A stretch of 54,328 nucleotides of DNA from Oscillospiraceae bacterium (GTDB lineage Bacteria > Bacillota > Clostridia > Oscillospirales > Acutalibacteraceae): the NCBI GenBank assembly GCA_015066345.1, contig SVOQ01000018.1:1-54328 (forward strand), read 5' to 3'. The notes beneath the pieces were generated by a model that made no database searches, had not been told where the DNA came from, and saw nothing but the letters and a program-made list of their open reading frames with translations. How positions within the stretch are numbered: position 1 is the first letter of the stretch; each line of letters begins with the position of its first letter. Made by a program: the position numbers and the translations under genes. Below, piece by piece: positions 1-54,328 of this stretch.

Positions 1-173
1 ATCACAAAATTCTTCGACCTTAAATGGATGTGGTTTTGAGTAATTTTGTTTGTATTTGACTGCAGATAGGCTGGCGCCTTTCAAAGGCAAATCGGACAAA
101 AGTACCGAAACCACGCCATTTAAGGCTGGTTCGGATACACTTTACCCGCTCTAGAGTAATTTATCCTTAAATT
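1..173. other. Window edge; possible end of an upstream plus-strand gene
   Basis: In frame 1 of the plus strand the first 36 bases are open (ending ...KWMWF) before a TGA at 37-39, so this may be the last residues of a gene that starts outside the window, but twelve codons cannot establish that. Bases 40-173 contain no open frame or RNA gene that I recognise. Confidence 0.2.
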
Positions 174-216
174 AAACACAATACGACAAAGGAATATTTC
201 ACCTTTGTCGTGTGTT
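174..216 (-). terminator. Terminator downstream of argG
   Basis: A 10-bp perfect stem (183-192 with 202-211) around a 9-base loop lies just past the argG stop codon, extended by a further pairing of AACAC (175-179) with GTGTT (212-216). Read on the minus strand it runs into a T-rich tail, so it fits an intrinsic terminator for argG, although the T tract is broken. Confidence 0.5.
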
Positions 217-223
217 GGTGTAA

Positions 224-1456
224 TTAGTTTTCTTCTCTCTGTTTGTCAAGAAGTGCTTTTACTTTGATTGAAAGACCAAAGAGGTTAATGAAACCTGCAG
301 AATCCTGCTGATTGTATGCACCGCCGTCATCACCGAAGGATGCAACATTTTCATCATAAAGTGAGTAGGGTGATGTGATACCAGCGTTAATGATGTTACC
401 TTTGTAAAGTTTAAGTTTAACATCACCTGTAACAGTTTCCTGAGTCTTGTCGACGAATGCCGAAAGAGCTTCACGAAGAGGTGTGAACCAAAGACCGTTG
501 TAAACAACCTCACCGAATTTCTGAGCAACTAATTTTTTGTAGTGCTGAGTATCACGGTCAAGAGTAATCATTTCAAGAAGTTCGTGAGCCTTGTAGAGGA
601 TTGCACCACCGGGAGTTTCGTAAACACCACGGCTCTTCATACCAACGAGACGGTTTTCAACGATGTCAAGAAGACCGATACCGTTTGCACCGCCAACTTC
701 GTTGAGTTTTTCAACGATTGCAAGACCGCCCATTTCTATGCCGTCAATTGCAGTGGGAACACCCTTTTCAAAGTGAAGAGTAATGTAAGTGGGAACGTCG
801 GGAGCCTGTTCGGGAGAAACGCCCATTTCAAGGAAGCCTTCTTTGTTGTAAAGAGGTTCATTTGCGGGATCCTCAAGGTCAAGACCTTCGTGTGAAAGGT
901 GCCAAACGTTTTTATCTTTTGAGTAGTTTGTTTCACGGTTAATCTTAAGAGGAATATTGTGTGCTTCCGCATAAGCGATTTCTTCCTCACGGGATTTGAT
1001 ATCCCATTCACGCCAGGGAGCGATGATTGCCATTTCGGGAGCGAATGCTTTAAGAGTTAATTCGAAACGAACCTGGTCGTTACCCTTACCTGTACAACCG
1101 TGGCAGATAGCATCTGCACCCTCTTTGATAGCAATTTCTGCAAGACCCTTTGCAATACAGGGACGAGCGTGGGATGTACCTAAAAGATACTGTTCGTACT
1201 CAGCACCTGCTTTAAGACAGGGCCAGATGTATTCTTCAACATACTCCTCTTTTAAATCAAGGATGTAAAGTTTTGAAGCGCCTGTTGCAATTGCTTTTTC
1301 TTCAAGACCGTCAAGTTCTGTACCCTGACCAACGTCACCGGAAACAGCAATAACTTCGCAATTGTTGTAATTTTCTTTAAGCCAGGGGATGATGATTGAT
1401 GTATCAAGACCGCCTGAGTATGCAAGAACTACTTTTTTGATATCTTTCTTATTCAT
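224..1456 (-). CDS. argG: Argininosuccinate synthase
   Basis: This cytosolic enzyme joins citrulline and aspartate, using ATP, to make argininosuccinate, the penultimate step of arginine synthesis. The N-terminus has the ATP pyrophosphatase loop AYSGGLDTS, followed by the family blocks [25 protein letters not shown] and YETPGGAIL. The reading frame is open 35 codons further upstream, but the start is placed at ATG 1456 because GGAGGAAAT lies just before it and the family begins at this point. The length of 410 residues is normal. It stands alone: no argH or other arginine gene is in the window. A good promoter and ArgR-like sites lie upstream, so arginine repression is likely. Confidence 0.98.
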
Positions 1457-1474
1457 TTTTATTTCCTCCAAAAC

Positions 1475-1548
1475 CAAGGTGTATTCACCTTGTGCAAAAA
1501 TATTCATTCGATATGCATAGTTATACACCTTTATGCAAAAAAAGTCAA
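1475..1548 (-). promoter_or_regulatory. argG promoter, ArgR-like boxes and leader hairpin
   Basis: On the minus strand TTGACT (1548-1543), a 17-base spacer and TATAAC (1525-1520) form a sigma-A promoter. TGCATA/TGAAT elements occur in and just after it, including TGAATATTTTTGCA, which resembles the ArgR/AhrC ARG-box core (TGAATWWWWATTCA). A perfect 7-bp inverted repeat, CAAGGTG-TATT-CACCTTG (1475-1492), sits in the leader a few bases before the ribosome binding site. The promoter is seen directly; ArgR binding is inferred. Confidence 0.55.
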
Positions 1549-1744
1549 CACTTTTACTCAAATATTTTTAATAACCGATTTTCTCGACCATTTGTAGCAA
1601 AACCCAATAAAATCGGTGATTTTTTTGGTTATTTTTGCAACAATAACTAACAGCATACCAATTTTTAACTTTAACAACCCTGCAAATATTTATGCATTAT
1701 AATTGTATATATGCAATTTTTATGCATATTTTGTGTATAAAAAA
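1549..1744. promoter_or_regulatory. AT-rich region with more ATGCA motifs upstream of argG
   Basis: No gene is visible. Three further ATGCA-type elements are clustered between about 1690 and 1730, two forming TGCAATTTTTATGCA. Together with those in the argG promoter they could be distal ArgR operators, since hexameric ArgR often uses spaced sites. An inverted repeat (CCGATTTT near 1574 with AAAATCGG near 1609) also lies here; its role is unknown. Confidence 0.3.
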
Positions 1745-1770
1745 TACCGCAGTGCATTAACACTGCGGTA
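1745..1770 (-). terminator. Terminator after the metallophosphoesterase gene
   Basis: A perfect 10-bp stem (TACCGCAGTG, 1745-1754, with 1761-1770) closes a 6-base loop, and on the minus strand it is followed by a T-rich run. It lies 16 bases past the stop codon of the gene at 1786-2964. Confidence 0.85.
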
Positions 1771-1785
1771 AAATAATATCAAAAA

Positions 1786-2964
1786 TTACTGTACAACTTC
1801 GAAACTACCGAGCATTGAACGGAAGAATCTCATAAAGATAGCGAAGATTTTTTCAAAGTAGTATGAGAAAGTATAGTCAAACTCACTTCTGTCGTTACCG
1901 AGACCTGAATTATCATCAAGTGCAAGTTCGTTTGCTGTAAGGTTATATGTTGAATATTCCCAAGGATTTTCCTCGTTGATTTCGATAACACGAGCACCCT
2001 GAATCATACCCTGATAGTATGAAGAGTATGTGCAACCGGGAGTCATAATAAGGTCAATACCGTTACAATCTACAACAAAGTTATTAACGTGGTCGTGACC
2101 AACAACGAGACCGAGAACATCTCCGCCTTCTACCAAAGCATCCCACTGACCGTCGTTACCGTAGCTGGGGCAGCTCTTTTCGAAAAGATAGCCGTCATAC
2201 TTTGTAACATCGGGGATGAATGTTTTACTTGTACCGTCCTGGAAGTTAATAGTAAGGTCGCCCATATTAACAGATGACTGAGTGAAAATCATCTCTGTGG
2301 GTTCCTGAGGAATAATGTGCTGGAAAGCAATTGAGGGAACGAGTTCGCCACCGTTTTCTTCGGTCATTGCGTCACGTGTAGTTTTATACCATTCAATCTG
2401 GTCTTCACGAACCCAGTCATAGCCGAGCCATTCGCCCTTTGAATTGTACACATAGTCACCACAGTCAAACATCCAGAAATTGAATGCGATTTTAGAACCG
2501 TCACTTGAAAGAACGGGAAGGTTGTGAGTACCTGCACCGTGGAGTGAGGGATCTGCATCATAAACGAGACAATTCTCGTAAGAAGCATATCTTTCGATAA
2601 TTTCATCCCTTGTAAGACCGCCTGAGCTTTCTTCGTCGTGGTTACCGAGAACTGCAGTATAAGGAACGCCTGTTCTATCGAGAGCACCGAAAATCTCATC
2701 GTATGCTTCTACTTCTTCAGTGTTGATATTATCACCACAAAGAACAATCAAATCAGGTTGAGCAAAGTCAACGGATTCATAAATAAATGTAATCATATCG
2801 TCAGGTATGGGATAATCCGTCTGAATATCCGCAAGAACCATAACTTTGAAGTTACCGTTCTCATCAAACTGAAGAACTGCTTCTTCTTTGAAACCTGCAA
2901 ATGAAACACTTGCAACAGAAAATACCATTACAACTGCAAGTAAGATTGCTAAAATCTTTTTCAT
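1786..2964 (-). CDS. Secreted calcineurin-like metallophosphoesterase
   Basis: A 392-residue exported phosphoesterase. Residues 1-23 are a clear Sec signal peptide ending SVSFA. The metallophosphoesterase blocks follow in order: LADIQ (about 44-48), LCGDN, LGNHDEE, FQHI and GHDHVNN, which supply the two-metal site. The first block reads D-x-Q where most members have D-x-H, so one metal ligand is altered. The last ~25 residues are hydrophobic and aromatic-rich, a tail that might associate with the surface. The substrate is unknown; a phosphomonoester or diester outside the cell is the family expectation. It is monocistronic, with its own promoter inside the 3' end of murD and its own terminator. 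Confidence 0.85.
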   Translation of the reverse strand: MKKILAILLAVVMVFSVASVSFAGFKEEAVLQFDENGNFKVMVLADIQTDYPIPDDMITFIYESVDFAQPDLIVLCGDNINTEEVEAYDEIFGALDRTGVPYTAVLGNHDEESSGGLTRDEIIERYASYENCLVYDADPSLHGAGTHNLPVLSSDGSKIAFNFWMFDCGDYVYNSKGEWLGYDWVREDQIEWYKTTRDAMTEENGGELVPSIAFQHIIPQEPTEMIFTQSSVNMGDLTINFQDGTSKTFIPDVTKYDGYLFEKSCPSYGNDGQWDALVEGGDVLGLVVGHDHVNNFVVDCNGIDLIMTPGCTYSSYYQGMIQGARVIEINEENPWEYSTYNLTANELALDDNSGLGNDRSEFDYTFSYYFEKIFAIFMRFFRSMLGSFEVVQ

Positions 2965-3001
2965 AACTATTTCTCCTTAGAAATATTTTTTGTTAACTAA
3001 T

Positions 3002-3030
3002 ATTATACAACTATGACTTTATTTTGTCAA
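3002..3030 (-). promoter_or_regulatory. Consensus sigma-A promoter inside the end of murD
   Basis: On the minus strand TTGACA (3030-3025), a 17-base spacer and TATAAT (3007-3002) match the consensus perfectly. The -35 box lies inside the last codons of murD, so the metallophosphoesterase gene is probably transcribed independently of murD. Confidence 0.8.
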
Positions 3031-4344
3031 ATCTAAAACAAGTTTTTTGAAATGTCTTCCTTTTTCTTCAAAGTTTTTATAATAATTATAACTTGCCGCC
3101 GCAGGAGAAAATAAACAAGATTTACCTTTTTCGGTAAATTCATCCGCTTTTTTTACCGCATCCTCCATATCGGTAGCACAAATCATATTTTTATTGCAAC
3201 CGCGTTTCTTTAATTCCTCAATTATCGTATGACCTGTTTCAGGTAAGCCAATAAGGTTATTAACACCGTTTTTCTCAAGGAAATCAATAAAATCCTTGTA
3301 GTCTATACCTCTGTCAAGACCGCCGAAAATATGCGTATCCACATTACCGATAGCCTTTACCGCACCCATAACCGCTGTGGGAATTGTTGCGATACTGTCG
3401 TTATAGTAGGAAACTCCGTTTATTACACCCATATATTCCATACGGTGTTCAATTCCGCCGAAATTCTCTACTGCGTGTCTTACCGCATCATCACTCACAC
3501 CGAAAATCCTTGCGACCGCAAGGGCGTAGGCGATATCCTGTCGGTTGTGTTCACCTTTAAGATGCTCGGTGGAATTCCACAATTCGTTTACAAAAGCATC
3601 TTCCGAAGCACCCGTAAAAGTCACGGGTACACCCTGCCCTTTTAAAACCTTGCTCCAGTCCACAACACCCTCAAGATTTTGTTCAGGGTTATAGATAAGG
3701 AAATCGTCCTTTTTCTGATGTAAGGCGATGTTCAGTTTAGCACCAACATAACCATCAAAGCCCGTTTTATAATGGTCAAGATGCTCCTCATAAATATTTA
3801 CAATAACTGCAACGTGGGGTGAAGATGTAGTAAACTCAAGTTGGTGTGATGACATTTCGATAACCGCTACAAGGTCATTACCCTCATCCGCTTTTTCAAA
3901 AACAGGTACACCTATATTACCTATAAGGCAGGTGTTAACTCCACCCGCTTTAAGCATTTCGTAAATAAGAGTGGATGTGGTGGTTTTCCCCTTTGAACCC
4001 GTAATACCCACAACCGTAGGTTCACAAAACCTTAAAAACATATCGGTCTGACAAGTAATTTCGGTGGTTTCGGGGTACATATCATCCTCAAGAAATGCGA
4101 TACCGGGACTTTTGAAAACTATATCAAAATCCCCAAGGCAATCAAGATAATTTTCACCGTAAATTATATTAATATTTTCATCCTCAATATGGGGTTTGTT
4201 TCTGTCCCCTATTGTTAACATCTTTTCGGGAAGATGCTTTCTCAAGTAATTGTAGGTGGACTTACCCTCTCTGCCGAAGCCGAGAATGAGAATTTTTTTA
4301 TCCTTTACATAATCAATTATTCCGCACACAGTAATCATCTCCAT
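3019..4344 (-). CDS. murD: UDP-N-acetylmuramoylalanine--D-glutamate ligase
   Basis: MurD adds D-glutamate to UDP-MurNAc-L-Ala in the cytosol, using ATP, during peptidoglycan precursor synthesis. The N-terminal Rossmann region has ILGFGREGKST, the central domain has the ATP loop GITGSKGKTTT (about 113-123), and further blocks are EMSSHQLE, NIYEEHLDHY and GEHNRQDIAYA. At 441 residues the length is typical. The start could be ATG 4344 or ATG 4338; neither has a strong ribosome binding site. It is divergent from smsCB and is not in a dcw cluster here, which is unusual but seen in some Clostridia. Confidence 0.95.
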   Translation of the reverse strand: MEMITVCGIIDYVKDKKILILGFGREGKSTYNYLRKHLPEKMLTIGDRNKPHIEDENINIIYGENYLDCLGDFDIVFKSPGIAFLEDDMYPETTEITCQTDMFLRFCEPTVVGITGSKGKTTTSTLIYEMLKAGGVNTCLIGNIGVPVFEKADEGNDLVAVIEMSSHQLEFTTSSPHVAVIVNIYEEHLDHYKTGFDGYVGAKLNIALHQKKDDFLIYNPEQNLEGVVDWSKVLKGQGVPVTFTGASEDAFVNELWNSTEHLKGEHNRQDIAYALAVARIFGVSDDAVRHAVENFGGIEHRMEYMGVINGVSYYNDSIATIPTAVMGAVKAIGNVDTHIFGGLDRGIDYKDFIDFLEKNGVNNLIGLPETGHTIIEELKKRGCNKNMICATDMEDAVKKADEFTEKGKSCLFSPAAASYNYYKNFEEKGRHFKKLVLDLTK

Positions 4345-4367
4345 AGCGGTCGTTATTTTTCTTTAAT

Positions 4368-4442
4368 ATCATATCATAAATCAATTACTATAACAAGGAT
4401 TTTTGAAAAACACTTGAATAAATGCACTTATTTGTATATAAT
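4368..4442. promoter_or_regulatory. Divergent promoters of murD and smsCB
   Basis: Minus strand: TTGTTA (4396-4391), 17 bases, TATGAT (4373-4368) for murD. Plus strand: TTGAAT (4414-4419), 17 bases, TATAAT (4437-4442) for the smsC operon. Just after the latter, AACTATATAGTAGTT (about 4454-4468) is an imperfect inverted repeat near the expected transcription start; an Fe-S-sensing regulator such as an Rrf2 protein could bind it, but that is speculation. Confidence 0.6.
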
Positions 4443-4493
4443 CTAAAATTGAACAACTATATAGTAGTTAAATATATAATACCGGAGAAATTT

Positions 4494-5210
4494 ATGCTTG
4501 AACTAAAAAATATTTCTTTTAACGTTGCCGACGAAAAAGGCGAAAAAGATATTATTACCGATGTTTCACTTACAGTTGAAGACGGTAAATTTCTTGTAAT
4601 AACAGGACCAAATGGCGGTGGTAAATCAACCCTCGCGAAGCTCATTATGGGTATCGAAAAACCCACAGGCGGTCAGATTATATGGAATGGCGTGGATATT
4701 ACAAATATGTCCATTACGGAACGTGCTAAATTAGGCATAGGCTACGCCTTTCAGCACCCTCCCCGTTTTAAAGGACTTTCCGTGCGTGACCTTTTGAGTC
4801 TTGCCCACGGTAGTGACCTTCCCGAGGATCAGTGTTGTGCTTATTTAACACAGGTTGGTCTTTGCTCAAAGGACTATCTTAACCGTCAGGTGGATTCATC
4901 ACTCTCAGGCGGTGAAATAAAGAGAATTGAAATCGCAACCCTTATGGCAAGAAACCTTGAACTGGCAATTTACGACGAGCCTGAAGCGGGTATTGACCTT
5001 TGGAGTTTCAATATGCTCGTTGAGAGTTTCAAGGCAATTACAAAAACCCGTAAGGAAAGTATGGTAATAATTTCTCATCAGGAAAGAATTATGAAAATTG
5101 CCGACGAAATAGCCATTATTGCCAACGGAGTAGTAAAAAAGAAAGGTCCGGCGGAGGAAGTTTTCCCCGAACTTATGGCAGAATTTGACAACACTTGCTC
5201 ATTCAGATAA
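4494..5210 (+). CDS. smsC: SufC-like Fe-S assembly ATPase of a minimal SMS system
   Basis: A cytosolic ABC-type ATPase that powers Fe-S cluster assembly on its SufB-like partner. It shows Walker A GPNGGGKST (about 38-46), the signature LSGGE (about 137) and Walker B LAIYDEPEAGID, and it has no membrane domain, as in SufC. The frame is open for 24 codons upstream, but GGAG at 4484-4487 fixes the start at ATG 4494, giving 238 residues. The next gene is a single SufB/D-like scaffold. There is no sufS, sufU or separate sufD nearby, the layout known as SMS (SUF-like minimal system), homologous to Methanocaldococcus MJ0035/MJ0034. Confidence 0.9.
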   Translation: MLELKNISFNVADEKGEKDIITDVSLTVEDGKFLVITGPNGGGKSTLAKLIMGIEKPTGGQIIWNGVDITNMSITERAKLGIGYAFQHPPRFKGLSVRDLLSLAHGSDLPEDQCCAYLTQVGLCSKDYLNRQVDSSLSGGEIKRIEIATLMARNLELAIYDEPEAGIDLWSFNMLVESFKAITKTRKESMVIISHQERIMKIADEIAIIANGVVKKKGPAEEVFPELMAEFDNTCSFR

Positions 5211-5224
5211 AGGAAACAATATTT

Positions 5225-6142
5225 ATGAATAATACAGAACTTCATATGCTTGAGGCGGTTGCCGACCTTCACAGCGTTCCTCAGGGTGCATATAACATCA
5301 GAAAAAATGGTGAAGGTGCAGGTAGACAATCTACTGCAAATATCATTATAGAACCTAAAAAGGACAAGCCCGGTATTGACATCATAGTTAAACCCGGTAC
5401 TAAAAATGAAAGTGTTCATATCCCCGTTATCATCACCCAGTCGGGTGTTGAGGACTTGGTTTACAATGACTTTTTCATCGGTGATGACGCGGATGTGCTT
5501 ATAGTTGCGGGTTGCGGTATTCACAACTCAGGCGATACCAAAAGCGAACACGACGGCATTCACCGTTTCCATATAGGTAAAAACGCACGTATCAAATATG
5601 TTGAAAAGCATTACGGTGAGGGCGAAGGCACGGGCGAAAGAATCCTTAACCCCGTAACAGAAATATTTATGGACGAAAATTCATACTGTGAAATGGAATC
5701 CGTACAAATCCGTGGCGTTGACTCAACTAAGAGGGATACTACCGCAAAACTCGAAAAGGGTGCAAGACTTGTTATCCTTGAAAAACTTATGACCCACGGT
5801 AATCAGGTAGCTCATTCGGATATGGTAATTGAACTTAACGGTGACGGTGCATCATCACAGATTATCTCCCGTTCCGTTGCTAAGGATAATTCGGAGCAGG
5901 TCTTCTATCCCCGTGCAGTGGGTAACGCACCTTGCAAAGCCCACGTACAGTGCGACTCCATTATTATGGACAACGCAAAAATCCGTTCAATTCCCGAAAT
6001 TGCCGCAAATCATTGGGATGCTAACATCATCCACGAAGCGGCTATCGGAAGAATCAACAACGACCAGTTATTGAAACTTCAGACAATGGGTAAAACAGAA
6101 CAGGAAGCAGAAGAAATCATCATTAACTGTTTCCTTAAATAA
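5225..6142 (+). CDS. smsB: SufB/SufD-like scaffold of a minimal SMS Fe-S assembly system
   Basis: Scaffold partner of the preceding ATPase, expected to form an SmsC2B2 complex that builds Fe-S clusters in the cytosol. The C-terminal beta-helix region has the SufB/D blocks APCKAHVQCDS, IRSIPEI and HEAAIGRINNDQL, with a conserved His and Cys residues typical of SufB-type scaffolds. At 305 residues it is much shorter than SufB of the full SUF operon (~470), as expected for SmsB. The start is ATG 5225, after AAGGA; it lies 14 bases past smsC. No dedicated cysteine desulfurase is adjacent, so sulfur probably comes from elsewhere. Confidence 0.88.
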   Translation: MNNTELHMLEAVADLHSVPQGAYNIRKNGEGAGRQSTANIIIEPKKDKPGIDIIVKPGTKNESVHIPVIITQSGVEDLVYNDFFIGDDADVLIVAGCGIHNSGDTKSEHDGIHRFHIGKNARIKYVEKHYGEGEGTGERILNPVTEIFMDENSYCEMESVQIRGVDSTKRDTTAKLEKGARLVILEKLMTHGNQVAHSDMVIELNGDGASSQIISRSVAKDNSEQVFYPRAVGNAPCKAHVQCDSIIMDNAKIRSIPEIAANHWDANIIHEAAIGRINNDQLLKLQTMGKTEQEAEEIIINCFLK

Positions 6143-6156
6143 TAGGAGTGATTTTT

Positions 6157-7623
6157 TTGAATAAAAGAGTTCTTGCATTTGACTTTGGTGCCTCAAGCGG
6201 CAGAGCAATTGTAGGTGTATTTGACGGCGAAAAAATTGAACTTCGCGAAGTACACCGTTTTTCAAATGACCCTGTTAAAATCAACGGCACTTTTTACTGG
6301 GATGTGCAACGTTTATTCTTTGAAATAAAGCAAGGTATTCTCAAAGCCAAGGAAGATGGTGGTTTCGACTCCATCGGTATTGATACATGGGGCGTTGACT
6401 TCGGTCTTTTGAGAAAAGACGGCACACTTGTGGAAAACCCCGTTCACTATCGTGACGCACGTAACGACGGTATGGTTGAGTTCGCCAAAAAATATATGTC
6501 CCAAGAGGAAATGTACGATATTACGGGCATTCAGTTTATGGATTTCAACACCATATTCCAACTTCTTTCGTTGAAAGAGAATCGCCCTTACATTTTAGAG
6601 GAAGCGGATAAACTTCTCTTTATGCCCGACCTTCTTTCATATATGCTTTCGGGCGTAAAATCAACAGAATATTCAATTGCGACCACCTCTCAGATGGTTG
6701 ACCTTAAAACACGTGACTGGTCCGACAAAATTCTTGATACTTTCGGCATCAAAAAAGACCTTCTTACAGATATTGTTCCAACGGGTGCAGTTATAGGTCA
6801 GTTAACCGACGATATATGCGAAGAATTAGGTGTTCCCAAAGCGGATATTATCAGTGTCGCTTCCCACGATACTCAGAGTGCAATTACTGCCACACCTTGC
6901 GAATACGAGGATTTCGCTTTCATCAGTTGCGGAACCTGGTCGCTTTTCGGCACAGAAGTTAAAGAACCCATTATAAATAACGCCTCAAAGAAACTTAATG
7001 TTACTAACGAGGGCGGTTACGATTATACTATCGCGTTCCTTAAAAACATCTGCGGACTCTGGCTTATTCAGGAGAGCCGTCGTCAATGGATTCGCGAGGG
7101 TAAAGAATATTCTTATGCCGAACTTGAAAAAATGGCTTTGGAATGCGAACCCTTCAAATGCTTTATTGACCCCGATGCTCCCGAATTTGCTCCCATGGGT
7201 AATATACCCAAACGAGTTCAGGAATACTGCGAAAAGACAAATCAATATGTTCCTCAGACCGTGGGTGAAATTATGCGTTGCATCTACGAAAGCCTTGCAA
7301 TGAAATACCGTTACACCTTTGACGGTATTATGGATTGTACCGAAAAAGAGTATGACCGTATTCACGTTATGGGTGGCGGAACTAAGGATAAACTTTTATT
7401 GGATATGACCGCTAAGAGTTGTAATGTAAACGTTTACGGCGGACCCATTGAAGCAACCGCTTTAGGTAATATTGCAGTTCAGCTTATGTCAAGCGGTGCA
7501 ATAAGTGATATTAAACAGGCTCGTAAAATCATTGCTCAGGGTGAGAATCTTAAACTCTATACCCCCGATAACCGCGATGGTTGGGAAGAAGCCTTTAAAG
7601 TATTTAAAGATATTATCGAATAA
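6157..7623 (+). CDS. rhaB: Rhamnulokinase
   Basis: An FGGY-family kinase that phosphorylates L-rhamnulose in rhamnose catabolism. The N-terminal block LAFDFGASSGRAIVG, the segment SVASHDTQSAITATP and the C-terminal MGGGTKDKLL are typical of RhaB. A GTG at 6148 overlaps the ribosome binding site AGGAG (6144-6148), so TTG 6157, eight bases after it, is the better start, giving 488 residues. No rhaA or rhaD is nearby, but a GH78 rhamnosidase lies at 26-28 kb, which supports rhamnoside use. Its position directly behind the Fe-S genes is probably operon crowding rather than a functional link. Confidence 0.9.
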   Translation: MNKRVLAFDFGASSGRAIVGVFDGEKIELREVHRFSNDPVKINGTFYWDVQRLFFEIKQGILKAKEDGGFDSIGIDTWGVDFGLLRKDGTLVENPVHYRDARNDGMVEFAKKYMSQEEMYDITGIQFMDFNTIFQLLSLKENRPYILEEADKLLFMPDLLSYMLSGVKSTEYSIATTSQMVDLKTRDWSDKILDTFGIKKDLLTDIVPTGAVIGQLTDDICEELGVPKADIISVASHDTQSAITATPCEYEDFAFISCGTWSLFGTEVKEPIINNASKKLNVTNEGGYDYTIAFLKNICGLWLIQESRRQWIREGKEYSYAELEKMALECEPFKCFIDPDAPEFAPMGNIPKRVQEYCEKTNQYVPQTVGEIMRCIYESLAMKYRYTFDGIMDCTEKEYDRIHVMGGGTKDKLLLDMTAKSCNVNVYGGPIEATALGNIAVQLMSSGAISDIKQARKIIAQGENLKLYTPDNRDGWEEAFKVFKDIIE

Positions 7624-7625
7624 CT

Positions 7626-8840
7626 ATGACTACTTTACCTAAACTTGATGATACCAACATCAATTATTGTTTCGAAACTGCCGAAAACATACTTCAGAAT
7701 TCCCCTGATTTAAAAGCAGGGTCAGAATCCGAAAAAAATGCCCGTCACATTTTACTGTACGAGCTGATGAAGTATTGCGACGAAACAAACGAGCAAAGTT
7801 TTAATGCATATCCCGGTGCAGGGTCTTTGATACACAAAATACTGTGCGTCGGGCTTATCGTTTGCGTTATTCTTTTCTCTGTTTGTGTGGGTACAGGCTA
7901 TGTTTTCCCCGTTGCCATTTCGCTTTTTATGAACATTGTTATGTTCTGTGTATTTTCATACAAATTCATTTTTGACGGCACTATTTTAGACCGTATAAGA
8001 CCTAAAAAACCCTCGGGCAATATTATCGGCAAAAGATATTGCGACGGTAATACTGAGCTTCGTGTTGTGCTTACGGCACACCTTGACTCACCAAAAACCA
8101 TACGCAATCTTCTTTTCGGTAGCCGTTGGCCGCTTATACTGAGTATTTGCTCAATAATCGGAAATACAGTTTTATTCTGCAGTCAACTTGCATTTCTTTT
8201 TGCGGGTGCTCCCGCAAACGCAGATGCTTTTGAATTTTTAAGAAGTGTCTGCCTTATGTTTATTCCTTTTTACATTCTTGCATTCTTCCTCATCAGTTAC
8301 AAAAAGACCGCCTCGGGAGTCAGTTCAAGTATCATTCCATCGGCTCTTCTTGTAAGTATTATGAAACAATTTTCCGAAGAGAGTTTCCGTTTCAGAAAAA
8401 CTGAAGTTTGTTGCTTACTTACGGGTGCCGAGTATTCTTCAAGAGCCGGTTCCTATGCTTTCGCTAAAAAATACAGACGCCTTTTTTCGGATGTGCGTAC
8501 CATTTTCATTCCTTTAGAGGAAATTACAACCTCCGAAAAACTCGCGGTATTTTTTAAAGACGGTAGCGGTTCCAAAGGCTCTGCGGAAGTGGCTTCCGTT
8601 ATTGCTCAGGCGGCAGAGAATCTTGATTTGAATTTAAGCAAAGAAAGTTCCCTATTAGGAACTGCCTCTTTCACACCATTTTCTAACCAACATTTTCGTG
8701 CTTGTTCTTTGGGTACTTCCAAAAAACATATATCAAAGAGTGTTTCTCCCACTACCGACAGAATTACATCCGTACCACGAAAAACCGTGAGTGATGTGGG
8801 AGCACTCATTATAGAAACATTAAATTATTTTGACAGTTGA
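7626..8840 (+). CDS. Membrane protein with a degenerate M28-type peptidase domain
   Basis: A 404-residue protein with about four membrane segments (roughly 68-115 and 168-225) interleaved with a domain resembling M28 aminopeptidases. VVLTAHLDS (His152, Asp154) matches the first M28 metal motif, TGAEYSSRAGS matches the G-E-E-x-G-L-x-G-S block, and TTDRI matches the late T-x-D-x-x block. The bridging aspartate motif D-D-N-x-S-G reads KKTASG here, so the acidic metal ligand is missing, and only one glutamate of the pair is visible. It may be a non-catalytic relative. It starts two bases after rhaB with no clear ribosome binding site, so translational coupling is likely. Confidence 0.55.
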   Translation: MTTLPKLDDTNINYCFETAENILQNSPDLKAGSESEKNARHILLYELMKYCDETNEQSFNAYPGAGSLIHKILCVGLIVCVILFSVCVGTGYVFPVAISLFMNIVMFCVFSYKFIFDGTILDRIRPKKPSGNIIGKRYCDGNTELRVVLTAHLDSPKTIRNLLFGSRWPLILSICSIIGNTVLFCSQLAFLFAGAPANADAFEFLRSVCLMFIPFYILAFFLISYKKTASGVSSSIIPSALLVSIMKQFSEESFRFRKTEVCCLLTGAEYSSRAGSYAFAKKYRRLFSDVRTIFIPLEEITTSEKLAVFFKDGSGSKGSAEVASVIAQAAENLDLNLSKESSLLGTASFTPFSNQHFRACSLGTSKKHISKSVSPTTDRITSVPRKTVSDVGALIIETLNYFDS

Positions 8841-8848
8841 GGTGCACT

Positions 8849-9799
8849 ATGGCAAAAATAATTAACTCAAAAGTAAAAAATATTCCCTGGCAGGACAAAC
8901 CCGCAAACTGCAAAGACCCTGTATGGAGATACACGGAAAACCCCATTATCGACCGTACTTTCGTTAAAGATGCAAATAGTATTTTTAACTCTGCAGTTGT
9001 ACCCTACGGTAACGGTTTCGCAGGTGTTTTCAGAATGGATGACGTTACCCGCGAACAGTACCTTGTTACAGGCTTCAGTGACGACGGTATTCATTGGAAT
9101 CTTAATGACGAAAAAATATTCCGTGGTTATGACCCCCGCCTTTGCGAAATTGAGGGCAAATACTACCTTTCATGGGTTTGCCACACTCCCCGCGGTACAT
9201 CAATCGGTATTGCCGCAACAACCGACTTTGAAAGTTGGGACCGTTACGAGGACGCAGTATTACCCGTTTCAAGAAACGGTGTTCTTTTCCCCAGAAAAGT
9301 TAACGGCGAATATATGATTTTCACACGTCCTTGCGATAAGGGACACACACCCTACGGTGATATTTTCCTTAGCCATAGCCCCGACCTTACATACTGGGGT
9401 AAACACCGCTTTGTTATCGGTCCCGAAATGAACTGGGAAATGACAAAGGTTGGTGCAGGTCCCACACCCATTGAAACCGACGAAGGTTGGCTTTGCTTCT
9501 ACCACGGCGTTATAACAAGTTGTAACGGTTTCTCATACAGTATGGGTGCAATGATAGTTGACCGCGACGAACCCTGGAAAGTTCTTCACAGAGCGGACAG
9601 ATATCTTCTTTCACCCCGTGAAACTTACGAATTTGTAGGCGACGTTCCCAACGTTGTATTCCCCTGTGCGGCTCTCGCAGATGAAGACACGGGCAGAATC
9701 GCAATTTATTACGGCGGTGCAGATACGGTTGTAGGTCTCGCGTTCACAACTGTTGAAGAAACAGTAAATTACATAAAGGAACACGATTTAATAACGTAA
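8849..9799 (+). CDS. GH130-family beta-mannoside phosphorylase
   Basis: A five-bladed propeller glycoside phosphorylase predicted to split beta-mannosides with phosphate to give mannose 1-phosphate. Blocks typical of GH130 include NSAVVPYGNGFAGVFR, YDPRLCEIEGKYYLSW, KVGAGPTPIETDEGWL and the late YYGGADTVVGLA. There is no signal peptide, so it acts on imported oligosaccharides. The start is ATG 8849, behind GAGGTG, giving 316 residues; a TTG in frame at 8837 is too close to that site. The subfamily cannot be assigned by eye: mannosyl-glucose, mannobiose and mannosyl-GlcNAc are all possible substrates. It lies eight bases past the M28-like gene. Confidence 0.88.
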   Translation: MAKIINSKVKNIPWQDKPANCKDPVWRYTENPIIDRTFVKDANSIFNSAVVPYGNGFAGVFRMDDVTREQYLVTGFSDDGIHWNLNDEKIFRGYDPRLCEIEGKYYLSWVCHTPRGTSIGIAATTDFESWDRYEDAVLPVSRNGVLFPRKVNGEYMIFTRPCDKGHTPYGDIFLSHSPDLTYWGKHRFVIGPEMNWEMTKVGAGPTPIETDEGWLCFYHGVITSCNGFSYSMGAMIVDRDEPWKVLHRADRYLLSPRETYEFVGDVPNVVFPCAALADEDTGRIAIYYGGADTVVGLAFTTVEETVNYIKEHDLIT

Positions 9800-9800
9800 T

Positions 9801-11186
9801 ATGTCAATTAAAAAATTCATCGGTGATAAAGCCTTTTACAAAATGGTTATGACTGTTGCCGTACCCATAATGATACAGAATTTCATTACGAATTTTGTAA
9901 ATATGCTCGACAATCTTATGATTGGACGTTTAGGTACGGAGCAGATGTCAGGTGTATCAATCGTAAACCAGCTTATATTTATTTTCGGTCTTGCGGTTTT
10001 CGGTGCACTGAGTGGTGCGGGTATTTTTACCGCCCAGTTTTACGGAAAAAATGACAACGAGGGTATTCGCCATACTATAAGATATAAAGTAATAATAACT
10101 CTTTTGATTCTTGTCGTTGCAACGGTAGTTTTCTTGGTATTTGACGACCAGCTTATAAACTTATTCTTACACGAAAGCGACTCAAACGGTGATATTGAAC
10201 TTACCCTTTCTTACGCAAAACAATATCTGAGAATTATGGTTGTAGGGGCTCTTCCCTTCTGTGTAACTCAAATTTTCTCAAGCACTTTGCGTGAAACGGG
10301 CGAAACAATAGTACCTATGATTGCGGGTGTTTTCGCAGTTATTACTAACTGTTGCTTTAATGCTCTTCTCATATTCGGTCTTTTAGGTTTCCCCGCCTTA
10401 GGCGTTGAAGGAGCCGCAATTGCCACAACCGTATCCCGATTTGTGGAGTGCAGTATTGTTCTTGTCTACGTTATAATCAAGCGTGGTAAATTTCCCTACT
10501 TCAAAGGTGTTTTCAAAAGCTTCCGTATTCCCCGAAAGACTTTTAAAGATATTACAATTAAGGGTATGCCCCTTTTATTCAACGAGTTTTTCTGGTCCTT
10601 GGGTATGTCACTTTTAAGCGTGGCATACAGTTTACACGGCATTGATGTAGTTGCAGGTTACAGTATTTCATCCACTGTTATGAATCTTGCCAATATTGCG
10701 TTTATATCCCTCGGTAGCAGTATCGGTATTATAATAGGTAAACAATTAGGTGCTAATCAGTTTGAAAAAGCCTATGACACAGACCGTAAACTTATTACCT
10801 TCTCAGTTTTAATAAGCCTTTTCATTGGTGTTACGGTATTCTTTATAGGTGATAAAATCCCGATGCTTTATAATGTAAGTGACGAGGCAAAAGAATTTGC
10901 GTCATACTTCATTAAAGTGTGTGCTTGTTTTATCCCCGTACACGCATTCGCAAACGCCGCATATTTTACCATACGGAGTGGCGGTAAAACCCTTATAACA
11001 TTCCTTATGGACAGTGTGTTTATAATGGGCGTTAATGTACCCATTGCATTCGCTCTTTATTATATTGCGGATGTACCCATATGGTTTTCATTCCCCATTA
11101 TTCAAGCCATCGACATTATAAAGGTTATAGTCGGTATGCTTTTGGTTAAAAAGAAAGTATGGTTAAATAATATTGTTTCACAATAA
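9801..11186 (+). CDS. MATE-family multidrug/organic cation exporter
   Basis: A 461-residue polytopic membrane protein with about twelve predicted helices. The N-terminal stretch VPIMIQNFITNFVNMLDNLM and the mid-protein GMPLLFNEFFW repeat are typical of the two-fold MATE bundle. Members use Na+ or H+ gradients to export cationic compounds. It is the last gene of the plus-strand run from smsC and starts one base after the GH130 stop codon without a clear ribosome binding site, so it probably depends on coupled translation. A strong terminator follows directly. The substrate cannot be told from sequence. Confidence 0.92.
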   Translation: MSIKKFIGDKAFYKMVMTVAVPIMIQNFITNFVNMLDNLMIGRLGTEQMSGVSIVNQLIFIFGLAVFGALSGAGIFTAQFYGKNDNEGIRHTIRYKVIITLLILVVATVVFLVFDDQLINLFLHESDSNGDIELTLSYAKQYLRIMVVGALPFCVTQIFSSTLRETGETIVPMIAGVFAVITNCCFNALLIFGLLGFPALGVEGAAIATTVSRFVECSIVLVYVIIKRGKFPYFKGVFKSFRIPRKTFKDITIKGMPLLFNEFFWSLGMSLLSVAYSLHGIDVVAGYSISSTVMNLANIAFISLGSSIGIIIGKQLGANQFEKAYDTDRKLITFSVLISLFIGVTVFFIGDKIPMLYNVSDEAKEFASYFIKVCACFIPVHAFANAAYFTIRSGGKTLITFLMDSVFIMGVNVPIAFALYYIADVPIWFSFPIIQAIDIIKVIVGMLLVKKKVWLNNIVSQ

Positions 11187-11194
11187 AGCAAAGC

Positions 11195-11223
11195 CTCGGA
11201 CTCACCAAGAGTCCGAGTTTTTT
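11195..11223 (+). terminator. Terminator of the smsC-to-MATE operon
   Basis: A perfect 9-bp stem, CTCGGACTC (11195-11203) with GAGTCCGAG (11209-11217), and a five-base loop, followed by TTTTTT. It is the first terminator after 4494, so the six plus-strand genes are probably one transcript. Confidence 0.95.
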
Positions 11224-11233
11224 GTTTAATTTC

Positions 11234-11274
11234 AAATGACAAACCCCTGACCTTCGGTCAGGGGTGTTCTGCAC
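11234..11274. repeat. 41-bp hairpin repeat, copy 1
   Basis: This 41-base segment recurs identically at 11348-11388, 114 bases away. Each copy centres on the hairpin CCCCTGAC-CTTCG-GTCAGGGG flanked by GACAAA and TGTTCTGCAC. Copy 1 is beyond the hup terminator and could be a duplicated backup terminator. Confidence 0.8.
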
Positions 11275-11347
11275 TTCTTCTTAATTTTGTTGCAGATGGC
11301 TTTTTCTTTACCCCGAAGCTGTATAAAAATACTGCGAGTGGGTAAAA

Positions 11348-11388
11348 AAATGACAAACCCCTGACCTTCGGTCAGGGGTGTTCTGCAC
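11348..11388 (-). terminator. 41-bp hairpin repeat, copy 2; probable hup terminator
   Basis: Identical to 11234-11274. On the minus strand the 8-bp GC-rich stem is followed by TTTGTCATTTTTTT, nine bases beyond the hup stop codon, so it can act as the terminator for the hup end of the minus-strand run. Confidence 0.7.
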
Positions 11389-11397
11389 AAAATTAAA

Positions 11398-11667
11398 TTA
11401 TTTAACTGCGTCTTTAAGAGCTGCGCCTGCCTTGAAAGCGGGAACTTTAGAAGCAGCGATTTTGATTGTTTCGCCGGTCTTGGGGTTACGGCCTTCTTTA
11501 GCTGCTCTTTCGCGTACTTCGAAAGTACCGAAACCGATAAGCTGAACTTTTTCGCCGTTAGCAAGAGCACCTTTGATGCCGTCTAAAACTGCTGCTACTG
11601 CCTTATCTGCATCTTTCTTTGAAAAACCTGCAGCTGCTACTGCATTTACAAGATCTGTTTTGTTCAT
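11398..11667 (-). CDS. hup: HU-family nucleoid DNA-binding protein
   Basis: An 89-residue histone-like protein that forms dimers and bends DNA. The sequence starts [20 protein letters not shown], has the beta-arm region [18 protein letters not shown] and the conserved GETIKI, as in bacterial HU. GGAGG stands eight bases before the ATG. It follows mazG by about 60 bases and is followed by a hairpin terminator. Codon use is biased to a few codons (GCT, AAA, GCA), as expected for an abundant protein. Confidence 0.97.
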
Positions 11668-11728
11668 TTTAAAAATCCTCCAAAATTTTGTTTTCTATTT
11701 TTTAATCGTAAACACGATTTTTATAGAC

Positions 11729-12529
11729 TTATTTTTGTTTCTTTGCTTCTTCCCAAAGTTCGTCAAGAGTTTCTAAAGAAGCGGTTTTCATATCAATGCC
11801 TTTTTCTTTAGCAAGGCTTTCTGTAATTGTGAAACGTACCATAAATTTCTTTGTGGCTTTATCGAGAGCGGTTTCTGCCTCGCAATCACAAAAACGAGCA
11901 ACATTTACTGCCGAGAAAAGCAAATCGCCCAATTCATCCTCAACGGCATTTTTATCACCTTTGGCAAGGGCTTCTTTAAGTTCCTTGGTTTCCTCATCAA
12001 TTTTAAGGAAAGCACCCTCTGCATCGTTCCAATCGAAACCGGCTTTTTTAGCCTTTTCCTGAACTTTCTGGGCTTTCATAAGTGCGGGATAAACGGCGGG
12101 AATCGCCGCCATAGCCTCACTCTGGGTGCGTTGTTTTTTGGTCTGACGTTTAATATCGTCCCAATTCTTAAGAACCTCGCCCGTGGATGAAACGGAAATA
12201 TCACCGAAAACATGGGGATGTCTTATAATAAGTTTCTGACAAATATCGTTAGCAACGTCATCAATAGTAAACCAACCGTCGGTACGCGCCATATCCGAAT
12301 GCATAAGCACCTGTAAAAGCACGTCACCTAACTCCTCTTGCATAAGGTCTTTGTTGTTGGTGTCTATTGCTTCGATAACCTCGTAAGTTTCCTCAAGGAA
12401 GTTCTCACGGATGCTTTGGTGCGTCTGCTCCATATCCCAGGGACAACCGCCCGGTTCACGAAGAATACGCACAATTTCTACTAAATCATCGAACTTATAT
12501 TTGTCTTTAAAACTGAAATTAACTGCCAT
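11729..12529 (-). CDS. mazG: Nucleoside triphosphate pyrophosphohydrolase
   Basis: MazG hydrolyses (d)NTPs to monophosphates and pyrophosphate and may clean up damaged nucleotides. The first MazG domain has CPWDMEQTHQSIRENFLEE and EELGDVLLQVLMHSDMA; a second, repeated domain has EDELGDLLFSAVNVARF. The 266-residue, two-domain form matches the housekeeping MazG. It sits 17 bases after the SpoVB-like gene in the minus-strand run; the mazG-hup order, near a SpoVB-like gene, is seen in Firmicutes such as Bacillus. Confidence 0.96.
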   Translation of the reverse strand: MAVNFSFKDKYKFDDLVEIVRILREPGGCPWDMEQTHQSIRENFLEETYEVIEAIDTNNKDLMQEELGDVLLQVLMHSDMARTDGWFTIDDVANDICQKLIIRHPHVFGDISVSSTGEVLKNWDDIKRQTKKQRTQSEAMAAIPAVYPALMKAQKVQEKAKKAGFDWNDAEGAFLKIDEETKELKEALAKGDKNAVEDELGDLLFSAVNVARFCDCEAETALDKATKKFMVRFTITESLAKEKGIDMKTASLETLDELWEEAKKQK

Positions 12530-12546
12530 ATTTCTTAACCTCTATT

Positions 12547-14334
12547 TTAACCTATAAGCTTATATTTTTCAAGTATTTTTGCTAATTTTTCCCCTTTGGG
12601 GAGCATTAAAATGTCATCTTTTACCAAAGTTTTGGTCAAAAGAGCACAAATTCCATACGCAACAACCGCAATACCTATTGCGAGCAAGCAAGAAATGGAC
12701 TGACCGCTAAGTCTTGAGCCTTCGTTGAAGGTAAGGAAGTGGCTTAATAATTTGAAACTTCCGAAAGCCACACCACCGCAAACAACCGCAGAAATCAAGG
12801 GTTTTACAAATACGGATTTAATATCCAATCTGACGCCTGTTTCCTTACGAAGAACAATATAGTTATAAATAATGCATATCAGGTAGAATGCCGCAGTGCC
12901 GAATACCGCACCTTTAAGGTTTACCTGAGGGATACCTATAAGAATATAGTTAAGACCGATTTTGAAAACGCAACCTAAAAGAAGAGCCTTAACGGGTACA
13001 TCCGCCCTACCGATTGCCTGAAGTATATTTGTAAGAGGAGATGACAGTGCGAGAATTCCCATCATAAGACCGTAAAGGGACAGAATAGGTGCCGCAATTG
13101 CAATACCGTTTGATATATCACCGTCACCACCGTAAAGGATGCCGAGAATGGGCTCTGAAAGAACGAAGAAGCCTGCACCCGCGGGTAATGAAATAAGCAT
13201 TGTAATTCTGAAAACAGTATTAACTGAACTGTTTACTGTTTTATAGTCTTTTTTAGCAATGGCACCCGAAATAACGGGAATTGCACTGACACCCAAGGTC
13301 ATAACAAGTGTAGGAATAAGATTTCTGAAATCGTTTGTCATACCGTAAGCACCGAAAAGGAAGGTGTGAATTTCCTCCAAAGGTGTACCACTTGCGGTAA
13401 TGGGCTCACCGTAAAAACTCATAATGACATCGTAGCCGGTTCCTACTATATCCTCAAGACGGCTTTGAATCATACTTGTGTCAATAAAGTTTGTAATATT
13501 AAGAACCAAAGAACTCATAGCCGTAGGAAGAGCAATTTTAACAAGGTCCTTGAGGGTATCTCTCTTAGGTGATGCCAAAGGAGAATTGACGAGCATATCT
13601 TTACTTATGCCGTCTTTTTTTATCTTGTGACGAAGGAATGTGTATAAAGTTGCCAATGCCGTGCCGAGGGTTACCCCTAAAATTGCACCGGCTGAGGACA
13701 TAGCATAAATAATTGACCTATCCGCCTGAGTTTCAATAACCTGACCGAAAACTGAACCTGTTGCGGCAATCTGAGCGTCCGCATACCATACAACACCGTA
13801 TGAGAGAGCAAGACCGAAAACAAGTTTACCGACGGACTCTATAACCTGGGATATTGCCGTTGGGTACATATTATTAAGACCCTCGTAATAGCCCCTGTAT
13901 GTACTCATAACGCAACAGAAGAATATTGACGGAGCAATAGCCAAAACACTATAAATAGTATTTGGGTTTTTAACTATAAAGTTAGCGTAAGGGTATGATG
14001 CTAAAAGTATAGCACCCGTGCCTAAAACACCTAAGAGTAAAAACAGCGGGAATGTTATTTTTAAAACCTGTTTAACGTCACGGTATTTACCTAAAGCAGT
14101 GTTTTTAGAAACAATTGCGGAAATCGCAACGGGAAGTCCCGCCATTGAAATGCCGTAAACCGCCGTATAAATACTGTAAGCCGAATCATAATAACCTGAG
14201 CCTAAAACACCTATAACATTACGAAGGGGTATTTTATAAACCGCACCGATTACTTTAACAATGGCAGTGGCAATAACAAGGACCATGGCACCGCCTAAAA
14301 TATTTTGTTTTTTGCTTGAAGATTTTTCAGACAT
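12547..14334 (-). CDS. SpoVB/MurJ-like polysaccharide flippase
   Basis: A 595-residue polytopic membrane protein of the MVF/PST (MOP) superfamily. It has about 14 hydrophobic segments; the N-terminal stretch GAMVLVIATAIVKVIGAVYK and the block GLPVAISAIVSKNTA are typical of the SpoVB/YtgP group, which moves lipid-linked wall or cortex precursors across the membrane. ATG 14334 is chosen because AAGGAG lies seven bases upstream and begins just after the preceding stop codon; an in-frame ATG at 14352 overlaps that gene. Its place before mazG and hup matches the spoVB-mazG order of Bacillus. Whether it serves sporulation or vegetative wall synthesis cannot be told here. Confidence 0.85.
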   Translation of the reverse strand: MSEKSSSKKQNILGGAMVLVIATAIVKVIGAVYKIPLRNVIGVLGSGYYDSAYSIYTAVYGISMAGLPVAISAIVSKNTALGKYRDVKQVLKITFPLFLLLGVLGTGAILLASYPYANFIVKNPNTIYSVLAIAPSIFFCCVMSTYRGYYEGLNNMYPTAISQVIESVGKLVFGLALSYGVVWYADAQIAATGSVFGQVIETQADRSIIYAMSSAGAILGVTLGTALATLYTFLRHKIKKDGISKDMLVNSPLASPKRDTLKDLVKIALPTAMSSLVLNITNFIDTSMIQSRLEDIVGTGYDVIMSFYGEPITASGTPLEEIHTFLFGAYGMTNDFRNLIPTLVMTLGVSAIPVISGAIAKKDYKTVNSSVNTVFRITMLISLPAGAGFFVLSEPILGILYGGDGDISNGIAIAAPILSLYGLMMGILALSSPLTNILQAIGRADVPVKALLLGCVFKIGLNYILIGIPQVNLKGAVFGTAAFYLICIIYNYIVLRKETGVRLDIKSVFVKPLISAVVCGGVAFGSFKLLSHFLTFNEGSRLSGQSISCLLAIGIAVVAYGICALLTKTLVKDDILMLPKGEKLAKILEKYKLIG

Positions 14335-14338
14335 TTTC

Positions 14339-15268
14339 TTACTCCTTTGCACCTATAAATTCTCTTAAAAGGGAGTCATCGGGGACTCCGTCGGAATTTA
14401 TAGAAGGGAATTTTTCAAGACTTCTTATAAGCCTTTGGGACTCTTTATAAAACTCCGAGGTTTTCGGAAGTTCACTGAGCAAATTTATTGCCGTGTCCTT
14501 AAGAACACAGGTTTCATATAAATGAATGGTATTAAGTCTTATATCCGCGTTGTTTTTAAACGGGAAAAGATAGGTATCTTCACCGTATCTTACGGTAATC
14601 CACATTTTGTAAGAACGCTCAACGGAATTACCTCGGAATTTGTAATCCCTTACCATTCGGCGGACAAAACGCATATTACGTTTATTTAAGACTATATTAC
14701 CCTGCTCATCATATATACGTGACGAAATATTTATATAGATTTTCAAAAGTCTTTCGTTGGGTAAATGGTCGGTTATTTTAGGATTAAGTGCGTGAAGCCC
14801 CTCTACAATAATAACGTCACCCTCGGATATTTTAATATGCCGATATTCTTTTTTTCGTTTACCCTGAAGAAAATCAAATTCGGGAAGATAAGTTTCGTTA
14901 GTTTTAAGAAGCTCACCCATTGTCTTTTGAAAGCACTCTATATCAAGTGCATCCACGGTTTCAAAATCGGGTGTACCGTCGGGAAAACGGGGCGCATCGC
15001 AATTATCCACGTAATAATCGTCAAGGGAAACCGTTAGGCTATTTATACCTAAACTGTAAAGATGCTCCCTTAATTTTTTAGCGGATGTAGTTTTACCTGC
15101 GGAGCTGGGACCCGCAATCATTACAATCTCGGTTCTTCCGCTTTGGGCTATTTCAAGAGCAATTTGTTTAATTTTATTATTATACCTGTTTTCACACTGA
15201 GATATAAATTTGTCGGGCTGAGTTGCCGCGGCTCTTATATATTCAACAGTGTTGTTCTTATTAGCCAT
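14339..15268 (-). CDS. Uridine kinase-like P-loop kinase
   Basis: A cytosolic nucleoside-kinase-fold protein. The P-loop is IAGPSSAGKTTSAKKL and further blocks are VSLDDYYVDN, FDFLQGKRKK and IIVEGLHALN, all as in the uridine kinase/phosphoribulokinase family. In many Clostridia this protein carries an N-terminal TGS-like domain; here it is only about 309 residues and begins nearly at the kinase domain. The start is ATG 15268, behind AAGGTGG. It lies between hemZ (16 bases) and the SpoVB-like gene (4 bases). The substrate is uncertain: uridine/cytidine is the default, but the family is broader. Confidence 0.8.
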   Translation of the reverse strand: MANKNNTVEYIRAAATQPDKFISQCENRYNNKIKQIALEIAQSGRTEIVMIAGPSSAGKTTSAKKLREHLYSLGINSLTVSLDDYYVDNCDAPRFPDGTPDFETVDALDIECFQKTMGELLKTNETYLPEFDFLQGKRKKEYRHIKISEGDVIIVEGLHALNPKITDHLPNERLLKIYINISSRIYDEQGNIVLNKRNMRFVRRMVRDYKFRGNSVERSYKMWITVRYGEDTYLFPFKNNADIRLNTIHLYETCVLKDTAINLLSELPKTSEFYKESQRLIRSLEKFPSINSDGVPDDSLLREFIGAKE

Positions 15269-15284
15269 ACACACCCACCTTTCT

Positions 15285-16751
15285 TTATTGGTAGTCTTTA
15301 AAAAATGTTGATATTCTTTCTTTTTTCTCTAAAAGTTCAGAAAATCTTGATATGTATTCGAATGGGAATTTATAGTTAAAAATCCTTTCGATTTTTTCAA
15401 TTCCCGGTGAAAGTAATTTTGTAACACTACCTGCACCCACTGAAAGTATATGCTCATATTCTTCCATCATAAGAACATTATATTTACATTCTTTTTGTTC
15501 TTTGCACCAACCAACGTTTTCGAAATTACCCAAAGCCTTACTTTGTCGGTACATATAATAGGGATGATACCCGCTTTCAACCAAGGCTTTCTTAGCGTAA
15601 TCGAGCATTTTTGAAACATCTTTTTCAGTTACGCAGTCGCTTTCATTCCGGGTAACTATTGTTGATGAACGTTTAAGAGCGAGAGTATGAACGGTAATAT
15701 TCTCCGCCCCTAAAGAAATGGCTTTATCCACACTGTTTTTAAAACTCTCGAAAGTATCGGTAGGCAAACCCGCAATTAAATCCATATTGATGCAATCAAA
15801 ACCGATTTTACGGGCTGAATTATATTTTTCTATTGTAAGCTCCGCAGAGTGTTTTCTGCCGATAGCCTCAAGAACAGAATTTGAAAAAGTCTGGGGATTA
15901 ATACTTATTCTTCCCACATTATGTTTTTTGAGAACATATAATTTCTCGTCGGTTATTGTATCGGGTCTTCCCGCTTCAACGGTATACTCGGTACAATTAC
16001 TCAAATCAAAATTATCTTCAATAGCCGTTAAAACTCTGTTCAAATCCTCTGCCGAAAGGGTTGTTGGCGTACCGCCACCCCAATATACGCTTGTTAATTT
16101 AAGTCCGTTTTCTTTTGCCTTTTCGCCTGTGAAAACTATTTCATCACAAAGTTTATTAACATATTCGGGCATTAATTTTTTAGCGGAGTCCGTACCGATT
16201 GAGTGAGAAACAAATGAACAATAACTGCATCTCGTAGGGCAAAAGGGAATACTCACATAAAGGCTGAATGATTTTTCATCAATTTCCTTTATAATTTCAA
16301 TTTCCGCTTTTGCAACACTAAGGGCAAGTTCAGTTTTTTCGGGTGAAGCAAAGAAATGATTTATAAAATAATTCTTTGCGGTTTCCTCGTCGGTTTCGAG
16401 CATTTTGTTCATTATGAGTTTGGAGGGCCTTACCCCTGTAAGCATTCCCCATTCCGGGGCAAAACCACAAAGTTTTTTCAATAAAGGATAAGCCAATGAC
16501 AAAAGCTCGTATTCCTCGTCAGTAACATTCTCTGATTTAATGACTTTTTCATCAGAAACGGTTTCTCCGTTATATGAAAAAGAAGATTTAAATATTACTG
16601 TTTCATCATTATTTATTATTTCAGTATAAAAATAATTCCCCGAATCCTCAGTAAAATCTCTTAAAACCGTATTCTTTTCTAAAGGAAAAAACAAAAACAG
16701 GAGTTTTTCCGTTTCGTATAAATAGTTATGTGATATACAATATAAATTCAT
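15285..16751 (-). CDS. hemZ: HemZ-type coproporphyrinogen III oxidase-like radical SAM protein
   Basis: A radical SAM enzyme of the HemN superfamily. The FeS motif is Cys171-x3-Cys175-x2-Cys178 in IPFCPTRCSYCSF, followed by YWGGGTPTTLSAEDL and the SAM-binding TVEAGRPDTI. About 160 residues precede the radical SAM domain, as in Bacillus HemZ. In B. subtilis HemZ is linked to anaerobic coproporphyrinogen oxidation, but many Clostridia with hemZ lack heme synthesis, so the true reaction may differ. It overlaps the MBL hydrolase gene by four bases (ATGA-type coupling). Confidence 0.9.
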   Translation of the reverse strand: MNLYCISHNYLYETEKLLFLFFPLEKNTVLRDFTEDSGNYFYTEIINNDETVIFKSSFSYNGETVSDEKVIKSENVTDEEYELLSLAYPLLKKLCGFAPEWGMLTGVRPSKLIMNKMLETDEETAKNYFINHFFASPEKTELALSVAKAEIEIIKEIDEKSFSLYVSIPFCPTRCSYCSFVSHSIGTDSAKKLMPEYVNKLCDEIVFTGEKAKENGLKLTSVYWGGGTPTTLSAEDLNRVLTAIEDNFDLSNCTEYTVEAGRPDTITDEKLYVLKKHNVGRISINPQTFSNSVLEAIGRKHSAELTIEKYNSARKIGFDCINMDLIAGLPTDTFESFKNSVDKAISLGAENITVHTLALKRSSTIVTRNESDCVTEKDVSKMLDYAKKALVESGYHPYYMYRQSKALGNFENVGWCKEQKECKYNVLMMEEYEHILSVGAGSVTKLLSPGIEKIERIFNYKFPFEYISRFSELLEKKERISTFFKDYQ

Positions 16752-17377
16752 CTTAAATACATATTATATTCTGTTTCGTGTTTTACTGTTGTAGCCTCCC
16801 CGTGACCGCTGTATATAACTACATCCTCGGGAAGTTTTTTTATTTTTTGTAATGTGTTAAAAAGCACTGCCATACTGCCGCCGTGAAAATCCGTACGACC
16901 CACACTGCCTTTAAAAATCGTATCACCCGTAAAGATAATCTTCTGGTCTTTGGAGTAATACATAACGCCACCCTCCGTATGACCGGGTGCGTTTAATATT
17001 TCAAAACCAATATCACCGATATTTATTTTATCGCAGTTTTTTAAAACCTTATCGGCAACACATGGGTAAAAAGGAGCACCGAAAAGTGATGCAAGACTTA
17101 AAAAGCCGTCCCCAAGTGCACCACTGTCTTTTTCACCGATTAAAACTTCACTATCGGGGTATTTCTCTTTTAATCTGCCAACACCCTGAACGTGGTCAAA
17201 ATGACCGTGAGTACAAAGAATATATTTCAATTCTTTCATACCCGATTCGTCAATTGCCTTTAAAAGCGCGGGAGTGAAATCACCCGGGTCTATTACCCCG
17301 CCCACTTTGGTTTTCTCGTCGCAGATTATATAGCAGTTGGCACTTACAGGACCTAAAACAAGGGTCTTAATATACAT
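16748..17377 (-). CDS. Glyoxalase II-like MBL-fold hydrolase
   Basis: A 209-residue metallo-beta-lactamase-fold hydrolase. The metal motif is THGHFDHVQG, with later ligands in APGHTEGG, FTGDTIF and YSGHGEATT, all present, so it should be an active two-metal thioester or ester hydrolase. The family is often named hydroxyacylglutathione hydrolase, but Clostridia usually lack glutathione, so the substrate is unknown. It is two bases past dtd and overlaps hemZ by four bases. The rel-dtd-MBL-hemZ order is conserved in Clostridia. Confidence 0.92.
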   Translation of the reverse strand: MYIKTLVLGPVSANCYIICDEKTKVGGVIDPGDFTPALLKAIDESGMKELKYILCTHGHFDHVQGVGRLKEKYPDSEVLIGEKDSGALGDGFLSLASLFGAPFYPCVADKVLKNCDKINIGDIGFEILNAPGHTEGGVMYYSKDQKIIFTGDTIFKGSVGRTDFHGGSMAVLFNTLQKIKKLPEDVVIYSGHGEATTVKHETEYNMYLR

Positions 17378-17379
17378 TT

Positions 17380-17835
17380 TTAAACACTCCAGATATCCGT
17401 ATCAAAGCAAATTGTAACAGGACCATCGTTAATAAGTTCTACTTTCATATCCGCTCCGAAAATACCTTTTTCAACTCGCTTAACGCCGTATTCTAAAAGT
17501 TTCTGACAGTATAATTCGTACAATTCATTTGCACGTACAGGTTCTTCACCGGGAGTAAAGGATGGTCTGTTGCCTTTTTTACAATCGGCACAAAGGGTAA
17601 ACTGGGAAATGGCAAGAATATCACCATCCACATCAAGGACGGATAAATTCATTTTACCTGCGTCATCTTCAAAAACACGTAATGATGCAGTTTTTTTAGC
17701 CAATAAATCCGCGTGTTTTTCCGTGTCACCCTTAGCAACACCTACGAGTATCATATACCCTTTACCCGAAGAGCCTACAACTTCACCGTCAACGCTTACG
17801 GAACTTTTTAAAACTCGTTGTATTACTGCTTTCAT
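17380..17835 (-). CDS. dtd: D-aminoacyl-tRNA deacylase
   Basis: Dtd removes D-amino acids (and glycine) wrongly attached to tRNA. The protein begins MKAVIQRVLKSSVSVDGEVV, has the active-site SQFTLCADCKKGNRPSF and ends with the second signature GPVTICFDT, which corresponds to the GPVT motif. Its 151 residues match the family. It overlaps the end of rel by four bases, which indicates coupled translation in the stress-response operon. Confidence 0.97.
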   Translation of the reverse strand: MKAVIQRVLKSSVSVDGEVVGSSGKGYMILVGVAKGDTEKHADLLAKKTASLRVFEDDAGKMNLSVLDVDGDILAISQFTLCADCKKGNRPSFTPGEEPVRANELYELYCQKLLEYGVKRVEKGIFGADMKVELINDGPVTICFDTDIWSV

Positions 17836-20039
17836 GAGTTACTGCTCCTTGTTACATTAATAACACCGTTGATTTTCTTAAGTTTAGATATAACCACATT
17901 AAGGAAATCCGTGCTCTTAACGGTAATTGTAAGGTAAACGTAAGCCTTATCATCCTTTAATTCACGGGTGTTAATAGCGTTAATCATAACCCTCATATCC
18001 GCAAGAAGTGTTGCCACATCCGCCATAAGAGCAACTCGGCTTTCGCAAAGAATGGCAAGACCCGCTTTAAATTCCTGCATAGTGTTACCCGTAAGCCAAC
18101 GGGCACTTACCCAACGCTCAGGCTCTTCACAGGAAACTATATCCTTAGGTACATTTGAACAATCCCGCTTATGAATTGATACGCCGTGACCACGGGTAAT
18201 AAAACCTATAATTTCATCACCGGGAATGGGAGCGCAACAACGGGAAAGTTTAATAAGACAGTTATCAATACCCTCAACCGTAACGCCCTCACCAACGGCA
18301 CGTTTAGTTGATTTTGAACTATCCTGAACCTTAATTTCTTTAGGTTGATTAAGTGACGAAATACGGTTATATTCATCCCTTATAAAGGGCATAACCCTTG
18401 ATAAGAATATACCGCCGTAACCGATTGCCGCATAGAAATCGTCAACCGTTGCACAGTGTTGTCTTTCCGCAAGAGTTTCAACAAGTGCCTTGTATTCTTC
18501 GTCAGTAAAACGCATTTTGTTGCGTTTGATTTCTCGTTCAAGTTCCGTGCGACCTTCGACGATATTTTCGTCGCGACGTTCTTTTTTGAACCATGCACGG
18601 ATTTTTGTTCTGGCACTACTTGTTTTTACTATATTGAGCCAGTCACGACTCGGGCCCTTGCCCGGTTGTGACGAGGTGAGAATTTCAACAATGTCACCGG
18701 TCTGAACTTTATAGTCAAGGGGTACTATTCTACCGCCGACTTTTGCACCCACCATTTTTGTACCAACGGCGGAATGGATAGCGTAGGCAAAGTCAATTAC
18801 CGTAGCACCCGAGGGAAGGTCAATAACGTCACCCTTGGGGGTGAAAACGAAAACTTCTTCAGGAACAAAGTCGCTTTTAATAGTACGTACTATATCCTTA
18901 ACATCATCCGCTTCTTTCTGTGTTTCAAGAAGTTGACGAATCCAGGCAAGTCGTTCTTCAATATTCTGTTTACCCTTAATACCCAATTTGTATTTCCAAT
19001 GGGCGGCAATACCGAATTCGGCAGTTTTGTGCATATCCCAAGTACGAATCTGTACTTCAAAGGGAATACCCGCTTTACCGATAACGGTAGTATGAAGCGA
19101 CTGATACATATTGGGCTTGGGTGTGGAAATATAGTCTTTAAATCTGCCGGGAATGGGCTTAAACATATCGTGTATAATACCCAGGCAGTCATAACACTCA
19201 ATAACCGAGTTAACAATAATTCTTACGGCATAGATATCGTAAATTTCATCAAAATTCTTGTTTTGCATATACATTTTACGGTATATGCCGTGTACACTTT
19301 TAATTCTCGCTTCAAGAGCCGCCTCGGGTACTACCTCGTGGACTCTTTCGCCAATTTGTTTTTTTATTGTTTCAAGGAATTCATTATGGGATTTACCCTG
19401 TTTTGAAAGCTCCTCTTCAATTTCGTTGTAGCCTATGGGGTCAAGGAAGCTTATGGCTCTGTCCTCAAGTTCCTCTTTGATAGCTCTGATACCTAAACGG
19501 TGAGCAATGGGAGCATAAATCTCAAGAGTTTCAAGGGCTTTATCCCTACGTTTCTGGGGTGCAACGAAGTTAAGAGTTCTGATATTATGCAGACGGTCCG
19601 CGAGTTTAATAATAATAACTCTGATATCCTCACTCATAGCAAGGAGCATTTTGCGTACATTTTCAGCCTGTTGTTCTTCTTTATCCTTAGTATCAAGGGG
19701 TACTTTACCCAACTTTGTAAGGCCGTCAACAAGAGCCGCAATTTCATTGCCGAACTCTTTCTTAACTTCTTCAAGGGTTAAATCAGTATCCTCAACCGTA
19801 TCGTGAAGCATAGCCGCCGCTACGGACTGATAGTCCATACCGTAATCAAGCACAATTTTAGCAACTGCCACAGGGTGAATAATATAGGGCTCACCTGAAT
19901 GGCGTTTCTGACCGTTATGGCGCTGACTTGCTATTTCAAAGGCTCTTTCAATAACTGCAACCTCTTTTTCGTTAAACTGGGTCGCCGCTTGTTCCCTGAG
20001 TTCGTTGTACATAAGTTCAACGTTCATATTGCCGTCCAC
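17832..20039 (-). CDS. rel: Bifunctional (p)ppGpp synthetase/hydrolase
   Basis: Long RelA/SpoT homologue that makes and degrades (p)ppGpp on the ribosome during starvation. The HD hydrolase domain is intact (HSGEPYIIHP and MLHDTVEDTD), and the synthetase has RFKDYISTPKPNMYQSLHT and EVQIRTWDMHKTAEFGIAAH. TGS (VFTPKGDVIDLPSGAT), a zinc-finger/RIS region with CCAPIPGD, and a C-terminal ACT domain follow. The start is set at GTG 20039 because AAAGGGG lies seven bases upstream; ATG 20027 is the alternative. The frame is open to 20081 but that would overlap recJ. It is followed with a four-base overlap by dtd. Confidence 0.96.
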   Translation of the reverse strand: MDGNMNVELMYNELREQAATQFNEKEVAVIERAFEIASQRHNGQKRHSGEPYIIHPVAVAKIVLDYGMDYQSVAAAMLHDTVEDTDLTLEEVKKEFGNEIAALVDGLTKLGKVPLDTKDKEEQQAENVRKMLLAMSEDIRVIIIKLADRLHNIRTLNFVAPQKRRDKALETLEIYAPIAHRLGIRAIKEELEDRAISFLDPIGYNEIEEELSKQGKSHNEFLETIKKQIGERVHEVVPEAALEARIKSVHGIYRKMYMQNKNFDEIYDIYAVRIIVNSVIECYDCLGIIHDMFKPIPGRFKDYISTPKPNMYQSLHTTVIGKAGIPFEVQIRTWDMHKTAEFGIAAHWKYKLGIKGKQNIEERLAWIRQLLETQKEADDVKDIVRTIKSDFVPEEVFVFTPKGDVIDLPSGATVIDFAYAIHSAVGTKMVGAKVGGRIVPLDYKVQTGDIVEILTSSQPGKGPSRDWLNIVKTSSARTKIRAWFKKERRDENIVEGRTELEREIKRNKMRFTDEEYKALVETLAERQHCATVDDFYAAIGYGGIFLSRVMPFIRDEYNRISSLNQPKEIKVQDSSKSTKRAVGEGVTVEGIDNCLIKLSRCCAPIPGDEIIGFITRGHGVSIHKRDCSNVPKDIVSCEEPERWVSARWLTGNTMQEFKAGLAILCESRVALMADVATLLADMRVMINAINTRELKDDKAYVYLTITVKSTDFLNVVISKLKKINGVINVTRSSNS

Positions 20040-20052
20040 ATTTTCACCCCTT

Positions 20053-22101
20053 TCAAACAGATTCGCGTACCTGAAGGGCACGTCTGAAAATCTCGGAATT
20101 TTCCAAAGATGATTTTACATTTTCATCGGGTAATATATATTTACCCTCTTTATAAATTATGATACCCAATTGACAGAGTGCATCCAGAGCAATTTTACAA
20201 CTCATAATTTTATCTTCGCTTAAGCCCAACCTGTAACAGAGCAATTCTTCTGAAAAACGCCAACCGTTATTGCCCCTTACATATTTATAGACTTTACCGC
20301 AGAAATCCCTGTCAACTGCAATAGTCTTTTTAACTGATAAATCCAACTCATCACCGCGACAAAAGGCTTCGTAATCATTTAATGACTTTATAACCTTTTC
20401 ATCGTCGTAAGCACTAAGGCGGATATCCTTAACCTGAATGCTTACCTGAGTTTTACCCATATACTCGTTAGCAGAAAGTCTTACCGCCAAATCCACCTTA
20501 TCGGATATGGCGTACTGAAAATCATTAAGAGTCGCAGAAAACATAATTGCATTTACACTGCAACCGTTTTTACGCAAACTAAGACGCAGATGCTTACCGT
20601 TACCCACAGGTTGAACGGACACAAGTTCCATATTATAAAGCCCGAATAAGGGTTGGGGATTATCTGCACCGTAAGGCTCAAGAATTTCCGTAGCCGCAAG
20701 AATATCCGTATTTATTGAGTGAGGATTTAACTTACAGTCGATATTGAGAACGGGTACTATACTTTCGAGAGTATCCGCGTACTCGTTAATCATTTTTCTG
20801 AAGTCATTAATTTTTTCACACTCTATACTTAAACCCGCCGCAAGGATATGACCGCCGTACTGAGTAAGCAGACTCTCGCAATAATTTAAAGCATCATAAA
20901 GTGAGAAACCCTCAATACTTCTGCCACTACCCTTTGCACCTGTTTCACTTTCGGAAATAACGATGCAAGGTTTACCGTATCTTTCAACAAGGCGGGATGC
21001 AACTATACCTATAACACCCTGATGCCAGTTTTCGCCGTTAACAACTATAACCTTGCTGTTTTTTATATGGGGGTTATTCTCAATAATTTCAATAGCGGCC
21101 TCGGTAATACCGCTTTCAACGCTCTGTCGCATAGTATTGGCATCGGAAATTTCACGGGCAATATCCTCCGCCTCGGATTTATCTTCGGCAAGAAGTAATT
21201 GCAAAGCCCTACCGGCAGTAGCCATTCTACCCGCGGCATTAATACGGGGAGCAAAACGGAAAGCAAGACTACCCGAATCTATAACACCCGACGGGTCGCA
21301 AATATCCATAAGTGCTTTAAGACCCGTCCTCAAAGTACCCTCTGTAAGGGCGGCATTCATAAAGGCAATACCACTTCTTACGAGAATTCGGTTTTCGCCC
21401 TTAAGCGAAACAATATCCGCAACCGTACCCAAGGCTACAAGGTCACCATATTCCTGTAAAAGGTCGTAGCCGTCGCTGTCATCAAGTGCACAAATAAGTT
21501 TAAATGCCACGCCTACACCTGCCCACTCGGTGAATTCGCAAAAGGCATCCTCACGGTGGGGGTCAACAACCGCAATCGCCTCAGGCAAAACCTCACCCAC
21601 CCTGTGGTGGTCAGTCACAACAACATCAATCCCCAAGGCACTTGCATATTTAATTTCTTCAATAGCACTTATACCGTTATCAACAGTTATGATAAGGTTG
21701 GTGCCACGCTCTTTGAGAGTGTCAATAGCACAGTTATTCATACCGTACCCCTCGCCCTCACGGTCGGGTATGTAGCAATCCACATTAGCACCCCGTGAAA
21801 CAAGGTAAGAATACAGAAGTGCAGTCGATGTAACACCGTCCGCATCATAGTCACCAAAAACTGTTATTCTTTCACCGTTGTCAATAGCCGCAGAAACTCT
21901 TTCAACTGCCTCTGCCATATCGGGAAGGGTAAAAGGGTCAATTAAATCTGTGTCGTATAAAAAACTCTCAACTTCAAATTCATCCGTCATTCCTTTAGCA
22001 CACAGAAGAAACGCCGCAAAAGGCTCAATACCGCAGTTTTCCGCAATATCGGCTGCAAGGTCTCTGTCGCAAGAAGAAACGACCCATTTCTTTCGACTCA
22101 A
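20053..22101 (-). CDS. recJ: Single-stranded-DNA-specific exonuclease RecJ
   Basis: A 5'-3' ssDNA exonuclease used in recombination and mismatch repair. The DHH phosphoesterase motifs are FGDYDADGVTSTA and VTDHHRVGE, and the DHHA1 domain has GSGRSIEGFSLYDAL and GGHILAAGLSIE. A C-terminal oligonucleotide-binding region follows. The frame opens at GTG 22110, but that codon overlaps the ribosome binding sequence GGGTGAT; TTG 22101 with normal spacing is the likelier start, giving 682 residues. It heads the minus-strand run down to hup and has its own promoter. Confidence 0.95.
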   Translation of the reverse strand: MSRKKWVVSSCDRDLAADIAENCGIEPFAAFLLCAKGMTDEFEVESFLYDTDLIDPFTLPDMAEAVERVSAAIDNGERITVFGDYDADGVTSTALLYSYLVSRGANVDCYIPDREGEGYGMNNCAIDTLKERGTNLIITVDNGISAIEEIKYASALGIDVVVTDHHRVGEVLPEAIAVVDPHREDAFCEFTEWAGVGVAFKLICALDDSDGYDLLQEYGDLVALGTVADIVSLKGENRILVRSGIAFMNAALTEGTLRTGLKALMDICDPSGVIDSGSLAFRFAPRINAAGRMATAGRALQLLLAEDKSEAEDIAREISDANTMRQSVESGITEAAIEIIENNPHIKNSKVIVVNGENWHQGVIGIVASRLVERYGKPCIVISESETGAKGSGRSIEGFSLYDALNYCESLLTQYGGHILAAGLSIECEKINDFRKMINEYADTLESIVPVLNIDCKLNPHSINTDILAATEILEPYGADNPQPLFGLYNMELVSVQPVGNGKHLRLSLRKNGCSVNAIMFSATLNDFQYAISDKVDLAVRLSANEYMGKTQVSIQVKDIRLSAYDDEKVIKSLNDYEAFCRGDELDLSVKKTIAVDRDFCGKVYKYVRGNNGWRFSEELLCYRLGLSEDKIMSCKIALDALCQLGIIIYKEGKYILPDENVKSSLENSEIFRRALQVRESV

Positions 22102-22131
22102 AAATATCACCCGATTTTAATTTTACATTTT

Positions 22132-22160
22132 ATTATATCATTATAAGCCAATGTTTTCAA
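22132..22160 (-). promoter_or_regulatory. recJ promoter
   Basis: On the minus strand TTGAAA (22160-22155), a 17-base spacer and TATAAT (22137-22132) form a good sigma-A promoter about 30 bases before the recJ start. It should drive the recJ-rel-dtd run. Confidence 0.75.
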
Positions 22161-22171
22161 TGAAAAACGCA

Positions 22172-22200
22172 AAAAAACCGCATATACAATGCGGTTTTTT
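22172..22200 (-). terminator. Bidirectional terminator between the repeat block and recJ
   Basis: A perfect 12-bp stem (A6-CCGCAT, 22172-22183, with 22189-22200) and a five-base loop; A and T runs on both sides allow it to work in either direction. For the minus strand it is the first strong terminator after the TIR gene, nearly 480 bases past its stop codon, so that gene's transcript probably includes the repeat block. Confidence 0.85.
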
Positions 22201-22230
22201 AGTGAGGAGTCAGGGGGTGTTGATTTTAAT

Positions 22231-22674
22231 GCGAAGCTCTATCATCCCTGTGCGTAAGCATAGGGAGGGGGACCGCCTTTTGTCAAGTTCTTTCTAAGAT
22301 TTATTTTCAAACGAGCGATACTTTATGCATTATCTGTTTGGTTCAGCGGAGCGGTGGTGGGTAGTTCTCTTTCGGTTAGTCTCCTGTTACAGAGAACAAC
22401 AAACTCCCGTAAGGGACGGATATATCCGTCCCGCAAGTAAGGAAAACAAACTCCCGTAAGGGACGGATACATCCGTCCCGCAAGTAAGGAAAACAAACTA
22501 TCCTAACCAACAAACCAAAAGGATGTCCGTTACCTCAGCGGTACGCATATATGCGTACCTTACGGTTGTTCTCTCTAACTGAAGAAAAGAGGTAAGAGAA
22601 CTACCCACCACCGCTACCGCGGTCCCCCTCCCTATTCCGGCAAAGCCGAAACAGGGATGATAGGCTTCGCTGAG
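22231..22674. repeat. Gene-free block made of two inverted copies of a hairpin-rich repeat
   Basis: Left copy (22231 to about 22437) and right copy (about 22525-22670) are imperfect inverted repeats of one another. Shared blocks, in left orientation, are CTATCATCCCTGT, ATAGGGAGGGGGACCGC, GCGGTGGTGGGTAGTTCTCT and AGAGAACAAC. The left copy has about 70 extra bases (near 22276-22345). Inner hairpins differ between copies but stay paired: the loop region is GCGTAAGC in one and TTCGGC-TTT-GCCGGAA in the other. Three 20-bp palindromes lie inside, at 22413-22432, 22460-22479 and 22540-22559. It is probably a dispersed, non-autonomous palindromic repeat. No gene is visible. Confidence 0.75.
22398..22491. 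repeat. Two tandem 47-bp units, each with a 20-bp palindrome
   Basis: Units 22398-22444 and 22445-22491 differ at a single base (T to C at the centre of the palindrome); the first eight bases of a third unit follow. Each unit holds GGGACGGAT..ATCCGTCCC. Near identity points to a recent duplication or active turnover. Confidence 0.9.
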
Positions 22675-22676
22675 AT

Positions 22677-25160
22677 TTAAGTTGCGAGATTTATCCACAA
22701 AGCGGGGCGGACAGCATCGTCAACGTAGTCGACAACGAAGCCGTACTTAATGACGCCGCCGTCATTGAGGACAGCGGCAGCATCAAACTGACTGCGGCCG
22801 GACGACCGTAGCCACCACCAGCAGTTGCCGATTTCACTTTCCCAAGCACCATTTGCAACTGCATAATTCGTAGGTTGGCAAGCTCTTTCGTCGTCCGATG
22901 AAAAATATTCATTCGCTTCGTTTATGCTTAAAACGAAAACCCTATCTTCCGTATCATTACCCGGGTCTGTGCTGTATTCTGGGTTTTCATCCGCCGTAAC
23001 GGTTACTGTGGGTATCATAGCCTTTTCCTCTTCTGTGAAGGCAGCATTAATAAACTCATCATTCAACCAACTTCTTAAAGTACAGGTTTCCCATGTAACA
23101 TACTCGTATTCTTCGTTGTAGGGCTTACAATCGAGAGCATACTTACTAATAACAAGAATTTGAGTGCCCTGTTTATCAAGGATAAGCCATTCTATTGCTT
23201 CTTTGCCGTTTGACGTGTCGTTATCCTGTTCGTAGCTACCAAAGGTATATATATCACCCACGTTTGTATTCTTAATTATATTCCAATTTTCTTCACCGTA
23301 TAGTGATATATTGCAATCTTCTATTTTTTCGCTACTATCTTTGTAATCTTCAAGTTCCTCAAGTACGGTAATTGCTTCCTCATACTTTCCTTCTTCAATT
23401 AATTTGAGTGCATTGTTATATTTACCTGCAGGGATTATAACCGAATCTAAGACTACCGCAAATACAATCGCTACACATACAACTACCGCTACCGCTGCAG
23501 ATGTTATCTTGATTATCAAACTGCGTTTCTTCTGCTTCTGTCTTTCAAGCTCTGCAAGGCGTTCACGCTCACGCTTTTCCTCGGCAATTTTTTGATTAAG
23601 CTCGTTAATAATTTCGCTGCACTTCTGTGCTTTTTCGTCTGCATCACGCCAACCGGGAATGGAGCCGAAAAGCTTCAATGATTTTTCAAATACGTGTATA
23701 CATTTGTTTGCGATTAAATCCTGAAAGCTTGTTCCGAAAACAGAATTCGCATTTTTATAAATTTCTTCTTTTTTGAGTATCTCTGCTCTTTCGTGGCATT
23801 TATTATAAAGTTCCTCGGAATCCTTATAGTTTTTTATAGCTTCAAACCGCTCCGCAGCTTCAAGAAGAAGCTCCGGTGAATCGGTGTTGTTTAATACATT
23901 AAGTGCCGACTTATAAATGCCCTCAAGTTTTTGTTTTTCGTTGCGTTGGGAAATAAAATTAAGATAACCGATTATTTCGGATTTAAGACCCTCGTCGGCA
24001 AATCTTAAAGCCTTTTGGCAATTGCTATTTTCATTAAAGGTCTTTGGAAGATTTTTAAGCTCATCCTGCTTTTTTACGTACAAATCTGCCATCAATTTAC
24101 CAAGATATGCACGGGCGTTTTCCGGTTCGATATTTAAAACCTGCTCGCAGAATTCGTCGGCACGTTCGAAGTCGCCGTCCTCAAGGAACATAAAGGCTCG
24201 CTTTAAAAGAGGGGCAGTATTAGCGTTTCCGCCACTAATTACCGTTTCTTTGACAACGGGCTTTTCCGCCTCTATAAGCTTACCTATACCCCTCATTAAA
24301 TCCTGCATAAAGCCGATTTTTGACATATCCTGTGACTGCAGGAACTGAAACTCCTCGGGCATATCGTAGGGTGTAATATCCTTATAAACGGGGATAAGTG
24401 TTTTTTCCTTGCCCTGCTTTATAAGGCTTAAATATCTGCTCCACTCGTTTTTAACCCATACGGCATTGAAATTTTCTTTGGATGTACCCACAACAAGCAT
24501 AACCTTCGCGGAGTTAAGGGCGGCAAATATGTAAGGCTCGTAGGCTGAACCCAATTTATCCTCAAGGGTGATTTTGGCAAAGAATACCTTATACCCCTCC
24601 TTGGTAAGTGCGGTATAGATATTCTGTGCGTAAACGCTGTCCTGAGTTCTGTTGCCCAAAGCATCGGTTTCTTTATAGCAGATGAAAATATCGAAGGGCT
24701 CTTCCCTTTGTGAAATGGCAAGAATACCCCTTTGAATTTTATCAATTACCCTTGCTTCTGCCTCGTAAACCTCTTTTTGCATATCATCCGCATAATTAAC
24801 GGCATTTTTGTAATCCTCATCCTCAAAAACCGAGGTAAACTGAGCACGGTTCACCGTGGGAATACGCTTATGGCTACGGGGGTCCTCTACGTACTCGATA
24901 CCGTAACGGCAAAGTACAATACCCCAATAGCTTTCGCAATCCTCTTTATCGTCGCTGAGTATCATTTCGTAAATACCCATCGCCTTATCAAACTCGTTTT
25001 CACGACGGAAATAGTTTGCTCTGTCATAAAGCTGAGTGCGTTTTTCATCAGAAAGCTTGGGGAAGGTCTGCGTTGTGTTGCAATAAGGACAAACACCCAC
25101 GGACAAACTCTCGTTAATTTCCAACGTGCCGCCGCACATTTTACATTTAAAAACTGCCAT
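22677..25160 (-). CDS. Zinc-ribbon/TIR/TPR membrane protein with a DUF6273 C-terminal domain (candidate DGR target)
   Basis: An 827-residue predicted single-pass receptor, type II in orientation. Order of parts: zinc ribbon (Cys6, Cys9, Cys24, Cys27); TIR domain about 155-280 (FDIFICYKETD; candidate catalytic Glu208 in GSAYEPYIFAALNSA); TPR-like helices about 315-480; a charged coiled coil; one membrane helix about 546-573 preceded by QKQKKR, which puts the N-terminus in the cytosol; a short TPR; and a DUF6273 C-type-lectin-like domain (633-827) with TWETCTLRSWLN, WWWLRSSG and VRPALWINL. ATG 25160 follows GAGGG. TIR domains often cleave NAD or build cyclic ADPR signals; the outer domain should bind a ligand. 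It has no partner genes beside it. Confidence 0.8.
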   Translation of the reverse strand: MAVFKCKMCGGTLEINESLSVGVCPYCNTTQTFPKLSDEKRTQLYDRANYFRRENEFDKAMGIYEMILSDDKEDCESYWGIVLCRYGIEYVEDPRSHKRIPTVNRAQFTSVFEDEDYKNAVNYADDMQKEVYEAEARVIDKIQRGILAISQREEPFDIFICYKETDALGNRTQDSVYAQNIYTALTKEGYKVFFAKITLEDKLGSAYEPYIFAALNSAKVMLVVGTSKENFNAVWVKNEWSRYLSLIKQGKEKTLIPVYKDITPYDMPEEFQFLQSQDMSKIGFMQDLMRGIGKLIEAEKPVVKETVISGGNANTAPLLKRAFMFLEDGDFERADEFCEQVLNIEPENARAYLGKLMADLYVKKQDELKNLPKTFNENSNCQKALRFADEGLKSEIIGYLNFISQRNEKQKLEGIYKSALNVLNNTDSPELLLEAAERFEAIKNYKDSEELYNKCHERAEILKKEEIYKNANSVFGTSFQDLIANKCIHVFEKSLKLFGSIPGWRDADEKAQKCSEIINELNQKIAEEKRERERLAELERQKQKKRSLIIKITSAAVAVVVCVAIVFAVVLDSVIIPAGKYNNALKLIEEGKYEEAITVLEELEDYKDSSEKIEDCNISLYGEENWNIIKNTNVGDIYTFGSYEQDNDTSNGKEAIEWLILDKQGTQILVISKYALDCKPYNEEYEYVTWETCTLRSWLNDEFINAAFTEEEKAMIPTVTVTADENPEYSTDPGNDTEDRVFVLSINEANEYFSSDDERACQPTNYAVANGAWESEIGNCWWWLRSSGRSQFDAAAVLNDGGVIKYGFVVDYVDDAVRPALWINLAT
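22707..22820 (-). other. Putative DGR variable region at the 3' end of the TIR gene
   Basis: In the 33 codons from the glycine after LRSS through the alanine of VRPA, 31 end in C or T and none ends in A, and base composition is clearly richer in GC than the codons before it. A retroelement template full of AAC/AAT codons that had been adenine-mutagenised would give this pattern; observed codons such as CGC, AGT, TTT, GAT, CTC, GTC, ATT and TAC can all arise from AAY. Invariant positions (DG, VRPAL) match the C-type-lectin fold used by DGR targets. The unmutated VRPALW end would be the initiation site. No reverse transcriptase or template repeat is in the window. Confidence 0.65.
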
Positions 25161-25270
25161 TTTTTCCCTCTTTATTTGCACAAATATACAGATTAATTAT
25201 CTTATTTTTTACTGTCGTTTTCCATTCGCATTTGCAACAAAATTTAAGGTTGTTTTTTGACAAACAAAAA

Positions 25271-25298
25271 CCCTGCCGTCCCGATTCAGAAGGCAAGG
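25271..25298 (-). terminator. Terminator of the GH78-hydrolase operon
   Basis: On the minus strand CCTTGCC (25298-25292) pairs with GGCAGGG (25277-25271), with one G-T pair, and is followed by TTTTTGTTTG. It lies about 20 bases past the alpha/beta hydrolase stop codon. Confidence 0.7.
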
Positions 25299-25315
25299 CT
25301 TTGGCTTACAATAAT

Positions 25316-26062
25316 TTATGATTTCAAAAACTTTTCAACTACGGGTAAAATCAGGAAGTCGGTCTTTTTAAATGCGGTACTGTGACCGCCGTTTAAAACT
25401 ATTACTTCTTCGGCACCCTCAACGGCTTTGGTTATTTTTCTTGAGTGACGGCGTTTAATCATATCGAACTCGCCGAAAACGTTTAAAAACGGTATTTTAA
25501 GAACAGAAAGTTTTTTATAAGTAAGTTTCGGTTGACCAACCATCATACCCTCAATCTCACGGCGTCTTATCCACTCGGGATCTTTAGTAATAGCCGCTTT
25601 AATTGCGTAAATACGATGGTCTTTTATAATACCCAACTGGTCGCCCGTCCTTGTTCCCCTTGTGTTAAGGTTTGAACCGAAAACCGCAAGACGAGAAACA
25701 TATTCCTGATACTTAACACTAAAACACATACCAAGGTTTCCGCCGTCGGAAAAACCGCAGATATTAGTTTTCTTTACTCCCAGATGGTCAAGGAGTGCTT
25801 TCAAATCGTCGCAGAATAAATCAAAGGTAAGTTTTTTGTCACCCAAGGGGGTTTTTCCCGTACCGCGGGTTGAAAAACGGATTATTCTGTAATCCTTTGA
25901 CAGGGGTACATATAGATCCCCCTCAAAGCAACGGTAGTCACCCCCGTTACCGTTAAGCATAACAAGATTTTCTCCGTCAGGGTTACCGCTTACATGATAC
26001 TCAAAATCAAGCCCGTCGTGCTTAAAAAAACTATGTTCTATTACATTGACTTTATTTTCCAT
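25316..26062 (-). CDS. Alpha/beta-hydrolase fold protein
   Basis: A 248-residue cytosolic serine hydrolase. The nucleophile elbow is CGFSDGGNLG (Ser within G-F-S-D-G-G), the acid is likely the Asp in VFGEFDMI, and the histidine is in LNGGHSTAF. The oxyanion region is LNGNGGDYR. It begins one base after the GH78 stop codon, with its GAGGTG site inside that gene's end, so the two are translated together. Given the neighbour, a role in removing ester groups from rhamnose-containing plant glycans or phenolic rhamnosides is plausible but not shown. Confidence 0.85.
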   Translation of the reverse strand: MENKVNVIEHSFFKHDGLDFEYHVSGNPDGENLVMLNGNGGDYRCFEGDLYVPLSKDYRIIRFSTRGTGKTPLGDKKLTFDLFCDDLKALLDHLGVKKTNICGFSDGGNLGMCFSVKYQEYVSRLAVFGSNLNTRGTRTGDQLGIIKDHRIYAIKAAITKDPEWIRRREIEGMMVGQPKLTYKKLSVLKIPFLNVFGEFDMIKRRHSRKITKAVEGAEEVIVLNGGHSTAFKKTDFLILPVVEKFLKS

Positions 26063-26063
26063 T

Positions 26064-28397
26064 TTACACCTCTATAATATTCTCGGGCATTTCATTTACA
26101 CAGAGTATTGTGTATTTACCTGTTTCGTTTTTACCTCGGCTAAGGCTTGTTTTTTCAAAAACAAACCCTTCGGGAAGTATAATTTCCCCGTAAATATCTT
26201 GTGGTTTCTCTATTTCAAGGGTGATTATATTTCCCCTCTTATTCCACGAAACATTCACTCTACCCTCGGTACTGTCATAAAATGCGGTAACCTCCGTAAG
26301 TGGAGCAATGAAACAGGGTTCGATATTAATTTCCTTACAATCATCCTTATAGGGGTTAACATTTATTCCCGCAAAATAACGCATAAATACCGCGGAAACA
26401 TCCGAATAATTATGATGATTAAGGGAATCGGGGAATTCATTCTCGGGGTGGAAATTCTCGGGCAAAGCGGTGTAACCGCGTTTAACCCAGTTACCGTAAG
26501 AGGGATAATCGGGTCTTGCTATCATTTTGTAAGCCAAATCCGCCCTGCCGTAATCACAGAGAACTCTGAATATGGGTCTTACCCCGATAAAACCAAAGTC
26601 GACGTGTTCACCGTCGTTTTCAATTATTTCAACGAGTTTTCTGAATGCTTCCTGTTTTTCGCTTTCATCAAATACATTGTAGTATATAGCCATGGACTGG
26701 GACGTTTGGCATCTACCCGCGGCGGTCATTGTTTTAAAATCAATAAGGTATTTTCTTACTGCCGAACGTATTTCGTTATAAAGATTTTCACAAAACTCTT
26801 TCTGCAGTTTCATACCCATAACGTCAAACATATAGGCACATTTGTCAAGGTAATCCATACCCATAACGCTACAAGTAAATTCCAAGGGTGCTTTTATAAC
26901 CGTTACGGGGCACCAGTCACCAAGGCCGAACGCCATTGTACCCCTGTTATTTCGTTTTCTCGCAAGAAAATCCGCGTAACGCATAAGTGCGTGAGTACTT
27001 TCCTCCATTATGGTTTTATCCCCACGATAAATATACTCATAATACGGAATGTAGGCTAAAACACAGTCCCACGCAGTACCGAATCCTCTACCGTAGCCCC
27101 ACTTATCCGTGGGCACAATTCCGGGAATCATACCGTTATCGTCCTGTGCTTTTACAATATTACGCATCCACTCCCTGTAACTGTTTTCGGGGGTAAGATT
27201 CATAACCGTCTGTTCGCAGGAAATAGCCGCATCCCCTGTCCAACCATTCTTTTCGCGTTGGGGACAATCCGTTGGGAAATAGTAAAAATTCGAAAGAGTG
27301 GAGTTACGAGCCATTGCCTGAAGTCGGTTTATTGTAGTATCGGAGCAACGGAAATTACCACGCTCCTTAATATCCGAGCTGTAAACCGTAAATGTAAGTA
27401 AATCTTCTGTAGCCTGTTCGTCGGTTATACCGTATACAACGCAATATCTCGCACCGTGATATGTAAACTGAGGAACGAAAATTTCCTCCTCGTCACTTTT
27501 AAGCACATAAATATCCCTTTGAGAATATCCGTCGGGATAAAACTGCACATTACTTATATCGGGGTTGCCTTTTTCATCAAGGTATTCCCCAAACTGCAAA
27601 TCTATTTTCTGTCCGCGGAAGCCTTTGATTTTAAGTCTTTCAACACCTGCGGTAGTGATTCCGAAATCGTAAAGCCAACCCTCCCGTTCCTTTGTGGGAA
27701 AATCGCAACAATTCTTGGAAACATTCTCGTTTGCCCTGAAGGGTACTGTTTTACATTTATATATATTTACGGGTTTTAATTCTCTTAAAGGAAGTATGGG
27801 GTCCGCCTCGCAAATACGTTTTTCACCCCTCGGGATAGTGGCAATTTCAGAAGTTTTCCACTCCGAGTCCCGGAAATCAATATCCGCCCAGTTTTCTTTT
27901 TCGTTTCTCGCATCATAAAAGCAACCTACTCGTAAATCGTCAAATAAAATTCCCGAAGGTGCGGTTTTTACTCTTTGGTCGGCTTCAAAATGATAATTCT
28001 GCATACTGATATCCGTAACATCAATACTGAAAGCAACCGACGGTGCACCGCGAAAAGCCGCCTTATCAAAATCCCATATTTCGCCACCGGGTGCATTCTG
28101 CATACCATTACCAAGTTGTATACCGAGAACATTTTTACCCTCTTTTAACAAGGGTGTAATATCATATTCGTCATAATAAACTATATGGTCGGGGTTTGAA
28201 ATATAGGGCGCAAGTATGCCCTTTGTGATTTTTTTGCCGTTAATATATACATCGTAGAAACCCGCACAACCTATGGTAAGTGTACCTGATTGGGGTTCAT
28301 CCTGAATAACAAAAATCTTTCGGAATAAGGGTGAAGCAACATAATTTTTGTATGTTGAAAATTCTTGCCCTGCACATATAAATTTACTTGAAAGCAT
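26064..28397 (-). CDS. GH78-family alpha-L-rhamnosidase
   Basis: A 777-residue cytosolic enzyme expected to release terminal L-rhamnose from plant glycosides or oligosaccharides. An N-terminal beta-sandwich (GFYDVYINGKKI, then the ITPLLKEGKN block) precedes the (alpha/alpha)6 barrel; the catalytic loop DCPQREKNGWTGDA (about 377-390) closely matches the GH78 motif DCPQRDERLGWTGDA, with E-K-N replacing D-E-R-L. Later blocks GLGDWCPV and the C-terminal sandwich are also as in GH78. ATG 28397 follows GGGAGGTG. No signal peptide is seen, so the substrate is imported. Together with rhaB it indicates rhamnose use. Confidence 0.9.
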   Translation of the reverse strand: MLSSKFICAGQEFSTYKNYVASPLFRKIFVIQDEPQSGTLTIGCAGFYDVYINGKKITKGILAPYISNPDHIVYYDEYDITPLLKEGKNVLGIQLGNGMQNAPGGEIWDFDKAAFRGAPSVAFSIDVTDISMQNYHFEADQRVKTAPSGILFDDLRVGCFYDARNEKENWADIDFRDSEWKTSEIATIPRGEKRICEADPILPLRELKPVNIYKCKTVPFRANENVSKNCCDFPTKEREGWLYDFGITTAGVERLKIKGFRGQKIDLQFGEYLDEKGNPDISNVQFYPDGYSQRDIYVLKSDEEEIFVPQFTYHGARYCVVYGITDEQATEDLLTFTVYSSDIKERGNFRCSDTTINRLQAMARNSTLSNFYYFPTDCPQREKNGWTGDAAISCEQTVMNLTPENSYREWMRNIVKAQDDNGMIPGIVPTDKWGYGRGFGTAWDCVLAYIPYYEYIYRGDKTIMEESTHALMRYADFLARKRNNRGTMAFGLGDWCPVTVIKAPLEFTCSVMGMDYLDKCAYMFDVMGMKLQKEFCENLYNEIRSAVRKYLIDFKTMTAAGRCQTSQSMAIYYNVFDESEKQEAFRKLVEIIENDGEHVDFGFIGVRPIFRVLCDYGRADLAYKMIARPDYPSYGNWVKRGYTALPENFHPENEFPDSLNHHNYSDVSAVFMRYFAGINVNPYKDDCKEINIEPCFIAPLTEVTAFYDSTEGRVNVSWNKRGNIITLEIEKPQDIYGEIILPEGFVFEKTSLSRGKNETGKYTILCVNEMPENIIEV

Positions 28398-28424
28398 AAG
28401 AACACCTCCCTGAAACTTAACTAT

Positions 28425-28491
28425 ATAATACTCCAACAATTTTGTTATGTAAATATTTTTTATTGACTGATTAATATCTTTTTAGTAAAAT
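28425..28491. promoter_or_regulatory. Divergent promoters of the GH78 gene and the plus-strand membrane-protein gene
   Basis: Minus strand: TTTACA (28453-28448), 17 bases, TATTAT (28430-28425) for GH78. Plus strand: TTGACT (28463-28468), 17 bases, TAAAAT (28486-28491) for the gene at 28524. The two -35 boxes are only ten bases apart. Confidence 0.65.
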
Positions 28492-28523
28492 GTCTTTTAT
28501 ACATAAACTTAAAGGAAATTAAA

Positions 28524-29903
28524 ATGGAACTTTCAGAATATTTTATTACTCAATGCCGTGCTATGGGTGTCATTTTACGCAGTACCTCTCCCAATATCAA
28601 AAAACTCGTTTCGGGTAAAAAGGGCAAGGACCAAGTAGGAATTGCGGCAACTTATAATTTCAATAAATTCAGTTTACGCATAATTTACACCGAGCAAGGC
28701 AGAAACGCTTACGCCCAACAGTCAATATGGCTCACTTTTTCTCTGGATGATGAGCCTACTCTCCCCTTTTCGGTGTATGATATTCTCGCGTTTTGCGAGC
28801 CCTCAAACTTTAACTGCTACACTTACACCTATGTGGATTCAAAAGAACTTATGCAGGATTGTTTCGGTGAAATAACGGGACTTTTACTTAACCTTATTCC
28901 CGGGCTTAACCAATTACTTGAAAATGGTGTTGAGAAAAATCGTCTTATAACATCACAAAAAGAAAGCATAAACCGTTATTTCGGTGATAATGTTATCGAA
29001 AGCAGCGAGATGTTAGGTGCAACGGGTGACAAAATTTTTAACCTTATGCTTAAAAATTACTTTGATGCACAGATAGAATGTGCCGTCATAGGCTCTCAGT
29101 CACTTTTTTACGAGGGCAAAACCGAAAAAGCTCTTAAAAAACTGAAAAAATCAAAATTCCGCACCCAATACCACGAAAATCTTATTAAATACCTTGAGAA
29201 TGGCGGTAAACCACTTAAGGAAAATGAAGTTATAAAAGAGGCTTCTATAAAAAAAGGCTCAAGCCGTCACGGTGGCGGAATTAAGGGTATGCTGAAGTAC
29301 GGTGCATTTTCACTTCTTTTTACTCTCGCTATTTCAATTATAGCCATTCCCCTTTATTACGGCTTATGTATGTTGGTTTTCAGAGATAGTTTTTATGTTA
29401 TGGGGCTTTTAGAAAACATTGTCTTATTTCCTGCTTTTTGCGTTTTACCCGGTTGTGCAATTGCAATACATTTACTTAAACGCAACAAAAAAGTCAAAAA
29501 GAATGACTCTCAGAAAGTTCACTCTCCAAAACTCAATTCCGCTACACTTATGTTTATAAAGTGTTTCACCATATTAGCTGAATGTCTGCTTATTTTAAGT
29601 TTTGTTACATGCCTTAATTCCACTACGGTTTTTTACGAAAACTCATTTAAATACTCTGAGGAAGATTTCCCCTTATCCCAAAATGAGTGTCAATATGATG
29701 TAATTGACTATTTCGCCATAGTTGATGGTTACGAAATCGACGGTGAATTTCAAAAAGACCCCCATATAGTAGCCGTTACCACAAGCGGTACAAAAATTGA
29801 TTTATATAATTCATCGTGTTTTTCAACAGAAGATTTCAAAGAAAAAACTGAAACTTTTTTAACCGAAAAAGGCATTGAAATAAAAAATGTAAAAACTATA
29901 TAA
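28524..29903 (+). CDS. Uncharacterised membrane protein
   Basis: I do not recognise a family. The 459-residue protein has a soluble N-terminal half (about 1-250) with mixed alpha/beta composition, a basic linker (KKGSSRHGGG), then two membrane helices (about 256-310), a basic loop, a third helix (about 343-366), and a C-terminal part (about 370-459) likely outside the cell. The N-terminal part has an amphipathic helical stretch with a KALKKLKKSKF segment that resembles a TPR-like helix. AAAGGAAA lies before the ATG. It is a single-gene transcript between two divergent/convergent minus-strand operons. Confidence 0.75.
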   Translation: MELSEYFITQCRAMGVILRSTSPNIKKLVSGKKGKDQVGIAATYNFNKFSLRIIYTEQGRNAYAQQSIWLTFSLDDEPTLPFSVYDILAFCEPSNFNCYTYTYVDSKELMQDCFGEITGLLLNLIPGLNQLLENGVEKNRLITSQKESINRYFGDNVIESSEMLGATGDKIFNLMLKNYFDAQIECAVIGSQSLFYEGKTEKALKKLKKSKFRTQYHENLIKYLENGGKPLKENEVIKEASIKKGSSRHGGGIKGMLKYGAFSLLFTLAISIIAIPLYYGLCMLVFRDSFYVMGLLENIVLFPAFCVLPGCAIAIHLLKRNKKVKKNDSQKVHSPKLNSATLMFIKCFTILAECLLILSFVTCLNSTTVFYENSFKYSEEDFPLSQNECQYDVIDYFAIVDGYEIDGEFQKDPHIVAVTTSGTKIDLYNSSCFSTEDFKEKTETFLTEKGIEIKNVKTI

Positions 29904-29907
29904 AAAT

Positions 29908-29939
29908 ACTACCCGAAGAAAATCAAGTCTTCGGGTAGT
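29908..29939. terminator. Shared terminator between convergent genes
   Basis: A perfect 12-bp stem (ACTACCCGAAGA, 29908-29919, with 29928-29939) and an eight-base loop, with T-rich runs on both strands. It serves the plus-strand gene ending at 29903 and the minus-strand GH3 gene ending at 29949. Confidence 0.9.
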
Positions 29940-29948
29940 GTTATTTTA

Positions 29949-32201
29949 TTACAATGTAACTTCACCGCTAAGGCGTATATCTCTTGACGATGATGCGGCG
30001 TAAATACTGAATTTACCTGGTTCAACAACCCATTCATAAGCCTGATTCATAAGCCTGAAAGCCTTGTAATCAAGATTAAATTCAACCTCTTTGGTTTCAC
30101 CCGCTTCAAGGGTAATTCGTTTGAAATCCTTAAGAAGTTTAAGAGGTGTAACAACGGAGCTTTCGCAATCTTCAACATAAATCTGCACAACCTCGTCCCC
30201 TGTTACCTTGCCGATGTTTTTAACTTTCAGTTTAACATTAACATCGGTGTCACCCGTTTTAGTAACCGTAAGGTCTGAATACTCGAAATCAGTGTAACTG
30301 AGACCGTAACCAAAGGGAAAAAGAGCGTCACCCTTACCCTCGTAATATTCGTTACTCGCACCGGGAAGCATTGAGTAATAACAGGGTATCATAGTTGACC
30401 TTCGGGGAAGTGAGAAGGGAAGTTTACCACCGGGGTTTACCTTGCCTAAGAGTACATCCGCAATAGCCTGAGGGCCTTTTTCACCGCCGAACCAACAGGA
30501 AAGCACCGCGTTTGAAATGTCACATTCCTCTTTTATAGCAAGAGGTTTACCGTGAATCATAACAAAGACTATGGGTTTACCTGTTTCGGAAAGTTTCTTA
30601 AGAAGTTCGCCCTGTTTACCGCAAAGGGTAAGTTCGCATCTGTCCCTACCCTCACCGCTGGAGATGGTATCGTCTCCGCCACAGAAGATAACAAGGTCGC
30701 TTTGCTCGGCATATTGTACCGCCTGAGCAATGTTTTCCGTCTGCTCCTCTGCCTTAATGCCCATAAGATGGTGTTGGTCACCTAAAGCAAACTGAAAATC
30801 ACCGTCACTTATACCGCAACCGTCACTTTGCAAAATCTCGGTTTCGGGTAATTCGGCTTTCAAAACATCGTAGATTGTTTCCAAGTTTCTGTCAACGATT
30901 TTCGCGGAATAACCACCCAATCGAACCTTATGGGATGAAGGACCGATTAAAGCGATTTTCTTGTATTTTTCTTTTTGAAGGGGTAAAATACCGTCATTTT
31001 TAAGAAGAATAACCGATTTCTGTGCTATTTCGAGTGCTTTATCAAGATGTGCTTTACAGTTAATAACATCTTTATAAGCATCTTCATCAGTATAGGGGTT
31101 TTCAAATAAACCTAACTCGAATTTTAATTTAAGCACTCTGCGACAGGATTCATTGATATTTTCAACATCAATTTTACCCTCATTTACTAATTCTTCAAGG
31201 GAGTCGACCCAGAGTTTGTCGGGGTATTCGTCACCACCCTGACAGTCAAGACCATTCTTTTTTGACAGATAAATAGCATCCTTAGGGGATTTCGCCATTT
31301 TATGAAGATAGTGAACACGTCTTAAACCGCCCCAGTCGGAACGGCAGATACCCTGAAGCCCGAATCGTTCTTTAAGAACCGTTTTCAGATAATGGTTGGA
31401 GGTCATTAAAAGGTCGCCGTCAATGGAGTTATAGCTTACCATAACGTCCTTGGCTCCGCCTTCTTTTATTGCCGCCTCAAAAACAGGAAGATATGAATTT
31501 TCGATTTCCCTTGTACCCGCTCTTGCAGTACCGCAGTTTACGCCACCCTCGGGAATACCGTGAACGCAATAATGCTTAGGTTCGGAAATAACCGAATCTT
31601 TTGCGGAAATATCGCCGTTCTGATGCCCTTTGACTATGTTTACCGCCATCTTCGTGGAAAGGCAGGTATCCTCACCAAAGGTTTCCTCGGTTCTGCCCCA
31701 ACGGGGGTCACGGGCAACATCAAGGTTTGGTGCAAGAATTTCAAAAATACCCAAAGACCTGGTTTCAGTGGCTATAACACGCCCCGCCTCATACGCATAC
31801 CGGGGTTCAAATGTTGCCGCCCAAGCGGTGGGAATAGGTAAAACCGTAGCCCTTGTACCCGCTATACCGTGAAGTGCCTCGCCCGTAAATATAACGGGAA
31901 TACCAAGACGGGAATTTTCAATGAAGAATTTTTGTAATTTATTCATTACCGACGGTACACAGTAGTTATCATGAAGATAACCAAGCCCATCGGGAAAATC
32001 CTCTCGAAGTTTATCCCAATAATAATCGGTAGTGGGCAATACGGAGCAATGGTCATCAGGATGCACTTCAGTTGCATACTGACTACCGAACTTCATATCA
32101 AGTTGAGCCGCTTTCTCACGCAAAGTCATACGGGAAAGCAAATCCTCCGCACGTTCCGCAGGCGAATATTCGGGATTTTTATAAATAGGTAAAAGGGACA
32201 T
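29949..32201 (-). CDS. GH3-family beta-glycosidase
   Basis: A 750-residue enzyme that likely releases beta-linked glucose or xylose from short oligosaccharides. The barrel has PNLDVARDPRWGRTEETFGED, shortened here to its core ARDPRWGRTEETFGED, then EPKHYCVHG, with the nucleophile Asp at about 289 in CRSDWGG. The (alpha/beta)6 sandwich has the GGDDTISSGEGRDR loop, and a fibronectin-III-like domain closes the C-terminus (KNIGKVTGDEVVQIYV). ATG 32201 is preceded by GGAGG with good spacing. There is no signal peptide. It follows a zinc-ribbon gene and a Gfo/Idh/MocA gene in one operon. Exact specificity is not readable. Confidence 0.93.
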   Translation of the reverse strand: MSLLPIYKNPEYSPAERAEDLLSRMTLREKAAQLDMKFGSQYATEVHPDDHCSVLPTTDYYWDKLREDFPDGLGYLHDNYCVPSVMNKLQKFFIENSRLGIPVIFTGEALHGIAGTRATVLPIPTAWAATFEPRYAYEAGRVIATETRSLGIFEILAPNLDVARDPRWGRTEETFGEDTCLSTKMAVNIVKGHQNGDISAKDSVISEPKHYCVHGIPEGGVNCGTARAGTREIENSYLPVFEAAIKEGGAKDVMVSYNSIDGDLLMTSNHYLKTVLKERFGLQGICRSDWGGLRRVHYLHKMAKSPKDAIYLSKKNGLDCQGGDEYPDKLWVDSLEELVNEGKIDVENINESCRRVLKLKFELGLFENPYTDEDAYKDVINCKAHLDKALEIAQKSVILLKNDGILPLQKEKYKKIALIGPSSHKVRLGGYSAKIVDRNLETIYDVLKAELPETEILQSDGCGISDGDFQFALGDQHHLMGIKAEEQTENIAQAVQYAEQSDLVIFCGGDDTISSGEGRDRCELTLCGKQGELLKKLSETGKPIVFVMIHGKPLAIKEECDISNAVLSCWFGGEKGPQAIADVLLGKVNPGGKLPFSLPRRSTMIPCYYSMLPGASNEYYEGKGDALFPFGYGLSYTDFEYSDLTVTKTGDTDVNVKLKVKNIGKVTGDEVVQIYVEDCESSVVTPLKLLKDFKRITLEAGETKEVEFNLDYKAFRLMNQAYEWVVEPGKFSIYAASSSRDIRLSGEVTL

Positions 32202-32225
32202 TTCGGGCCTCCGAATGGAAATCAA

Positions 32226-32633
32226 TTATAACCCAAGTTGCTTGGGATCAATAGGTTCGAAAATAAATGAATTCTGTAATGCACCGGGTTTCATATGCAC
32301 CTTTTGATATACAACACGATTCTGAGGTGTAAGTGTGAAAACAGGGTCATTACTTTTTCTGTTCATACCGCAAGCACAATGAAATTTATATGTACCGTAA
32401 GGAAGAGGGAAACAAAGAAGCTCCTTGTTACCGATAAAACCGCAACCCTCGCCGTTAATATAAAGTTCAAATCCGTTTGCAACACCCACAAAAGAACCCT
32501 GTCTGTAAACATACACACACGCATCGGGCGAAAAAGGAACGGGATTTTTACAAGAAGGACAAGGAGCACCGTTACCTGCTATATTGTTGACTTTACCACA
32601 CTTGGGACATTTAACTCTGAATTTAGGTGTCAT
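32226..32633 (-). CDS. Small zinc-ribbon protein with a beta-rich C-terminal domain
   Basis: A 135-residue protein starting with a zinc ribbon (Cys9-x2-Cys12, Cys25-x2-Cys28; CPKCGK and CPSCKN). The rest is beta-rich, with ELYINGEGCGFIGN and YGTYKFHCACGMNR, which resembles the small domain in which a carrier-like turn is exposed (DUF2846-like), but I cannot name it firmly. It has no membrane segment. It is between a Gfo/Idh/MocA oxidoreductase (27 bases) and a GH3 enzyme (24 bases), though function need not follow. Confidence 0.7.
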   Translation of the reverse strand: MTPKFRVKCPKCGKVNNIAGNGAPCPSCKNPVPFSPDACVYVYRQGSFVGVANGFELYINGEGCGFIGNKELLCFPLPYGTYKFHCACGMNRKSNDPVFTLTPQNRVVYQKVHMKPGALQNSFIFEPIDPKQLGL

Positions 32634-32660
32634 AACAAAAACCTCTTATCATATTTTAAT

Positions 32661-33926
32661 TTATTCTTCTGTTACACTCGCTTTGTATGCTGCTACGGCT
32701 TCATCATAAGCCTTCATTGTTTCCTCTGTGGGAACATACTCTGCTCTTTCGGTATTTGCAATAGTGGGAGCATTACCCTTAGAGTCATAGCAGGGTGTAA
32801 GGAAATCGTTTTCGTAAAGGAGTCTGTCTTCTTCCTTACGGAAATCGGGAATATCATAGGGTTTACCGTATTCGAGAGCACTTCTGTGACCAAGAATTGC
32901 AACGGAAGCCATTGTTGTTGCGAAATATTCGTCGAATATGGGCTTTCTGTTTTCACGGATAGCATTGAAGAATTCTCTGACTATAAAGAAGTCTCCGCCG
33001 CCGTGACCCGCTTTTTCTGCTGCTTCTTTTGCATCGGGTTCAAAGTCTGCTTCGTAAGAGCTTACTCTTTCCATTCCCTCGGGAGTATGCTCTTCGTTAA
33101 ATGAAAGGAGGACTTTACCGTCTTCTGCACGAAGATTTTCAATCTGGCCAAGTTCACCGCAAACACGGTATGTATTTGCGTGACCGCCGAAATGTGACCA
33201 ACCTGTTACACGGAATACAGAATCGTCATCGTTAAGGCAGGTTACAACCGCACTTCTGTCAGGTAAACGCCAATAAAGGCTACCGCCACCATTTTCTTCG
33301 TTAAGAGGTCCGAAAACGGGCATTGCAGTAACTCTCTTGGGGAATGCACCTGTAATATACATAAGTGGGCCTAAAGAGTGAGTTATATAGTAAATTCTGG
33401 GAATATGGTATCTCCAATGCTTTGAGGTGGGGCAATAGTGAGCAATTTCCTTCTGAGAAATAATGGGATGGTTATATTCACCCTCGCAGAATAAAGCTTT
33501 ACCTAAAACACCTGAACGATAAACTTTACGCATTTCCTGATTAAATTTCATAAAGGGATAGTTTTCAGCAATCATATAAAATGCTTTGCTTTTTTCACAG
33601 GCTCTTACAAGTTGAACTCCTTCGCCCATTGAAATGTTTGAAGTACATTCACTTAAAACGTGTATATTTTTCTCAAGGGCTTTTATAGCATAGGGTGTAT
33701 GCTCGTGGAAGTAGTTGCAAAGGAAAACTGCTTCAAGACCTTCGTGATTTATAAATTTATCAAAATCAGTATATGTGGCAATACCTTCGTGGTCCGCTCT
33801 TGCTTTTTTAAGCTTTTCTTCGTCAAAATCGCATACCGCAACAACCTCGCCGTTGTTTGCTGCAACGCCGTCATAGAAACCGCTTCCGCGACCGAGACCA
33901 AATATACCGAACTTTATTTTTTCCAT
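32661..33926 (-). CDS. Gfo/Idh/MocA-family NAD(P)-dependent oxidoreductase
   Basis: A 421-residue sugar or inositol-type dehydrogenase. The Rossmann motif is FGIFGLGRGSGFY, followed by VVAVCDFDEEKL and HVLSECTSNIS, where the usual family motif E-K-P is replaced by E-C-T, so the catalytic lysine position is unusual. The C-terminal half has HYCPTSKHWRYHIPRIYY and GHGGGDFFIVREFF, typical of the GH109-like branch of this family. Some members of that branch are NAD-dependent glycosidases. ATG 33926 follows GGGAGG. It is the first gene of an operon with the zinc-ribbon protein and the GH3 enzyme, so processing of modified sugars from glycans fits. Confidence 0.85.
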   Translation of the reverse strand: MEKIKFGIFGLGRGSGFYDGVAANNGEVVAVCDFDEEKLKKARADHEGIATYTDFDKFINHEGLEAVFLCNYFHEHTPYAIKALEKNIHVLSECTSNISMGEGVQLVRACEKSKAFYMIAENYPFMKFNQEMRKVYRSGVLGKALFCEGEYNHPIISQKEIAHYCPTSKHWRYHIPRIYYITHSLGPLMYITGAFPKRVTAMPVFGPLNEENGGGSLYWRLPDRSAVVTCLNDDDSVFRVTGWSHFGGHANTYRVCGELGQIENLRAEDGKVLLSFNEEHTPEGMERVSSYEADFEPDAKEAAEKAGHGGGDFFIVREFFNAIRENRKPIFDEYFATTMASVAILGHRSALEYGKPYDIPDFRKEEDRLLYENDFLTPCYDSKGNAPTIANTERAEYVPTEETMKAYDEAVAAYKASVTEE

Positions 33927-34160
33927 AACTATAACCTCCCAGTTAGATACTGGCTTCATATTACCACATATTTTCATATTGGTAAATATAAAACCAGTAC
34001 AAAAAAATGCCTTTTTTTTAAATAAAATTAACTAAAAATAAAAAAGGTATCCCCATTGCCAAATAACCACACTTTACGCAAAACCAATAACACCTGTTGA
34101 TTTTTGCAATATAACCAAACACATTTTTAAAATATCAGCAAAGTTGTACAGATTAATTAA
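33927..34160. promoter_or_regulatory. AT-rich upstream region of the Gfo/Idh/MocA gene
   Basis: No gene is visible. A CCAGT-TAGAT-ACTGG inverted repeat (about 33939-33953) lies right next to the ribosome binding site of the oxidoreductase gene, and another CCAGTAC lies about 40 bases further upstream near a possible -35 box (TTGTAC on the minus strand). A repressor operator or an RNA hairpin that hides the ribosome binding site are both possible. Confidence 0.35.
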
Positions 34161-34189
34161 TTGACAATATTACAAATGTATAGTAAACT
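34161..34189 (+). promoter_or_regulatory. Promoter of the phosphocholine locus
   Basis: TTGACA (34161-34166), a 17-base spacer and TAAACT (34184-34189). It lies about 135 bases before the first gene, which leaves a long leader. Confidence 0.75.
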
Positions 34190-34221
34190 AGCCTTGTAAT
34201 TTATCAACTGGGTTTTCCATG

Positions 34222-34262
34222 TCATTTTCACGGGTTTCAATTGTGAAAATGATTATTTTTTC
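34222..34262 (+). terminator. Attenuator-like terminator in the leader of the phosphocholine locus
   Basis: TCATTTTCAC (34222-34231) pairs perfectly with GTGAAAATGA (34243-34252) and is followed by TTATTTTTTCT. It lies between the promoter and the first start codon, so RNA polymerase would meet a terminator before the genes. The stem is AT-rich, so it may be weak. No antiterminator pairing was worked out. Confidence 0.55.
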
Positions 34263-34325
34263 TACGAGTGTTCAAAAAAACGATTTTATTTCTTAAAATG
34301 AACAAAACAACGAGGTGTGCAAGTA

Positions 34326-36116
34326 ATGCTGGAAAAAAACGAGTTTGAAGTCCTTCGTTTCCTTTGTGAAAACGGCGGAGAAAAAACACAAAGATTGATT
34401 GCGGAAAGTACCGGTCTTTCCCTGGGGGCGGTAAATCAGATTATATCCAAATTAAAACAAGCTTCGTATATTTCTGATGCTTATAATGTCACAGAAGAAG
34501 GCATCAGAGTTATGGAGCCTTACAAAGTCAAAAATGCAATTATACTCGCTGCCGGAATGAGCACAAGATTCATTCCTGTTTCCTACGAAATACCCAAGGG
34601 TCTTATATCCGTTAAGGGTGATATTATGATAGAAAGAATCATTGAGCAGCTTAAAAGCACCGGCGTTCAGGAAATTGTAGTGGTTGTCGGCTATAAAATG
34701 GAAAAATTCTTCTATTTGCGCGACAAATATGACGTTAAACTCGTAGTAAACAATGAGTTTGCTTCTAAAAACACTCATAGCAGTATTTACGTTTCACGTG
34801 ATTACCTTGACAACACGTATATCTGCTGCTCTGACAACTATTATCCCGAAAATATGTTCCATCGTTACGAATACAGGGCCTTTTACTGTTCCGTTTATAT
34901 ACCCGGTATCAGCCACGTGGAGCGCGCGTTTCAGTTTGATAACAGCGGCTTTATATATGACACAAACAAGCCCTCAAACAATCAATGGGTAATGTACGGT
35001 CACGCATATTTTGACAGAAGATTTACACAAAAATTCAAACCCATTCTTGAAGACTATTTCGGCAGACCCGGTATTGAATATATGTATTGGGAAACTATTT
35101 ACGCAGAAAATGTCAAACAGCTTCCTATGTGGATAAAGCAATGCAAAAACACCGATATTTTAGAGTTCGACAGTATGGAGGAGCTTAAGGCTTTTGACAA
35201 GGATTATATTTACAACAATAAAGTCAAGGTCTTTGAAAACATCTGTAAGGTTCTGAGTTGCGATATAAGTGATATTGAGGATATCGAAACCGTAAATAAG
35301 GGTCTTAATAACCAATCCTTCAAATTCAGCTGCAATGGACAGGAATACATATACCGTCATCCCGGTGCAAATGCATCTGCCGTCATTGACCGACACAAGG
35401 AGGCAACCTCGTTAAAAGTGGCAAAAGAACTTGAGGTTGATGATTCTTACATCTACATAGATGAAGAAGAAGGCTGGAAAATCTCAAAATTCATTCACAC
35501 GACTGAAACCTTTGATTTTAATAACAAAGACCACGTGAATTTATTGGCAAATAAATTGAAACTTTTACATTCCTCTGATATTTCCGTGGGCTTTGGGTTT
35601 GATTATCAGCAAGAGGCAGAAAAAATAATCGAAATTGAAAAATATTTTGATGCCATCACGTACAACAAAAGCCTGGCAGAAAAAAACAGTATGGAACCGA
35701 TTTTCGATTATCTGTCAAAGGATAAATGGCAGGTATCACTGTGTCACAACGATATTTACGAACCTAATTTATTGGTACATAATAACGAGCTTTGTTTAAT
35801 TGACTGGGAGTTTGCCGGTGATGCGGATATTGGCTTTGATATTTGCAAATTATTCTCAGTCATTGTACCCACCTATGAGGAAATCGACCAATGGGTTTAT
35901 CCCTACTTCGGCAGGAAGGTCACCGATAAGGAAAAGCTGCATCTGATTGCCTGTGCAGCGGTTATATATTACTATTGGTATGTATGGGGCGTTTTTGCCG
36001 AAAAGAACAGCGAAGGTGTTTCAGCATATCTTTTGGAATGGTATGACAAAATGAACACATACAGAAAGCTTGCAATTGATTTAATTGACAGAAATGTTCA
36101 TAAGGAGGAACAGTAA
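34326..36116 (+). CDS. licCA: HTH-phosphocholine cytidylyltransferase-choline kinase fusion (LicC-LicA)
   Basis: A 596-residue fusion that takes choline to CDP-choline for decoration of surface glycans. Residues about 4-68 are a winged helix (STGLSLGAVNQIISKLKQAS). About 70-300 is a nucleotidyltransferase like LicC (AIILAAGMSTRF, IPKGLISVKGD). About 320-590 is a LicA-type choline kinase with CHNDIYEPNLLV and LIDWEFAGDADIGFD, holding the catalytic Asp and metal ligands. ATG 34326 follows GAGGTG; the frame opens at GTG 34317. Transporter and licD genes follow. The HTH may allow autoregulation, but it could also be only structural. Confidence 0.9.
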   Translation: MLEKNEFEVLRFLCENGGEKTQRLIAESTGLSLGAVNQIISKLKQASYISDAYNVTEEGIRVMEPYKVKNAIILAAGMSTRFIPVSYEIPKGLISVKGDIMIERIIEQLKSTGVQEIVVVVGYKMEKFFYLRDKYDVKLVVNNEFASKNTHSSIYVSRDYLDNTYICCSDNYYPENMFHRYEYRAFYCSVYIPGISHVERAFQFDNSGFIYDTNKPSNNQWVMYGHAYFDRRFTQKFKPILEDYFGRPGIEYMYWETIYAENVKQLPMWIKQCKNTDILEFDSMEELKAFDKDYIYNNKVKVFENICKVLSCDISDIEDIETVNKGLNNQSFKFSCNGQEYIYRHPGANASAVIDRHKEATSLKVAKELEVDDSYIYIDEEEGWKISKFIHTTETFDFNNKDHVNLLANKLKLLHSSDISVGFGFDYQQEAEKIIEIEKYFDAITYNKSLAEKNSMEPIFDYLSKDKWQVSLCHNDIYEPNLLVHNNELCLIDWEFAGDADIGFDICKLFSVIVPTYEEIDQWVYPYFGRKVTDKEKLHLIACAAVIYYYWYVWGVFAEKNSEGVSAYLLEWYDKMNTYRKLAIDLIDRNVHKEEQ

Positions 36117-36208
36117 TGGAAATAGGTATTTCAATATTTCTCGGAGCGTGGTTTGCTCTGGCAGGTCTTGCAACAACAATTGCGGTATTCAAGGGTTATA
36201 AGAAATAA
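36116..36208 (+). CDS. 30-residue symporter accessory membrane peptide
   Basis: The start codon overlaps the stop of the fusion gene by one base (TAATG), and GGAGGAA stands about eight bases before it. The peptide is one hydrophobic helix with a GYKK tail (MEIGISIFLGAWFALAGLAT begins it). It ends 23 bases before a sodium:solute symporter. This size, topology and position match the small accessory peptides found beside SSF symporters, and MetS-like peptides beside NSS transporters. It is easily missed by gene callers. Confidence 0.75.
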   Translation: MEIGISIFLGAWFALAGLATTIAVFKGYKK

Positions 36209-36231
36209 TATTAAATCAGGAGAGTTGTAAA

Positions 36232-37824
36232 ATGAACATTTATATAATAGGTATGGGCGTTACCTTGGTATTGTACCTCATAATAGGTGCCGTTATCAGT
36301 CGTGGCGTAAAAAATGCAAATGATTTCTACGTAGCCGGCAGGAATGCTCCCGCAATACTGATAACTGGTTCGTTGGTTGCCTCTTTCATCGGTGTCGGCT
36401 TATTTATGGGTGACGTCGGCGAGGCATACAGTGGTTTTTTTGCACCGATTATGGTCGCCGTAGGCGTTTTATCCGTCGGTTATATTGTCGGCTCTGTTTT
36501 CTTTGGAAGATACCTCAGAAGAAGCAACGTTATGACTATCCCCCAATATTTTGAGAAGCGCTTTGATTCCAAAGCAATGAAGCTTCTTTCGACCATTACC
36601 GGTACGATTATTATGCTCGTTTACAGCCTTTCAACCGTACAGGGTATGGGCACGTTGATTTCAGCCGTAGCCAACATAAACTATAATGTATGCATTGTTA
36701 TCGTCGTTGCCGTTTTCACCTTGATAACTATGTTCTCAGGTGCAAAGGGTGTTCTTATTACGGATACCATAATGTTTGCGGTATTTTCAATTGCTACATT
36801 AATCGGTGCCGTCTTTATCGCCAAGGAGGCGGGCGGATGGACCAACACCGTTACTGAAATGGCAACATACGAAGCCATCCCCGATATTCTTGCAGGCAGC
36901 GGTAACTTAGATTATTTCTATCCCACGGGTACGGAAAATATGATATGGGCTGTTGGTTACGGTATTGCCTGGATGGCAGTGCTTATGGTTGCCCCCTGGC
37001 AGTCAAGCCGTTATCTTATGGCAAAAAACGAGCACTCAGTTATCCGTTCGGGTATTGTTGCATCCGTAAGCGTCTTTTTAATTGAGTTCCTTATGTGTAT
37101 GGCAGGTGTATTCACCCAGAAATTAAATCCCGGTATGGAAATGCCCTCAAAAGCATTAATCTGGGCGGCAATGGAGATTATGCCTAAATTCTTGGGTATC
37201 ATTGTTCTTTCGGGTGTTCTCGCTTCTGCAGTCTCATCCGCAACGACCTTCCTTTCTCTCATCGGCTCCAACATCACAAATGACATTATTAAAATCAAAA
37301 ATGAGAAGCACAAACTGCTTTACGGCAGAATCACAATTCTCATTATGGGCGTTGTAATTTGCTTGTTATGTATATTTAATCCTCCTCAGATTTTCTGGAT
37401 TACCTACCTCGGTGCAACTATCGTAGCCTGCTCCTGGTTGCCTGTTGCTCTCGCAAGTGTGTGGAGTAAGCGTGTTACAAAGACAGGTGCCTTCTGCGGT
37501 ATGCTGGTGGGCTTCGTTGTCAGTGCGGGTATGAAAATCTATACCTCAGTTGCCGACGTGCTTTTACCCATTTATTTTGACCCCTTCTTTGTAGGTATTG
37601 CCGCAGGCATAATAGCTATGATTATCGGCTCAGCCGTCACAAAGGTTACCGAAAAAGAAAAGGCAGAAAGAGCTTTGTTGTTTATTGTTCCCGAAAAAGA
37701 AAAGGACCCCGCAGAGGTAAAAAAGACAAAAATCTTTATAGCTATATCCATCCCCCTCGGTTTTATTGTAACAATAGCAATGCTTGCTTTGTGGGCTATT
37801 CCTTATTTAAATGGCTTAAATTAA
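36232..37824 (+). CDS. Sodium:solute symporter, likely choline uptake
   Basis: A 530-residue SSF-family membrane protein with about thirteen helices. The start MNIYIIGMGVTLVLYLIIGA, the block NDFYVAGRNAPAI and GFFAPIMVAVGVLSVGYIVG are family features; the core LSGVLASAVSSATTFLSLIG is the Na2-site region. GGAGAG precedes the ATG. In Haemophilus the lic locus uses LicB, a DMT-type choline transporter; here an SSF protein occupies that place, so choline uptake is inferred from context. The adjacent 30-residue peptide is probably its subunit. Confidence 0.9.
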   Translation: MNIYIIGMGVTLVLYLIIGAVISRGVKNANDFYVAGRNAPAILITGSLVASFIGVGLFMGDVGEAYSGFFAPIMVAVGVLSVGYIVGSVFFGRYLRRSNVMTIPQYFEKRFDSKAMKLLSTITGTIIMLVYSLSTVQGMGTLISAVANINYNVCIVIVVAVFTLITMFSGAKGVLITDTIMFAVFSIATLIGAVFIAKEAGGWTNTVTEMATYEAIPDILAGSGNLDYFYPTGTENMIWAVGYGIAWMAVLMVAPWQSSRYLMAKNEHSVIRSGIVASVSVFLIEFLMCMAGVFTQKLNPGMEMPSKALIWAAMEIMPKFLGIIVLSGVLASAVSSATTFLSLIGSNITNDIIKIKNEKHKLLYGRITILIMGVVICLLCIFNPPQIFWITYLGATIVACSWLPVALASVWSKRVTKTGAFCGMLVGFVVSAGMKIYTSVADVLLPIYFDPFFVGIAAGIIAMIIGSAVTKVTEKEKAERALLFIVPEKEKDPAEVKKTKIFIAISIPLGFIVTIAMLALWAIPYLNGLN

Positions 37825-37863
37825 TATTCCCATGAAATCAAATTAACGGAAAGGATTTTCGAT

Positions 37864-38724
37864 ATGGAAAACAATATAGTAAATTCAACTGTAATTGAAA
37901 CTGCAATGGATGAAAAAACAAGTAAGATTGTTTCGGATTTACAGGTGGCTTTAATTGATATTCTGGCGGAAATTATACGCGTTTGCGATAAGCACGATTT
38001 AAAATATGCGTTGGTAGCGGGTACACTCCTCGGTGCAATCCGTCACAAGGGCTTTATACCTTGGGACGACGACCTGGATATCATAATGCCTCGGGATGAC
38101 TACGAAAAATTCAGAGAAATAGCTCCCAAAGAGCTTAAGGAAAAATATTTCTTCCAGGACTATTCTACGGATTCCGCTTTCCCGAGTATATATGCAAAGG
38201 TTCGTAACAGCGAAACAACCCTTATTGAGAACGGCTACAGAAACATAAAGGGTATGAATCACGGCGTTTTCTTAGACGTATTTCCGGCGGACCGATATAA
38301 GGCATCATCAAAAAACAACCTGAGAAGAAAGATAATTAAATTCTGCAACAACATTTTGCTTTTCCAGAAGGTTTCAAACGTAAATAAAGCAGTAAACCTT
38401 GCAGCCCGTCTTTTCCCCAGAAAGCCTTTATTTAAGCTTGCGGAAAAGATATCTATAAAGATGGATTCCGAAAAAGGAAACAACCAATATATAATTATAA
38501 ACGAGTATGTTATGCCCGATGGAATATTCGATGAATTAATTGACGTTCCCTTTGAAACCATTTCTGCAAAGGTTCCGAAAAATTACGACGTTCTGCTTTC
38601 CGATATGTTCGGTGATTATATGAAATTGCCCCCTGTGGACAAACGCGCACCCAAGCATATTACGGAAAAGCTCAGCCTGACTGTTCCTTATAAGACATAT
38701 ATGGAGCAGAATATGAATAAATAA
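37864..38724 (+). CDS. licD: LicD-family phosphocholine transferase
   Basis: A 286-residue enzyme that moves phosphocholine from CDP-choline onto surface polysaccharide or teichoic acid. The signature is clear: VAGTLLGAIRHKGFIPWDDD followed by LDIIMPRDDY, with the acidic D-D-D-x-D metal site. A second block is NGYRNIKGMNHGVFLDVFPAD, here GVFLDVFPAD. GGAAAGG precedes the ATG. No separate glycosyltransferase is nearby, so the acceptor glycan is made elsewhere. It closes the operon before a long terminator. Confidence 0.95.
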   Translation: MENNIVNSTVIETAMDEKTSKIVSDLQVALIDILAEIIRVCDKHDLKYALVAGTLLGAIRHKGFIPWDDDLDIIMPRDDYEKFREIAPKELKEKYFFQDYSTDSAFPSIYAKVRNSETTLIENGYRNIKGMNHGVFLDVFPADRYKASSKNNLRRKIIKFCNNILLFQKVSNVNKAVNLAARLFPRKPLFKLAEKISIKMDSEKGNNQYIIINEYVMPDGIFDELIDVPFETISAKVPKNYDVLLSDMFGDYMKLPPVDKRAPKHITEKLSLTVPYKTYMEQNMNK

Positions 38725-38745
38725 CAACCGTTCATCAACAAAAAA

Positions 38746-38801
38746 CAAGCAACCTCTTGTGAGTGTAAATAAAGAATTTACACGCCCACTTGGGTTGCTT
38801 G
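38746..38801. terminator. Long shared terminator after licD and the GPH transporter
   Basis: CAAGCAACC (38746-38754) pairs with GGTTGCTTG (38793-38801), with an inner stem GTGTAAAT/ATTTACAC. T runs follow on the plus strand (TTATTTTT) and an A/T run on the other, so it serves both convergent genes. Confidence 0.9.
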
Positions 38802-38807
38802 TTATTT

Positions 38808-40304
38808 TTAATTACCTTCAAAGCTGTCCACATAGCCCATAACATTCTGTTGGCGTTTTTCGCTTAATTCTGCGTACATCCATTCACGTTTTTGACGTGA
38901 AATAGGCCACAGGAATTTGGGCACAATTCTGAGAATTCCTGTCACAGTAGGTACTATTGTGCAAAGGGCAAACTCCCAGAATTTTGTTGTATCGTTCTGG
39001 GCGCCGATTTCAAGACCCTGCACATAACCGATTTTTTTCATAATAAGGCTTGTAACGGAACTTAAAAGGGCACTTTGAATTTTTAAAATAAGACCTTTCG
39101 CAACTCCCGTTGTTGCCTCCATACGATAGCCGTTTTTCCACTCGCAGTAGTCCATAGCCTCATTCCAGAGGTCCGCGTTAATAACCTTCGAAATACCCCA
39201 GGACCACTTCACAAACCACTCCTTAAGACCGAAGGCGATACACATGGGAACAACCTGTTTGAACATAGTCTTTTTCTTGGTCATACCAAATAAGAACAGG
39301 GCAATAGAAATAGCACTGTTATAAATATCATTGAAAATCCATAGGGATTTTGAAGAAAACCGCTTTCTTAAGGGACCTACAAAGGCATAACTTATACTAC
39401 CGTTTGCAGATGAGGGTAAATTCAATAATGTAATCAACGAATAGTTGCCCAACACATCTATAAAGTAGTTGGTTTCACTTTTACTTATTGAAAAATTACC
39501 TAAGAATTCGGATGTACACATCAGGAGTACGGGGTAGTTTGACACAATGGCTTTCATACCCTGCCTGATGCTTGGTTTTTCAATGGATTGTGGCACACGC
39601 TCTTTGGACTGCATAAAGAACCAGAATGTGCAAAGGGATGAAATAAGAGCCGTACCGCCACCCATTACCATAAACACCGAACTTAATTTCCAAGAAACTA
39701 CCTTATTATTAACAAGGTCTATTAAAACGCCCATAATATAACGGGGTAAATCCTCACCCATAAAGCCCGTAAGAAGCTCCGCAAGGGTTATAAGACGGAT
39801 ACGCTCGTTGGGGTTTGGCGTTATGGTGGACATATAACCGCTTTTGGCAACATTGGTAAATGTTCCCGCAGTTTCATTTATAATTGCAAAAATATAATAA
39901 TAAATAAGCTTTGGTAGATATGTACCGCTGGTTGTACCGAAAAACAATGGTAAAAGCCAGGTAAACACACCCATAATCGTAAGGGGAATCTGCATACCCA
40001 CAAGATATGGTCTGAATTTACCGATTCGGGTTCTTGTACTGTCAACAATAACTGAAACGAAAGTATCGTTTACTATATCCCAAGCAGCAGTAACAATATT
40101 CATTACCGCACTTACGGTAAAGTCAATATTAACTACGTCCCATATAAAACGCTCGGAGAAGGAGTTAATATTAAAGGAGTTTGACCAGTCATTAAGAAGA
40201 TATGACACAGTTTCTTTTACTCCGACGTAGTTGTGACCCTCATAATAACGTATATTTTCATTGGTAGAGGTAACTTCGGTTGAAGTTTTTAAGCTTTCAC
40301 TCAT
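38808..40304 (-). CDS. GPH-family (MFS) glycoside-type transporter
   Basis: A 498-residue membrane protein with about twelve helices. The segment DIVNDTFVSVIVDSTRTRIG with KFRPYL is the glycoside-pentoside-hexuronide:cation symporter signature. The second half is less well conserved and has stretches such as ADLWNEAMDYCEWKNGYRM, a known feature of this family in Firmicutes. The start codon overlaps the upstream gene's stop by four bases (ATGA), so it is coupled with the Ig-like protein. The substrate is unknown. Confidence 0.88.
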   Translation of the reverse strand: MSESLKTSTEVTSTNENIRYYEGHNYVGVKETVSYLLNDWSNSFNINSFSERFIWDVVNIDFTVSAVMNIVTAAWDIVNDTFVSVIVDSTRTRIGKFRPYLVGMQIPLTIMGVFTWLLPLFFGTTSGTYLPKLIYYYIFAIINETAGTFTNVAKSGYMSTITPNPNERIRLITLAELLTGFMGEDLPRYIMGVLIDLVNNKVVSWKLSSVFMVMGGGTALISSLCTFWFFMQSKERVPQSIEKPSIRQGMKAIVSNYPVLLMCTSEFLGNFSISKSETNYFIDVLGNYSLITLLNLPSSANGSISYAFVGPLRKRFSSKSLWIFNDIYNSAISIALFLFGMTKKKTMFKQVVPMCIAFGLKEWFVKWSWGISKVINADLWNEAMDYCEWKNGYRMEATTGVAKGLILKIQSALLSSVTSLIMKKIGYVQGLEIGAQNDTTKFWEFALCTIVPTVTGILRIVPKFLWPISRQKREWMYAELSEKRQQNVMGYVDSFEGN

Positions 40305-41458
40305 TGTGCCACCTCCCCTGATGTTTTACCGTCATTTATATAAACTACACATTCATCAGTAAACGTTTCGCCCAGATATTCTAATTCAACAGTTATTGTA
40401 ACGGGCTTTTCCGAAGTTTTAATGCCTTTCACGTAACCCATTTCGTCAACGGTTGCGATACTTTCATCCGATGAAATAAACCGCACTGTATAGTCGCTGT
40501 AATCCTCAATTACCGCATTTACAGTAACCGCGGACTCTTTACCTTCGGCAATGGTAATTTCACTTTCCACTATATCAACACCCGCGTAAAAATACTCGAA
40601 TCTGTGAATAACAGAATAATTAAACACAATATTCTTTTCACCGAAAGCACTCAGGGAATCAATAAAGTTATACTCCCCGCTTACCGTGTAATTTCTTTTT
40701 ATTTCTATGTATTCGATTTTATCGGTAAAGCGGTTAACTTTAGCATTTACATAGAAACTTTCGGGAGTTACGTTTACCCCGTTAATTTCACAGTATTTAT
40801 CTATTTGGGATTTAATTTCTTTGGTTTTTTTCGTTAAATCTTCTACACAAAAAGTGGTCTTATCTTTGTTATCAATAACGGAGTTACCGTCAATTTCAAA
40901 AGTTATAAAGTAAAAATCCCCGTCAACAACAGTCCCGTCCTCATTCAAAAGATTCTCACCGTTTTTATCCACCTGACCCACCGAAAAAGCAGAAGTCAGA
41001 TTATCAACAGACGAAAACTCAACAAGGGGTTTAATTCCTGTGTTTTTGCCGAAAACCCCTGTTACATCATCACCGTAAATTTCATCAACCAAGGGAACGA
41101 AATAATTTTTAGCATAGGTAAATATATTTTTATCATTACCTTTACTATTGCCGTTTTTATCGGTAACGATGACACTTCCGTCATCAATGCTTACATCGGT
41201 ATATGAATTAACTTTTATAAATTTATTGTTTTCGGCTTGTTTTGTTAAATCATATATGTACTCTGTAAGGTCATTGGTTTCGCCCGAAAGTTGAGTTTTA
41301 CTCTCGCTATTCACCTGCATATTAACTGACGAAGAACTTTCACCCTCAATATTTTTAACCGTAACAACAAGGGTTGCCATACATAAAACCAACGCAAGTA
41401 AACTGCAAATACCGAATAAAACAAACTGCTTTTTCTTGCCTGTTTTTTTATTATTCAT
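40301..41458 (-). CDS. Membrane-anchored protein with a C-terminal BIG2-like Ig domain
   Basis: A 385-residue protein with an N-terminal basic stretch and one membrane helix (about 11-33), then a mostly outside part. The last ~85 residues have FISSDESIATVDEMGYVKGI, close to the bacterial Ig-like group 2 pattern (S-x-D-x-x-I-A-T-V-x-x-x-G-x-V). The middle part is unfamiliar. It overlaps the upstream gene by eight bases and the GPH gene by four, so three genes are tightly coupled. A surface or transport-associated role is guessed from the operon. Confidence 0.7.
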   Translation of the reverse strand: MNNKKTGKKKQFVLFGICSLLALVLCMATLVVTVKNIEGESSSSVNMQVNSESKTQLSGETNDLTEYIYDLTKQAENNKFIKVNSYTDVSIDDGSVIVTDKNGNSKGNDKNIFTYAKNYFVPLVDEIYGDDVTGVFGKNTGIKPLVEFSSVDNLTSAFSVGQVDKNGENLLNEDGTVVDGDFYFITFEIDGNSVIDNKDKTTFCVEDLTKKTKEIKSQIDKYCEINGVNVTPESFYVNAKVNRFTDKIEYIEIKRNYTVSGEYNFIDSLSAFGEKNIVFNYSVIHRFEYFYAGVDIVESEITIAEGKESAVTVNAVIEDYSDYTVRFISSDESIATVDEMGYVKGIKTSEKPVTITVELEYLGETFTDECVVYINDGKTSGEVAQ

Positions 41459-42269
41459 TCTTCGTCACCGCCTTTTCTTTTTCGTCAGACGACACAAAAA
41501 CGGGCAATGATAAATCATCAATATTAACTTCGCCACGTTTTACTTTTTTACGCATTTCCACCCTTTTTATATCAAGTTCATCAATTTCAGGTGCTATGTT
41601 TTTCTTTATAATCAGGTGATTAAGTATAAAAATCATCACAAATACAAGGGAGCAAACTATTGCACCAACACCTGATTTTGCCACTAAAAAACCACCAAAA
41701 ACTGAGGGCAAAATAAAACTTAAACCCCCACAAATAACGCAAAGGACAGCACCTGAAATGGCTAATACCCTCATTACTTTTGCACCTTTTTTTATATTAA
41801 TAAAAGAAAGTATCAAACCTATAAAAATCCCAAGCCCCATCAGTACAACAAGTACCATAAGACCCGCATACAAAAGGCAAAGACCCGATTCCTCAGGGAA
41901 ATACTCGGTTAAATCAAGTAATACAAAAAGTGTGCCATCGGAAAAGGCATTGTAAAAACCTAATGCACTGAATGTAAATTTCGGATTAACTACATTAAGA
42001 TTAGTTGAAACAGTAAGGAAAGGTATGAAAATACTGCCAATTGCAAGTAGCATTGCAACAATTCTTAAAATCTGCAACGGTCCTTTAATAAAGTTAGTCT
42101 TTAATCTTTCAATAATTATACGCGCCGTAGCATATTCAAGTTCGCACTTTTTAGCATCACGTGCAAGAAACTCTTTTTGTTGACTGTAAAAAATATTTAC
42201 TCCGCAATGCTTACAGTTGGGTGCAAGGTCAAATCTTTTGATTTCACCGCCACAATTAGGACATTTCAT
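41451..42269 (-). CDS. Zinc-ribbon multi-pass membrane protein
   Basis: A 272-residue protein starting with a zinc ribbon (MKCPNCGGEI, then CKHCG) and then about four to five membrane helices between residues 62 and 218. The C-terminal tail is charged and lies in the cytosol. The family is not named by me; zinc ribbons fused to membrane proteins are frequent in gut Clostridia. It is one of four zinc-ribbon proteins in the window. It follows a 166-residue gene by 31 bases and overlaps the Ig-like gene. Confidence 0.7.
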   Translation of the reverse strand: MKCPNCGGEIKRFDLAPNCKHCGVNIFYSQQKEFLARDAKKCELEYATARIIIERLKTNFIKGPLQILRIVAMLLAIGSIFIPFLTVSTNLNVVNPKFTFSALGFYNAFSDGTLFVLLDLTEYFPEESGLCLLYAGLMVLVVLMGLGIFIGLILSFINIKKGAKVMRVLAISGAVLCVICGGLSFILPSVFGGFLVAKSGVGAIVCSLVFVMIFILNHLIIKKNIAPEIDELDIKRVEMRKKVKRGEVNIDDLSLPVFVSSDEKEKAVTKNE

Positions 42270-42300
42270 TCTTCTACCTCCCTAACAATATTTTTAAAAC

Positions 42301-42801
42301 TTATTTGTTTTTATTTTTCTTCTTTTTAAATAATCCCCCAAGAAAACTTGTAGTATCGGTTGCTAAATCAATATAATTTGAGGCTCTCGTATAGTCATCA
42401 TAAACATCATTTTCTATCATCACTTGTCGTCTTTTTGCTATAAGCTCCTCTTCCGCCTCAACCATAATATGGTCTGCAACCTCGTTAATTTCGTGTTTAA
42501 TTATCTCGGAACGATTTTCTTTAAACATCTGTTTCGCCGTATCTTTGGCAAACTGCTTTTCTTCGGTCGTCATCTGGTAGGGTTTCGGAGTACAACGAGT
42601 TAAAAGAGAGTTGAATTTATCTGAAAGACCGCTTGAAACAAATTTCGCCTCAAACTCAGTACAATCCGCGCAACCCTCGCCCAAAGCATTTATCTGCGCT
42701 ATAAATCCCTGAACCTCGGGTATTAAGCCTTGGGGTACGGTATAATATTTGTTAAAAAAATCCACTCTGGAGCTCACACTGACTTTTACATATTCGTTCA
42801 T
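42301..42801 (-). CDS. Uncharacterised 166-residue cytosolic protein
   Basis: I do not recognise it. It is soluble and mostly helical, with paired Cys (GCADC) near residue 45 and a second Cys at about 69 that might bind metal, and a very basic end (FKKKKNKNK). The ending GGLFKKKKNKNK could touch the membrane or nucleic acid. GGAGG precedes the ATG. It is the first gene of the operon that runs through the zinc-ribbon membrane protein and Ig-like protein to the GPH transporter. Confidence 0.7.
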   Translation of the reverse strand: MNEYVKVSVSSRVDFFNKYYTVPQGLIPEVQGFIAQINALGEGCADCTEFEAKFVSSGLSDKFNSLLTRCTPKPYQMTTEEKQFAKDTAKQMFKENRSEIIKHEINEVADHIMVEAEEELIAKRRQVMIENDVYDDYTRASNYIDLATDTTSFLGGLFKKKKNKNK

Positions 42802-42930
42802 AAAGCAATCCTCCGAAATTTTTTTGAACTCAAATTTAATGATATAATTCTCTCTTTTTTAATTCTAACATATAAGAAACTCAACTTCAAGAAAATAAAT
42901 CCTGTTGATATACTAAACGTCAGTACGTAA

Positions 42931-42958
42931 AAAACTGCTACCCGAGAGTAGCAGTTTT
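42931..42958 (-). terminator. Terminator of the lipoprotein-to-DUF5050 operon
   Basis: A strong stem AACTGCTAC (about 42933-42941) with GTAGCAGTT (42948-42956) and flanking A/T runs on both sides. On the minus strand a T6 run follows. It lies about ten bases past the stop codon of the gene ending at 42967. Confidence 0.88.
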
Positions 42959-42966
42959 CTTATAAA

Positions 42967-45348
42967 TTAATCCACAACATCCTGAAACAGGACTTTAAAA
43001 TCATTTTTATCAGGAATAACATATTTGAATACAACAAATATAGCAACACCTATGAGACCAACAATTATATCAAGAACAATCAATAACGGAATTCCTGCAC
43101 AGAAAAATACAAATAAGAACATCAACGCTATAACCGCTATTATGATTCCGACTGTTGAAGGGGTGAAACTGCTCTTTTCTTCCTCTTCGACCTCTCTGAG
43201 TTCAAGAATTTGTTCAGTTTCATTAGTGGAAATATTCAGAGCATATAAGACATCAACGGAGGTTGTCATACCCTCCTTATCCTTCATTTTTTCTTTTACT
43301 ACATAATAAATGCTATCCTCATCATATTTTTTAGCATCCTTAATGTCGTAAACCAGTTTTTTCTTTCCACTACCTGAGAAATCCACCATATAAACGGATT
43401 CGATGCGTTTTTTTGTAAGTTGAGTAAATTCGCCGGAACTTACTACATCATCAGTTGAAACAAAGACGATTTTATCTTCTTTTAATAAGAGCACTTCTTT
43501 TGCATCTTCGCAAAGCTCCTGTAAATTAGAGCCATCCATTCTGACTTTAACTAAATCATCGGAATCGTTAATGTAATAAAGATATCCGTTTTTCAAATCA
43601 ACGAATTTCTTAATATCTGCGGCAACAACCTTGAAACCTGTACCATCAAGACGAGCCTTACATAAAATCGAGTTATATCCTACGCTACGGATGAAATATA
43701 TCCATCCGCCCTGCTCTAACAAAACTTCGCTTATGTAAAGTGGCCACTCTTTTCTTTGAGAGCCATCAACATTGATATTAATCAATGTCTTATTTTTAGA
43801 ATTTCCGATATAGTAAAAGATTTTATTCTGTATTATTTCGCAGAAAGCATATATATTTTTTTCAAGGAGAATTTCTTCATCCGAATCAAAATACCGGATA
43901 TAAAGATTTTTGTTTTTATCGTTGGGTGCATCTTTAGAATATACAACATAATCCTTGCCCAAACCAGCAACTGTTATTTTTTCACCGATAATTTCAATTG
44001 TTTTCAAAGTATCAACATCGATTATTGAGGTTGCTGATACCAGTTTATTTTCTTGATTTTTTACTTTGTGTGTATAAACAATTTTATTATTTTCGCACTT
44101 TTCGATTCCACGAACTTTTTCAACTATTGTATTTACATTTCCGCTTCTTAAATACAGTGCCTCAATTTTATGTTTTTCGCTACTTTCCTCTTTTTTAGAA
44201 AGCAAAAACACCCTGTTCTCATACGAATAAATTAAATCGTCACTGAATCTTTTCTCTTTTTCAATTATTGTATTTGTTTTTTGTGAAAAGTCATATTTTC
44301 TAAGGAAACCTGCTGCATCTATATAGTAAAGTATATCCGCATAATTGGTAATAACCTGTTTTATTCGTTTGATTACGCTTTTAGAGGTTATTTTACCATT
44401 ATCGGTTGTGTATAAGTTAAACGCTCCGGTTTCTGCATCTTTTTTGAAATAATACAGATTGCCGCCTATCTCCAAAATATCAAATATAAGATAATATTTG
44501 TCGATTTCGTCAATCAACTTTTCACTGTCAGAAAAGCCTTTTAAGGTATTTAAAATATTCAAAGCCTCAACATAATTTTTCTGGGAAATCAAAAGTTTTG
44601 CTTTTTCATATTCTACCTGAGCATTTATTCCTCGTGAAGCAAGTTGATTTGCCACAGCCATACTTTTTTCTGAAATATATGTTTTAATTTGAGGAATATC
44701 CTCGACTGTCTGGTATAAACTGGGACTACTATCGTTTTTAACTTCCTCAAGATAAGCTTTGTATTCTTTTATCTCTGACTCTTGTGCACCATACCTTTCG
44801 GCTTTACCAAGAGCCTTTTCAACCTCGCTGAAAATTCTTTCTTTGGAATTTATAATTGAATTTGATATTCTCTTGTAAGCATCAAATATACTGTATGCCT
44901 CAAGATTATCTTTTCTATATTCTTCTATTACTTCCGCTAACAACTCTCTGCAACCATCAACCTTATGAGAGAATGGCACTAACAATGATTTAACATAAGC
45001 AAACCACGTATTTTTATCATCCGCAGATGAATTCTTAAGGGAAACTACCAAATCATCGATTTTTCTTATGGATAAATTTTGTGCATAAACGAAAGAATCC
45101 CAGTCGTACTCCTCAAAAAATTGCTCCATGTATGCCACAGCGGATGAGGATGTTTTTATACCCTCAACTCTTAAAACCCCGCCAAAGCCACCATCGGTGT
45201 TTTTATCCACGGGAGCCACTGTTTCTGCCACGGGAACAATGGAGTTACCGCAATATACACATACAATAACATCCTTTTCATTTTCCGCTTTGAGACTTGC
45301 TCCACAAGTGGGGCATTTCATCATTTTTAACGTTGTTTTAGTTGCCAT
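42967..45348 (-). CDS. Zinc-ribbon protein with DUF5050-like beta-propeller and C-terminal membrane helices
   Basis: A 793-residue protein. Order: zinc ribbon (MKCPTCG at about 10-16, CVYCGNS at about 31), a helical TPR-like region (about 60-280), repeated propeller blades of the DUF5050 kind (GGNLYYFKKD, GGWIYFIRSV, NGYLYYINDSDDLVKVRMDG), then two membrane helices near the C-terminus (about 720-775). ATG 45348 is preceded by GGAGGG; the frame is open six codons further. It is the last gene of the lipoprotein-MBOAT-DHHW operon. The architecture (cytosolic sensor plus membrane tail) recalls the TIR receptor at 22.7 kb, with a propeller in place of TIR. Function unknown. Confidence 0.72.
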   Translation of the reverse strand: MATKTTLKMMKCPTCGASLKAENEKDVIVCVYCGNSIVPVAETVAPVDKNTDGGFGGVLRVEGIKTSSSAVAYMEQFFEEYDWDSFVYAQNLSIRKIDDLVVSLKNSSADDKNTWFAYVKSLLVPFSHKVDGCRELLAEVIEEYRKDNLEAYSIFDAYKRISNSIINSKERIFSEVEKALGKAERYGAQESEIKEYKAYLEEVKNDSSPSLYQTVEDIPQIKTYISEKSMAVANQLASRGINAQVEYEKAKLLISQKNYVEALNILNTLKGFSDSEKLIDEIDKYYLIFDILEIGGNLYYFKKDAETGAFNLYTTDNGKITSKSVIKRIKQVITNYADILYYIDAAGFLRKYDFSQKTNTIIEKEKRFSDDLIYSYENRVFLLSKKEESSEKHKIEALYLRSGNVNTIVEKVRGIEKCENNKIVYTHKVKNQENKLVSATSIIDVDTLKTIEIIGEKITVAGLGKDYVVYSKDAPNDKNKNLYIRYFDSDEEILLEKNIYAFCEIIQNKIFYYIGNSKNKTLININVDGSQRKEWPLYISEVLLEQGGWIYFIRSVGYNSILCKARLDGTGFKVVAADIKKFVDLKNGYLYYINDSDDLVKVRMDGSNLQELCEDAKEVLLLKEDKIVFVSTDDVVSSGEFTQLTKKRIESVYMVDFSGSGKKKLVYDIKDAKKYDEDSIYYVVKEKMKDKEGMTTSVDVLYALNISTNETEQILELREVEEEEKSSFTPSTVGIIIAVIALMFLFVFFCAGIPLLIVLDIIVGLIGVAIFVVFKYVIPDKNDFKVLFQDVVD

Positions 45349-45371
45349 ATCTTTAACCCTCCACAAATTTT

Positions 45372-46490
45372 TTATTTCATTTCACTTGAATCGTTGAGAA
45401 CAAGTGTACTTTGCATAAATAAAACATCCTGATTATTAAACTCCACAAACTGACCTAAAAACTGAGGTGATGCACGTCTTATATCAATAAGCGTCACCTT
45501 CTTATACCCTTCGAGGAACATAGGTGCAATAGCATTTGCATAAGAATCCCTGAAGATTATAAGCTCTTTATCAGTAGTGGCATTGGGATTTTCAATTTCA
45601 ATAATTGCCCTGTTAGGCCCCGAGAGAAACATTTCATACGGGTCGGGAATAACCGTGGGGCTTTCGCTCTCTAATTTCCCCATATCGTATATGGGAAACT
45701 GTAATCCCGATTCAATATCCGTAGCCGTACAATTTCTCAAGAAATCCGATTGGAGATAATACATTGTATCAGGCTCGATATTCAATGCCGATTGGCCGTG
45801 ATATACCCCGTAAAACGGTGTTTCAATTTTTTGCACCGTATACTCGGACTTAAGAGTAACACCCATATTTTTTGAAATATGCTGTGCAACATCGGTTATT
45901 TCCTCCTGTCGCCAGTGGGTATCAGTTGCATAATAATCGGAAAGTTCAAGCAGTGGGAAAATATCAATATATTTTGCGTACTCCATTTCATTTACCACTT
46001 TTTCAGAAAAAGCGGTATAATCCATAGCAAGATAACCTTCGCTTTCGGGTACGAAGCAATTCTTATCGGGCACTATTGTCAGATAGATTTTAGAATCCGT
46101 ACCTTTAAGATAAGTTTCATATATATACTCAAACCTGCTCGTTGCATACGAAACGGAATCCTCGTCAATTGGATATGAGGAATTTATAATATATCCGTCA
46201 TAGGAATAATAGCCGTTATTATCCTTTTGTAGCATTACCTTACGATTCACAAAACCTTTTAGTCCTCTGAAACCGTCCCTCAACGGAAAATGGTCAAGGG
46301 AATAGGATTCAAAATCCGTCATAAATTTACCTGATAGGATATTATTTAATGTTACTTGAGGGAATTTTGCAAGTTTCCTTCGTTCGGTTTTTGAAATGTC
46401 CTTATCGGGTAAGAATATACCACCAAGTGTAAACACAAAGACGAAAACCACCGCAAGAAGGACTACAATAATATTTTTTGCTTTTTTCAT
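45372..46490 (-). CDS. DHHW/AlgJ-like surface O-acetylation protein
   Basis: A 372-residue protein with one N-terminal membrane helix and an outer SGNH-like domain. DTHW, in YYATDTHWRQEE, is the conserved Asp-x-His, and FRDSYANAIAPMFLEGY holds the Ser nucleophile; these match the DHHW and AlgJ/AlgX families. Such proteins work with an MBOAT partner to put acetyl groups on polysaccharide outside the membrane. It starts 13 bases after the MBOAT gene, a fixed pairing. The glycan being acetylated is not known. Confidence 0.9.
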   Translation of the reverse strand: MKKAKNIIVVLLAVVFVFVFTLGGIFLPDKDISKTERRKLAKFPQVTLNNILSGKFMTDFESYSLDHFPLRDGFRGLKGFVNRKVMLQKDNNGYYSYDGYIINSSYPIDEDSVSYATSRFEYIYETYLKGTDSKIYLTIVPDKNCFVPESEGYLAMDYTAFSEKVVNEMEYAKYIDIFPLLELSDYYATDTHWRQEEITDVAQHISKNMGVTLKSEYTVQKIETPFYGVYHGQSALNIEPDTMYYLQSDFLRNCTATDIESGLQFPIYDMGKLESESPTVIPDPYEMFLSGPNRAIIEIENPNATTDKELIIFRDSYANAIAPMFLEGYKKVTLIDIRRASPQFLGQFVEFNNQDVLFMQSTLVLNDSSEMK

Positions 46491-46503
46491 ATTAGTCCTC
46501 CTT

Positions 46504-47904
46504 TTAAAATCTGAAATACAAGAACGGGTTAAACGAGCCGTCTATAAGAAACGCGGTACATACCGCCAAAAGCATTATAATAACCGCAGGTTCAAAAACA
46601 ACAAGTACCTTTTCTCCGATTTTGTTACCTGAAATTTTACTGAATACTTTTGAGGGCAAGGGTGTTGCACCTATACAGGACACCACAAGAAGAACCGCAA
46701 TGCTCTTAAGGTAATAAATCGTCTCTGCAGATATGAGCGGATAATCCCCTGCACCGAACATTGCTCCCACGCTTACAATTGCATCCTTTACGGACGCACT
46801 ATCGAATAAAACAAAGCTTATCGTAACAAAAAACAAAACGTAAATGTGTTTTAATACGTGTGTTTTATTTAATGTCTTTAACAATAAAGTTTTTTCTAAA
46901 ATTAAAAGCACCGCAAAGTACAAGCCCCAACATATAAATGTCCACTCTGCACCGTGCCAGAAGCCCGTAGCAATCCACACAACAAAAATATTCAAGAAGA
47001 AACGGGGCTTTGAAACTCTGTTTCCGCCCATGGGGAAATAGAGATAATCCCTGAACCAGCTTCCGAGTGAAATATGCCATCTTCGCCAGAATTCAGAAAT
47101 ACTCGATGAAATATAGGGGTAATTAAAGTTTTCGCACAAATCGAAACCAAATATTTTACCAAGACCAATTGCCATATCACTGTATCCGGAAAAGTCAAAA
47201 TACACGTGCAAAAGATACGCAATTGCATAAACCCAGTAAAAAAGCACCGATTTATCATCGGATTCTTTAAAAACACTTACAACCTCGCCCAAAACGTTAG
47301 CAATAAGTATTTTTTTACTTAAACCAACAACAAAGCGTCTTACACCAAGGGCAGTCTTTTCAAGAGTATGAGTTCTGTTCTCAAGTTGTTTTGCAATATC
47401 GGAGTACCTGACAATGGGTCCCGCAATAAGTTGGGGAAACATTGCTATATATGCCCCGAGATTTATTATATTTCTTTGTGCCGCAACATCTTTGCGGTAA
47501 ACGTCTATAACATAACTTATAATCTGGAATGTATAAAAAGAGATACCAATAGGTAACGCAATCCTTAACAAAGGTATGGAGGCACCCGTCAAGGCATTGA
47601 AATTCTCAATAAAAAAGTCTGCGTACTTGTAATAACCAAGTATACCTAAACTTATAAACACAGAAGCGACCAAAAAAACTTTTGATCGCTTCATGCCGTT
47701 ATACTTTTCTATAAGTAAACCAAATACATAACCTTGTATTATGGATATCAGCATAAAGATGAGGAACTTTGGCTCACCCCAACCGTAAAACACAAGGCTG
47801 GAGAGGAGTAAAACCGTGTTTTTTAGCTTTTTCGGCACCACAAAGTACAGTAAAAGTACAATGGGTAAAAAATAGAATAAAAAAGGCACACCGGAAAATA
47901 ACAT
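46504..47904 (-). CDS. MBOAT-family polysaccharide O-acyltransferase (AlgI-like)
   Basis: A 466-residue membrane protein with about eleven helices. The family blocks are FPQLIAGPIVRY, FDFSGYSDMAIGLGKIFGF, FWRRWHISLGSWFRDYLY and GFWHGAEWTFICWG, with the catalytic His in GFWHG. It moves acyl groups from cytosolic carriers to the outer side, then the DHHW partner transfers them. It is two genes before the DUF5050 protein and 28 bases after a lipoprotein gene in the same operon. Confidence 0.95.
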   Translation of the reverse strand: MLFSGVPFLFYFLPIVLLLYFVVPKKLKNTVLLLSSLVFYGWGEPKFLIFMLISIIQGYVFGLLIEKYNGMKRSKVFLVASVFISLGILGYYKYADFFIENFNALTGASIPLLRIALPIGISFYTFQIISYVIDVYRKDVAAQRNIINLGAYIAMFPQLIAGPIVRYSDIAKQLENRTHTLEKTALGVRRFVVGLSKKILIANVLGEVVSVFKESDDKSVLFYWVYAIAYLLHVYFDFSGYSDMAIGLGKIFGFDLCENFNYPYISSSISEFWRRWHISLGSWFRDYLYFPMGGNRVSKPRFFLNIFVVWIATGFWHGAEWTFICWGLYFAVLLILEKTLLLKTLNKTHVLKHIYVLFFVTISFVLFDSASVKDAIVSVGAMFGAGDYPLISAETIYYLKSIAVLLVVSCIGATPLPSKVFSKISGNKIGEKVLVVFEPAVIIMLLAVCTAFLIDGSFNPFLYFRF

Positions 47905-47932
47905 TTGTTTACTCCACTCCGATTTTTTAAAA

Positions 47933-48505
47933 TTAAGCTACGATAGCTTCGTCAACTACAACTTCAGCAGAAGCATAAGCCGCAGTAAGTTTGCCTGTGA
48001 ATGTGTCAACAACGTCGCCGTTACCAAAGTATGAAACCATATAGTCTTCTACTGTAACGATAACAAGTTTTTCGGGGAATCCGCACATCCACTGTGTAGC
48101 CATAACGCTTGTTTTAACTTCATCAGCAAGAGCAGCCATATCCGTACCTTCAACAACGTGATATGCCGCAACAGTCATAGTGTTTGCGTTCATCATGTGC
48201 ATAAGAGTTGCAGCTGCGTCAATTTTAGCAATGGACTCAGCGGGGAAGTGTGTAGTAGCCGTAAAACCTTCTACATTTTCAAGACCGTATACACCGGGTC
48301 CTTCCATATTCTGGTTAGCTTCGGTCATATCGCCACCTGCTGCAGGGAATTTTTCTGCGTCTTCGTAACTTGCCCAAACTGTGTTAAGAAGCTCAACAGG
48401 TGATGCAATTGTAGATTCTGTCTTTTTATCGCCGTCACCTGCACCGCAAGCGGCAAAAGAAACTACAAGCATAGCAACCAAAAGAATTGAAATTACTTTT
48501 TTCAT
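47933..48505 (-). CDS. Lipoprotein, DUF4358-like
   Basis: A 190-residue lipoprotein with a Sec signal peptide and the lipobox VSFAAC (Cys about 20). The mature part has LLNTVWASYEDAEKFPAAGGD, shortened here to TVWASYEDAEKFPAAGGD, MHMMNANTMTVAAYHV and QWMCGFPEKLVIVTVEDY, a pattern I associate with short lipoproteins of Clostridia often called DUF4358 or bacteriocin-transport accessory proteins. Function unknown. GGAGG fixes the start at ATG 48505; an ATG at 48520 is ahead of that site. It heads the operon with MBOAT, DHHW and DUF5050 proteins, so a link to surface acetylation is possible. Confidence 0.8.
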   Translation of the reverse strand: MKKVISILLVAMLVVSFAACGAGDGDKKTESTIASPVELLNTVWASYEDAEKFPAAGGDMTEANQNMEGPGVYGLENVEGFTATTHFPAESIAKIDAAATLMHMMNANTMTVAAYHVVEGTDMAALADEVKTSVMATQWMCGFPEKLVIVTVEDYMVSYFGNGDVVDTFTGKLTAAYASAEVVVDEAIVA

Positions 48506-48574
48506 TTTGTTTTCCTCCATTTTAATTTTGGCAAATTTTAAACACCAAAATCATTTAAGACTTGCCTTTAGTTT

Positions 48575-48603
48575 ATGATACCATATATAAAGCATACCGT
48601 CAA
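48575..48603 (-). promoter_or_regulatory. Promoter of the lipoprotein operon
   Basis: On the minus strand TTGACG (48603-48598), a 17-base spacer and TATCAT (48580-48575), about 70 bases before the start codon. Confidence 0.7.
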
Positions 48604-48674
48604 CAAATACACCAATATGTAAAAGTTTTTTTACATTTCAGAATATTATTCCATATATTTATTAAAAAACAAAA

Positions 48675-48694
48675 ACCTGCTGTATGCAGCAGGT
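48675..48694 (-). terminator. Terminator after the XRE regulator gene
   Basis: An 8-bp stem ACCTGCTG (48675-48682) with CAGCAGGT (48687-48694) and a four-base loop. The minus strand continues TTTTTGTTTTTT. It lies ten bases past the stop codon. Confidence 0.85.
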
Positions 48695-48703
48695 CTTTAT
48701 AAA

Positions 48704-49030
48704 TCAAATAAGTGATTGAAGATATATTTCAAGTATACTTAACGCAGTTTCTCTTTCCTTGGGCTGGCACATTGAAAGACGTTCAAAAAGTTCGTTTTGT
48801 TTGCATTCCACCGTTGATTTTTCGGTAAATATTTCATCAGGAGTAATGTGTAATGCTTCGCATATTTTCAAAACCGTCTCAGTTCTCATATTAACTGTAC
48901 CTCGTTCAATATCCGCGTATGTCCTGTCGGAGAGCCCCGCCATTTCGGCGACATCCGCCTGAGTTAACCCCATCTTTTTCCTTACGGCAAGTAATTTGTT
49001 ACCTATAGTTCTCATATCAAAAACAAGCAT
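48704..49030 (-). CDS. XRE-family transcriptional regulator
   Basis: A 108-residue repressor-like protein with a helix-turn-helix (about 8-65): GNKLLAVRKKMGLTQADVAE, then SDRTYADIERGTVNMRTETV. The last ~40 residues form a short helical tail. GGAGG precedes ATG 49030. It is divergent from a VanZ-like gene, and the space between holds three copies of a 10-base element in alternating orientation, which likely is its operator. Confidence 0.92.
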   Translation of the reverse strand: MLVFDMRTIGNKLLAVRKKMGLTQADVAEMAGLSDRTYADIERGTVNMRTETVLKICEALHITPDEIFTEKSTVECKQNELFERLSMCQPKERETALSILEIYLQSLI

Positions 49031-49063
49031 TATTCTTCCTCCGATACAATCTTATATGGTAAT

Positions 49064-49128
49064 TATACTTCCTGTTTTTCTTGACATATAGGAAGTATAG
49101 GTGTATAATAACAGGCAATATACTTCCT
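49064..49128. promoter_or_regulatory. Divergent promoter with three TATACTTCCT operator elements
   Basis: The plus strand has a perfect sigma-A promoter, TTGACA (49081-49086), 17 bases, TATAAT (49104-49109). The element TATACTTCCT occurs at 49064-49073 and 49119-49128 and inverted at 49090-49099, the last inside the promoter spacer. On the minus strand TATAAT (49067-49062) is a -10 for the regulator. A repressor binding here would block both genes; the XRE protein is the natural candidate. Confidence 0.8.
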
Positions 49129-49205
49129 ATGATATTTATTGTACGTAATTTCATAAAAGTTATTTAAAAGTATTAACAAAAAATCCACAAAACGTTTAAC
49201 TACTT

Positions 49206-49721
49206 ATGAAAAAGTTTCTTTTTAGTAAAAACACACAAAGTAATAGGATGAAAATCACCTGTTTATTTATTAGCACTCTTGCCTTAGCAATCGGTCTTTT
49301 GCCATATCTTTTTATAAGAATTTCTTCCACACACATAAGTTCGTTTCTAGAATTATTTTTCGATTTTAAGAAAATCCCCATAGAACCTAATAGCCCTTTT
49401 TATTCATTAATGACTTCTTTTTTTGGAGATTTTTGTTGGGCTTTTGCTATGCCATTTTCTCTTTTTGCTTTTACTAACGGCAGATTTTCTAAATATTTTT
49501 ACATTCTTAGCACCCCCATTATCGGAAGCATTCTTGAATTAATGCAGTTTTTCAACGTAATTAACGGCGTTGGTGATGTTATCGATGCCTTAATATATTT
49601 TTTAGCCTCACTTTTGGGGTATATAATAATTGAAAGAGGGATTTTAAAATGGCTAACGAACCACAAAAAGAACCACAGAAAAAGAAAAAATCATTCGCTG
49701 AGTATATCATTGCGGCAGTAG
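49206..49721 (+). CDS. VanZ-like membrane protein
   Basis: A 171-residue protein with about four membrane helices. SILELMQFFNVINGVGDVID followed by ALIYFLASLLGY matches the VanZ core (E-x-x-Q then D-x-x-x-N-x-x-G), though weakly. VanZ-like proteins are often linked to envelope stress or lipoglycopeptide resistance, but most have no known role. No clear ribosome binding site precedes the ATG. Its last 73 bases overlap the next gene in another frame; its tail (HKKNHRKRKNHS) is very basic, so the end may be non-functional. Confidence 0.65.
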   Translation: MKKFLFSKNTQSNRMKITCLFISTLALAIGLLPYLFIRISSTHISSFLELFFDFKKIPIEPNSPFYSLMTSFFGDFCWAFAMPFSLFAFTNGRFSKYFYILSTPIIGSILELMQFFNVINGVGDVIDALIYFLASLLGYIIIERGILKWLTNHKKNHRKRKNHSLSISLRQ

Positions 49722-49873
49722 CTTTTATTCTTGTTGCCGTTCTCTACTTTGTTACTTGCGGTGATTCAGGAAGCAGTTCCGGCAAAAAATGGAGTGACTT
49801 AAGTGACCGCGAAAAAGATAATGCACGTTGGGCCTATCATGCACAACAGGCAATAGATAACTACGAAAGATAA
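49649..49873 (+). CDS. Small single-pass membrane protein
   Basis: A 74-residue protein: basic, lysine-rich N-terminus (PQKEPQKKKKS), one membrane helix (about 20-37), then a soluble tail with a Gly/Ser stretch and WSDLSDREKDNARWAYHAQQ. GAGGG precedes the ATG at good spacing. It lies within the same transcript as the VanZ-like gene, under the XRE operator. I know no named family. Confidence 0.7.
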   Translation: MANEPQKEPQKKKKSFAEYIIAAVAFILVAVLYFVTCGDSGSSSGKKWSDLSDREKDNARWAYHAQQAIDNYER

Positions 49874-49924
49874 TCATTTTTTCTTCAAAATAATACACCG
49901 AATTAGCAAAAAATCACAAGCAAC

Positions 49925-49959
49925 AAAAATCTGCTACCCTTTCGGAGTAGCAGATTTTT
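49925..49959. terminator. Bidirectional terminator
   Basis: A 13-bp stem (A5-TCTGCTAC, 49925-49937, with 49947-49959) and a nine-base loop, with T runs on both strands. It ends the VanZ-like operon and, on the other strand, the acetyltransferase group. The stem core CTGCTAC is shared with the terminator at 42931-42958. Confidence 0.9.
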
Positions 49960-49965
49960 TACTGT

Positions 49966-50058
49966 TTATTGCACATTAACCTTCCAATAACCAAAACGTT
50001 TGCCGTTTATTCGCTCGATATATTTTCTTTCTTCCAATGATGCCGTGATTGTTTTAAC
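49966..50058 (-). pseudogene. C-terminal remnant of a winged-helix protein
   Basis: Directly after the acetyltransferase stop codon the same frame stays open for 30 codons to a TAA at 49966. The sequence TASLEERKYIERINGKRFGY, then WKV, looks like the last winged helix of AlbA/RecG-like regulators (R-x-L-x-x-L-x-x-x-G-x-I-x-R...GYW). No start codon precedes it, so it is a leftover 3' end. Confidence 0.4.
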
Positions 50059-50541
50059 TTATAAATCATATTTCAGATAAATCAGGTTATCCATAGGACT
50101 ATTGTTATAACTTTCGACTTCGTAAAAACCGTATTTTTTATACATATTTATTGCGGGTTCAAGAAATGGTAATGTATCCAACAAAATATGCTTGTAGCCA
50201 ATCTCTTTCGCCTGACTGATAATATGTTTTACAAGAAAACGTGCTATCTTTTTACCGCGAAACTGCGGTTTTATATAAAGTCGCTTCAACTCGCAATTTA
50301 CGTCGTCGAGTCTTCGTAAACCTATACAACCAGCTAATTCGCCTTCAAAATATGCAAGATACAGTCGACCTTCGGGTCTGCCGTATTTTGTTTCCAGATG
50401 CTCTAACTCATCATCATAATTTTGGATACTCAGATAATCTTTAAAATTACCGTCACCCTCAATCAGCATGTTTGTATATTCCGTAAATAAAGCCCGAACT
50501 TCGTCTTTATGAGTATACGCTTCAACTAATTTTATGCTCAT
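50059..50541 (-). CDS. GNAT-family N-acetyltransferase
   Basis: A 160-residue acetyl-CoA-dependent transferase. ELKRLYIKPQFRGKKIARFL is the acetyl-CoA binding motif A (R/Q-x-x-G-x-G/A form, here Q-F-R-G-K-K-I-A), followed by GYKHILLDTLPFLEPAINMY and KKYGF. The substrate is unknown. It starts four bases after the broken PAP2 gene and lacks a clear ribosome binding site, so it may once have been translated together with PAP2. Confidence 0.9.
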   Translation of the reverse strand: MSIKLVEAYTHKDEVRALFTEYTNMLIEGDGNFKDYLSIQNYDDELEHLETKYGRPEGRLYLAYFEGELAGCIGLRRLDDVNCELKRLYIKPQFRGKKIARFLVKHIISQAKEIGYKHILLDTLPFLEPAINMYKKYGFYEVESYNNSPMDNLIYLKYDL

Positions 50542-50545
50542 AATT

Positions 50546-50833
50546 TTAACTCTTTTTCTTCTTCGAAAAAAGTTTTTTTAAACCATTACCCACAATGGGG
50601 AAAAGGAACTTAACAATAATCACGGCAATAAGTGTGCATATTCCACCCACTAAAACACCGAAAAGCACATCGGTACAGTAATGAACCTGAACGTAAACTC
50701 TCGAAAAACCCATTATAGCCGCAAATATAGTAACCGGAATTCCCAATTTTTTATCATGCCAAAGTAAGGCGAAAGCAGCCGCAAAAGCCGATGCCGTATG
50801 CCCTACAGTTAGCGAAGTGGGGAAATTAGTCGA
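50546..50833 (-). pseudogene. 5'-truncated PAP2-type phosphatase
   Basis: The frame from about 50833 to 50546 codes for VGHTASAFAAAFALL and FSRVYVQVHYCTDVLFG, the second and third phosphatase motifs of the PAP2 family, plus two membrane helices and a lysine tail. The first motif (K-x6-R-P) and all of the N-terminal half are absent, and an in-frame stop lies just upstream, within the last codons of the XRE gene. No start codon exists before the conserved part. The cut falls exactly at the stop codon of the toxin-antitoxin operon, so insertion or recombination removed the front. Confidence 0.8.
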
Positions 50834-51470
50834 TTAAATCTTCAACTTCACAACCAAGCACTTTTGCAAGGTTTAATACAACACCCACTTGAGCCTTGCT
50901 GATATCATTTTGCTTTTGTTCATAGAGTTGTATCATTCTAAGCGATACACCAGAAGCTTCGCTTAACTCTTGTTGAGTAAAACCTCTTGCTTTTCTTATA
51001 TTGTGCAGTTTGGATTTTTTATTTTCTTTATTACGAGCAATTACTTCGTTTGCACTTTCTACAAATTTACTTACATCTGCTTCGTGAAGAATATACATTG
51101 AAAAAACAGTAGAAAGGGTAAGACCGTCTTTGACTATATCTTCAAATCGTTTGTTTGTTTCCCATTGGTAATAGGCAAGTATCCAGCCCGCCCAATACTC
51201 TCTGCCTTTGAAATCAACATAAGACGGCTCTTGTTTTTTATAAGTTACATTAGTTTCCTTAAGAACTTCTTCTACTAATTCATAACCGGACATACCCGTA
51301 ATATATTTCGGATTACCTTTTTCAAATTTGGAAGCAATACCCGATGATATAAACCATCCGAAAAATTCATCGGGATCAAACCCTAAATCACGAACAGCAA
51401 AGTCCACCATATCGCCAAGATTGTTCATTGAATCATCCAAGTACAACTCGTTGTAAGCGGTCGTCATCAT
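50826..51470 (-). CDS. XRE-type regulator/antitoxin with an N-terminal partner domain
   Basis: A 214-residue protein. Residues about 155-210 form an XRE helix-turn-helix (NIRKARGFTQQELSEASGVS, then IQLYEQ). The N-terminal ~140 residues, with YVDFKGREYWAGWILAYYQW, belong to a domain I have seen only beside DUF3990 proteins. It overlaps the upstream DUF3990 gene by 38 bases and has GGATGGG before its ATG. It is the likely antitoxin and repressor of its own operon. Its stop codon is the edge with the broken PAP2 gene. Confidence 0.75.
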   Translation of the reverse strand: MMTTAYNELYLDDSMNNLGDMVDFAVRDLGFDPDEFFGWFISSGIASKFEKGNPKYITGMSGYELVEEVLKETNVTYKKQEPSYVDFKGREYWAGWILAYYQWETNKRFEDIVKDGLTLSTVFSMYILHEADVSKFVESANEVIARNKENKKSKLHNIRKARGFTQQELSEASGVSLRMIQLYEQKQNDISKAQVGVVLNLAKVLGCEVEDLID

Positions 51471-52131
51471 TTTCCCATCCTTCCCTTATAATATCAAGCA
51501 CATATTTTTCAGTTAATATGGACCCTTTTGTTTTTTCTTTTTTAAATTCTTCTCTTGCTTCTGTATCACGTGCAAGTTTTTTAGGCAAGTATATCTCTTT
51601 CGGTGCTGGTGAACTTTCGATAAATGAAAATGAATTAAATGCTTTTTCCGAGAGAGCAACAACTTGCTCACCCAGTTTACCCAAAACCATTGCTTTTTCT
51701 AACTGTGATAAAGATATAGTATTATTCAAGAAAGCGTTAGCAAAAGAGAAGTATGAATCATCTGCTCGATATCCTTTAATAATATCGTAACTCTTATAGT
51801 CTATTGCAAAATTTTCAAATATATATTCTTTTGCTTGTTTAGCAATATCTCCGCTTATACGGAATTTGCGGTTTTCCAACAAAACAAACAACCAGTTAAG
51901 AATATTAAAATCACCGTTGGTGAGCGAGAGCACTGATAGGTCGGCAAGGTCTAATTCATATTTATTAGCATAACCGTCTGTTTCGGCAGAGCAAGCCCAC
52001 TCTTTTGCAAGTTCAATATTTTCAGTACAATAAAAACCAAGCCCGTAATCGTTATTTGGGTTACCGACACCGAAAACTGGTTTCTCAATTATTTTAGAAG
52101 AACCGTGATATACAATAATTTTATTTGCCAT
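51433..52131 (-). CDS. DUF3990-family protein, putative ADP-ribosyltransferase-like toxin
   Basis: A 232-residue protein. YHGSSKIIEKP and YGLGFYCTENIELAKEWA match DUF3990, which is thought to share the ADP-ribosyltransferase fold (the H of YHGS and the Y-x-x-x-x-G-x-G-F-Y block recall NAD-binding toxins). GYRADDSYF and the later GEQVVALSEKAF fit the rest of the domain. It is transcribed first, from a tightly operator-flanked promoter, and its end overlaps an XRE gene, the layout of a toxin-antitoxin pair. Activity on NAD is inferred, not shown. Confidence 0.75.
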   Translation of the reverse strand: MANKIIVYHGSSKIIEKPVFGVGNPNNDYGLGFYCTENIELAKEWACSAETDGYANKYELDLADLSVLSLTNGDFNILNWLFVLLENRKFRISGDIAKQAKEYIFENFAIDYKSYDIIKGYRADDSYFSFANAFLNNTISLSQLEKAMVLGKLGEQVVALSEKAFNSFSFIESSPAPKEIYLPKKLARDTEAREEFKKEKTKGSILTEKYVLDIIREGWENDDDRLQRVVLG

Positions 52132-52152
52132 AGGTTTTCTCCTTATATATTA

Positions 52153-52214
52153 TATCGTTATAACGATAGTTTATTCTTTGTTTATATTATATCGCTGCAA
52201 CGATAGTTTGTCAA
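52153..52214 (-). promoter_or_regulatory. Toxin-antitoxin promoter with two 16-bp operators
   Basis: On the minus strand TTGACA (52214-52209), a 17-base spacer and TATAAT (52191-52186) match the consensus perfectly. Palindromes TATCGCTGCAACGATA (52190-52205) and TATCGTTATAACGATA (52153-52168) lie in the spacer and just upstream of the ribosome binding site, 37 bases apart. Both arms TATCG/CGATA are identical, so one repressor, probably the XRE protein, binds both. Confidence 0.85.
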
Positions 52215-52240
52215 CAATAAAGAGGGTTTTATATAAAAAA

Positions 52241-52352
52241 TCCCACCGATTACTCGATGGGGATTCGTTGGTTATTTACTATATTACGTAATTCAGTTAA
52301 GAATTAGTCCTTGATAGTTGCCTGTGGTGCAGTCAGCAAAGTGGAGAAATTA
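52241..52352 (-). repeat. 3'-tail module, copy B, with terminator
   Basis: Read on the minus strand from the stop codon of the gene at 52353: a 23-bp boundary element (52330-52352), GCACCACAGGCA, then AAGGACTAATTC, the inverted repeat AATTC-N6-GAATT (52290-52305), and a terminator stem followed by T6 (about 52270-52241). The same order occurs after the gene at 53407, with an insertion. A reading frame through it ends ..APQATIKD, but lacks a start codon. Confidence 0.8.
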
Positions 52353-53024
52353 TTACCAAATGAATGGTATCAGGCGGTATTTTACTTTTTGTTTGTATTC
52401 ACGATATCCATTAAGTTCTTTCTCAAGAAATTCTTCTTCGTGCTTGATTCTTTTTGCAATTATAAATGGATATACCAAGAAAATAATAAACGAATAAACC
52501 GAACCCAACACAAGTGGAATTGATAAAAACAAAAGCAAAGTTACACTATACATCGGGTGTCTGACAATACCATATAATCCTGTATCGATTACCTTTTGGT
52601 TTTCCTGCACTTCTATGGTGCGACTCAGATATGTATTTTCACGGAGCACCTCGGCATAGAGAATATATGCAATTATAAATATAACCGCTGCAACGATTAC
52701 AACAGGTTTGGGTAATGCGTACCAACCAAAGCGTACACCAAGTCCTGCAACAACAAAACCTGCTAAAAACATAAGACCGCTTAGTTTAACAACAAGGCTT
52801 TGTTCATGTTGTTTTTCTTTTGCATCAAGTCTGCTTTTTAACAAGTCGGAGTTTTTGAACAACATTACAATTCCTGCAAAGAACATAGGAATGAACAAAA
52901 TACCCATCAGTAACCAACCGTTAAAAAACGAAAATGTACCCGCAGGTAAGAATATCAATATCCCAACTAAAACAACACCTAACAAAAATTTAGTTATTGC
53001 CCCAATAAACAATTTCATCGTCAT
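52353..53024 (-). CDS. Isoprenylcysteine methyltransferase-like membrane protein
   Basis: A 223-residue protein with about six membrane helices. The C-terminal part has GLYGIVRHPMYSVTLLLFLS, the SAM-binding R-H-P-x-Y motif, and RIKHEEEFLEKELNGYREYK, the E-E-x-x-L signature of ICMT/PEMT-type methyltransferases. In bacteria the substrate is usually unknown lipids or proteins. ATG 53024 follows GGAG. It has its own promoter (TTGTGG, 17 bases, TATAAT) and its stop codon touches a repeated boundary element. Confidence 0.85.
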   Translation of the reverse strand: MTMKLFIGAITKFLLGVVLVGILIFLPAGTFSFFNGWLLMGILFIPMFFAGIVMLFKNSDLLKSRLDAKEKQHEQSLVVKLSGLMFLAGFVVAGLGVRFGWYALPKPVVIVAAVIFIIAYILYAEVLRENTYLSRTIEVQENQKVIDTGLYGIVRHPMYSVTLLLFLSIPLVLGSVYSFIIFLVYPFIIAKRIKHEEEFLEKELNGYREYKQKVKYRLIPFIW

Positions 53025-53091
53025 AGTGTTTCTCCATCATACTTTTATTATAACTTTACTATATTATATCACGCTTCATCAGAAGCCACAA

Positions 53092-53409
53092 TATAAAAAT
53101 CCCCTTGGATTTCTCCAAGGGGATTCGTTTAATTATTTTCTTTTTCGAATAATTCAGTTAAGAATTAGTTTTGTTTTAGTGATATTCCGACAGTGTCGGA
53201 GTGATATTTTCGCAAAGCGAAAGTGATATTAAAGCCTAACGGCTTTAGTGATATTGTATTCGCCCATAAAACTTGCGAAGCAAATATCACTCGGCTTTAG
53301 CCGAATATCACTGCTTTAGCAATATCACTCGCCGAAGGCGTATATTTTTATATTTAGAAATTAGTCCTTGATAGCTGCCTGTGGTGCTATCAGCAAAAGT
53401 GGGAAATTA
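53092..53409 (-). repeat. 3'-tail module, copy A, interrupted by a hairpin array
   Basis: On the minus strand from the stop codon of the gene at 53407: boundary element (53387-53409), CACCACAGGCA and AAGGACTAATT as in copy B, then 190 bases of hairpin array, then AATTC-N6-GAATT and a perfect terminator with a GAAA loop (about 53125-53093). A short frame from an ATG codes MDNFPLLLIAPQAAIKD and stops inside the module; copy B has a related but startless frame. No larger gene lies here. Confidence 0.8.
53169..53358. repeat. Hairpin array with AGTGATATT linkers
   Basis: Four AGTGATATT elements, then three inverted AATATCACT elements, each separated by a small hairpin with a different stem: CCGAC/GTCGG, TTCGC/GCGAA, AAAGCC/GGCTTT, TTCGC/GCGAA, CGGC/GCCG, GC-TTTA-GC and CGCC/GGCG. 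The whole is an inverted repeat centred near 53260. AATTAG is found on both sides (53163-53168 and 53359-53364), like a 6-bp target duplication. Confidence 0.85.
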
Positions 53410-54138
53410 TCCATAATACTTTAACGCTTTGTGCCAATGGATAAGTTCCCATTCAAGCGGAGAAGTATTGGCAACTGCCTCTGCTAATCTTTTCTGATAC
53501 TCATAATATTCATCTACTTTATCAATATGACTCCAAGCGCTACCAAATAATTCCCAATAGACATTAAAATCCACTTCTAATTCATTGTTGTTTGATGAAG
53601 CGAACTTATCATTTTTGCTTTTATCTTGTTTAGCAACATATCTGAGTATATAACTATCTAATGGCACATGAAATGATTTTGCATGTGTGCGAATAAACGA
53701 AGAAATGTTTACATCATCGATAAGTTCAAGTCTTTCTAACAACCAAAGATACTTCAGGGTCATATTTAACCATTTTTGTGCTTGGCCGTATGTAAGTTTG
53801 GCGGGTTGTTCCGTCCGTTTGTTGTTTTCCTTTTTTACCAGTTTATCATTTCCGTAAATTTCAATTAATTTTTCACAAATCGATTTATGCCAAACTGTAA
53901 AATCGGTTGGAACGGACTTAAACCCATCTTTAATAGCTTTTGTTCCTGCATCACGCCAAGATTTTCTTAATGCATCAATTCTATTCTTTTCTTTTTGACT
54001 ATCATTCCTAGGGGTTTCTTTAAAAGTCATGGTGCGGTTCATGTCTAAATATGCTTTGTTTGAAGCCCACGAAAAGCAATCTTCATCGTTATAAAATCCC
54101 GTCCAAAAAAATATATCTGCATTAACTTTGTTGTCCAT
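53407..54138 (-). CDS. Uncharacterised 243-residue accessory protein
   Basis: I do not recognise it. The N-terminal half is charged and may be partly disordered; the middle has LTYGQAQKWLNMTLKYLWLL and the C-terminal half is helical with many aromatic residues (FNVYWELFGSAWSHIDKVDE). It resembles small cytosolic accessory proteins of mobile regions, perhaps a HEPN-like helical fold, but that is a guess. GGGGG sits nine bases before ATG 54138; ATG 54147 abuts that site. Its stop codon is part of a repeated boundary element. Confidence 0.7.
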   Translation of the reverse strand: MDNKVNADIFFWTGFYNDEDCFSWASNKAYLDMNRTMTFKETPRNDSQKEKNRIDALRKSWRDAGTKAIKDGFKSVPTDFTVWHKSICEKLIEIYGNDKLVKKENNKRTEQPAKLTYGQAQKWLNMTLKYLWLLERLELIDDVNISSFIRTHAKSFHVPLDSYILRYVAKQDKSKNDKFASSNNNELEVDFNVYWELFGSAWSHIDKVDEYYEYQKRLAEAVANTSPLEWELIHWHKALKYYG

Positions 54139-54167
54139 AATATGCATCCCCCTATTTGTGTTTTTAT

Positions 54168-54196
54168 ATTATAACATACAATTATATAAAATACAA
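54168..54196 (-). promoter_or_regulatory. Promoter of the uncharacterised accessory gene
   Basis: On the minus strand TTGTAT (54196-54191), a 17-base spacer and TATAAT (54173-54168), about 30 bases before the start codon. Confidence 0.65.
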
Positions 54197-54211
54197 ATAA
54201 CGAATAAACAT

Positions 54212-54235
54212 CCACCCGCCAAGCGGGTGGTTTTT
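54212..54235 (+). terminator. Plus-strand hairpin terminator or repeat end
   Basis: CCACCCGC (54212-54219), a three-base loop and GCGGGTGG (54223-54230), then T5. There is no plus-strand gene before it in the window. The following 90 bases contain TATGCGT-AA-ACGCATA (54267-54282) and no gene; they may belong to a dispersed repeat or mobile-element end. Confidence 0.6.
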
Positions 54236-54328
54236 CATATGCGGGCATAGCCCTATGTTCTTCGCGTATGCGTAAACGCATAAGTACGGTCTGCCAGTTG
54301 CGTAAGATTGTTACTTGCTACCCGTAAA

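Follow-up and report, generated by a model that had tools for sequence, protein, structure and literature searches.

A predicted TIR receptor from Clostridia whose lectin-fold tip reads as an orphan DGR variable region

The window, the whole stretch of 54,328 nucleotides analysed here, encodes on its minus strand a protein that, judged by its sequence and a structural model, consists of a zinc ribbon–TPR–TIR module, one helix and a lectin-fold domain whose last ~42 residues form the variable region (VR) of a diversity-generating retroelement (DGR). We consider it quite probable that this protein is a single-pass TIR receptor, its C-type-lectin-fold tip being a VR written by a shared template and its TIR domain signalling when a ligand binds. 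A DGR makes a patch at the tip of a lectin freely variable, and in bacteria it is TIR domains that set off immune signalling. Joined in one membrane protein, the two would give a surface receptor in which heritable, programmed diversity is wired to an innate-type signalling domain, raising the testable question of whether there is anticipatory recognition at the bacterial cell surface, and against what.

Results

A TIR module, one helix and a lectin-fold domain in one protein

The receptor gene lies at 22677..25160 (-) and encodes 827 aa from a conserved ATG. Its open reading frame is intact over 22677-25181 (-), where a GTG start at 25181 would give 834 aa; the ATG at 25160 agrees with the MAVFKCKMC start of homologues and with the end coordinate of an earlier sequence-only reading. 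Along the protein follow a zinc ribbon, TPR, TIR_2, TPR, a hydrophobic helix, a short TPR-like linker and DUF6273. The union of zinc ribbon, TIR, TPRs, one helix and DUF6273 in a single protein, which the sequence-only reading had proposed, was recovered by Pfam, hydropathy and invariant cysteines. The N-terminal zinc ribbon (CxxC...CxxC, residues 10–41, 25059..25154, minus strand) keeps its four cysteines in 32/32 aligned sequences, the full-length alignment comprising 31 of 33 full-length ORFs and the window protein. The TIR domain (PF13676, residues 165–287, 24321..24689, minus strand) matches TIR_2 in Pfam with an E value of 1.3e-11 and 45.5 bits against a cut-off of 28, placing it within the TIR family. 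Its candidate catalytic glutamate, E215 (24537..24539, minus strand), which we take from its motif position to be the TIR NADase glutamate, is likewise kept in all 32 sequences. A TPR segment found with Pfam covers residues 325–372 (24066..24209, minus strand). The best sequence match of the TIR domain in the PDB is TLR15/TLR2 (weak, E 0.008), and the best PADLOC match of the window protein is PDC-M62B (E 0.0075).

The sole hydrophobic helix of the protein, residues 565–583 (23433..23489, minus strand), has a mean hydropathy of 3.0 and the Lys/Arg-rich N-terminal flank that had been noticed before. Within 15 residues of the helix, the N-terminal side is richer in Lys and Arg in all 30 proteins that have a helix among the 32 aligned, with mean counts of 6.8 on the N-terminal and 1.7 on the C-terminal side. 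Because of this excess, with topology called from hydropathy and the positive-inside rule, the TIR domain is likely inside and the lectin outside.

The C-terminal domain, predicted to lie outside, spans residues 641–834 (22680..23261, minus strand) and matches DUF6273 over residues 674–831 (Pfam, E 6.4e-28). An AlphaFold model gives it a C-type-lectin fold (pLDDT 96.7), as the sequence-only reading had expected. Structural matches of the modelled domain are led by one DUF6273 protein, followed by TvpA, which is known to be retroelement-diversified, and the model thus resembles solved C-type lectins. The ectodomain is DUF6273 rather than the leucine-rich repeats of a Toll-like receptor, and the putative VR occupies the C-terminus of the lectin fold (residues 787–828 of 834), as in DGR targets.

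The same domain order recurs in relatives. Out of at least 549 relatives in genome_contigs, the best 80 were taken, as 79 loci; among these, 33 ORFs, spread over 31 of the 79 loci, contain both TIR and DUF6273 motifs, and 30 of the 33 have one helix, so that the homologues with a TIR–TM–DUF6273 order for which the sequence-only reading had proposed a search do exist. The sources of these best 80 of at least 549 are mostly MAGs titled Clostridia or its families, many from herbivore guts; one (L209) is titled Alistipes. Matches of any kind to the window protein, often to parts only, occur in 19 of 22 genomes of its genus and 97 of 250 of its family. In the window's own genome DUF6273 was found in a single gene, and there are six more zinc ribbon–TPR–TIR genes with other C-termini (L015-L018; C20, C44, C42, C18), namely TM only, RCC1 with or without a helix, MORN, a Cys-rich end and two helices, the plain ends having been judged by eye. 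An SPFH-motif gene shares the locus with the TIR gene in 35 of 84 loci scanned (L172-L250, e.g. L187 1405-2535), and the single one checked is Band_7_1. Within the window, a 566-bp gap separates the stop of the receptor gene from the next gene (recJ-like by eye) and holds an imperfect, MITE-like palindrome of ~275 bp at 22346-22620; at 28524-29903 lies a gene whose 459-aa product contains hydrophobic stretches and matches nothing in Pfam up to E 1.

The tip carries the codon pattern of adenine-directed copying

The candidate VR (residues 787–828, 22698..22823, minus strand) has bounds set by the TR/VR homology of a relative described below (L175). Within it, codons 794–827 end in C or T (NNY) in 32 of 34 cases, the highest count among 12,207 34-codon windows in the 25 genes of the window, and where the residue leaves a choice of codon, 22/22 are NNY against 13.5 expected (P 1e-5). 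In comparison with three relatives, third bases are 91–94% identical in this core and 43–46% identical in the flanks, and first and second bases diverge more in the core than in the flanks. Against a gene of another genus (L113), third-base identity is 0.46 in the flank but reaches 0.91 in the core, with position 1 falling from 0.75 in the flank to 0.56 in the core and position 2 from 0.80 to 0.65. L172 and L174 come from other species, and L174 has two genes; with L172 and the first of these, third bases agree at 0.94 in the core and 0.43 in the flank, and with the second at 0.85 and 0.39. The rise starts near residue 785 and stops near residue 829. A relative from a species of the same genus (G263), split over two contig ends, may be a paralogue since its neighbours differ from those of the window; relative to it, changes at the three codon positions number 13, 10 and 53 in residues 641–793, mainly at the third, and 17, 12 and 12 in residues 794–827, mainly at the first and second (Fisher 3.5e-5). 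Counts for three of the four Fisher tests were rebuilt from rounded fractions.

Across the window and the 79 loci, a regular expression found 52 VR-like segments, one of them too short, with none from 38 of the 80 sources; NNY is more frequent in the core than in the flank in 50 of 51 domains (medians 0.88 and 0.54). Third bases rise and first and second bases fall in the core in 653 of 1170 pairs, which are not independent of one another. The alignment of C-termini took in 47 of 48 listed ones and that of the window. The mismatches between the window VR and the L175 template (TR) fall on template adenines in 21 of 36 cases (P 1e-4), suggesting that template adenines set the codon pattern of the window VR, as in DGR targets. 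Together, these codon and third-base figures uphold the earlier proposal that the segment is a DGR variable region. As read from these comparisons, the third-base pattern is that of adenine-directed copying of a shared template, which selection alone or recombination of the whole segment does not give.

An origin without any DGR, by positive selection on a binding loop together with a local taste for C/T-ending codons, we regard as very improbable. Codon preference may vary locally, and a reverse transcriptase (RT) was not found in the window's genome; however, selection does not keep third bases constant across species in which the first two codon positions diverge, it does not stop at the TR/VR bounds, and this protein family includes cis cassettes with adenine-only or nearly adenine-only mismatches. 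Such a gene can be recognised even without its retroelement, by an identity of third positions that stops at the bounds of the VR.

Relatives carry their DGR in cis

A MAG contig titled uncultured Eubacterium sp. (CAMFQI010000115.1, L175) encodes a full-length relative with 56% identity to the window protein. Its TIR–TM–DUF6273 gene (334-2823) is followed by an Avd-like gene (2958-3347; NF033474 1.3e-13, below its cut-off), a TR (3405-3506) and an RT (3667-4761) carrying LGNQTSQ, the DGR-type motif. All 21 differences between VR and TR fall on TR adenines, where 34 of 102 bases are A (P 3e-13), and the homology between the two extends over 127 bases, corresponding to residues 787–828 of the window protein. 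The TIR part of this target matches PDC-S66 (8.3e-6) and ThsB (0.0012) in PADLOC. L187 (DCHY01000046.1) has the same layout, with DGR-type RT and Avd as in L175 and its VR unread; a run of N, a gap or masking, covers most of that VR at 5600-5800, and the linker of the same gene contains another. In a third genome (G443), the VR of L218 and the TR of L267 show 16 adenine differences and one other, the set being split over two contigs with its Avd gene cut at both ends. On the sequence of the L175 cassette and these two less complete sets, a TIR–TM–lectin receptor with its own DGR exists. 

Of 45 genomes queried with the L175 RT, among them the window's, which gave no match, 11 had any match at 1e-10, and three had a close, near-full-length one (100, 87 and 72%). 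The L175 TR as query recovered TRs in the genomes of L175, L187, L218 and G303; it also matched sequences in G418 and G453 that we do not count as templates, since they are VRs whose adenines are already mutated. As a control, 12 of 16 loci with an RT in the family yielded TR/VR pairs. Two further genomes hold remnants, a 63-aa C-terminal RT piece after the second target (L177/L268) and fragments of Avd and RT spread over several frames with a TR piece between them (L192/L269).

One DGR of the window's family has a target of another architecture. At L303 4917-9448 (G303:C11), a YobI-ATPase/Tmn-like NTPase that has two helices as well as DUF6273 is accompanied in cis by an RT and by a TR that matches the VR except at adenines. 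This target favours a role in defence for the window receptor. That the receptor instead serves attachment or the sensing of neighbours or host glycans, with the TIR domain as a scaffold or source of a metabolic signal, we hold to be somewhat less likely than not: glycan binding is common among surface lectins of gut bacteria, and the TIR module also bears RCC1, MORN and other C-termini, but the TIR glutamate is invariant in 32/32 sequences and the Tmn-like NTPase, a protein listed as defence, is the target of another DGR of the family.

The writer of the window's variable region

In the window's assembled genome (G000), which is 98% complete, we found no RT of any kind, and neither the L175 RT nor RTs from a congener had a match there. 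BLAST of this genome with the window VR returned the VR itself and two short matches, and with the L175 TR only the VR. A 21-base match on contig C30 was rejected as a template, as it falls in a dehydrogenase-like gene (by eye). Adenine-masked scans for a template gave no result in the window and fetched loci, and a search for Avd, RT or TR remnants within the window, the only part of the genome in which Avd was sought, yielded nothing convincing. The matching TR and the DGR-type RT that mark a DGR target were thus not found in this genome, and the sequence-only reading's retroelement acting in trans on the window copy was not borne out. In viral_contigs, the exact template pattern had 0 matches, and a search for a DUF6273 protein gave five stretches and no relatives; among 50,697 phage records there was no DNA match, and there were two protein matches at 41% and 29% identity. 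The L172 and L174 genomes had no match to the L175-type RT at 1e-10. On a Subdoligranulum plasmid (OY725851.1, L171), the tip of a DUF6273 gene at 10861-11604 is rich in Asn and resembles a template; no RT motif was seen in the plasmid's ORFs. Another locus (L189) has tandem TIR–DUF6273 genes with five VR-like tips (tblastn), and no RT was found at the locus, nor at 1e-10 in its genome.

Since neither RT nor template was found in its genome, the window VR is best read, from sequence, as an orphan in a receptor class whose other members are DGR targets. Its writer may have been lost, may be unassembled or may reside elsewhere, perhaps on a mobile element. It is almost an even prospect that the DGR of the window gene was lost and that the tip is a fossil, the frozen product of past diversification with no programmed variation now. 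RT and TR are missing from a 98%-complete assembly, and the remnants at L177/L268 and L192/L269 show decay in other genomes; against loss, no remnant was found in the window, and the identity of third bases, 94% with two species and 91% with another genus, points to a living template that rewrote the tip recently. Somewhat short of even, in our estimate, is the prospect of active diversification in trans, by an RT and TR that lie in the unassembled 2% or on a mobile element and rewrite the window VR along with other resident targets. The VR backbone is common to the window, L172, L174 and L113 and the flanks are not, G418 has three VRs on a like backbone, and dispersed, remote targets are described in cyanobacteria in the text available (PMC7517822). 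Against it stand the absence of DNA matches in the phage records and of the exact pattern in viral_contigs, a sole plasmid match that is another DUF6273 gene, on a plasmid whose ORFs showed no RT motif, and the absence at 1e-10 of an L175-type RT from the L172 and L174 genomes. Agreement of third bases across species and genus, with flanks that do not agree, favours a moving template.

Discussion

Mutagenic retrohoming is known from DGRs, and the order of L175, where Avd, TR and a DGR-type RT come after the receptor in cis, leads us to expect it in this receptor class. The RT would copy the TR, mutating at adenines, and the mutated cDNA would replace the VR, so that the fold and the TIR domain stay fixed and changes fall mainly on the 14 AAY (Asn) codons that the L175 template contains. 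The window VR would have been written by a template with a backbone common to other species, since lost, unassembled or mobile. A ligand bound outside by the VR face may cluster the receptor and activate the TIR domain, which would probably cleave NAD+ or turn it into a signal, and the outcome may be a defence-like or contact response. More tentatively, and with less than an even chance of being right, we propose that gut Clostridia have a programmed variable immunity of single-pass, TIR-signalling surface receptors with DGR-rewritten lectin tips, whose templates cross species and genera and overwrite resident tips in trans. If templates do move in trans, recognition repertoires would be exchanged independently of receptor genes.

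Structural comparators of the window lectin domain are TvpA (Treponema denticola, PDB 2y3c) and Mtd (phage BPP-1; 1yu4, 1yu0); we know of no TIR, TPR or signalling module in either. DUF6273 DGR targets occur in gut phages as tentaclins and in Faecalibacterium prophages (PMC10743442, PMC11792537); these are phage proteins, with no TIR or receptor helix described in the portions available, whereas the window protein is a cellular membrane protein. Membrane-anchored cellular targets with an N-terminal helix and an outward lectin-type VR are common (Roux et al., PMC8144416), and to these the window protein adds a TIR module, the word TIR being absent from the accessible text of that paper. The target of Thiohalocapsa PB-PSB1 DGR 2 (CHAT + TIR + CLec), like the window protein, has TIR and a DGR-diversified lectin in one protein; as far as the available text describes it, it differs in being predicted cytoplasmic, in having CHAT and in lacking the single-pass TIR-in/lectin-out layout, and a TIR is not described there on the membrane-bound DGR targets that Thiohalocapsa also has (PMC10907252). 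Cyanobacterial DGR variable proteins join TIR-like and TPR domains to a C-terminal CLec (PMC7517822); in the sections available, they differ from the window protein in being mostly predicted cytosolic, a minority having a helix or signal peptide, and they belong to another lineage. The union of TIR and DGR lectin, which the sequence-only reading had inferred, stands for a receptor with the L175 cassette in cis and is not wholly new as a pairing, being already in print in these two papers (PMC7517822, PMC10907252). Among open-access papers, with few preprints or subscription articles included, we found no single-pass TIR-in/lectin-out DGR receptor. We have no evidence that the window receptor and animal Toll-like receptors descend from a common receptor. 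Both have an outer recognition domain, one helix and an inner TIR domain, but the window protein has, in place of leucine-rich repeats, a lectin-fold ectodomain whose diversity would come from a retroelement.
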